Positions 1-36,045 of a stretch of DNA of 36,045 nt are shown here, piece after piece. Within the stretch, counting starts at the first letter, position 1, and every line of letters begins with the position of its first letter. The notes beneath the pieces are model-generated. The model was given only the letters and a program-made list of their open reading frames with translations, had not been told where the DNA came from and made no database searches. Both the position numbers and the translations under genes were made by a program. This stretch comes from Pseudobdellovibrionaceae bacterium (GTDB lineage: Bacteria; Bdellovibrionota; Bdellovibrionia; Bdellovibrionales; Bdellovibrionaceae), in assembly GCA_019637895.1 (NCBI GenBank), contig JAHBUU010000011.1, positions 1 through 36,045 of the forward strand. The letters are read 5' to 3'.

Positions 1-77
1 AGCGCCGAGTGATCCCGATGGCCTCAGAGCCAGACCCCCTCAGCCCGAAAGGTCTTCGTAACACCTCGTGGATAGAT
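1..77. other. left window edge, unassigned
   Basis: These 77 bases lie beyond the coaE stop. Two plus-strand frames are open from the window edge, one ending at TAA 59-61 and one at TAG 81-83. One minus-strand frame is also open across the segment. The fragment is too short to say which, if any, is the tail of a neighbouring gene. Confidence 0.3.
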
Positions 78-662
78 CTATAGATTTTCAAGCATGCGAT
101 CGATGGCACTCTCAAGAGCGCTCAACTCGCCGTCGTTCCAAACGACATGATCCGCCCGCTTTTCCTTTTCCGAGAGCGGGATCTGGGACGACAGTCGTTT
201 CGCGATCTCATCGTCGCTCCAGCCATTGCGGGCTTTCAAACGACCGTGGACCACGCTCGGCGAAGCCGTGACGACGACAACGGAGTCGAAACCTCCGATA
301 TTCTTTTCAAACAACAAGGGAACATCATAAAAGGCTTTCTGAAAACCCGCCTGCTGAAAGGCCTGTCTCTGTCGAGAGACCTCGTCCTGGACCAAAGGAT
401 GAACGATTTTTTCGAGTGCCAAAAGACGATCCGGGAGACCAAAGACTCGCATTCCCAACTCGCGACGATTGAGCTCTCCGCTGGTCAAGAGCAGGTCTTT
501 CCCAAATTGTTCCAGGACTTTCGTCAAGCCCGGCGTGCCCGGCGCCAGAACCTGATGCGCGATTTGGTCGGCGTCAATGACGGGCCAACCTTTCTTGCGC
601 AAAAAAGAAGCAGCCGTGCTTTTGCCGGAACCTAGACCTCCGGTCAGTCCGATCCATTTCAT
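78..662 (-). CDS. coaE: dephospho-CoA kinase
   Basis: This enzyme phosphorylates the 3'-hydroxyl of dephospho-CoA, the last step of coenzyme A synthesis in the cytoplasm. The 194-aa product has the expected family length. It opens with a P-loop GGLGSGKS (residues 8-15), followed by the DADQIAHQVL segment near residue 30 that is typical of CoaE substrate binding. Further on come the conserved PLLFE motif and a Val-rich strand leading into the lid region. The ATG at 660-662 has AAGGG 9 nt upstream on the minus strand. The gene diverges from the Ser/Thr kinase gene, leaving only about 44 bp to hold both promoters. The stop at 78-80 is 77 nt from the window edge, so its downstream neighbour is not visible. 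I am confident in the family. Confidence 0.95.
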   Translation of the reverse strand: MKWIGLTGGLGSGKSTAASFLRKKGWPVIDADQIAHQVLAPGTPGLTKVLEQFGKDLLLTSGELNRRELGMRVFGLPDRLLALEKIVHPLVQDEVSRQRQAFQQAGFQKAFYDVPLLFEKNIGGFDSVVVVTASPSVVHGRLKARNGWSDDEIAKRLSSQIPLSEKEKRADHVVWNDGELSALESAIDRMLENL

Positions 663-706
663 CGAAGAAACCCTTCAGTCTCACATTCAAATCGCCGACA
701 TGATTG

Positions 707-2611
707 ATGATGTCGCAGTTTGAGCGGTTCGGCAAATATATACTCCTTGAGAAGCTCGCCGCAGGCGGGATGGCCGAGATCTATCTCGCCAAGTCCCTTG
801 GCGCGCAAGGTGTGAACAAGTTCCTCGCCGTGAAGCGAATCCTCCCGCAATTCTGCGAAAACCCCGAGTTCAAAGAAATGTTCCGCGAAGAAGCAAAGCT
901 CTCCGTGAACCTGCGACACTCCAACGTCGTTCCGATCTTCGACTTCGGTGAAGAAAGAAATCAGTTCTACATCGTCATGGATTACGTCGAGGGACGAAAC
1001 CTTCGCCAAATTCTGAACGAACTCAAACGTCAGCAGATTCAATTCTCGGTCGAACAGATCGCCTACGTCATCCGCGAAGCGGCCGCCGGTTTGGATCATG
1101 CTCACCGTTGCATCGACGGTTCGACGGGCCGTCCATTGAACATCATTCACCGAGATATCAGCCCGCAAAACGTGATGATCAGCTTCGACGGCGAAGTGAA
1201 AATCATCGACTTCGGGATCGCCAAAGCGGAAACGCAGATGGAAGCCACCAAAGCCGGGACCCTCAAGGGGAAGTTCGGCTACATGAGCCCTGAGCAGGCG
1301 GACGGTCAGAACATCGACGTGCGGACCGATATTTTCTCTTTGGGCATCGTCTTGTGGGAGCTTTTGGCGAACGATCGTCTGTTCACCGCCAGCTCCGAAG
1401 CAGCGATCCTGCGCAAAATCCGCGACTGCCAAGTTCCTTCGATCCGCAAGATCAATCCGAACGTTCCTCCGGAACTGGAAAAGATCGTCAACAAGGTCCT
1501 CGCGAAGGATCCGAACCTGCGCTATCAAACGGCGGCAGCCCTGCACAAGGATCTGAACCGTTTCTTGAATACGCAGTTCCCTGATTTCAACTCTCAAGAC
1601 TTTGCGGTCTTCATCAAGAATGCGTTTGCCCAGTCCTATCAAGAGAGCAAACGAAAACTCGTCGAGTACGCGAAAGTTCAGAATCCCGACGACAAAACCG
1701 TCGTGACAACTCAGCCTCCGGTGCAATCCGCTGCCCGCGCCGAAGCGACAGTGATCGACCATAGTGTCCCGCCCATCGGAGAAGATGGCCAGCCTCTCAA
1801 TCAAGAAACCAATCACAAGGTCGACCTGACGGGTCTCAAACAAGGACAGACGCGCACCAACGTGTCGATGTCGAGTTCGGTCACTCCGAATCCGAAAACC
1901 ATGACCGGGATCCGCACCGGAGTCACTCCGCCACGTGGACTTCCGAGCCGGCCGTCATCGTCTTCCGATCTGATGGAGACCCTGATCAGCTGGTTCGTCC
2001 GCGGTGGTGTCACGGCGATTTTCATTGTTGGCGGCTGGTGGGCTTGGCAAAACAACGTCTTCAAGGATCTCCTCGCCGAAAAACCGAAGGACGAGAGTCG
2101 CGTCGAGCAAGCTTCGAAAGCTCCGGCACCGGCCCCCGCTCCAAAGGAAGAGCCAGAGACCCTTTATAAAGTCACTCTGAACTCGGATCCAATCGGAGCC
2201 CGTGTTTATTTCGAAGGGATCGACCAAGGGAAATTCACACCGGTGATGGTGCAACTTCCTGCGCGGAAATCGATTCATATCACCTTCAAAAAAGACGGCT
2301 ATTACCCTTACGAAATCGACTTCACGCCGGTTTCGAATGCTCAGCCGTTGCAGGCCAATATGCAGCCACTGGGTCGAGCCGCTTACATCAGCGTTCTGGT
2401 CATCAATGGCGGCTCCAGTCCTGTGATCGAAATCAACGGTCGACGGGTCGGAGACACCAACGTCCAAGTCTATCCGATTCCAGCCGGAGTCCCCGTTCAA
2501 ATCAGAGCCAGAAACTCCTTCACCGGAGCCATGGCGGAAACTAGCGTCTCCCTTGAGGCCGACCAAAAGAAAACCGTCGAACTCATTCTCGGAGCCGGTC
2601 TTCCCCGATGA
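707..2611 (+). CDS. membrane Ser/Thr protein kinase with C-terminal PEGA domain
   Basis: This is a Hanks-type Ser/Thr kinase. Numbering from a possible TTG start at 704, the glycine-rich loop is at 18-29, the invariant Lys at 44 (AVK), HRDISPQN at 149-156, DFG at 169-171 and the GYMSPEQ segment at 192-198. All catalytic residues are present, so it should be active. A Pro/Thr/Ser-rich linker (about 330-425) leads to one membrane helix (about 427-448). Outside the membrane are an Ala/Pro stretch, a PEGA domain (about 488-541) and a second beta-rich region to residue 635. PEGA domains are often linked to surface or carbohydrate contact, so it may sense envelope state; that is inference. TTG 704, ATG 707 and ATG 710 are all possible starts with no clear Shine-Dalgarno, and I list 707. 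The TGA overlaps the ATG of the acyl-CoA ligase (ATGA). Confidence 0.93.
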   Translation: MMSQFERFGKYILLEKLAAGGMAEIYLAKSLGAQGVNKFLAVKRILPQFCENPEFKEMFREEAKLSVNLRHSNVVPIFDFGEERNQFYIVMDYVEGRNLRQILNELKRQQIQFSVEQIAYVIREAAAGLDHAHRCIDGSTGRPLNIIHRDISPQNVMISFDGEVKIIDFGIAKAETQMEATKAGTLKGKFGYMSPEQADGQNIDVRTDIFSLGIVLWELLANDRLFTASSEAAILRKIRDCQVPSIRKINPNVPPELEKIVNKVLAKDPNLRYQTAAALHKDLNRFLNTQFPDFNSQDFAVFIKNAFAQSYQESKRKLVEYAKVQNPDDKTVVTTQPPVQSAARAEATVIDHSVPPIGEDGQPLNQETNHKVDLTGLKQGQTRTNVSMSSSVTPNPKTMTGIRTGVTPPRGLPSRPSSSSDLMETLISWFVRGGVTAIFIVGGWWAWQNNVFKDLLAEKPKDESRVEQASKAPAPAPAPKEEPETLYKVTLNSDPIGARVYFEGIDQGKFTPVMVQLPARKSIHITFKKDGYYPYEIDFTPVSNAQPLQANMQPLGRAAYISVLVINGGSSPVIEINGRRVGDTNVQVYPIPAGVPVQIRARNSFTGAMAETSVSLEADQKKTVELILGAGLPR

Positions 2612-4392
2612 AAAATCCAACCACCCTCGCCGCTTGTTGGTTGGAGATGAAAAACCGCTCCTCCAACGGAGTTGCCATTCGCGTGCGACGCTCGTCCGGT
2701 TGGAGCGACATCAGCTGGCAAACCTATTCACGGGATATTGAAAAAGCGGCCGCAGGCCTGTTATCCCTGGGCGTTTCTCCGAAAGACCGCGTCGCTCTCA
2801 TCTCGAATACCCGATACGAGTGGGGCTGTGCGGACTTCGCCAATTTTGCCATTGGGGCGGCGACCGTCCCGATCTATCCCAATAGCACCCCTGAAGACAT
2901 CGTTTATATGTTGAACGAATCAGAAGCCGCGGTCCTGATTGCCGAAGGTCGCCTGACTCTGAAGATCTGGCGCAAGATCCGCGAGCAATGCCCACGGATC
3001 AAAACCGTCATCTGTTTTGAAACCGATGACCCTGCGGATCCGGCCTTGATCACTTGGGATTCCCTCCTTGAAAAGGGAAAAAAACTTCTGACGGACACAC
3101 CCCGAAAAGTCGAAGAACTTGCAGAGAAAGTCAGACCCGAGGACATGGCCACCATGTTGTTCACGTCGGGAACCACGGGAAAACCCAAAGGCGTCGTCAT
3201 CGCTCACGAACAGGGAGTTTCCGAAGTCACCGAGGCTTTCCCTTATGTCGGAGCCGAAGAAAGCGATATCAGTCTGTGCTTTCTGCCCTTTTCACACATC
3301 CTGGGGCGCATCGAGCTATGGGGACATGCCTTCATCGGCTTTACGATGGCCTATGCTGAAAGCATCGAAAAGGTTCGCTCGAATCTGGCCGAAATCAGAC
3401 CGACCATCATGGTTTCAGTCCCTCGCATTTTCGAAAAGGTTTATGCGGGAATTCTGACCCAGATGGAAAATCAGCCACTCAAAAAGAAGCTTTTCAAATG
3501 GGCAGTCGGGATCGGTCGACAAGTCACCGAACTGCGTTTGACCAAACAGATCATTCCTCTGCCTTTGCTGGCCCAGTATGAACTGGCTCGCCGTCTGGTT
3601 CTGGAAAAGGTCCGCGAGGCATTCGGAGGACGTTTGCGTTTCGCGATCAGCGGGGGCGCCCCGATCAGTCGGGAAATTTCAACGTTCTTCCATGCGAGCG
3701 GCGTTCTCATCCTTGAAGGTTACGGCCTGACGGAAACCACGGCCGCCGTTGCCGTCAATACGCCTTATAATTATCACTTCGGCTCGGTTGGAAAACCTTT
3801 CGGGGATGTTCAGATCCGCATCGCCGAAGACGGCGAAGTGCTCGTCAAAAGCAAAAAAATCATGCAGGGGTACTACAAGAATCCCGAAGCCACCGCCGAA
3901 GCCGTCAAAGACGGCTGGTTTCACACCGGCGACATCGGCGAGATTCTTCCCGGCGGAGATCTGAAAATCACAGACCGCAAAAAAGACCTGATCAAAACTG
4001 CGGGCGGTAAATATGTCGCCCCACAAAGGGTCGAAGGTCTTTTGCAGCTTCATCCGTTCGTCGCCCAATCGGTGATTCACGGTGACAACAAAAAATTCAT
4101 CGTCGCTCTTCTTGCCCCCGATCGCGCGGCCCTGGAAAGCGATGCGAAAGCCCGTGGCGTGACCTACCAGCACTGGACGGATCTGCTCGAAGATCCACAG
4201 ATCCAATCATCCTTCCGAGCAGCCGTCGCCGAGGCGAACTCCCAACTGGCCAGTTGGGAATCAATCAAACGATACGCCGTTCTACCGCAAGAGTTTACGG
4301 TCGAAGCGGGCGAACTGACGCCTTCGCTGAAGGTCAGACGAAAAGCGATGGAAAAGAAATTCGCGGATCTTTTGGAGTCCTTGTATGTCTGA
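2608..4392 (+). CDS. long-chain fatty acid-CoA ligase (AMP-forming)
   Basis: This enzyme activates fatty acids to acyl-AMP and then acyl-CoA for beta-oxidation or lipid synthesis. The 594-aa product has the ANL-superfamily signatures in order: the P-loop FTSGTTGKPKG (about residues 184-194), GYGLTETTA (about 371-379), WFHTGDIGE (about 437-445), and DRKKDLIKTAGGKYVAP containing the A8 hinge and the acyl-chain Lys region. Its length and sequence style match FadD15-like long-chain ligases of bacteria (about 600 aa) rather than E. coli FadD. Its ATG lies inside the stop of the kinase gene (ATGA overlap), so translation is probably coupled. Its own end overlaps the next start by 8 nt. Substrate chain length cannot be read from the sequence. 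Confidence 0.93.
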   Translation: MKNPTTLAACWLEMKNRSSNGVAIRVRRSSGWSDISWQTYSRDIEKAAAGLLSLGVSPKDRVALISNTRYEWGCADFANFAIGAATVPIYPNSTPEDIVYMLNESEAAVLIAEGRLTLKIWRKIREQCPRIKTVICFETDDPADPALITWDSLLEKGKKLLTDTPRKVEELAEKVRPEDMATMLFTSGTTGKPKGVVIAHEQGVSEVTEAFPYVGAEESDISLCFLPFSHILGRIELWGHAFIGFTMAYAESIEKVRSNLAEIRPTIMVSVPRIFEKVYAGILTQMENQPLKKKLFKWAVGIGRQVTELRLTKQIIPLPLLAQYELARRLVLEKVREAFGGRLRFAISGGAPISREISTFFHASGVLILEGYGLTETTAAVAVNTPYNYHFGSVGKPFGDVQIRIAEDGEVLVKSKKIMQGYYKNPEATAEAVKDGWFHTGDIGEILPGGDLKITDRKKDLIKTAGGKYVAPQRVEGLLQLHPFVAQSVIHGDNKKFIVALLAPDRAALESDAKARGVTYQHWTDLLEDPQIQSSFRAAVAEANSQLASWESIKRYAVLPQEFTVEAGELTPSLKVRRKAMEKKFADLLESLYV

Positions 4393-4897
4393 GCAGGTCA
4401 TCTCTCGGTCGAAACTTTCGCTTTTTGCGGCCCTTTGCCTGGCCCTGGTGACGCTGTTTCAAAACTGCGCCCCTCAGGCCCACAGCCAAACGGAAAACGA
4501 GGGCCCCAGATCCCATCCGCTCAAGGCGATCGAGATGACGAAACCCTCGCTGGCCGGTGAGTCTGTGGTCTTTGAAGGGCTCCATCAGATCGTTGTCCTG
4601 GAAAACGAAAAAATCGAAATCAAAACCGCCTGTGGACCCAATCGCGAAGCCCGTATTCGCAATTTCGATTCGGATGAAAGCATCCTGGATGCCCAAGGAG
4701 AAGTCGCCATCCGAATCGACAACGTCCGCATCAAGCCCGACGATTTTTACCATGTGATGGGCTGCGCTAGTCCCGCCATGGATGAAACCGACGAACTCTT
4801 GTCACAGATCGTTCGCGTGGAACGGGCCAGCCGTTCGGGCTCGACGATCTATTTCACCACGGACGAGGGCCTCGTCCTGACCTTCGAACTTCAGTAG
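4385..4897 (+). CDS. putative small lipoprotein, function unknown
   Basis: I do not recognise a family for this 170-aa protein. A basic N-terminus (residues 1-10) is followed by a hydrophobic stretch ending LVTLFQNC at Cys28. The last residues before Cys do not fit the classical lipobox, since Gln and Asn replace small residues. FQNC endings nevertheless recall secreted proteins of Bdellovibrio-like bacteria, which is recollection and not a search. The mature part is acidic and looks beta-rich, with two further cysteines (CGPN and GCAS segments) that could form a disulfide. The gene overlaps the acyl-CoA ligase by 8 nt, and its TAG directly abuts the ATG of the metallopeptidase gene. It is therefore almost certainly translated from the same message. 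Confidence 0.75.
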   Translation: MSEQVISRSKLSLFAALCLALVTLFQNCAPQAHSQTENEGPRSHPLKAIEMTKPSLAGESVVFEGLHQIVVLENEKIEIKTACGPNREARIRNFDSDESILDAQGEVAIRIDNVRIKPDDFYHVMGCASPAMDETDELLSQIVRVERASRSGSTIYFTTDEGLVLTFELQ

Positions 4898-5308
4898 ATG
4901 GCACCAACAGACTTCGACGCTCTCGTGCATGAGATCTGGGCTTCGCTCCTAGAGCTGATTCCCGAGGACCTGAAGTCCCACTTTCATAAGATTCAAATTC
5001 TGATCGAAGATGAGCCACCACCAGAGGTCCTCGCCGATCTGGCGGGCACGGAGCTCGCCGAATACCCCGAAGAGCTTTGTGGTCTGCATGTCGGAGTGCC
5101 ACTCCCCGAGGAGTTGATCACGTCTCCCGATCTTTTCCCCACCCGGGTCTATTTATTCCGAAAGGCTCTCGTTGCCATGTGCGAGTATGACGGCACCGTG
5201 GAAGCCTTGGATCTGCTGAAAGAGGAAATCGCCGTCACGCTCTTGCATGAGGTCGGCCATTTTTTCGGCCTCGACGAGGAAGACCTCGAGAGGCTCGGTT
5301 ACGACTGA
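4898..5308 (+). CDS. Zincin_1 (PF06262-like) metallopeptidase-family protein
   Basis: This is a small cytoplasmic protein of 136 aa with the motif HEVGHFFGLDEEDL at residues 117-130. That matches the HExxH...GLDE ending of the Zincin_1 (minimal gluzincin-like) family. Members are short, carry the zinc motif at the extreme C-terminus, and have no established substrate. The N-terminal helix-rich half is highly acidic. The start codon immediately follows the stop of the preceding lipoprotein gene with no spacer, placing it last in a four-gene rightward set (kinase, acyl-CoA ligase, lipoprotein, zincin). Only 9 bp separate its stop from the convergent coiled-coil gene. The family call is good, but enzymatic activity is inferred from the motif only. 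Confidence 0.85.
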   Translation: MAPTDFDALVHEIWASLLELIPEDLKSHFHKIQILIEDEPPPEVLADLAGTELAEYPEELCGLHVGVPLPEELITSPDLFPTRVYLFRKALVAMCEYDGTVEALDLLKEEIAVTLLHEVGHFFGLDEEDLERLGYD

Positions 5309-5317
5309 TCGGCTCGC

Positions 5318-6238
5318 TCAGAGAGCATTCATGAATTCGTCTTCGAGCCGCGTGGTCTGCAGCAGAAGGTCTGCCGCTTCACCCTTCATCTCGTTCACGA
5401 TGGGTTCAACCACGGCCAGAGCCTTTTGAACTTCGTTTTTCATCGCGCCCAGATCGCTCAATTGGAACAAAGACGTCGACAGATTAAAGCCATTCGATTC
5501 CAGTGGATTTTTACCAGCCGTTACCAGATAAAAGATCAATCCACGCTGACCAGCGGCACTCCAGGTCCCGCCAAGCAAGCCGTGATCTTGATGAGCAAAG
5601 ACAGACAGCCGGTCGTCGAAAGCAACGGCCGCCTGCAATGATTTTTGACCATCTTTCAGGGCCCGATCCGCCGCTGCCTGTGCGGCCACCTGGGCCAGAG
5701 CATCCAGAAGACCCGGTTTGGAATCATCCAAAGACTTCAAGGCAGATGTCGTGGCATTCAAACCCGAAGAAAGCTGACTCGTTGTCAAATCCGACTTCGC
5801 GGCCTTCAACTGGCGCACGACATTCGTTCCTTCCGTGAGGATGGGATCCAAACGACCGATCAGATTCTGCAAATAGAAATAGTCCTGATTCTCTTGAAGC
5901 AAGATCTCTTTGGACATGGCCCGAAGATCCTTTTTCGAAAGCTCGATGCGAGACTGGGTCTCTGTCACCTTTTTGGCATTTTCCTTGTTGGCCCGAATCA
6001 GATCTTTTTCCGCTTGCGACTTGCGCTGCAGGAAACGACGTTGGCTGGACAAGTTTTCGATTTGTTTCGCATTGTCTTCGATTTCGGTTCGCAACTGACT
6101 CAACGAGGCTTCTTCCGACCCAAGCTGACCCTTCAACGAACGAGCATCTTGAATCGACAGGGCTTGAGCCGAGAGAGCACCGCCTGAACAAATCGCAAAA
6201 ACGGCCAGCAGAACCGTCAGTCTTTTGAAAAGAGCCAT
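5318..6238 (-). CDS. secreted coiled-coil protein, function unknown
   Basis: This 306-aa protein is not assigned to a family. The start chosen is the ATG at 6236-6238, because GGAG lies 7 nt upstream. An in-frame ATG at 6254-6256 has no comparable ribosome site and would put extra residues before the signal peptide. Residues 1-26 form a signal peptide ending near ALSAQA. Residues about 30-110 have strong heptad character rich in Glu, Gln, Lys, Arg and Leu, so a coiled coil is likely. The remainder is Ala/Leu/Ser-rich and helical, with a Gly-rich patch (LLGGTW...GQRG) near residue 225. A periplasmic structural role is plausible but inferred. It converges with the zincin gene and is separated from the upstream secreted-protein gene by a strong hairpin. 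Confidence 0.8.
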   Translation of the reverse strand: MALFKRLTVLLAVFAICSGGALSAQALSIQDARSLKGQLGSEEASLSQLRTEIEDNAKQIENLSSQRRFLQRKSQAEKDLIRANKENAKKVTETQSRIELSKKDLRAMSKEILLQENQDYFYLQNLIGRLDPILTEGTNVVRQLKAAKSDLTTSQLSSGLNATTSALKSLDDSKPGLLDALAQVAAQAAADRALKDGQKSLQAAVAFDDRLSVFAHQDHGLLGGTWSAAGQRGLIFYLVTAGKNPLESNGFNLSTSLFQLSDLGAMKNEVQKALAVVEPIVNEMKGEAADLLLQTTRLEDEFMNAL

Positions 6239-6389
6239 GAAAAACTCCAAACCCACGGGTTTTCCCCGCGGCCAAAATCGATTGTGAAATCCGTCCGGTC
6301 GGCAACTTACAAGGAAAATGCCAAAGAATAAACCGTCCCTTGTGAAACCGAAAAGAATCTACAGAGTGGAGGGTGACTAGGATTTGAAC

Positions 6390-6422
6390 GATCGCCCTTT
6401 CCCGTCTCCGGAAAGGGCGATC
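6390..6422. terminator. 13-bp perfect hairpin, possible terminator
   Basis: Arms 6390-6402 and 6410-6422 are perfect inverted complements (13 bp, 7-nt loop). The element lies 33 nt past the stop of the leftward gene ending at 6456, so it most simply ends that transcript. No T-run follows on either strand, so it may instead protect a 3' end or be processed. Confidence 0.5.
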
Positions 6423-6455
6423 CAATGGATCGGGCGCGAGCCAAGTCAGGCACCC

Positions 6456-7049
6456 TTATTCCAAAACGGCTTGCGCGGAATCAATGTGCCAACGATTGGC
6501 ATTTTCGTGAAAGGTGACTTCGTCCAGATGACGAAGCGTTTGCGAATTCTCAACGATGAGCCAGAAACCACTTTCAAGACCGAAGCGGCCCGGAAGAACG
6601 ATTTGCGAAACCGACTCCGGCTTTTCATTGTAGCGGTAGGCCTGGAAAGATCCGCCATTCCAAGTTCCGTTCTGCGAGATCTCCCACTGACGATAGACTT
6701 CGCCGTCGATGACCAGAACCGGATTCGCGGTGACTTGTCCCATCTGAATGCGCAGGCCCTGATGGCGGTCAGCGATTTTCCGCAAAGACGCCGGCGCCAC
6801 TTCACGGGGAGGCCGGATGGTGATGCAACGGAAGCGACCCGCCGGTGCGCTCATACAGGTAGCGCCTTGGGATTTCAACTGATTGAGGCGGTCTTTGGCG
6901 CCAGGAGCGGTCATCAACAAAACATCAAAAGTTTGTCGCATGATGGGCTCGACCCGCCCTTTGAATTGATAGGTCCCAGAAAGAGCGATGGGTTCAGCGA
7001 ACGCACCCGAAGCCAACAAAGTCAGTGCAGCAAAAAAAACAAAGCGCAT
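6456..7049 (-). CDS. secreted protein, function unknown
   Basis: This 197-aa product starts with a clear signal peptide (hydrophobic FFAALTLLASG, cleavage likely after GAFA near residue 18). The mature chain looks like a mixed alpha/beta periplasmic or surface protein. It has one pair of cysteines (about residues 64 and 74) that could bond, and no catalytic motif that I recognise. AAGAGG sits 5 nt before the ATG. It lies 53 nt behind the beta-barrel gene on the same strand and is probably the third gene of the AMIN-barrel-secreted set, ended by the hairpin at 6390-6422. No family is assigned. Confidence 0.78.
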   Translation of the reverse strand: MRFVFFAALTLLASGAFAEPIALSGTYQFKGRVEPIMRQTFDVLLMTAPGAKDRLNQLKSQGATCMSAPAGRFRCITIRPPREVAPASLRKIADRHQGLRIQMGQVTANPVLVIDGEVYRQWEISQNGTWNGGSFQAYRYNEKPESVSQIVLPGRFGLESGFWLIVENSQTLRHLDEVTFHENANRWHIDSAQAVLE

Positions 7050-7102
7050 GAAAACCTCTTGGGCAAAAGATTGAGAATCGTTTTCACGCTATCCTAAACT
7101 AT

Positions 7103-7846
7103 TTAGAAAAGCCACCAACGGGCACCGAGACTGACCGTCCACCCCGAAAAATCCAGAGTGCGGTTTTCACCCGTATTGAGGAGCACAGCATCACCCGCAT
7201 TGTGAGCACCCTGAGTATCCGTTACGGCCGCCGAATACTTCAGGTTTTTGAATTGCAGTTGTTTGTAACCGACCTCAAGAACGACCGAGGTCAAATCGAA
7301 AGCGGCGTACTCAATGCCAACGCCTCCAGCCAAAAACTGAGAGCTGGATTTCATTTCCGTCGAAAAATCCGCATTCGGAGCCACCGTCAAATTCGTGTAT
7401 TCATTTTTAACCGTCAGATGAGCCTGCCCAACGGTGCCAAAGGCGAACATCCGATAAGAGGGCTTTGTCACAAGATTCAGATCAAGACCGACCTTCGGAA
7501 TAAAGCCCGTCACGTCGCTGGAGGCTTCATACAAAGTCGCCCCCCCGGCATCCTTGGCTTTCACTTCACGCAAAGGCGCTGGCTTGAGAATTTCAAAACC
7601 GAAACGGAAACTCAGCGGCCCCATTGTCGAAATGAAACCGAACTCGCCGCCCAGATTGTTTTTCATCGAAGATGAAAAATCGACCGCTCCACTTTCCCCA
7701 CGGAACAAATCGTCTTCGACTCGGGAGGTTCCCGCATGAACCATCAGATAGGAGGCGAACTTCTCTTTCGTCAGATTGAAAATCCGAGCTTCAGCAAAGC
7801 TCGACACGAAGATCAGGAGAACGGGTAAAAATCCAAAGAGCCTCAC
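7103..7846 (-). CDS. outer-membrane beta-barrel protein
   Basis: This 247-aa protein has a signal peptide (residues 1-20, ending SFAEA) followed by alternating hydrophobic/polar strands such as FGFEIL, KVGLDLNL, FAFGTVGQAHL and VVLEVGYKQL. It ends RWWLF, and a C-terminal aromatic residue is the usual recognition signal of the BAM complex for outer-membrane barrels. Its size suggests an eight-stranded barrel. The start codon is GTG at 7844-7846, overlapping the TGA of the AMIN-domain gene by 4 nt, so the two are probably translated in a coupled way. Function beyond barrel formation, whether structural, adhesive or pore-forming, is not visible. Confidence 0.85.
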   Translation of the reverse strand: MRLFGFLPVLLIFVSSFAEARIFNLTKEKFASYLMVHAGTSRVEDDLFRGESGAVDFSSSMKNNLGGEFGFISTMGPLSFRFGFEILKPAPLREVKAKDAGGATLYEASSDVTGFIPKVGLDLNLVTKPSYRMFAFGTVGQAHLTVKNEYTNLTVAPNADFSTEMKSSSQFLAGGVGIEYAAFDLTSVVLEVGYKQLQFKNLKYSAAVTDTQGAHNAGDAVLLNTGENRTLDFSGWTVSLGARWWLF

Positions 7847-8355
7847 TGCAGGTCAACCACCACTCGGCTTGTCCCTTTTTGCCCTTTGACCTGAAAGATC
7901 TGAGCTTTGGTCCCCTTTTTCAAATCAAGGATCAGGCTCAAAGTTTGATCGGTGGGATCGACCAGCAATCTCGAAGAAGACACCTTTTGCGAAGACTTAA
8001 GTTTCGCCCGAACATCGGCTTCGGCCAGCAAAGAGTTCGGCGTTTGCGAAAAGTCCAAAATCAAGCGGGATGGATTTTCTTGCAACTCGGCATGGTAGTA
8101 GCCGGGAAAGCCACGGATGTCTTTGCCCGCCAGATCTCCCATGTCGATGATCACCCGTTCTTTTTGAGCGATCTTGGCCCAAGTGATGTTTTGGATCGAA
8201 AACCCAGCCCCGGCCAAGCCTCCAGTCGCCGCCGCAGAGCCCGACAGAATCTTTTCGGGCTGAGGCTTCTTTTGTTGCGATGGGATTGCCGCCCCGGCCG
8301 CCAGAGAAAACGTCAACATTCCCAAGAACAAAGTCACCGTTTGAGTCCAACCCAT
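7843..8355 (-). CDS. AMIN-domain-like periplasmic protein
   Basis: The start chosen is the ATG at 8353-8355, with AAGGAGG 6 nt upstream. The open frame continues to 8529, but the extra 58 residues look non-coding. The 170-aa product has a signal peptide (residues 1-23). A linker precedes a domain of alternating beta strands with the pattern of AMIN domains: RVIIDMGDL, FPGYYHAELQE, SRLILDFSQTPNSL and LSLILDLKKGTK. AMIN domains bind peptidoglycan or target proteins to the septum and secretins. Standing alone and coupled to a barrel gene (4-nt GTGA overlap), it may link the outer membrane to the wall; that is inference. The assignment rests on the strand pattern alone. Confidence 0.75.
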   Translation of the reverse strand: MGWTQTVTLFLGMLTFSLAAGAAIPSQQKKPQPEKILSGSAAATGGLAGAGFSIQNITWAKIAQKERVIIDMGDLAGKDIRGFPGYYHAELQENPSRLILDFSQTPNSLLAEADVRAKLKSSQKVSSSRLLVDPTDQTLSLILDLKKGTKAQIFQVKGQKGTSRVVVDLQ

Positions 8356-8573
8356 CGCAGGCCTCCTTGCCACCAATGAGCCTCTATTTGACCTTGGAGG
8401 AAAACCCCCTGTCAAATCCCTGGACACCTGATGTCCAAAAGAGGCTTTTCCCTCTGAAAACGCATCCTTGCAGCCGCGAAATGGGCCAGGCTCGCATTGA
8501 GCGCCTCCCGGGCCACATCCCGACGGCATGAACTTTGGATTTGTTCTTCCATGAAGTCAGACCAGGAGTCGTT

Positions 8574-9146
8574 ATGAAACGCATTTTTCAAATGATCGCT
8601 GTTTTCGCCCTTCCAGCCTTTCTGGCGGCCTGCCCGGATAAGAATCGGGATGACAATCAGAACAGCACGGCGGCCACTCCTCTCACCACGTCTTGCCTGT
8701 CGGGTCAGACGGCCTGCACCCCTTCTCTTTATGGGCAGTTCCCAGGCTTCTTCCCTTATCCTGTGAATTACAATCAGTACGGCGGCTACATGAATTATTG
8801 GCAGTACTCTTACGGGGGTTACTACAATCAATTCGCCGCCCGCTTTTGCGATTGCGGCCCGAATGCCATGCCGGTTTACAACAACCAGATGGGACTCGGC
8901 TGTATCCGCAATCAGGCTCTTGCACCGATCGCGGGACTTGCCGGTGTTTGGTCTTTGTCCGCCGTCAATTCCCATTGGACCAGTCTTCCTCAGCATAGCA
9001 ATCTGACAACTCAGAACCAGATGAGCTGCCTGAATGGCGTCACTCAAGCTTGCTTCCTGGGTCGCGGAAACGCGGACTGCGCCTCTGGTCAAGTCTGCCG
9101 CAGTGTCGCTCATGGCTCGGCTTTGGGGATCTGCTCCCGCCAGTAA
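8574..9146 (+). CDS. Tyr/Asn/Cys-rich lipoprotein
   Basis: The start chosen is ATG 8574, with AGGAG 6 nt upstream. The open frame begins 39 nt earlier without a ribosome site. The 190-aa product carries a textbook lipobox, FLAAC, with Cys20 lipidated. The mature protein has a low-complexity region rich in Tyr, Gly and Asn (about residues 55-85: repeated YNQYGGY, YWQYSYGGYY). Several cysteines follow, including FCDCG and, near the C-terminus, a GNADCASGQVC segment like small disulfide-rich domains. I recognise no enzyme. It should sit at the outer membrane or cell surface. It diverges from the AMIN-domain gene, the two starts being separated by 218 bp that must hold both promoters; no convincing -35/-10 pair was found there. 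Confidence 0.82.
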   Translation: MKRIFQMIAVFALPAFLAACPDKNRDDNQNSTAATPLTTSCLSGQTACTPSLYGQFPGFFPYPVNYNQYGGYMNYWQYSYGGYYNQFAARFCDCGPNAMPVYNNQMGLGCIRNQALAPIAGLAGVWSLSAVNSHWTSLPQHSNLTTQNQMSCLNGVTQACFLGRGNADCASGQVCRSVAHGSALGICSRQ

Positions 9147-9165
9147 TCCTTTGCGTCATAGGTTT

Positions 9166-9229
9166 TGAAAAGGCCGCCGGAATCAGATTTTGATCCCCTC
9201 GTTTCCAGAGGGAAAACCAGGCCTTTTCA
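9166..9229 (+). terminator. possible terminator stem after the lipoprotein gene
   Basis: Arms 9166-9175 and 9220-9229 are 10-bp perfect complements enclosing a shorter hairpin. The right arm carries TTTT inside it. The element sits between the lipoprotein stop and the oligopeptidase start. The outer loop is long (44 nt), so efficiency is doubtful. Confidence 0.4.
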
Positions 9230-9265
9230 TTTGCCCGAAAAGCCGTTTTGTGGGAACCCTCGGGG

Positions 9266-11311
9266 ATGACAAATCTCTCTGAAAATCCCCTTTTGAAGCC
9301 CTTCACAAACAAAGACGGCGCCATGCCTTTCGACCAAGTCAAAGTGGAGCATTATCTGCCCGCTTTGGAAGAAAGCATTCGCCAAGCCCGCGAACGCATC
9401 AACGCGATCAAGACGAATTCGGCCGCTCCGGATTTCGCAAATACAATCACGGCCCTCGAAGCCGCTAGCGAACAAGTCGATCGCGTCGCTGGGATCTACG
9501 GCAATCTCGAAGTCGCTCATGCCGACGAGGCCTTGCAGGCTCTGGCAAAAGATCTCTATCCGAAACTGTCGGCCTTTTCCTCGGACGTTTCCCTGGATGC
9601 CGAGATCTTCGCCAAAGTGAAAGCCGTTCATGAAAAAAGCGGCTCTCTCAAGCTCGACATCGAAGAGGCGAAGCTCCTCGAAAAAACTTATCTCAGCTTT
9701 GCTCGCAACGGAGCTCTGCTGGACGAGAAAGCCAAAGAACGTCTGCGCGCCATCGACCAAGAGCTGTCGGTTCTTGGACCTAAATTCTCTGAAAACGTTT
9801 TGAAGGCGACCAATGCCTTTGAAATGTGGATCACGGACAAAGCAGATCTCGACGGCCTGCCTGAAGGGGCTATCGAAGCCGCAGCGGCCGCCGCCGATGC
9901 CAAAGGCAAACAAGGCCAATGGCTGTTCAACCTGCAGTTCCCAAGCTATCTGCCTTTCCTGACCTACGCGAAGAACCGCGCTCTGCGGGAAAAAATGTGG
10001 CGGGCCTTCGCTTCTCGCTCCGTCAAAGGCGAGTTCGACAACAGCGAAACCATTCTCAAGATCGTGCAGCTTCGTCACGAACGCGCGCATCTCCTCGGGT
10101 TCAAAACCCACGCCGACTACGTGCTGGCCGAACGCATGGCCAAAGACCCCAAGACGGTCACGAACTTCCTCGACGGCCTATTGAGCGCCTCCAAAACGGC
10201 AGCGAAACGCGACCTCGATGAAGTCACCGCCTTCGCCAAAGAGACCGACGGTGTGACCGACATCAAGCCTTGGGACTTCGGTTTTTATTCCGAAAAGCTG
10301 AAAGAAAAAAAATACGCTTTCAACGAAGAGGACCTGCGCCCTTACTTCCAACTGGAAAAAGTCGTCGACGGCGTTTTTGAACACGCTCGCCGCTTGTACG
10401 GTCTGACGTTCAAAGAAACCAAGGAAATCCCGGTCTATCACCCCGAAGTGAAGACCTACGAAATCCATGACGAGACCAGTGGCGAATACGTCGGCCTGTT
10501 CTACACGGACTTCTTCCCACGCGAGACCAAAAAAGGCGGCGCTTGGATGACGAACTTCCGCGAGCAAGGCATGTGGGATGGCAAGGTCCGTCGCCCTCAC
10601 GTCTCCATCGTCTGCAACTTCACCAAGCCGACTCCGACCAAGCCGAGCCTTCTCAGCTATGACGAAGTTCGCACCTTGTTCCACGAATTCGGTCACGCTC
10701 TTCACGGGATGCTCTCGCAGTGCAGACACCGCAGCCTGGCCGGAACCAGCGTCTACTGGGACTTCGTCGAACTCCCTTCGCAGATCATGGAAAACTGGGT
10801 CGGCGAAAAAGAAGGCCTGGACCTGTTTGCCAAGCACTATCAGACCAATGCGCCGATCCCAGAAGACCTGGTGAAAAAACTGAAGCGCGCACAGCAGTTC
10901 CAAGCGGGCTGGGCTTCGCTCCGTCAGTTGCAGTTCGGTTACCTGGACATGAACTGGCACTCGGCCGATCCTTCAAAGATCACCGACGTCGATGCTTTCG
11001 AAAACCAAGCGACATCCGAGACCCGGTTGCTCGAACGGATCGCGGGCACCAACTCCAGCAGCGCTTTCAGCCACATCTTTGCAGGCGGCTACTCGGCAGG
11101 GTACTACTCCTACAAATGGGCGGAAGTTTTGGACGCGGACGCATTCGAGTTCTTCAAGGAAAAAGGTCTCTTCGACAAAGAGGTCGCTCGCAGCTTCAAG
11201 GAAAACATCCTGAGCCGCGGAGGAACCGAACACCCGATGGATCTTTACAAAAAGTTCCGCGGACGTGAGCCGGATCCAAAAGCCCTCCTTCGCCGGGACG
11301 GTTTGATCTGA
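9266..11311 (+). CDS. M3 family oligopeptidase (oligopeptidase A/Dcp-like)
   Basis: This is a cytosolic zinc metallopeptidase that degrades short peptides. The roughly 681-aa product has the usual M3 length. It carries HEFGHALH with zinc ligands His473 and His477 and catalytic Glu474, and the third-ligand Glu in the FVELPSQIMENW helix about 28 residues on. The C-terminal SYKWAEVLDADAF segment resembles the SY.Y...AD.F substrate-binding region of the family. No signal peptide is present. The start chosen is ATG 9266; a TTG at 9248 is also in frame, and neither has a strong ribosome site. The stop overlaps the nadK start by 1 nt, so nadK and recN probably share its transcript. I cannot decide between the oligopeptidase A and peptidyl-dipeptidase Dcp subtypes. 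Confidence 0.93.
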   Translation: MTNLSENPLLKPFTNKDGAMPFDQVKVEHYLPALEESIRQARERINAIKTNSAAPDFANTITALEAASEQVDRVAGIYGNLEVAHADEALQALAKDLYPKLSAFSSDVSLDAEIFAKVKAVHEKSGSLKLDIEEAKLLEKTYLSFARNGALLDEKAKERLRAIDQELSVLGPKFSENVLKATNAFEMWITDKADLDGLPEGAIEAAAAAADAKGKQGQWLFNLQFPSYLPFLTYAKNRALREKMWRAFASRSVKGEFDNSETILKIVQLRHERAHLLGFKTHADYVLAERMAKDPKTVTNFLDGLLSASKTAAKRDLDEVTAFAKETDGVTDIKPWDFGFYSEKLKEKKYAFNEEDLRPYFQLEKVVDGVFEHARRLYGLTFKETKEIPVYHPEVKTYEIHDETSGEYVGLFYTDFFPRETKKGGAWMTNFREQGMWDGKVRRPHVSIVCNFTKPTPTKPSLLSYDEVRTLFHEFGHALHGMLSQCRHRSLAGTSVYWDFVELPSQIMENWVGEKEGLDLFAKHYQTNAPIPEDLVKKLKRAQQFQAGWASLRQLQFGYLDMNWHSADPSKITDVDAFENQATSETRLLERIAGTNSSSAFSHIFAGGYSAGYYSYKWAEVLDADAFEFFKEKGLFDKEVARSFKENILSRGGTEHPMDLYKKFRGREPDPKALLRRDGLI

Positions 11312-12186
11312 TGGCCGCGAAAAGCAAATCGAAAACGGTCGCAATCGTTTACCGCTTGCAGACCGACAAAGCCGTGACCGCCGCCACTGAACTCGCTCAG
11401 TGGCTCGTTTCCGAAGGACACAAGGCTCTCACGGCTCCTGCGCAAAAGGCCCTCAAGGGCGCGCCGCTGATGAAATCGGCCAAAGCTTTTGACAACGTCG
11501 ATCTGGTCGTCGTCTTGGGCGGTGACGGAACTTATCTGCGAGCCGTTCGTCTTTTGGAAGGTCGGCAGGTTCCCATTCTCGGATTCAATATGGGATCCTT
11601 GGGATTTCTCACCGTGCATCCAGCATCGAACGCCACCGAGATCACTCAGAAAACCCTCGCCGGAAAAATGGAGCTTCGCTCGCGGGCGATGATTCGCGCA
11701 AGTCTTCGCCGCAAAGGCAAGACCCGTGGTGAATTCCATGCCCTGAACGACATGGTTCTGGAACGGGGTTCATCCTCGCACCTCTTGAACGTCGCGATCT
11801 TCCTGGGCACTCACAAAGTCAGCGAAGTGAAGGCCGATGCCTTCATCGTTTCGAGCCCGACGGGATCTACCGCTTACAATTTGGCTGCGGGCGGTCCGAT
11901 CCTCGATCCGTCGGTGCGTGCCCTGACGATCACACCGGTCGCGCCTCACGCGCTCACGACCCGGCCCTTGATCGTTCCGGACGATGTCGAAATCGTTTTC
12001 CGTCTTGTTCCCGGTCGCGACCAGAAAGCCCACTTCGTGGTCGATGGTCAGAAAGAACTGGAACTCGAGAGCGAGGACGAAATCGTTCTGAAACGCAGCT
12101 CGTTCGACCATCTGGTCGTTCGCGAGCCGGGTTTCAATTCCTATACGCTACTGAAAGAAAAGTTGAAGTTCGGGGACCGCGCTTAG
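11311..12186 (+). CDS. nadK: NAD kinase
   Basis: This enzyme phosphorylates NAD to NADP in the cytosol. The 291-aa product has the family hallmarks: GGDGT at residues 70-74, the NMGSLGFL segment that follows, the ND pair in ALNDMVLERG, and SPTGSTAYNLAAGGPI, the conserved NAD-binding loop. The C-terminal beta-sandwich with VVDGQ is also present. The ATG overlaps the TGA of the M3 peptidase gene by 1 nt. After its TAG, 19 nt containing GGAGG lead into recN. A nadK-recN pairing is common in bacteria, which supports both calls. Confidence 0.96.
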   Translation: MAAKSKSKTVAIVYRLQTDKAVTAATELAQWLVSEGHKALTAPAQKALKGAPLMKSAKAFDNVDLVVVLGGDGTYLRAVRLLEGRQVPILGFNMGSLGFLTVHPASNATEITQKTLAGKMELRSRAMIRASLRRKGKTRGEFHALNDMVLERGSSSHLLNVAIFLGTHKVSEVKADAFIVSSPTGSTAYNLAAGGPILDPSVRALTITPVAPHALTTRPLIVPDDVEIVFRLVPGRDQKAHFVVDGQKELELESEDEIVLKRSSFDHLVVREPGFNSYTLLKEKLKFGDRA

Positions 12187-12205
12187 CGGTTCCACGGAGG
12201 GGTCC

Positions 12206-13900
12206 ATGCTTCTTGAGTTGAAAGTCAGCAACTTTGCCATCATCGAGAACGTCCACCTGTCTTTCAAAGAAGGTCTGAACGTCCTTTCAGGTGAAACCGG
12301 CGCTGGAAAATCCGTTTTGCTGAAGTCCCTGTCTCTTTTGATGGGAGCCAAGTCGACTCCGGATTTGATCCGCACAGGGTCGTCTCAAGCCGTGATCGAA
12401 GGCTCCTTCGATCTGTCGAAGCGTCCGGATCTCACCGCCAAACTTGAAACCTTCGGCATCGATGCCGAAGAAAACCTCTTGATCGTTCGCCGTCTGATTG
12501 CTCCCGGCGACAAGTCCCGCGTGTATCTGAACGGCAGCCTCAGCACGCTCAATACCTTGCGCGAAATCGTTGCTCCCCTGATCGAGGTCACTGGGCACTC
12601 GGCCCCGCTGATCGAAATGACCGGCCAGCACGAAAACCGCAACCTCATGTCCAAGCCCCACCATCTCGATCTGTTGGATCAGTACTGTGGCACCTGGGAC
12701 AAACGTCTTCAGTACGAGGAAATGTGGACTCGTCGGGCAGAGCTTTTGACCGAAATCGAGGACCTCAAAAAGAATGCTCAGCTGAAAGCCCAGCGTCTGG
12801 ATTATCTCGTTTACCAACGGGATGAAATCGCCAAGCTGGATCTGTCACCCGGCGAGGACATCGAACTCGAGCAGGCCGTGAAGCGTCTGAAAAATGCGTC
12901 TCGCCTGACCTCTTTCGTCGATTCCGTCGAGGAAGCCCTTTACACGGACGACGACTCGGCTCTTAGCCGCCTGAATGTGGCCATCAGAAAAGCGGCCGAG
13001 ATGACCTCCGTCGATCCCGAGCTTGCGGGGAAACTGTCGAACCTCGAACAGGCCAAGAGCCTGATCGAAGATTCACTTTACGACCTTCGCCAGTACGTCC
13101 AGAAAATCGATGCGGATCCGGCCTCTCTCGACGAGAAAGAATCCCGCCTCAGCGATCTGCGGAAACTGCAGAAAAAATATGGCGCTTCGATCGACGGCAT
13201 CTTGCACGCCCTGATCGAAATGGAATCCGAGATCTCTCAACTGCAAAATTCGGAGAGCCGGATCGAGGAAATGAAAACCGAAGTCGACGCTCTGACGGCC
13301 AAGATGCAAAAGCTCGCCAAAGACATCCATCAACGACGCTTGAAGGGCTCGGTCCTTCTCGCCGACTCGGTGAATGACGAGCTGGCCGACCTCAACATGA
13401 AAGGCGTGACCTTCATCGCCGACGTGCAGCCGCTGACGGAGCTGTCCGCAACCGGCCTCAGCGACGTCGAGTTCATGACCAAGAACTCGCCCAAAGATCC
13501 TCCCCGCCCACTGTCGAAAGCCGCCTCCGGCGGAGAGCTGTCGCGGATCCTGTTGTCACTCAAGCGTGTGGTGGGGTCGTCCTCGCAGCCGCGCACCTAT
13601 CTCTTTGACGAAGTGGACACCGGCGTTTCCGGCCCAACCGCCGAAAAGGTCGGCAAGAAACTGCGCTCCATCGCCAAGGGGCAACAAGTGATTTGCGTCA
13701 CTCATCTTCCTCAGGTCGCCGCCTTCGGAAACGTGCACTTCTTCATTCAGAAGTCGCCAACCAAAGACTCCGTCTCGATGGAAGTGGCCGAGCTCAAAAC
13801 CTCCGAGCGCACCCGCGAAATTGCTCGTCTCATCTCGGGCGAGAAGATCACCAAAACTTCTCTGGCGCATGCGGAACAGCTTCTTTCCGAAGCTCGATAG
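12206..13900 (+). CDS. recN: DNA repair protein RecN
   Basis: This is an SMC-like ATPase acting in double-strand break repair. The 564-aa product has a Walker A GETGAGKS (about 29-36), a long coiled-coil middle (about 165-375), the ABC signature SGGELSR, and a Walker B with D-loop YLFDEVDTGVSG followed by VICVTHLPQVAAF. Length is close to the family norm (about 550-570). GGAGG stands 6 nt before the ATG. Unusually, residues 123-132 and 133-142 are near-identical decapeptides (APLIEVTGHS/APLIEMTGQH) just before the GQHE motif; see the repeat entry. The gene ends at a strong terminator, closing the M3 peptidase-nadK-recN set. Confidence 0.96.
   Translation: MLLELKVSNFAIIENVHLSFKEGLNVLSGETGAGKSVLLKSLSLLMGAKSTPDLIRTGSSQAVIEGSFDLSKRPDLTAKLETFGIDAEENLLIVRRLIAPGDKSRVYLNGSLSTLNTLREIVAPLIEVTGHSAPLIEMTGQHENRNLMSKPHHLDLLDQYCGTWDKRLQYEEMWTRRAELLTEIEDLKKNAQLKAQRLDYLVYQRDEIAKLDLSPGEDIELEQAVKRLKNASRLTSFVDSVEEALYTDDDSALSRLNVAIRKAAEMTSVDPELAGKLSNLEQAKSLIEDSLYDLRQYVQKIDADPASLDEKESRLSDLRKLQKKYGASIDGILHALIEMESEISQLQNSESRIEEMKTEVDALTAKMQKLAKDIHQRRLKGSVLLADSVNDELADLNMKGVTFIADVQPLTELSATGLSDVEFMTKNSPKDPPRPLSKAASGGELSRILLSLKRVVGSSSQPRTYLFDEVDTGVSGPTAEKVGKKLRSIAKGQQVICVTHLPQVAAFGNVHFFIQKSPTKDSVSMEVAELKTSERTREIARLISGEKITKTSLAHAEQLLSEAR
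12572..12631 (+). repeat. tandem 30-bp duplication inside recN
   Basis: Two adjacent 30-bp in-frame units (12572-12601 and 12602-12631) encode APLIEVTGHS and APLIEMTGQH. Eight of ten residues are the same when aligned. Third positions have diverged, so the event is not very recent. It doubles the strand leading to the RecN GQHE motif. Confidence 0.85.
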
Positions 13901-13927
13901 TCCCCCGTCCATCAAATGATTTTCATG

Positions 13928-13960
13928 AAGGCGACGAAGACACTCTCTTCGTCGCCTTTT
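13928..13960 (+). terminator. Rho-independent terminator after recN
   Basis: A perfect 13-bp stem (13928-13940 with 13946-13958) with a 5-nt loop runs into TTTT. It lies 28 nt past the recN stop and separates that transcript from the S9 peptidase gene. Confidence 0.9.
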
Positions 13961-14035
13961 GCTTGGCATTGCGACGCATTAGACCTCCGGTTTGGAATCC
14001 TCCTCTGAGATGATCTCCCCTCAAAGTGAGGTCCT

Positions 14036-16132
14036 ATGCGCGCTCTCATCCTTCCGTTTCTTTTTTTTGGAGTTTCCTGCATGCACACCGGTTCAAAAAA
14101 ATTCCCTCAAGATCCACCCAAAGCCGCTCAGAAATCCCATCGCCTAGAAAAACACGGCGACGTCCGCGTTGATGACTACTTCTGGCTGAGAGAGCGTGAA
14201 AATCCCGAGGTCATTTCCTATCTGACGAAAGAGAATGATTACGTTGAACGTGCGATGAAGCCGACCGAGCCCCTTCAAACCAAGCTCTTCGAGGAAATGA
14301 AAGGCCGGATCAAAGAGGACGACAGCTCGGTGCCTTTCAAACGAGGTTCTTTCTACTATTACACCCGCATGGAAAAAGGAAAACAGTACCCAATCCATGC
14401 CCGCAAGAAAGACTCCCTCGAAGCTCCCGAAGAAATTCTGATCGACGATAACAAACTGGCCGAAGGGCAAAGCTTCCTGCAGTGCTCGGGTCCGATGATG
14501 AGTGCCGATCAGCGACTGATGGCTTACTCCTGTGACTATACAGGACGCCGCTTTTACGATCTGAAAGTCAAAGACCTCGCCACTGGCAAAGATCTCGGCG
14601 TCGACCTGAAAAAGATCCAAGCCAGCGTCATCTGGTCCTCGGATGGTCAGCACTTCTTCTATGTGAAGCAACATCCCGAGACCCTTAGAAGCCAGTGGGT
14701 CTATCGTTACGACCTGAAAACCCACAAGAGCACGCTGATCTACGAAGAAAAAGACGAGACCTTCATCGCCTACATCACCCGCAGCCTTGGAAGAAAGCAT
14801 CTCTTCGTCGGCAGCTACAGCACGCTCACCACGGAGGTCCGCTATCTGCCTTTGGATAAGCCTCTTGAAAAACTCAAGGTCTTCCTTCCTCGCGAGCGTG
14901 AACATCGCTATTCGGTCATCGATGGCATGGATCGGTTTTATGTCGTCACCAACTGGAAGGCAAAAAACAACCGGCTCATGGAAACATCGCTCACCAATAC
15001 GGACCGCAAGGCCTGGAAGGATGTGATCCCCCATCGGGAAGATGTCTATCTGGACGATGTTGAGGTCTTCAAAAACCATTTCGTTCTGACCGAGCGTGAA
15101 AAAGGTCAAGACCGGCTTCGGATCAAAGAACGCGTTGGAAAAACGGACTTCGTCGTTCCGGTGAAAGATGCCAGCTATGTGATCGGTCTGACCGGCAACG
15201 CTGAATTTGAAACTCCGTTCCTGCGTTATGAGTACGAATCCATGCGGCAGCCCGAGACCACCTACGATCTGGATTTCCAGACCTTGCAGTCGAAAGTCGT
15301 CAAGGTGAAGGAAGTTCCGGGATTCAATCCGGAAAAATACAAAACCGAGAAAATCTGGATTCAAGCCCGCGACGGCACTCAAGTTCCCGTGGATCTTTTG
15401 ATGAAAGCGGACGTGGCCGCCAACGGCAAAGCACCGATGCTGGTTTACGGTTACGGCTCTTACGGCGCGAGCATGGGGCCTTGGTTCTCGTCGGCGATCT
15501 TCAATATGGTCGACCGTGGCTGGGTCTATGCCATGACTCACATTCGCGGCGGACGTGAGCTGGGAGAAGACTGGTACAACAACGGACGAACCCAGAAAAA
15601 GATCAACACCTTCACTGACTTCATCGACACCACAAAAGCCTTGGTGAAGCTGGGCTTCGCAGATCCAAAACGCGTTTATGCCCGTGGCGGAAGCGCCGGA
15701 GGATTGTTGATGGGAGCGGTGATGAATATGGAACCCACGCTCTATCACGGAATGGTCGCAGAGGTACCGTTCGTGGACGTCATCACAACGATGCTGGATG
15801 ATTCGATCCCACTCACCACCGGCGAGTATGACGAGTGGGGAAATCCGAACGTCAAAACGGACTATGACTACATCCGACAGTACTCTCCTTACGACAACCT
15901 GAAGGCGGGACCTTATCCCCATCTCCTAGCGACCACAGGTCTGCACGACTCGCAAGTGCAGTATTGGGAGCCAGCCAAATGGGTCGCCAAGATCCGGGAT
16001 CTGAAAACCAACGACTCCCTGATCCTGATGAAAACGGATATGACCTCGGGCCACGGCGGAGCCTCGGGCCGCTACGAGGCCCTCAAGGAAGAGGCCGTGG
16101 TTCAAGCCTTCCTTTTGATGATCGATCCTTAA
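14036..16132 (+). CDS. S9A prolyl-oligopeptidase family serine peptidase (oligopeptidase B-like)
   Basis: This serine peptidase has a beta-propeller gating access to an alpha/beta-hydrolase domain. The triad is readable as Ser553 in GGSAGG, Asp638 in LHDSQV and His673 in SGHGG. It corresponds in order and spacing to oligopeptidase B (PtrB), which cleaves after basic residues in short peptides. Length is 698 aa, like PtrB plus a short leader. The leader is hydrophobic (LILPFLFFGVSC), with Cys15 a possible lipidation site. Gly at -3 is atypical, so export as a lipoprotein is likely but not certain; PtrB itself is usually cytosolic. GAGG lies 5 nt before the ATG. It is a single-gene unit with terminators on both sides (13928-13960 and 16159-16189). 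Confidence 0.92.
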   Translation: MRALILPFLFFGVSCMHTGSKKFPQDPPKAAQKSHRLEKHGDVRVDDYFWLRERENPEVISYLTKENDYVERAMKPTEPLQTKLFEEMKGRIKEDDSSVPFKRGSFYYYTRMEKGKQYPIHARKKDSLEAPEEILIDDNKLAEGQSFLQCSGPMMSADQRLMAYSCDYTGRRFYDLKVKDLATGKDLGVDLKKIQASVIWSSDGQHFFYVKQHPETLRSQWVYRYDLKTHKSTLIYEEKDETFIAYITRSLGRKHLFVGSYSTLTTEVRYLPLDKPLEKLKVFLPREREHRYSVIDGMDRFYVVTNWKAKNNRLMETSLTNTDRKAWKDVIPHREDVYLDDVEVFKNHFVLTEREKGQDRLRIKERVGKTDFVVPVKDASYVIGLTGNAEFETPFLRYEYESMRQPETTYDLDFQTLQSKVVKVKEVPGFNPEKYKTEKIWIQARDGTQVPVDLLMKADVAANGKAPMLVYGYGSYGASMGPWFSSAIFNMVDRGWVYAMTHIRGGRELGEDWYNNGRTQKKINTFTDFIDTTKALVKLGFADPKRVYARGGSAGGLLMGAVMNMEPTLYHGMVAEVPFVDVITTMLDDSIPLTTGEYDEWGNPNVKTDYDYIRQYSPYDNLKAGPYPHLLATTGLHDSQVQYWEPAKWVAKIRDLKTNDSLILMKTDMTSGHGGASGRYEALKEEAVVQAFLLMIDP

Positions 16133-16158
16133 TATAGAGAGCACCCAGAGTTCGAACG

Positions 16159-16189
16159 AAAAAGCCCGCAACCCTGCGGGCTTTTTTTT
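16159..16189 (+). terminator. Rho-independent terminator after the S9 peptidase gene
   Basis: The GC core GCCCGC/GCGGGC is flanked by matching A and T runs, giving an 11-bp stem with a 6-nt loop and eight consecutive T. The A run on the other side could also make it work on the minus strand. Confidence 0.93.
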
Positions 16190-16295
16190 ACCCTTCTCAA
16201 ATCGCCTCCTCGCCTGGAAGCTACTCACGACCTAGGTCCTGCGTTTTCAGAAAGTCCTCCGAACTTCCGATGAAGAAGCTTCAGCGAGGATCTCT

Positions 16296-17876
16296 ATGCG
16301 AAAAAAACTTTTGTTCGGTGCGGGCTTTCTTTGTCTTTCAGCCGCTCTTTACTGGGGTTACGTCAAAACTTTCCGCTCTTCGAGCATCGACATGGCGAGC
16401 CTGTCATCGGTTCATTTGGACCGCCTGATTCGCAGCGATGTCCTTGAAACACTGACGGCTCTGCAGACCTATATCGAAAATCCGAACGAGTTCACTCTGG
16501 CTTCTTGCGCTTCGGACATCAGCTATTTGCAAAGCCTGACCATGCGCTTACGCCCCGAGGATATGAATCTCTCCTCGATCAAAAGAGACCACGCGGAAAT
16601 CGTACGAAAATCCTTTTTCGTTCGGCAGGCTCTCAAGAACCGACTGAATGGATTCGCCAAGGACATCTCGGTCGCAAAACTGAGAAACCATCCCTGCACA
16701 AGTGCCGCTCGAAACGGCATGAGGATCCTCCGCTACATCGACGACTACATTCTAACCACCGTTCTCAATCCAAAACCCTTTGATCCGAAAAAGGATAAAA
16801 AAGCGGGATCCATCCTCAATGACAAGGCTCCTTTGCTGATCACGGTGGATCGTGGACCCGTTAAGCTGCGCTCTGGGGACTTGATCATGAGCCGAGGCAA
16901 CGCTTATACAAGTGCTGCCATCTCAAGAATCGGAGTCGAAGAGGCCCAGTTCTCGCATCTGGCGCAAATCTATATCGAGGCACCGGCGGGAACCGAAGTG
17001 ACCATCGAGCAGGCACTCAAGGACCCACGCGTTCATACCGTCGAAGCCCATATCGAGATCGGTAGTTTCACCCGCTCCTTCGCAAAGTATGCCGAAGACG
17101 GCAATGCTCGGGCAGCCCAGTTCCGCTTCCGAGGCTCCGCCGCAGACGCTCATAAAGCTGCGAAATCCATCTTTACCTATGTTCAAAAATACCAGGCTAA
17201 AAAGATGAAAGAGGCCCATCGCACCCGTCTCTCGGTGAATGACAACCCTCCTTACGACTTCAAAATGGACGGGAACGATCACTCGGAAATCTTTTGCGCC
17301 GAGATCGTCTCTATGGGATATGCCAATGCCGGAACCAAATTACCCACCTTCCCGACCATTCTGAAAAAGAACGAGTTGACGGAAAAAATGGGAATCGCCG
17401 TGAGCTCGGCTTTTGCGCCTGCGGATATGGAAATCGAACCCCACTTCGTTCAACTTGCGGAATGGCGAGATCTGCGGCAAATTCCGTCCGTCATGAAAAA
17501 GGACGTGGCCCTGAGTTCCATGTTCCGCTGGATGGCCGAAAGAAAATACTCGTTCCAAACCAAGTCGATCGACTTGATCAAGGCCATGCTCGCCTGGACC
17601 GCTCGTCAGACCGATCTCGGATTCAAGGAACGACTGCCGAAAAATATGGACCAGAAAGTCATTCGCCTGACTTTCGCCATCGACCGCACCGGCGCCCTTT
17701 TGGAAGAAGAGCTTGAAAAGTTCGAAACTCAACAAAGTCTCGGCGGTCGAAAATTACGGCCGATATTCTGGGAGCAAATGGCCTATCTGGAAAAGTTCCG
17801 TAAAGAAGACGCCGCTGCCTTCCGAAAGAATCCGCTCTTCCGAAACAGCAGCCTTCACGGCGGGTTTAGGCCTTAA
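16296..17876 (+). CDS. membrane-anchored YiiX-like permuted papain-fold (NlpC/P60-related) protein
   Basis: This 526-aa protein has an N-terminal membrane anchor or signal (residues 4-21), a helical region to about 170, then a permuted NlpC/P60-like domain of the YiiX (Peptidase_C92-like) type. It shows the LRSGDLIMSRG segment (191-201), ISRIG...FSHLAQIY with candidate catalytic His221, and DHSEIFCAEIV with candidate Cys334. The order His before Cys is the permuted arrangement. Family members are thought to hydrolyse amide or thioester bonds of lipidated or peptide substrates; the substrate here is unknown. The C-terminal 190 residues are charged, helical and unassigned. GAGG sits 7 nt before the ATG. 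The 3' end overlaps the convergent Nudix gene by 11 bp. Confidence 0.82.
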   Translation: MRKKLLFGAGFLCLSAALYWGYVKTFRSSSIDMASLSSVHLDRLIRSDVLETLTALQTYIENPNEFTLASCASDISYLQSLTMRLRPEDMNLSSIKRDHAEIVRKSFFVRQALKNRLNGFAKDISVAKLRNHPCTSAARNGMRILRYIDDYILTTVLNPKPFDPKKDKKAGSILNDKAPLLITVDRGPVKLRSGDLIMSRGNAYTSAAISRIGVEEAQFSHLAQIYIEAPAGTEVTIEQALKDPRVHTVEAHIEIGSFTRSFAKYAEDGNARAAQFRFRGSAADAHKAAKSIFTYVQKYQAKKMKEAHRTRLSVNDNPPYDFKMDGNDHSEIFCAEIVSMGYANAGTKLPTFPTILKKNELTEKMGIAVSSAFAPADMEIEPHFVQLAEWRDLRQIPSVMKKDVALSSMFRWMAERKYSFQTKSIDLIKAMLAWTARQTDLGFKERLPKNMDQKVIRLTFAIDRTGALLEEELEKFETQQSLGGRKLRPIFWEQMAYLEKFRKEDAAAFRKNPLFRNSSLHGGFRP

Positions 17877-18402
17877 ACAGTCGATACAGCATCAACGCAC
17901 TCAAGGTCTTCGCGTCGGTCAATCGACCGGCGCGAATTTCTTCATCCAGCTCGGCCTGCGAAAGGGTGAAAACTTCGAGTTCTTCGCCTTCGTCCAGGCG
18001 AGCACCTTTTTGCTCGAGATTTTTTGCGAGGAAAACTTCGATAAACTCATTCGAATAGCCGATGCAAGGATGAGTGACACCAAGTCGGGTCCATTCTTTG
18101 GCCTCGTATCCCGTCTCTTCGCGCAGCTCGCGCTGAGCCGCTGTCAGAGGTTCCTCTCCCGGATCCAGTTTGCCCGCTGGAAGCTCCAAGAACTCTTGTT
18201 GAAGAGCATGACGGTACTGTCGCTCCATCACGATTCTGCCGTCGGGTAATATTGCCACGACGACCGAAGCCCCTGGATGAAGAATGTACTCACGCCGATG
18301 CTTTTTTCCTTCACGACCTTCCACGAGATCCTGGACGATTTTAAGGAATGAGCCCTGGTAAACGATTTTTGATTTCAATGTTTTGCCACGAAAAACAGAC
18401 AT
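17866..18402 (-). CDS. Nudix hydrolase, ADP-ribose pyrophosphatase-like
   Basis: This protein hydrolyses a nucleoside diphosphate linked to another moiety, probably ADP-ribose or a sugar nucleotide. The 178-aa product has a full Nudix box, G-x5-E-x7-REL-R-EE-TG, from Gly77 to Tyr99. Upstream are the QYRHALQQEFLELPAG strand and helix of the NudF/ADP-ribose pyrophosphatase group. A Pro in TRLGVTHPCIGYSNE, about 15 residues after the box, also fits that group. There is no signal peptide, so it is cytosolic. It is convergent with the YiiX-like gene (11-bp overlap) and divergent from the beta-barrel gene at 18521. The exact substrate cannot be fixed by eye. Confidence 0.92.
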   Translation of the reverse strand: MSVFRGKTLKSKIVYQGSFLKIVQDLVEGREGKKHRREYILHPGASVVVAILPDGRIVMERQYRHALQQEFLELPAGKLDPGEEPLTAAQRELREETGYEAKEWTRLGVTHPCIGYSNEFIEVFLAKNLEQKGARLDEGEELEVFTLSQAELDEEIRAGRLTDAKTLSALMLYRLFKA

Positions 18403-18520
18403 CCCTTAAGGCTCCCACAAAACCGGACCAAAATCGAGCGTGTCTGGTCTTGCTCAATGAGTCGAGCCCTTGAATACTAAGAGGGCATAAAGACAAAGAC
18501 CAGATCAGGAGGATCCGGAT

Positions 18521-19285
18521 ATGACAATGATGAGACGATTCATGCTAATGATCTCGACAGTCATGGCTGTTTTGACGTTCAGTGCGGCCAATGCTTATGC
18601 CCAATGGCGGGGTTCTTACTCCAGCTTTGGCGGCGGCGGAGGAAATCACTCTCTGACCTTCGGTCTTTCCTTGCTTGCCTCGGATCAAAAAGATCTGAAC
18701 GCCGTCATCAGCAGCCACGGGGACACGGTTGGAACCAACTATAAAGTCAGCGAGCTGGGCTCTGGTTACGAGTTTATTGGTCAGTACGCCTACCGCTACG
18801 ACCGCACAATGTACAGCCTTGTCATTCGCCCTACCTATGTCACCCAAAGCACCAGCGGCGACTGCGGCACCGAAAGTTGCAAATACGATCTGTCGGGCTT
18901 CACTCTGTTCCCGATGCTCCGCCTGACTCCGCTCGAGAACGACTTCATCAAGTTCTATATGCAGCTTGGGGTCGGTTATGGACGCCTGACCACCGAAGTG
19001 AAACAAGGTCCGAACTCGGCGAAATTCACCGGCAGCGGCTTCGGAACCATGGCCGGTGTGGGCGCGAACTTCTGCTTCAATGCCAGCCACTGTCTGACGG
19101 TTGAAGGCAACGTTCGTTATCTCTCTTTTGAACGAAATATCGCTGATTCCGTGAGCGGAACCTTTGCTGCTGGCAGCGGCTTCTCGCAAGTCGAATCCGG
19201 TAAAGAGGTCGAGCGCAACAATAGCGACTTGGCGACCACGCTTTCCGGCATTCAAGGCATTCTCGCTTATACGATGAATTTCTAA
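18521..19285 (+). CDS. outer-membrane beta-barrel protein
   Basis: This 254-aa protein has a signal peptide ending near NAYA (about residue 27), a Gly-rich start to the mature chain (SSFGGGGGN), and repeated amphipathic strands (SLTFGLSLLA, YSLVIRPTYV, FYMQLGVGYG, MAGVGANFCF). The C-terminus is ILAYTMNF, with the terminal Phe expected for BAM-inserted barrels. Two cysteine pairs (CGTESC and CFNASHC) may form loop disulfides, which is uncommon in small barrels. GGAGG stands 8 nt before the ATG. It is a single-gene unit, with the Nudix gene diverging upstream and the receiver-like gene converging 12 bp downstream. A CCCCGG...CCGGGG inverted repeat at about 19302-19326 may end the transcript. 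Function beyond barrel formation is unknown. Confidence 0.85.
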   Translation: MTMMRRFMLMISTVMAVLTFSAANAYAQWRGSYSSFGGGGGNHSLTFGLSLLASDQKDLNAVISSHGDTVGTNYKVSELGSGYEFIGQYAYRYDRTMYSLVIRPTYVTQSTSGDCGTESCKYDLSGFTLFPMLRLTPLENDFIKFYMQLGVGYGRLTTEVKQGPNSAKFTGSGFGTMAGVGANFCFNASHCLTVEGNVRYLSFERNIADSVSGTFAAGSGFSQVESGKEVERNNSDLATTLSGIQGILAYTMNF

Positions 19286-19297
19286 GAAACGATGCTT

Positions 19298-20395
19298 TTA
19301 GGCCCCGGTGGCGATCGCGCCGGGGCGTCTCTCGTAGAACTCTCCCACGGATCTCTCGAAATCACGGCGAATGAAATCACGCATGACCGCCGCCCGATCT
19401 GTCCCCTTCGCATACACCTGAGCGATTCTCTTGGACTGCAGATGAAGTTGCTGACTCAAAGTCAGGGCACTGCCTTCAGCCACATAAAGCACATAACGAC
19501 CGTTCAAAGGCAAATAGAGGTGCAAATCATAGGGCAAAGCACTCTCGGCCTGGAATTGCTCCAGACGCAGCTCCAGATATTTTCCATCTGTCGAAGTCTG
19601 AATCGAAGAAAGGGCCTGTGGAGATTCAAAGAACGCCAAAACGATCTCAACCCCACGATGGGATCCACTTTCCATAAAGCGAGCCGCTTGTTCAGCCCAG
19701 GTTTTGAACTCGACACGTTTCGAATCAACGGAAAAACATTCGATCTCTTGCAATTGGAAACCCAAACGGTCGAACAAATGACGGACTTCCAAAGTCACGC
19801 GCTGCGAAGCTTCGTCATCAAGGACCTTTTCAGCCCCCATGGCCGCAAGAAAATAACCAGAGACATTTTTGGATTTCACACGAACGCATTTCAATTTAGA
19901 TGTCCACTTCACGGGTTCTTTTGAAGCCGCTCCAGAAGCGCCAAAGATCTGTTTCATCATTTGAGAAAGTCCCTGAGCCAAAGCACCTTCGGCCGAATCC
20001 GGAAGAACCGGAGTCTTGAGGGTCCTTTTCTGACGATCAAGGAAGCCTTCGAAAAGAGGACCGGTCAAAGGCCCCATCAAAGCCGTGGCCTTCGATCGTT
20101 GAGCCAAGGCTTCCAAGGATTCAGCATTTTGCTCTTCACTGAAATCCAAAAGAGTGACGTGATAAACCTGGCTCAAAAGGGAGCGAACTTGATTCAAGTT
20201 ATGATGACGAGCTTGCAGACTGATCAGAATATATTGAGGCTTCAGAAGGACAACGTCAGACAGCAACTGCTTGAAGTCAGAGCGGATCCGGACGGCCCAT
20301 CCTTTGTTCGCCATATAGCGCTCGAACTCTTGAAGACGGCCTGGGGCCGCGGCGAAAACAAGGAGATTTCTGTTCTGAAGAGATGACGTCTGCAT
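19298..20395 (-). CDS. protein with degenerate receiver-like N-terminus, function unknown
   Basis: This is a 365-aa soluble protein with no signal peptide. The first 125 residues have the alternating beta/alpha pattern of a response-regulator receiver (NLLVFAAAP, YILISL, VTLLDF, ATALMGP). The acidic pair after strand 1 and the phospho-acceptor Asp after strand 3 are absent, so it would be a phosphorylation-independent pseudo-receiver. The middle (about 150-290) is charged, with strands such as IEIVLAFFESP-type segments. The end is rich in Arg and Asp helices. I recognise no output domain. An in-frame TAG two codons upstream fixes ATG 20393-20395 as the earliest start. The ribosome site is weak (AGG). 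It appears monocistronic. Confidence 0.75.
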   Translation of the reverse strand: MQTSSLQNRNLLVFAAAPGRLQEFERYMANKGWAVRIRSDFKQLLSDVVLLKPQYILISLQARHHNLNQVRSLLSQVYHVTLLDFSEEQNAESLEALAQRSKATALMGPLTGPLFEGFLDRQKRTLKTPVLPDSAEGALAQGLSQMMKQIFGASGAASKEPVKWTSKLKCVRVKSKNVSGYFLAAMGAEKVLDDEASQRVTLEVRHLFDRLGFQLQEIECFSVDSKRVEFKTWAEQAARFMESGSHRGVEIVLAFFESPQALSSIQTSTDGKYLELRLEQFQAESALPYDLHLYLPLNGRYVLYVAEGSALTLSQQLHLQSKRIAQVYAKGTDRAAVMRDFIRRDFERSVGEFYERRPGAIATGA

Positions 20396-20582
20396 AACCT
20401 AGGAAAAGAGCAAAAGCAGAGCCAGGCAGGGACCCCGCCATTCGCAGCTGAGTTTGCCCATTTGTTCAGTTCCGTCGACATTCAAATCCGAATCCCGCAG
20501 AAAATCAGAGTGGGATCAAGGCCTTAGAAGAAAGAGGATAGCACCTGCTCGGTGTTCAGAAGATCTGCGTCTCAGGCGGGGA

Positions 20583-21323
20583 TCAAAGCTGCTGCCAAAT
20601 CAACTGCCCGTCTCTCAAAATGAGAACTTCCTGGGTTTCAAACCAGCTCCCCAGGTTGATGGCTCGGATCTGGCGGCCCTTTCTTCCGAAGCTCCAATCA
20701 TCCTTCACGTGCATATGTCCACTGATGACGGCATCAAAAGGATCCTCATCCCAAACCAGCTCGGCATGGCGACGAAGCATTTTGCGGATTCGGGATTCCC
20801 TTTCCGCACGCTCGGCGGAGCTGCGTTTCCGGCTGTGCTTTGACCACCGATTCCCCATGGAATCAAGAAAATGCCCCGGCAGAAGATGAGCCAGTCGTTC
20901 CATCACCGGATGCCTCAAGAAGGCGCGCAATCGCAGATAGGAAATGTCGTCCCGATTGATTTCATCCCCATGTTCGCAGCGGATTCGAAGTCCTCCGACC
21001 TGGAACAAGCCGGGTCGAGTGCGAACATCCGCGCCTAAATGCTTTTCCCAATAAACCGCGAGATGCATGTCATGGTTGCCCTCGAAGTAAACGATCCGAC
21101 TTCCCCGCTCGACCAGTCGTTTCAAGCTGGAAAGCAGAGGCTCGTATCTGTCCAAAAAAACCCGATGGTCGGAAATCCACAGATCAAAAATATCGCCGAG
21201 CAGGAAAATCATCGGCGGAGTTTCAGGTCGCTCCTCCAAAGAAGCCAAAAAGCGCAACAGGGTTTTCCCGTTGCGCTCTTCGAGCGACTTCAGATGAAGG
21301 TCAGAGAGGAAGACGGCGTCCAC
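20583..21323 (-). CDS. lpxH: UDP-2,3-diacylglucosamine diphosphatase (LpxH-like metallophosphoesterase)
   Basis: LpxH cleaves UDP-2,3-diacylglucosamine to lipid X and UMP at the inner-membrane surface in lipid A synthesis. The 246-aa product has all calcineurin-like metal motifs: SDLHL (Asp8, His10), GDIFD (43-47), GNHD (82-85), EHGD (117-120) and GHMH (202-205). The basic insert about residues 150-185 fits the LpxH cap that grips the lipid substrate. The start is GTG at 21321-21323, with AAGGAG supplied by the last codons of ftsZ, and only 1 nt separates the two genes. A related YbbF-type or other metallophosphoesterase role cannot be fully excluded. It is the last gene of the leftward division cluster. 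Confidence 0.85.
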   Translation of the reverse strand: MDAVFLSDLHLKSLEERNGKTLLRFLASLEERPETPPMIFLLGDIFDLWISDHRVFLDRYEPLLSSLKRLVERGSRIVYFEGNHDMHLAVYWEKHLGADVRTRPGLFQVGGLRIRCEHGDEINRDDISYLRLRAFLRHPVMERLAHLLPGHFLDSMGNRWSKHSRKRSSAERAERESRIRKMLRRHAELVWDEDPFDAVISGHMHVKDDWSFGRKGRQIRAINLGSWFETQEVLILRDGQLIWQQL

Positions 21324-21324
21324 C

Positions 21325-22908
21325 TCACTCCTTATTCAAGTCGAAATTCTGCTTCTTACGGATGAAAGCCGGAACTTCCAAATTCTGACCGGTGAACGGA
21401 GAGCTCAGAACCTCGCGAGCCATCCGACGAGCTTCCTCGAGGGATGGATCTTCCATGTTCATGCTGAGCTGCTCTGGATGTGTGTGCTTGGCTTTGATGT
21501 CTTGGCTTTCTTTGAAAGCTTTCATCTTGGCCACCAGCAAATCGCGAGAGCTGGCAGGGACATCTTCAACCGGAGCAATCGGCGTCGGCACTTCGGCAGA
21601 AGGAAGGCTCTCGATCACTGGAGCATTCTCTTGGGTGTAGTGAGCGACGGTCGATTGCACGGTCGAAATTGGTGGCAACCCCTGAGGAGGCATTGCAGCC
21701 ACTGGAGCCTGCGGCTGAACCTGCTGAGGAGCGACCTCCATCATCGGTGCCTGGTAGACCGGCTGCTGTGGCATCGATGCTTGCGGCATCATGCTTGGCA
21801 TCGCAGGAATCGGAGGCAGGGTGTACGGGTTCGGAGCCTGGGCCATGGCCGGAGTCGGAGCCATTGTTTGCATCTGCTGCTGAACAGCCTGTTGTTGCTG
21901 TTGCAAGAGAGCGGCAAGGTCCGGGCGAAGATCAGCGGCACGGCGCTGGTCTTCTTGAGCGAAGCCAGTCGCGATGACAGTGATGCGGAGTTCGTCGGTG
22001 AGGTTCGGATCGATAACAGAACCGAAGATCACAGTTGCATCTTCGTGAGCAGCTTCAGTGATGAGGGTCGAAGCCTCGTTGACCTCATACAAGCTGAGAT
22101 CCGGACCGCCCGTGACGTTGACGATGATCCCTGTGGCGCCTTCGATTTTGATGTTCTCGAGCAACGGAGAAGAAATCGCCATCGTGGCCGCTTCCACCGC
22201 ACGGTTTTCACCGCGGGCAAAGCCGGTTCCCATGATCGCCATGCCTTTTTCTTTCATGACAGTGCGGATATCGGCGAAGTCGAGATTGATGTGACCGCGG
22301 ATATTGATCAGATCCGAGATCCCTTTGACCGCGTGAAGAAGAACTTCATCGGCCTTTTTGAAGGTTTCCAAGAGCGGCGTGCGCTCGGCGGAAATCGCCA
22401 GAAGTTTCTGGTTCGGAATGACGATCAGGGTATCGACGTTTTCACGCAACTCACGCAAGCCTTCTTCGGCTTGCTTCATGCGTTTTTTGCCTTCGAACAT
22501 GAATGGCTTTGTGACTACACCGACGGTCAAGGCACCCAGTTCACGGGCGATCTTGGCGACGATTGGAGCGCCACCCGTCCCGGTTCCACCACCCATACCG
22601 GCGGTCACGAAAACCATGTCCGAGCCTTCAAGTTTTTCGACGATGTCGTTGTAGGATTCGATCGCGGCTCGACGCCCGATCTCAGGGTTCGCTCCGGCTC
22701 CGAGACCTTTGGTCAAATCGGTTCCGAGCTGAATCTTTGTAGAGGCTTTGTGGGCATTCAGCGCCTGGATATCCGTGTTCGCCACGATGAATTCGACGCC
22801 ATGGATTCCGGATTCGATCATCGTCGAAACAGCGTTATTTCCGCCGCCACCGACGCCGACGACTTTGATGTTCGCGCCGATGCTGATATTTTCCTCTAGT
22901 TCAAACAT
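21325..22908 (-). CDS. ftsZ: cell division GTPase FtsZ
   Basis: FtsZ is the tubulin-like GTPase that forms the Z ring. The 527-aa product has the tubulin signature GGGTGTG at 106-112 and the T7 synergy loop NLDFADI with catalytic Asp210 and Asp213. The globular part ends near residue 318. It is much longer than E. coli FtsZ (383 aa) because of a linker of about 190 residues (320-508) rich in Gln, Pro, Met and Ala, including a QQQQQ run. It ends with a conserved tail ([11 protein letters not shown], about 510-520) that should bind FtsA. GGAGG lies 5 nt before ATG 22908, 15 nt after the ftsA stop. lpxH follows at 1 nt. Confidence 0.98.
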
Positions 22909-22923
22909 GAAGCCTCCAAGCTT

Positions 22924-24177
22924 TTAAAACATATTCCCAAAGAAATCTTTAACTTTACGGGCGATCCCATCCAGGGATTCACCAAGATGAATCTGCATTC
23001 CCTCATTGAGAAGCTGATCCTTGCGTTCGTTAAAGGCATGAAGAAGAAGTCCCACGACCACCGCGGACTCTCCCGTTTTGATTACGTCCGTGAGTCCTCC
23101 GACCCGTCCCGGAGCTCCGCGACGGACTGGAATATCAAAGACAAATTCTCCCATTTCAACAAGTCCGTCGAGCTGGCTTCCGCCACCTGTCAGGACGATT
23201 CCCGATCCGAGAAGAGGCATCAAACCGCTCAAGCGAACATCGTTCGCAACCAGGTTCAAAACTTCTTCGGCCCGGGCTTCCAAAACATCCGCGAGATCCT
23301 TGCGTGGGATCGCGCGGGCTTTACGACCACCGACGCCTTCGGCTTCGATGGTTTCGGTTTCATTCACCATGGAGGCCATGGCGCATCCGTATTTGCGTTT
23401 CAATTCTTCGGCGGAAACCTGCGGAGTGCGCAGTCCCACCGCAACGTCATGCGTGAAGTGCGAACCGCCGACCGGGATGACCGAGGTGTGCGCGACACTG
23501 CCGTTGACGAAGTAAAGAAGGTCCGTGGAGCCTCCGCCCATATCGGCGAGGCAGACTCCTAGGTTTTTTTCGTCTTCGCTGAGAATCGCATGCGAGGTCG
23601 CCAAGGTGTCGAGCACCATTCCGGCGACTTTCAGACCTGCACGGTGAATGCACTTCAGCGTGTTGTTCAAAGCGGCCTGCGCCGCCGTCACGATGTGGAC
23701 GGACGCTTCGAGACGAACACCCGACATTCCAATGGGATCGGTGATGCCGTCCTGTCCGTCGACTTTGTACTCGCGAGGAAGCACATGAAGAACGCGACGA
23801 TCGCCAGGGACCGCGACGGCCTTGGCCGCCTCAAGAACGCGCTCGATATCGGCCTGAGTGACTTCGTTGTTTTTGATGGCGACCATGCCCTTCGAATCGA
23901 AGGACTTGATGTGCGGACCGGCCACGCCGACCCAGACATCCTGAACTTGCACGCCAGCCATCAGTTCGGCTTCTTCTTTGGCTTTACGGATGGATTCGGT
24001 GGTCGCCTCGATGTTGACGACGACACCTTGTTTGACGCCCATATTGGGGGCACGACCCATTCCTGAGACTTCGATTTTCCCGTCCGGGCTCACTGTCGAG
24101 ATGATGAATTTGACCGTGGTGGAACCAAGGTCGAGTCCGGCGAGCACAGGGGCTTTCGGCTTTTGTGAGCTCATCAT
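22924..24177 (-). CDS. ftsA: cell division protein FtsA
   Basis: FtsA is the actin-like protein that tethers FtsZ filaments to the inner membrane. The 417-aa product shows the phosphate-1 motif GLDLGSTTVK (about 14-23), a second phosphate motif LADMGGGSTDLLYF, the adenosine motif GIVLTGGGSQLDG, and the SHS2 1C domain between. The last residues (IARKVKDFFGNMF) form the amphipathic membrane-targeting helix. Two ATG codons are adjacent at the start, with AAGGA 5-8 nt upstream. It is directly followed by ftsZ (15-nt gap). Its 5' side is unusual: instead of ftsQ, there is a region of about 520 nt with hairpins and small ORFs, then a beta-barrel gene. Confidence 0.98.
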   Translation of the reverse strand: MMSSQKPKAPVLAGLDLGSTTVKFIISTVSPDGKIEVSGMGRAPNMGVKQGVVVNIEATTESIRKAKEEAELMAGVQVQDVWVGVAGPHIKSFDSKGMVAIKNNEVTQADIERVLEAAKAVAVPGDRRVLHVLPREYKVDGQDGITDPIGMSGVRLEASVHIVTAAQAALNNTLKCIHRAGLKVAGMVLDTLATSHAILSEDEKNLGVCLADMGGGSTDLLYFVNGSVAHTSVIPVGGSHFTHDVAVGLRTPQVSAEELKRKYGCAMASMVNETETIEAEGVGGRKARAIPRKDLADVLEARAEEVLNLVANDVRLSGLMPLLGSGIVLTGGGSQLDGLVEMGEFVFDIPVRRGAPGRVGGLTDVIKTGESAVVVGLLLHAFNERKDQLLNEGMQIHLGESLDGIARKVKDFFGNMF

Positions 24178-24478
24178 GAATTCCTTTTCGAGCTAAGACC
24201 GACCATCATAGTCGTCCTCGACTTCAGGTTAGAGAGGGATAACGCATACTTGCAAGCACTTTCTTGACGAAAGTGGAGCTTGACTTACGCAACGCGCCAG
24301 CTGAATCACGAAGCTCCTGGACCAAAAATCGATAGAGAACTTCCAACCTGAGATGAAGTGGATCGCCCAACCCACCCCGTCCATGAACCCGAACTTCGAG
24401 GTTCGGCCCTCCGTCTTGGAGGGAGAACACGTTGGGAGCAACCTCCTGATCAGCTGCTCAAAGAGCCGCGCTCAGTTT
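24178..24478. other. structured leader region upstream of ftsA
   Basis: This gene-poor stretch holds three good hairpins: CACTTTC/GAAAGTG (24257-24263 with 24269-24275, extended by CAAG/CTTG), CCGAAC/GTTCGG (24389-24394 with 24401-24406), and CCCTCC/GGAGGG (24407-24412 with 24418-24423). The last two are back to back with no spacer. It must carry the proximal ftsA leader. One weak ORF (24224-24430) is listed separately. No clear -35/-10 pair was found. Confidence 0.55.
24224..24430 (-). CDS. doubtful 68-aa ORF upstream of ftsA
   Basis: This frame is open from a GTG at 24428-24430 to TGA 24224-24226. The product would be 68 aa with an amphipathic helix (LHLRLEVLYRFLVQEL) and a basic end. GGAGG lies 11 nt before the GTG, farther than usual, and could pair with CTCC just downstream. 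The two back-to-back hairpins at 24389-24423 overlap the 5' part, and another frame is open here too. The region may be RNA structure rather than protein. I recognise no family. Confidence 0.3.
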   Translation of the reverse strand: MFSLQDGGPNLEVRVHGRGGLGDPLHLRLEVLYRFLVQELRDSAGALRKSSSTFVKKVLASMRYPSLT

Positions 24479-24607
24479 CTACTTCCAGAACTCCAGTAAG
24501 AGCTTCAGAATCTGCAGCACCAGATAAACTAGGCTGAGGACTCGTTTGGCTCTTGCGATGAAACGTCGAAGAGAAGAACACTGTTGGGTATTCTTGTTTT
24601 CCGGCAT
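24479..24607 (-). CDS. 42-aa small protein with hydrophobic helix
   Basis: A short reading frame starts at ATG 24605-24607 with a very good ribosome site (AAAGGAG, 6 nt spacer) and stops at TAG 24479-24481. The 42-aa product has a polar N-terminus (MPENKNTQQCSSL), a basic patch (RRFIARAKR) and a roughly 17-residue hydrophobic helix ending LLLEFWK. It could be a small inner-membrane protein or a leader peptide acting on the ftsA leader downstream. No family is recognised. Two other minus frames are also open across parts of this stretch, so coding is supported mainly by the ribosome site. Confidence 0.5.
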   Translation of the reverse strand: MPENKNTQQCSSLRRFIARAKRVLSLVYLVLQILKLLLEFWK

Positions 24608-24646
24608 TCGGAACTCCTTTGTAAAAAGAAGTCTCGAATTCCTCGC

Positions 24647-24677
24647 AGAGCGAGATCGGGCGACCCGGTCTCGCTCT
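24647..24677. other. long hairpin upstream of the 42-aa ORF
   Basis: Arms AGAGCGAGA (24647-24655) and TCTCGCTCT (24669-24677) enclose an inner CGGG/CCCG stem with a 3-nt loop and one G-T or C-A step, giving about 14 bp in all. It lies between the terminator of the barrel gene and the small ORF, so it would be in the 5' leader of a leftward transcript. It could also serve as a second terminator. Confidence 0.55.
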
Positions 24678-24695
24678 TTGCATTTTACAGGCCCT

Positions 24696-24744
24696 TTTCA
24701 AAATGAAAAACGGGGCCTCGTCGGCCCCGCTTTTCATTTTGAAA
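24696..24744 (-). terminator. strong terminator after the 24759-25277 barrel gene
   Basis: Arms 24696-24717 and 24723-24744 pair over 22 positions with one mismatch that becomes G-U in the leftward RNA. The GC core (GGGGCC) has a 5-nt loop and T-runs follow the core on both strands. It lies 14 nt past the barrel stop. Because it separates ftsQ and the barrel gene from ftsA, ftsA probably has its own promoter. Confidence 0.92.
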
Positions 24745-24758
24745 TCTGCGAATGTGAC

Positions 24759-25277
24759 TTACAGATTCAGCGGCAAGCTCAGGCTCAACATCCAAGTTTT
24801 ACGATCGGCATCGATGTTGACGGAGTTTCCACCGTTTTTGAATTTGTCGTAGCTCAGGTTGATCATGTCGAAGTTAATGCTCAGAAACGGCAAGCCGGTG
24901 TAACCGATTCCGACTTTGGTTCCATTTCCAGTCATTTTCCCGCTCTTCTCCATTTCGGTCGAGAAGAAGTAGGTTCCGCTGACTTTGATGAGAATCGGGA
25001 AAGTGAACTGGGCGAAAACGCCGAGATCCTGATTCGTCCAAGTCACCGAAGGCGAGGAATCCTGTTTCAGGGAACCACGCATGTAATCCAAGCCCGCCGC
25101 GAAACCGAGGCTCGAGTAACCAAGCTTCAATCCCAGGTTCGTTCCAGCGAGATCATTGCTAGTGGCGCCACCTTCGATCTTGCCCGTCTCGTAGCCGATG
25201 GATGGCTCGAGGTAAATGCTGGCAAACGCAGAAGAGGACATCAAAACGACGGCAAAAAGGGCACTTAAAAATTTCAT
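24759..25277 (-). CDS. small outer-membrane beta-barrel protein
   Basis: The start chosen is ATG 25275-25277 with GGAG 6 nt upstream. The open frame to 25382 adds 35 residues without a ribosome site and would bury the signal peptide. The 172-aa product has a signal peptide (FLSALFAVVLMSSSAFA) and amphipathic strands (LGLKLGYSSLGFAAGLDY, VFAQFTFPILIKVSGTY, KVGIGYTG, WMLSLSLPL). It ends in NL rather than an aromatic residue, a weaker barrel signal. An eight-stranded OmpW/OmpX-size barrel is likely. It sits 108 nt behind ftsQ and ends at a strong terminator, interrupting the usual ftsQ-ftsA junction. No specific function is visible. Confidence 0.8.
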   Translation of the reverse strand: MKFLSALFAVVLMSSSAFASIYLEPSIGYETGKIEGGATSNDLAGTNLGLKLGYSSLGFAAGLDYMRGSLKQDSSPSVTWTNQDLGVFAQFTFPILIKVSGTYFFSTEMEKSGKMTGNGTKVGIGYTGLPFLSINFDMINLSYDKFKNGGNSVNIDADRKTWMLSLSLPLNL

Positions 25278-25385
25278 ACTGACTCCATTCGTGAATGATT
25301 CGAGAACAAGATAAAGATCCCGAGGAAACTTTGAACTGGCAATGGGCGGTTGAGCCTCTTGAAGCAAACTGGACCTCGTCATTTC

Positions 25386-26132
25386 CTAAAAGGCCTGCGT
25401 GCTGCCTTCGAGCTTGACCAAAACTTTCTTGGATAAATTGGCGTCGAGACTTTTCGCATGGATGCCGCGGTTGTTCAGATACTCAAGCACCTGACCCAGG
25501 CGCGCCGATTTCAAGGCAATGGCGTCCTCGCCGACCTTCACTTCGACCGCACTCTTCACCATGGTCATCGAAAAGCCATCTTTCTGATTCCACCGCACCT
25601 CCGAGATGGTGGATCTCGAAAAAGCTCCACGCTCGGGAATCTCGTTCAAGACTTTGACGGCTTTTTTCCGGAAGTTTTCTTCCTCGAAAACCTTCCCCTC
25701 GAAAACGACGACGTCAGGCGCAAGCTTCGCTTCGATCGGTGCCAGAAATTTTCCCTCTTCGATCACGGGAATAAGGGCCTTCTGCCCCGAAAAGTAAAGA
25801 GCCTTGACCTCTTGAGGACGGATCTTGACGACCACCGACCGTGGCCACTCTCTCGACAAGGAATGATCTGCAATCCACGGCTGTGCCCCGAGGGTTTTCG
25901 AAAGATCACGCATCTCAAGACTCCAAAGGGATTGCCCTCTGTACATTTCAAGAGACTTGTCCAAATCGTCCACCAGCGGCTTCAAATGCAAGGACCGGTT
26001 GGGGGAATCTTCGAGCACGATATGAATTTGATCGAGATCGAAGAACCCCTTCCGGTCCAAATGGTACAGGAATCCTGCCAGCGCGCCCGGAAGAAAAATG
26101 AATGTGACGAAAAGCCTCAGCAGGATCTTCAT
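25386..26132 (-). CDS. ftsQ: cell division protein FtsQ/DivIB family
   Basis: FtsQ is a bitopic inner-membrane protein that joins the FtsB-FtsL complex to the divisome. The 248-aa product has a short cytoplasmic start, one membrane helix (residues about 5-22), and a POTRA-like domain. That domain carries the GQSLWSLEMRDL and QPWIADHSLSREWPRSVVVKIRPQEVKALY segments, which are diagnostic of FtsQ. A beta domain follows to the end. Sequence outside these motifs is divergent, as usual for the family. The gene follows the ABC exporter by only 12 nt, so the two are probably co-transcribed with murB. The beta-barrel gene downstream lies 108 nt away. Confidence 0.92.
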   Translation of the reverse strand: MKILLRLFVTFIFLPGALAGFLYHLDRKGFFDLDQIHIVLEDSPNRSLHLKPLVDDLDKSLEMYRGQSLWSLEMRDLSKTLGAQPWIADHSLSREWPRSVVVKIRPQEVKALYFSGQKALIPVIEEGKFLAPIEAKLAPDVVVFEGKVFEEENFRKKAVKVLNEIPERGAFSRSTISEVRWNQKDGFSMTMVKSAVEVKVGEDAIALKSARLGQVLEYLNNRGIHAKSLDANLSKKVLVKLEGSTQAF

Positions 26133-26144
26133 GCTTTCAGCTTA

Positions 26145-29100
26145 TCAAGTCTCTTCTTCACGAACAATCTCGGCCAGGACCCGTCGAGCCTCATCCGAGC
26201 GCATTTCACTCTTCACTCGACCAAAGGCGAGATCCACCACCTTGTCACAATCCGCGACCGTCCCCAATCGGTGAGCGATGATCAGCAAGGTCACACCCTG
26301 CAGATTCTCGCGAATCACCCGCTGAAGAATGGCATCGGTTTCGACATCCACACTCGCCGTCGCCTCGTCCAAGACGATGATTCTCGCTTTCGTGAGCAGC
26401 GCCCTGGCCAGACACAACAGTTGCCGCTGTCCCTGGCTCAGGTTCAATCCGCTCTCAAGAACCGGAGCATCCAAGCCCCCATCCAAGGACTTCACAAAAC
26501 TCAGCAACGAGGCGTTTCTGAGCGCCTCTTCGAGCTCTTCTTCCGAGTACTCGTTGTACCGATCCATATTGGACCGGATCGTGCCTAAGAACAGCGTCGG
26601 ATCCTGCGGAATGATCGCCAGCGAGCGACGCAAGCGCTCCAATGGAACCGAGGCGATGTCTTCGCCGTCGATCAAAATCCGACCCGATTCGAGTTCGACA
26701 AAGCGGAAGATGCACTGAAAGAGCGTGCTCTTCCCCGACCCCGTCCGTCCAATCAGTCCGACCTTTTCACCGGCTCCGACCCGGAAAGAAACGTCATGCA
26801 AAACTCTCGGCAAATGAGGCGCATACCGAGCCTGAACTTTCTCGAAGACAATCTCGCCTCGGGAAGGCCAGGACTCGGAAAGTTCTTGCGGTCTCTCGAT
26901 GCGAATATCCGTTTCCGCCGGAAGGTTCGTGTAGAACTTCATCCGTTCAACCGACGTCATCCGCGACTCGATATCCGCGAAGATCCGGATTCCCCAATTC
27001 AGGTAAGCCCAGAAGTTCAGCATGTAGATCGTCAGGACCCCCGCAATTCCGGCACCGAGATGGCCTGACTTCGCTCCGAGAACGATCGCCGTCGAGGTCG
27101 CCGCCGCGATCAGACCGCCAACCAATGGAACCCTCACCGAAAACCAGCGGTTCAAAATCACGTGGTTGTAAAACATCGTCTGACTGTGAGCGAGCTTCGA
27201 ATAGAAACTCTCGAGGAACCAATCTTCGCTGCGGAAGCCGCGAATCACGGGCAGGCCGACCAAGGTTTCCTTGAAGTGCGCATATCTCGGAGACCTTGCA
27301 ATCGAATCAAGGCGCTTCACTTCACGCGCAGGCATCCGATAGTCCCTTTGAATGACATAGTACAAAATCAGAATCGGACCGATCAGTGCGAAAGAAATCG
27401 GCACCAACGTCAGAATCAGGATCAAGCACAAAATCACTTCGATGAAGATATGAATCGCCTCGCTGAAGCTCCTCTGCAGATAGATATCCACCGACTCGAC
27501 ATCCCGTGAGAACCTCTGCAGAATCCGGCCGACCGGAGTCGAATCAAAAAACCGCAAGGGTGCCTTTAAGAGAGCCGCCAACATCCGCTCTTGCATGAGC
27601 TTCCCGGCACCAATCCCTCTTTCCAGCCACCAAAGGCTATTCATCAAGTTAAACAAAAGCGCGGCCAAACCGATCAACCCGTAAACGGCAATCGCGTGGA
27701 GAGGATTATTGAGAACATCTCCCCAGCCCTTCTCGATCAACCAGGCTGTCCATCCACCGCCTTCGCCCGACTGCTGAAAGCTGGAAATCATTCCCAGCCA
27801 CCATCGCTGAAGCAGCGGCAAGGCCATCACGAGAATGGCTCCACCCAAAAGGCCCGCCAATCTCCAGGATCGCCAGCGTCCGTCCCCGCCCAAGGATTTG
27901 AAGTAATCCAGATAGACGGATCCCTTGACCGCTCCCACTTCACGATCTTCATCTTCGGTGATGCGGTCCAAGGCGCCAGAATTTGCTTCGGCTTTCGTTG
28001 TCGCCTCTTCCGTTTTCTTTTCTGTCAACGCGGCTTGCTCGGCCTTTCCCTGAGCCAGGGAGTGTTCACGCAAGAAAGACCGGAATCTGGCGGATACCTT
28101 TTTCACTTCCTCAAGGGTCCCCTGTGCGACCACCCGACCGTTTTCCATAAAAAGAATCCGGTCGAAATTCGCCAAATGTTCCAAACGGTGAGTTGCCACC
28201 ACACGAGTGACGTCTTTCCACTCCCCGAACAAGAGCCGCTCGCTCAGATGACCTTCGGTTTCGACATCGACCGCCGAAAGAGGATCATCCAAAAAGACAA
28301 TCTGCGGGCGCTGCAAAACCGCCCGGGCAAGACTCACCCTCTGCTTCTGTCCGCCGGACAGGTTCACCCCTTTTTCACCGATCTCGGTCTGCATCCCTGC
28401 GGGCAGCAAAGCCAGATCTTTTTCAAAATCGGCCAGATACAAGGCCCTGCCAATCTCCTGCTCTTGTCGAACACCCTCACCGAACAAAAGATTCTCACGC
28501 AGGGTTCCGTTGACGATGAAAGCCTCTTGAGGAACGTAGGCCGTCCGTGGCTCGACCAAAAAGCCCTTGGAATCAAAGAAGCGCCGGTGCGATCTGTCTG
28601 CGGCGATCTCTCCGATCAACGTCATCAACAAAGTGGACTTTCCGCATCCCACAGGACCAACGATCGCAACACTTTCTCCGGCACCAATGGAAACTTTCAA
28701 ACCGCCAAAGGTCTCCAAAGCTTCCGTTTGCAAAGCGACCGCTTTTTCATCGCTGCCTGGTGCTTCGCCGATCTCATTCAAAACGTCTGATTTCAGAAAA
28801 TCAGAAATCCGACGCGCACTCACGAAGGCGTTGGTCGCCCGGGACAGAAGCCACGACAATCCGCCGAAAGGTTCTTCCAAGAGACCGAACAGGGCGACCA
28901 AGGTGAACACCAGGGCGGGATCAAGAGAGAATCCTCTCAAGACATGGATCCCCAGCGCCACGAACAAAACGATCGAAGAAACCGCGACGTAAGCGACCCC
29001 CGCAAAGGATTCCGAGCGAGCCATGCGACGACGCGCATGGAGTTCACGCCGACGGACATCTTCGACTTCTTTCGCCACGCTTTTTTCCCAGGCGAAATAC

Positions 29101-29897
29101 TTCACGACCCGAATGGCGTTGAGGATTTGACCCATCAGCGTCACCCGGTGGTCGCGCTCCTTCATCATGATCTCATCAAGATGGCTGAAACGCTTTGCGA
29201 GCAAGCGGGTTGCCGGAGCGAGACAGACCAACAGGATGAGCGGCAGAACCGCAGACCAACCGATGTAATGGAAAAGCATCCCGATCACACTCACGACCGT
29301 CAGGGTCGTAAAGATCATATCGGCAAAAACCATCGAAAAATCAGCCAGGGTTTCGGAATCCGAGCCCATATGATTCACGACGTCTCCGACCGGAATCTTC
29401 ATTCGTGCCTGCTGGGTCATTCGCAGCGAATGACGAAACAGGCGTTCGTTGATGACATTCACGATCAGTTGATACTGCTTCAACGCTTGAAAGAAAAAGT
29501 GCTGAAACGAAACACCACGAACGATGGCACTTAATCCCAGCAACAGAGCACAGATCAGCGCAAAACGAAAATTAGCCGAATCATCGAAGCCAGCGGAAAT
29601 GGCCCCGACGAATCGATTGACCAAAAGAGGCTGCATCAGACCGACCACGACGGCGATCGCGTAGGCGCCATAGGCTTTCGTGAGACCTCGGCGACAGACC
29701 TTCAACAGGCTCCATGCCAGTTCTTTTCCGGACTCCCAACGAATCTCACCGGTATTCAGAGGAGAATGCCGCGGATTCAGCCAATCCGGCATCGGCAAGA
29801 GATCCTTTTCAAAGAGGATTTTTCTTTTTCCTTCTTTGACCAAAATGCTTCCGTCGCTGAAAAAGAGCGCACGGAAAAATGCTTTGAACGACTTCAT
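26145..29897 (-). CDS. full-length ABCC/MRP-like ABC exporter (TMD-NBD-TMD-NBD)
   Basis: This 1250-aa single polypeptide holds two complete exporter halves. Numbering is from an alternative TTG at 29909. TMD1 spans about 80-370 and NBD1 about 400-610, with Walker A GPVGCGKS 418-425, signature LSGGQKQ 517-523 and FLDDPLSAVD. An acidic Lys/Glu linker covers 620-660, TMD2 about 680-985 and NBD2 about 1015-1245, with Walker A GRTGSGKS, LSQGQRQLLCLARALL and LDEATASVD. Asp instead of Glu after the NBD1 Walker B, and the NBD2 signature, are marks of the ABCC/MRP subfamily, which is usually eukaryotic. NBD1 should therefore hydrolyse ATP poorly. ATG 29895-29897 is chosen for GGGA 7 nt upstream. The gene lies between murB (39 nt) and ftsQ (12 nt). 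The substrate is unknown; a lipid or wall precursor is possible but inferred. Confidence 0.93.
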   Translation of the reverse strand: MKSFKAFFRALFFSDGSILVKEGKRKILFEKDLLPMPDWLNPRHSPLNTGEIRWESGKELAWSLLKVCRRGLTKAYGAYAIAVVVGLMQPLLVNRFVGAISAGFDDSANFRFALICALLLGLSAIVRGVSFQHFFFQALKQYQLIVNVINERLFRHSLRMTQQARMKIPVGDVVNHMGSDSETLADFSMVFADMIFTTLTVVSVIGMLFHYIGWSAVLPLILLVCLAPATRLLAKRFSHLDEIMMKERDHRVTLMGQILNAIRVVKYFAWEKSVAKEVEDVRRRELHARRRMARSESFAGVAYVAVSSIVLFVALGIHVLRGFSLDPALVFTLVALFGLLEEPFGGLSWLLSRATNAFVSARRISDFLKSDVLNEIGEAPGSDEKAVALQTEALETFGGLKVSIGAGESVAIVGPVGCGKSTLLMTLIGEIAADRSHRRFFDSKGFLVEPRTAYVPQEAFIVNGTLRENLLFGEGVRQEQEIGRALYLADFEKDLALLPAGMQTEIGEKGVNLSGGQKQRVSLARAVLQRPQIVFLDDPLSAVDVETEGHLSERLLFGEWKDVTRVVATHRLEHLANFDRILFMENGRVVAQGTLEEVKKVSARFRSFLREHSLAQGKAEQAALTEKKTEEATTKAEANSGALDRITEDEDREVGAVKGSVYLDYFKSLGGDGRWRSWRLAGLLGGAILVMALPLLQRWWLGMISSFQQSGEGGGWTAWLIEKGWGDVLNNPLHAIAVYGLIGLAALLFNLMNSLWWLERGIGAGKLMQERMLAALLKAPLRFFDSTPVGRILQRFSRDVESVDIYLQRSFSEAIHIFIEVILCLILILTLVPISFALIGPILILYYVIQRDYRMPAREVKRLDSIARSPRYAHFKETLVGLPVIRGFRSEDWFLESFYSKLAHSQTMFYNHVILNRWFSVRVPLVGGLIAAATSTAIVLGAKSGHLGAGIAGVLTIYMLNFWAYLNWGIRIFADIESRMTSVERMKFYTNLPAETDIRIERPQELSESWPSRGEIVFEKVQARYAPHLPRVLHDVSFRVGAGEKVGLIGRTGSGKSTLFQCIFRFVELESGRILIDGEDIASVPLERLRRSLAIIPQDPTLFLGTIRSNMDRYNEYSEEELEEALRNASLLSFVKSLDGGLDAPVLESGLNLSQGQRQLLCLARALLTKARIIVLDEATASVDVETDAILQRVIRENLQGVTLLIIAHRLGTVADCDKVVDLAFGRVKSEMRSDEARRVLAEIVREEET

Positions 29898-29936
29898 GAA
29901 AATTCCCAACTTGACATTGCAATCAATTTTTTTAAC

Positions 29937-30887
29937 TTAGAACAGGCCGAGCTTGATGACTTCGGTGTGCAGATCAACGCCCTTTTGAGCTTTCACCGTT
30001 TTCTGAACGTGTTCAATCACGCTCAAAATGTCGCTGGCTTTCGCTCCTCCGACATTGACGATGAAATTCGCATGCTTCAATGACACCTGTGCACCGCCGA
30101 CCTGGTAACCCTTGAGTCCGCAGCCGTCGATCAACTGAGCCGATTTATGCCCCGGCGGGTTCACGAAAACGGAACCGCAGCTCGGGAGATCCAAAGGCTG
30201 CTTTGAAAGACGAACCTTGTTGGCATCACGCACCTTCTGCAGAATATCTGGCTCCGGCTTGTTTTCCCAAATGAGGCCCGCCTTGACGACAACGCCAGGC
30301 TGCCAGCCCGTCGAATGACGATAGCTCCATTGAATGTCGTCTTTTTTCAATCGCACTCGTCGAAGCTGATCGCCCTCCACACGAAGGACTTCCACCCACT
30401 CGATGATTTCGTGGAACTCTCGCGGCCGAAAGCTTTCAGCCACGCCCGCATTCATGACGACACCGCCACCAACGTCACCAGGGATGCCCGCCAGGAAAAG
30501 AGCCGGCGCCAGTTTCTGCTTCAAGAAAATCTTGAGAAGTTCCGACTTGCCGGTTCCACTCAAGCACTCCAAGCGAACAAAATCCGGCGACTCCTGAACT
30601 TGAACGCCGCTCAAACGGCGCAAGCAAATCACCAATCCCTTGATCCCCTGATCGGAAACCAAAACGTTCGTACCGCCGCTCAGCACAGTCCAGGGAATAT
30701 TTTCGGTCAGCGCAAACCGTAGCGCCTCTTCCAAGTCGGCTTCGGTTTCAGGCAGACAAAAATATTCCGCCTCCCCGCCGACGAGCCAGGATGTGTAATC
30801 CTTCAAAGAGACATTGTGCCGAATCTGCAACATTCGCTCATTCTCGGGGAGGTTTCTCCCCGAGGCAATCAGTTCCAACATATTCAC
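29937..30887 (-). CDS. murB: UDP-N-acetylenolpyruvoylglucosamine reductase
   Basis: This FAD enzyme reduces enolpyruvyl-UDP-GlcNAc to UDP-MurNAc in the cytosol. The product shows the FAD-binding SGGTNVLVSD segment, AGIPGDVGGGVVMNAGV, the YRHSTGW motif, PSCGSVFVNP containing the proton-donating Ser, and the C-terminal Glu in HTEV. The absence of long extra loops suggests a type II MurB. The start is uncertain: GTG 30885-30887, ATG 30879-30881 and ATG 30831-30833 are all in frame, and typical MurB N-termini begin near the last. A 9-bp hairpin (30843-30851 with 30856-30864) lies between these starts, and so could either be coding or cover the true ribosome site. It follows the 101-aa gene by 17 nt and precedes the ABC exporter. 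Confidence 0.95.
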   Translation of the reverse strand: MNMLELIASGRNLPENERMLQIRHNVSLKDYTSWLVGGEAEYFCLPETEADLEEALRFALTENIPWTVLSGGTNVLVSDQGIKGLVICLRRLSGVQVQESPDFVRLECLSGTGKSELLKIFLKQKLAPALFLAGIPGDVGGGVVMNAGVAESFRPREFHEIIEWVEVLRVEGDQLRRVRLKKDDIQWSYRHSTGWQPGVVVKAGLIWENKPEPDILQKVRDANKVRLSKQPLDLPSCGSVFVNPPGHKSAQLIDGCGLKGYQVGGAQVSLKHANFIVNVGGAKASDILSVIEHVQKTVKAQKGVDLHTEVIKLGLF

Positions 30888-30904
30888 TTCGCTTTCAGAG
30901 AGAA

Positions 30905-31210
30905 TTACCGACGCATCGGGGGCGCCAGATATTCGAGCTGCTGAAGCACGGGGAATTCCTCGAAGAACTCTCGCGCCTCCTCATTTGGGCCGACTTTCAC
31001 CACTAATCGAGAATGTGATGTCATCAGCCACCAAAGCCCCCTTCCGCTCTTGCCCGCCTTAACGACGGAACCGAGGAGGAAGTGGAAAACATCAGTGGCC
31101 CGAAACATCCCATTTTTATCAGTGGAGACCCTCACGAGGGCCAAAGGCCTCTCGAGCTCAGGGTTTTGCCATTGCCTGTTTTCACGCAACAACGCTTTCG
31201 TGTTTTTCAC
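30905..31210 (-). CDS. 101-aa protein of unknown function
   Basis: This is a 101-aa soluble, basic protein starting at GTG 31208-31210 with an excellent ribosome site (GAGGAGG, 5 nt spacer). It has no signal peptide or membrane segment. A middle strand-rich part (ATDVFHFLLGSVVKAG, GLWWLMTSHSRLVVKVG) is followed by an acidic helix (NEEAREFFEEF) and a basic end. I recognise no family. It is only 17 nt upstream of murB and seems to be the first gene of the murB-ABC exporter-ftsQ unit. A short CCGCC/GGCGG hairpin sits just before the ribosome site and may regulate it. The start and coupling argue that it is real. Confidence 0.7.
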   Translation of the reverse strand: MKNTKALLRENRQWQNPELERPLALVRVSTDKNGMFRATDVFHFLLGSVVKAGKSGRGLWWLMTSHSRLVVKVGPNEEAREFFEEFPVLQQLEYLAPPMRR

Positions 31211-31386
31211 ACTTCCTCCTCACCGCCATTGGCGGGTTGATAAAACCCAAAACCAGGGAGTTCGGGCCGGAACTCGATCAAGCTCTGGGGGCTTTTTTCC
31301 ACGGAAAATCCATGGAAATTGAAACGGTTGAAATGAAGATCGAGAGGAATGCACGGAGCAAACCGCTCGCGCTTCATTTCATTAAA

Positions 31387-31511
31387 TTATTTTTTAAGGA
31401 ATCTTGAGACGGCCTCGCGGCTTCGGGAGATCAGCCAATGGTCCCGACGAAGGAGGCCACGGTATCTGTCGATAGTCCGAAAGACTTTGTATTTAGATTC
31501 AAAATCAACAT
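31387..31511 (-). pseudogene. possible frame-disrupted or very short ORF
   Basis: ATG 31509-31511 follows AAAGGAGG with a 7-nt spacer, but its own frame gives only 26 residues (stop at 31431). A shifted frame is open for 40 codons from 31509 to TAA 31387-31389. It reads as a basic, protein-like sequence (SKYKVFRTIDRYRGLL, WLISRSREAVSRFLKK) but has no start codon. This could be a decayed gene, a sequencing error, a real 26-aa peptide, or chance. Confidence 0.3.
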
Positions 31512-31604
31512 GTCAAGGCCTCCTTTCTTATGGAATAAACCCATCCTGTCTGATTGGATTTCGAAAAACAACAATTTTCTTCGTTGTCTTTCGGATTCCG
31601 GACG

Positions 31605-31616
31605 AGCTTGCAAGCT
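31605..31616. promoter_or_regulatory. 12-bp perfect palindrome, candidate operator
   Basis: AGCTTGCAAGCT at 31605-31616 is its own reverse complement. It lies in the intergenic region expected to hold the promoter of the murB set. No known regulator is implied. Confidence 0.25.
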
Positions 31617-31689
31617 TCCTAGCAAAAGAACGTCCAAGGAGTTCACTCGTTTATTTGAACCTCAGATAAATTTTCCGGTGCCAAAAGAA

Positions 31690-31716
31690 GACTCGGTTCC
31701 GTTTCGGAATCGAGTC
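31690..31716 (-). terminator. terminator after the M48 peptidase gene
   Basis: A 12-bp stem (31690-31701 with 31705-31716) with a 3-nt loop and a single mismatch lies 18 nt past the M48 stop. On the minus strand it is followed by TTCTTTTGG. It ends the ftsW-murG-murC-M48 transcript. Confidence 0.75.
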
Positions 31717-31734
31717 CATGGATCTTCGATCTCT

Positions 31735-32514
31735 TCAGATTTTACACCGCGGACGATTCTTGGCCGCACGATACTCGGGCATTACTTTCGGGATGTACTT
31801 TCCCAAAGTTCCGATCCGCGTTCCATGAGAAGGATGCGTCGACATGAACTCAGGTGGCGCCCCTTGTGATGCCTGCGCCATGTTCTCCCAGAGCCGAACG
31901 GATTCTTCGGGATTGAAACCAGCTCTCGCCATGTAATCGAGTCCCATCACATCGGCCTCGGTTTCTTGCGCCCGACTATTTGGAAGAGTGATTCCAAATT
32001 GCGCCCCCAAGCCCAAGGCCGCCATCAACAACTGATAATCACGCCCATCTTTCTGTGCCAGCACACCACCGACAGCCAGAACCCCCGTCGTCAAAAGCTG
32101 CTCGGAAACCCGAGCCCTGGAGTGCTCGGCCAAAACGTGGGCCACCTCATGACCCAAAACCGCAGCCAGCTGATCTTGGGTTTTCGCGACTTTCAACAGG
32201 CCAGTGTGAACACCGATGTGACCTCCGGGAACCGCGAAAGCATTCGCCGAGTCCTCCTTAAAGACCACCACTTCCCACTTTCGTTTTTCGGGCAAGACGG
32301 CCGTGATGGAGTCGGCCACGCATTTCACATAACCATTGATCGCTGCATCCTTTTCGATCGGCATTTTCTTTTTAAGGTCCTCGAAGGATTGATCCCCCAG
32401 AGAGTCCATCTGGGATTCCGAGATCAAAACCAACTGCCGCCGCCCTGTCGGTGACGTCTGACAGGCGCTCAGCGCGACAAAACAAGCGATCGCAAGAAAA
32501 TTCAAACGGCTCAT
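31735..32514 (-). CDS. M48 family metallopeptidase lipoprotein
   Basis: This is an outer-membrane or periplasmic zinc protease resembling LoiP/BepA-type M48 proteins that act in envelope quality control. It has a lipobox LSAC with Cys18, and HEVAH with ligands His122 and His126 and catalytic Glu123. A downstream ETEAD segment (about 184-188) supplies the third ligand, followed by the typical STHPSHGTRI segment. Length is 259 aa from ATG 32512-32514, chosen because AGGAGG stands 5 nt upstream; an adjacent ATG at 32515-32517 is too close to it. The gene follows murC by 62 nt and ends at a terminator, so it probably rides on the wall-synthesis transcript. There are no TPR repeats, unlike BepA. 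Confidence 0.9.
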   Translation of the reverse strand: MSRLNFLAIACFVALSACQTSPTGRRQLVLISESQMDSLGDQSFEDLKKKMPIEKDAAINGYVKCVADSITAVLPEKRKWEVVVFKEDSANAFAVPGGHIGVHTGLLKVAKTQDQLAAVLGHEVAHVLAEHSRARVSEQLLTTGVLAVGGVLAQKDGRDYQLLMAALGLGAQFGITLPNSRAQETEADVMGLDYMARAGFNPEESVRLWENMAQASQGAPPEFMSTHPSHGTRIGTLGKYIPKVMPEYRAAKNRPRCKI

Positions 32515-32576
32515 CATGGCCTCCTAGGACGGAAGCCAAACTATAAAGAAAATGAATCGGAAAGGTCAAATAGTGC

Positions 32577-33932
32577 CTAGAGCAACGCGAGAACTTCAAG
32601 GCCGAGTTTCCAGCCATCTCCCGCACCGAGGGTGACAAAGACATCGTCCTTTTTCAACATGGCGCGAATCCGCTGAGCGGACGAAGCGTCACGCACGAAA
32701 TAGTGCTTGTCCGAATGCTTCATCTCTTCGACCAGACGAGTGGCCGTGATCCCTGGAATCGGCGCCTCACCCGCAGGATAGATGTCGCTGATCAGAATCA
32801 CATCCGCCAAATTGAAACAGGTCGTAAAGTCATGCCAGCAGTGCTGAGTCCTCGAGAAACGATGGGGCTGAAAAAAAACGACGACGCGTTTTTGAGGGAA
32901 CCTTTCGCGGAATCCCTGAAGAACGGCTCGAACCTCGGTGGGATGATGTCCATAGTCGTCATAAACCATGACGCCATTCTTTTCGCCCTTGAAATGAAAG
33001 CGTCGATCAACGCCATCGAAGCGCTCCAAGCCGCGAAGAGCCTGCTCGACCGTGACACCGGCCGCCCGGCTCGCAGCAAACGCCGCCAACGCATTCAGAG
33101 CATTGTGCCGTCCCGGAAGCTTCAAGGACAACTGCCCCAAGGGACTTAGGCTTTCTCCATGACGTTCACAAATCTGGTACGAGCCATTTTCACCCGCAAT
33201 GACCAGATCGTTATGGGTTTCAAAGCCGTAGAAGATGATCCGTTTCGGATGATTGGCGAAGAGCTCTTTCAAACGTGGATCATCGCCGCAGACGATGCAG
33301 ACACCGTAAAAAGGCACCTTCAGAGCGAAATCGACAAAGGCCTTCTCGAGATTCTCGAAACTTTTGAAATGATCCAGATGATCCGAGTCGATATTCGTGA
33401 TGATGGCGATCTCCGGAGACAATTTGTGAAAGCTGCCATCGCTTTCATCCGCCTCGGCCACCAGCCATTCACCGTCCCCGAGAAAGGCCGTCGACTGAAT
33501 CCGATCGAAACGCCCGCCAACCACGATGGTGGGGCTCAGTTGGCTTTCGAGCAAAATCGACGAGGTCATACTGGTCGTCGTGGTCTTTCCATGGGTTCCC
33601 GCCACGGCGAGCCCCCGCTTGAGTCGCATGATTTCCGCCAGTGCTTCCGCTCTGGGGATCAGAGGAATCCGCTTGGCCCGAGCTTCGGCGATCTCGGGGT
33701 TGGTCATGGGAATGGCACTCGAATAAACGACGACATCGGCATCGCCGACCTGCGAGGCATTGTGACCTTTGAAAATCGACAGGCCCAAGTTTTTCAATCG
33801 CAGGGTATTGGCGTTCTCGCCGACGTCACTTCCCGAGACCTTGGCTCCCATATTATGAAGGAGTTCGGCCAGGCCGCACATTCCAATGCCACCAACACCG
33901 ACGAAATGAAAACGGGTTTTCTGCAGTCTCAT
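32577..33932 (-). CDS. murC: UDP-N-acetylmuramate-L-alanine ligase
   Basis: MurC adds L-alanine to UDP-MurNAc, the first amino acid of the wall stem peptide, in the cytosol. The 451-aa product has the N-terminal Rossmann motif GVGGIGMCG (12-20), the ATP-binding GTHGKTTTT (112-120), a SDHLDHFKSFENL segment, the LPGRHNALNALAA motif and DDYGHHPTEV, a MurC hallmark. The ATG overlaps the murG stop (ATGA), with GGAG 5 nt upstream inside murG, indicating tight coupling. Downstream, 62 nt precede the M48 gene. Confidence 0.97.
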   Translation of the reverse strand: MRLQKTRFHFVGVGGIGMCGLAELLHNMGAKVSGSDVGENANTLRLKNLGLSIFKGHNASQVGDADVVVYSSAIPMTNPEIAEARAKRIPLIPRAEALAEIMRLKRGLAVAGTHGKTTTTSMTSSILLESQLSPTIVVGGRFDRIQSTAFLGDGEWLVAEADESDGSFHKLSPEIAIITNIDSDHLDHFKSFENLEKAFVDFALKVPFYGVCIVCGDDPRLKELFANHPKRIIFYGFETHNDLVIAGENGSYQICERHGESLSPLGQLSLKLPGRHNALNALAAFAASRAAGVTVEQALRGLERFDGVDRRFHFKGEKNGVMVYDDYGHHPTEVRAVLQGFRERFPQKRVVVFFQPHRFSRTQHCWHDFTTCFNLADVILISDIYPAGEAPIPGITATRLVEEMKHSDKHYFVRDASSAQRIRAMLKKDDVFVTLGAGDGWKLGLEVLALL

Positions 33933-35014
33933 ACGTCTCCAGGAGACAAAATCAAATCCGCGATCTTGTGCGCGGCTTTCGGTTTATGGAAGTTCCGCAG
34001 ATTTTCTCTCATGGTCAGACGTCTTTGGGAATCATTTTTCAGCTTGAGGATTTCCTCTTTCAGACGCTCGGGTGTGAGCTCGCTCTGAGGAACCATCAAG
34101 GCGGCATCGCGCTGAACAAGACTCTCGGCGTTCTTGCGTTGATGATCATCGGCGGCCGACGGCAGAGGAATCAGGATCGCAGGACGACGAACAGCGGCGA
34201 GTTCTGCGACCGTGCTCGCTCCCGAGCGACAGATCACCATGTCCGCCCACAGATATCTTTGATCCATGTCATGCAAAAACTCGAAGGCATTGACCCCGGA
34301 AATTCCTTGGTAGGCCTCAGAGATGCTCTTGTAGTCTGCGGTCCCCGTCTGGTGAACAAAGCGAATGTCCTGACGCCACTCGGGATCCAGCTTGAGCAGA
34401 TCTCTGACGGCATGATTGATCGAGCGTGCTCCCTGACTGCCACCGAAAATCAAGACATGGAAATCGGCCCCATCAGCTGCCCTGTCTTTGACCTGCTCGA
34501 CCTCAGCACGAACCGGCAGTCCGACCGAGACGATTTTTTTACTTTTCAACTCACGAACAGCATCTTCGAAAACGACAAAGCTTCGGCGCACAAACCGGGA
34601 CAGCCAGCGATTCGTCAATCCAGGCTTGGCATTGGGCTCCCAAATCGCCGCTCGAAATCCCAATAAAGAGGCCATCAAAACGAAAGGACCCGAGGCATAG
34701 CCACCGACACCCAGAACGGCTTCCGGTTTCAGCTCCATCAAAAGAGCCGCCGATTGAATCATGGCTTTGGGGATTCCAAACAACGTCTTGATTTTTCCGA
34801 TCAAGCCGCCACCGGTGTTCAGCTTTCCGATGGTCATGAGATGCAAGGGGAATCCCTCTTTCGGAACAATCTTGTTTTCAAGGCCTGCGGGCGTTCCGAC
34901 AAAATGAATTTCAAGATCGGGATCTTTTTCCTGCAAGGCGCGAGCAATGGCGATACCGGGGTAAATATGTCCTCCGGTCCCCCCGCCTGCGATGATCACG
35001 GTCTTTTTGTCCAT
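33929..35014 (-). CDS. murG: UDP-GlcNAc:undecaprenyl-PP-MurNAc-pentapeptide GlcNAc transferase
   Basis: MurG converts lipid I to lipid II at the cytoplasmic face of the inner membrane. The 361-aa product has the GGGTGGHIYPG loop near its N-terminus, the GVGGYASGPFVL segment, EPNAKPGLTNRWLSRF, FGGSQGARSINHAV, and the donor-binding CRSGASTVAELAAVRRPAILIPLPSAADDHQ region. ATG 35012-35014 is chosen. A TTG at 35021-35023 is in frame and overlaps the ftsW stop, but leaves no room for a ribosome site. It lies between ftsW and murC with 4-nt to short overlaps, so all three share a transcript. Confidence 0.97.
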   Translation of the reverse strand: MDKKTVIIAGGGTGGHIYPGIAIARALQEKDPDLEIHFVGTPAGLENKIVPKEGFPLHLMTIGKLNTGGGLIGKIKTLFGIPKAMIQSAALLMELKPEAVLGVGGYASGPFVLMASLLGFRAAIWEPNAKPGLTNRWLSRFVRRSFVVFEDAVRELKSKKIVSVGLPVRAEVEQVKDRAADGADFHVLIFGGSQGARSINHAVRDLLKLDPEWRQDIRFVHQTGTADYKSISEAYQGISGVNAFEFLHDMDQRYLWADMVICRSGASTVAELAAVRRPAILIPLPSAADDHQRKNAESLVQRDAALMVPQSELTPERLKEEILKLKNDSQRRLTMRENLRNFHKPKAAHKIADLILSPGDV

Positions 35015-35019
35015 GCCGA

Positions 35020-36045
35020 TCAAACCTTTTTCAAGCGGCGGAATCTTGCCGCGAAAGGCGCGCCCTCAATCGCATTCTCTAGCGAAAGCAGCAAACCAAA
35101 CAGGAAACAGAGGCAGAGCAAAGAGCTCCCTCCATAACTCATGAAAGGAAGAGTCAAACCTTTGGTGGGAAGCATTCCCATGACCACTCCGGCATTGATG
35201 AAAACACTCAATCCGAAAATCATCGAAAGGCCCAACGCACAAGCCCTCTTGAATGGCTCTTCCGCTTTCACCGCCAACTGGATTCCGCGGAAGACAACGA
35301 AACCGTACAAAAGCAAAAGCAAGCTCACGCCCAAAAATCCCATTTCTTCACCAAAGACGGCGAGAGTGAAATCAGTATGGGCCTCGGGCAAGAAAAACAG
35401 TTTGCCCTGACCTTGACCAAGCCCTGCTCCGGTCAGACCACCGGAATGAAAGCTCAGCATACTTTGAATCGCCTGGAAGCCCTTTTGATCGGGATCGGCC
35501 CAAGGATCCAAAAAGGCCTCAACCCGGGCTCGACGATAAGGTTTGAGCATCACCAAAAAATAGAAAGCCGGCAGGATCACCGCAAAGCCCGAGACGATCC
35601 ATCTCCACTTGAGCCCGAAAGCAAACAGCAAGGAAAGACCCACCATGCACAGAATGGCGAAGGTTCCAAAGTCGGGTTGCTTCAAAAGCAAAACGAAAGG
35701 CACGATCAAAATCAAAAGGAGCCACCACGGCTTGATCCGACTCAGAAAGTTCGACGAACGGACAAAGAGGCTTGAGACCAACAGGACAAAGGCAATTTTC
35801 AAAAGTTCAGAAGGCTCAAAACGAAAGCCCAAAGGAAGATCAATCCAGCGAAGCGCACCGCCGACGCGAACGCCCAGGCCCGGAATGAATGTCGCAATGA
35901 CCATGAGACTTGCGACAGGCCACAAGGCCCAGCCCCACTTTTCCACCAGATGAAAAGGAATCGAAGCTGTTCCGATCAGAACGACGAGTCCCAACAGAGT
36001 GAACAAGAGTTGTCTCTGGAAGAAGTAGAGCCCGTTCGCATAGGA
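35020..36045 (-). CDS. ftsW: peptidoglycan glycosyltransferase FtsW, N-terminus cut by window edge
   Basis: FtsW is the SEDS-family polymerase that builds septal glycan from lipid II with its class B PBP partner. The visible 341 residues carry the YFFQRQLL segment, the YRRARVEAFLDPWADPDQKGFQAIQS motif, GGLTGAGLGQGQGKLFFLPEAHTDFTLAVFGEEMGFLG (which includes the essential Glu/Asp loop), and GMLPTKGLTLPFMSYGGSS. All are diagnostic of the FtsW/RodA family; context favours FtsW. The frame stays open to the right edge, so the gene starts outside; roughly 40-50 residues are missing. A TTG at 36004-36006 is in frame but internal. The stop lies 5 nt before the murG ATG. Confidence 0.95.
   Translation of the reverse strand, partial: SYANGLYFFQRQLLFTLLGLVVLIGTASIPFHLVEKWGWALWPVASLMVIATFIPGLGVRVGGALRWIDLPLGFRFEPSELLKIAFVLLVSSLFVRSSNFLSRIKPWWLLLILIVPFVLLLKQPDFGTFAILCMVGLSLLFAFGLKWRWIVSGFAVILPAFYFLVMLKPYRRARVEAFLDPWADPDQKGFQAIQSMLSFHSGGLTGAGLGQGQGKLFFLPEAHTDFTLAVFGEEMGFLGVSLLLLLYGFVVFRGIQLAVKAEEPFKRACALGLSMIFGLSVFINAGVVMGMLPTKGLTLPFMSYGGSSLLCLCFLFGLLLSLENAIEGAPFAARFRRLKKV

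Follow-up and report, generated by a model that had tools for sequence, protein, structure and literature searches.

The window, i.e. the whole stretch of 36,045 nucleotides analysed here, contains on its minus strand an open reading frame (26145..29909 when counted from TTG) for a full-length ABCC-type exporter (Table 1). Residue numbers of this protein (418, 921, 972, 975, 1054) refer to its 1254-aa version. Translation of 26145-29897 on the plus strand displays internal stops. A sequence-only reading of the same DNA had described a 1250-aa TMD-NBD-TMD-NBD protein at this place; reading frame, domain order and coordinates were found as described, and the strand, which had not been given, is minus (29897 to 26145). 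Domain search of the 1250 aa displays two ABC_membrane and two ABC_tran stretches, that is, TMD-NBD-TMD-NBD in one chain. All NBD1 and NBD2 motifs named beforehand are present in the translation: NBD1 carries LSGGQKQ and NBD2 carries LSQGQRQLLCLARALL, next to the Walker motifs listed in Table 1. The degenerate Asp in the Walker B motif of NBD1, together with a canonical DEATA in NBD2, is common to the exporter and its relatives. The distance from Walker A to the signature amounts to 99 residues in NBD1 versus 103 in NBD2; most relatives display about 90-101 versus 103, with one exception (L062).

Table 1. Coordinates of the features discussed in the text (window numbering unless another locus is named).
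Feature	Position	Strand	Details
Full-length ABCC-type exporter gene, TMD1-NBD1-TMD2-NBD2	26145..29897	-	1250 aa from ATG at 29897
Alternative start of the ABCC gene	TTG at 29909	-	1254 aa
N-terminal lasso/L0-like segment (FF..D.SILVKEGKRKILFEKDLLPMP), without TMD0	29775..29897	-	aligned to human ABCC4 N-terminus
NBD1 Walker A GPVGCGKST	28632..28658	-	residue 418
NBD1 Walker B VFLDDPLSAVD	28266..28298	-	catalytic Glu replaced by Asp, degenerate site 1
Inter-half linker TEDEDREVGAVKGSVYLDY	27900..27959	-	eukaryotic ABCC counterpart: ABCC4 SEENRSEGKVGFQAYKNY; MRP1 VYWDYMK
Arg921 in NRW	27147..27149	-	MRP1 Arg1197 equivalent by alignment, TM16 pocket
Trp972 to Arg975 in LNWGIR	26985..26996	-	MRP1 Trp1246 and Arg1249 equivalents, TM17 pocket
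NBD2 Walker A GRTGSGKST	26724..26750	-	residue 1054
NBD2 signature LSQGQ to Walker B IIVLDEATASVD	26346..26441	-	catalytic Glu retained
murB, upstream neighbour	29937..30887	-	NF010480, 290.9 bits, above cut-off
ftsQ, downstream neighbour	25386..26132	-	FtsQ_DivIB_C, POTRA_1
M48 (BepA/LoiP-like) lipoprotein protease	31735-32517	-	between murC and murB; absent from G001 cluster
101-aa frame, no Pfam match	30905-31210	-	between murC and murB; absent from G001 cluster
Small secreted barrel-like protein	24759-25382	-	between ftsQ and ftsA; absent from G001 cluster
Palindrome copies flanking murB	L052 about 10087-10123 and 11038-11074		G001:C1:1282086 and 1283037
Split ABCC-like pair, window's genome (G000), contig C72	L167:797-2668 and 2637-4580	-	adjacent, N-like then C-like

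Both neighbours lie on the same strand as the ABCC gene, with 39 nt between the end of murB and the ATG and 12 nt between the stop codon and the start of ftsQ. Domain and family models and the coordinates bear out the identities and distances that the sequence-only reading had assigned. No promoter-like or terminator-like matches were detected in either gap, and judged by this spacing the gene may be read together with murB and ftsQ. Its GC3 of 0.639 compares with 0.59-0.66 in the dcw neighbours, and its composition and codon use are native.

The genome of the same genus available for comparison (G001; the genus-level comparison comprises two genomes) displays the order murG-murC-murB-ftsQ-ftsA-ftsZ with no ABCC gene inside, and none was found anywhere in G001 at the search threshold. 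Relative to G001, the dcw cluster of the window is opened at three junctions (for the further genes see Table 1). Small unrelated genes are found between murB and ftsQ in other relatives as well. The view that this junction should be compact thus fails as a general rule, and these extra genes, together with the three opened junctions, suggest that it is permissive. In G001, murB lies between two copies of a near-perfect 37-bp palindrome (TTCCCTTTTTGTCGCGCGCCGCGCGACAAAAAGGGAA), of which this genome has four in total; the window's genome has none. Beside ftsZ, the window encodes a calcineurin-like phosphoesterase (20583-21323, minus strand) which by eye is LpxH-like (lipid A pathway).

Its tight placement might indicate that the exporter belongs functionally to the division cluster, moving a wall precursor, a lipid or a signal and being expressed with the septation genes, and the sequence-only reading had suggested that it serves lipid traffic for the wall or for division. 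The shared strand and the short gaps, both free of promoter-like or terminator-like matches, speak for this idea, and in this one species the gene might be co-regulated with the division genes. However, the order murB-ABCC-ftsQ occurs in one assembly only, an outcome that the sequence-only reading had itself named as a refutation. The gene is missing from the same-genus genome, and in none of the other carriers examined do dcw genes lie beside it. Since the order is confined to this assembly and extra genes occupy other dcw junctions both here (the M48 protease, the barrel-like protein) and in relatives, the proposed role is unsupported, and we regard it as very unlikely. A gene order unique to a draft of 235 contigs might also reflect a chimera, in which misassembly joined the ABCC gene to the dcw contig. 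Yet the two junctions are found within a single 36 kb contig, with intact frames on either side, GC and codon use are native, and the protein groups with family members from the same phylum, so that a chimera appears highly improbable. The dcw position of the ABCC gene looks incidental, a matter of chance.

Regarding family membership, the best NCBIfam model for the exporter is TIGR00957 (MRP) with 701 bits, which is below the equivalog cut-off of 1470, so that the threshold for MRP proper is not reached, and there is no TMD0; the best half-transporter model, MsbA (TIGR02203), scores 416. The CydC cut-off is passed (349 vs 329 bits), but this score is summed over two stretches and far below that of TIGR00957, and an identity as CydDC was rejected. 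A PDB search with the full-length protein returns ABCC proteins throughout the best 60 rows, the match to AtABCC2 starting at residue 11. Searched alone, the N-half aligns best with ABCC N-halves and the C-half with ABCC C-halves. NBD1 scores 141-150 bits against ABCC NBD1 versus 78-88 bits against ABCC NBD2, and all 49 distinct PDB sequences matching the TM15-17 segment at E<=1e-8 are ABCC. Alignment displays a lasso before TMD1 and an inter-half linker common to the exporter and human ABCC4. The pairing of DDPLSA in NBD1 with DEATA in NBD2 has been given for ABCC (PMC4649718). Equivalents of Arg921 and Arg975 are nearly invariant among relatives, and alignment finds both arginines absent in the split pair described below and in another half-transporter. 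Both arginines (MRP1 R1197, R1249) are required for organic anion transport by ABCC proteins, and Lys332 and His335 of MRP1 are not general ABCC features (PMC8267652). Judged by its sequence, the exporter is a genuine ABCC of a short, MRP-like form without TMD0, a transporter type familiar from animals, plants and fungi. The statement that a full-length ABCC, unusual in a bacterium, lies at this locus is in agreement with family models, PDB matches and trees.

Comparison of the exporter halves with the half-transporters of the window's own genome revealed a split ABCC-like pair on contig C72. The product of its first gene (647 aa) has its best PDB matches among ABCC N-halves, and that of the second (623 aa) among ABCC C-halves. 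The N gene encodes LLLDDCLSAVD and LSGGQ, the C gene LSLGERQ and DEATSAVD. In an NBD tree, the two subunits are the nearest outgroups of ABCC NBD1 and NBD2, respectively. Such pairs are adjacent, often overlapping and in N-C order, and in nearly all genomes sampled they have ABCC-like motifs, the N subunit LLDDxLSAVD and LSGGQ, the C subunit LSxGE and DEATSxVD. Of the 369 genomes of the phylum, 88 (35 genera) encode the split N subunit, among them G001 and the window's genome; it occurs more often than the fused gene.

A search for fused relatives found them, at 33-57% identity, in 41 of the 144 genomes of the class and in 56 of the 369 (17 of 182 genera) of the phylum, which is probably Bdellovibrionota. 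Among 398 genomes of Pseudomonadota, sampled without a positive control, neither fused nor split forms were detected, and no plasmid-borne copies were found at E<=1e-100. A single-sequence scan of named GTDB contigs matched only one distant half-transporter. The IMG/VR scan returned ABC proteins at 25-36% identity over most matches, with frames mostly of half size and one of 1261 aa (L140), one NBD of which was compared. Neighbourhoods of the ABCC gene are kept only within genera. In one genus (about 12 genomes) the gene immediately follows FliW and a series of conserved genes on the same strand; the distance to fliW is 15-20 nt in nearly all of these genomes (L059, L063, L092-L095, L097-L101), which is a second case of an ABCC gene tightly behind an unrelated gene. 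In another genus it adjoins a PAS histidine kinase, and elsewhere different genes. One genome carries a second, highly divergent fused paralogue (L103, G147:C1:1766396-1769992; 33% identity), which is without the TM16 arginine and forms the first branch among bacterial fused forms. In two drafts (G074:C133 and G075:C86/C136) the fused ABCC appears broken into two frames or contigs, perhaps by draft errors or contig ends.

Trees were computed from TMD and NBD of both halves, with eukaryotes represented by three sequences (ABCC1, ABCC4, AtABCC2). The human ABCC4 sequence was checked against PDB chain 8bjf_A (identical at about residues 1-957; 3004 bits, ungapped, 1-1325). In one tree, N and C halves root each other; its N side has the order (split N, (eukaryote N, fused N)), and its C side (split C, (eukaryote C, fused C)). 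In the tree of concatenated halves, support is 98/94 for fused bacteria, 100/99 for fused bacteria plus eukaryotes and 100/100 for the split pair; with human ABCC4 added, one clade unites the eukaryotes (100/99) and a second the fused bacteria (95/95), and in both of these trees the long split and outgroup branches meet (program warning). The branching order is the same in the tree of mutually rooted N and C halves. In an NBD-only tree human NBD1 falls inside the bacterial clade, a placement which is gone with longer alignments. Topologies that force the fused bacterial proteins to group with the split ones are rejected (AU p 0.0008 and 0.0067), and so is one with ABCC4 outside a clade of bacteria, ABCC1 and AtABCC2 (AU p 0.0004). 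A position of the most divergent bacterial copy outside a group of eukaryotes and the remaining copies is only marginally rejected (AU p 0.045). Because the split pair falls outside for both halves and independent fusion is rejected, a single fusion before the bacterial and eukaryotic fused lines parted appears to be the simplest and best-supported reading.

These trees bear on two other accounts. A recent, lineage-specific fusion of two ordinary MsbA-like half-transporters, with ABCC likeness by convergence, could draw on the fold common to bacterial half-transporters and on the 416 bits of the MsbA model. Half by half, however, the best matches are the corresponding ABCC halves, the inter-half linker is homologous to the ABCC linker, and the bacterial fused N and C join eukaryotic N and C; with independent fusion rejected as above, we give this account next to no credence. 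Whether the halves would group with MsbA-like half-transporters had been named as a decisive point by the sequence-only reading, and both group with eukaryotic ABCC halves. The other account concerns origin and is compatible with the functional explanation given below: the bacterial ABCC may have been acquired laterally from an early eukaryote, in which case the fusion would be eukaryotic. The patchy bacterial distribution (17/182 genera) and the presence of ABCC in 79 of 79 eukaryotic genomes (PMC4649718) fit such a transfer, but the bacterial fused ABCCs are not nested in the three sampled eukaryotic sequences, a nested position that leaves ABCC4 outside is rejected (AU p 0.0004), and the split pair, outgroup to both, resides in the same bacterial phylum. 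We consider this transfer plausible, at less than an even chance. Rather tentatively, we suggest as a possible scenario that the ABCC architecture is bacterial: an adjacent two-gene heterodimer of N-like and C-like subunits, of the kind that persists in the phylum and in the window's genome, would have been fused once, gained the basic pocket and been passed to the eukaryotic stem. Eukaryotic MRP, CFTR and SUR would then descend from a full-length ABCC of bacteria, the remaining descendants of which are found in this phylum. According to one proposal, a heterofusion of two divergent half-transporters had given rise to ABCC by the time of the last eukaryotic common ancestor, and prokaryotic half-structures branch at the base of each half; the same work reports some full-structure proteins in prokaryotes and cites Igarashi et al. 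(2004) on bacterial clusters with a relation to ABCB and ABCC (PMC4649718). The literature searched, coverage of which was partial, yielded no paper that describes a full-length ABCC from bacteria, alone or with a split counterpart.

As for function, we hold it to be likely that the protein is a single-chain, ATP-driven inner-membrane ABCC exporter, the product of an optional gene of the phylum that landed by chance at the permissive murB-ftsQ junction. Judged by its family, its most likely work would be ATP-driven export of organic anions. Substrates, most likely amphipathic organic anions, would bind from the cytoplasm in a cavity lined at TM16/17 by the two conserved arginines. ATP held at site 1, which is degenerate through the Walker B Asp of NBD1, may keep the NBDs together, and hydrolysis at site 2 would drive the cycle, with the substrate presumably released to the periplasm; a transport cycle with a degenerate site has been described (PMC7756269). 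Since equivalents of MRP1 K332/H335 are not evident in the exporter sequence, MRP1-like binding of glutathione conjugates is not implied.

The evolutionary setting of the bacterial ABCC is more interesting than the division-cluster claim from which the analysis departed. Within one bacterial phylum, the two-gene pair coexists with a fused form that is the sister group of the eukaryotic ABCCs sampled. Judging from these closest relatives, bacteria may still hold assembly steps of the ABCC family. Bacterial fused and split forms make the origin of the MRP1/CFTR/SUR1 family directly testable, and the proteins are usable for structure and mechanism work.

Compared to known systems, the exporter shares domain order, lasso and linker with eukaryotic ABCC/MRP exporters (ABCC4, likewise without TMD0, MRP1, YCF1, AtABCC2). 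DDPLSAVD in NBD1, LSxGQRQL and DEATA in NBD2, the TM16/17 arginines and the half-to-half correspondence are alike. It differs from them in its bacterial host, its separate sister clade in the tree, the lack of TMD0 and the THRL of its NBD1, versus THSM in MRP1 and ABCC2 and THQL in ABCC4. With the bacterial half-transporters MsbA, SmdAB, CydDC and TM287/288 it has the type I exporter fold in common, and TM287/288-type heterodimers likewise have a degenerate site (PMC7756269). However, these proteins are half-size, half-transporter models score far lower, and their tree position is outside (TM287/288 not being in the trees). The split pair, in contrast to the fused ABCC, consists of two overlapping genes, has no pocket arginines and falls outside the clade of fused and eukaryotic proteins.
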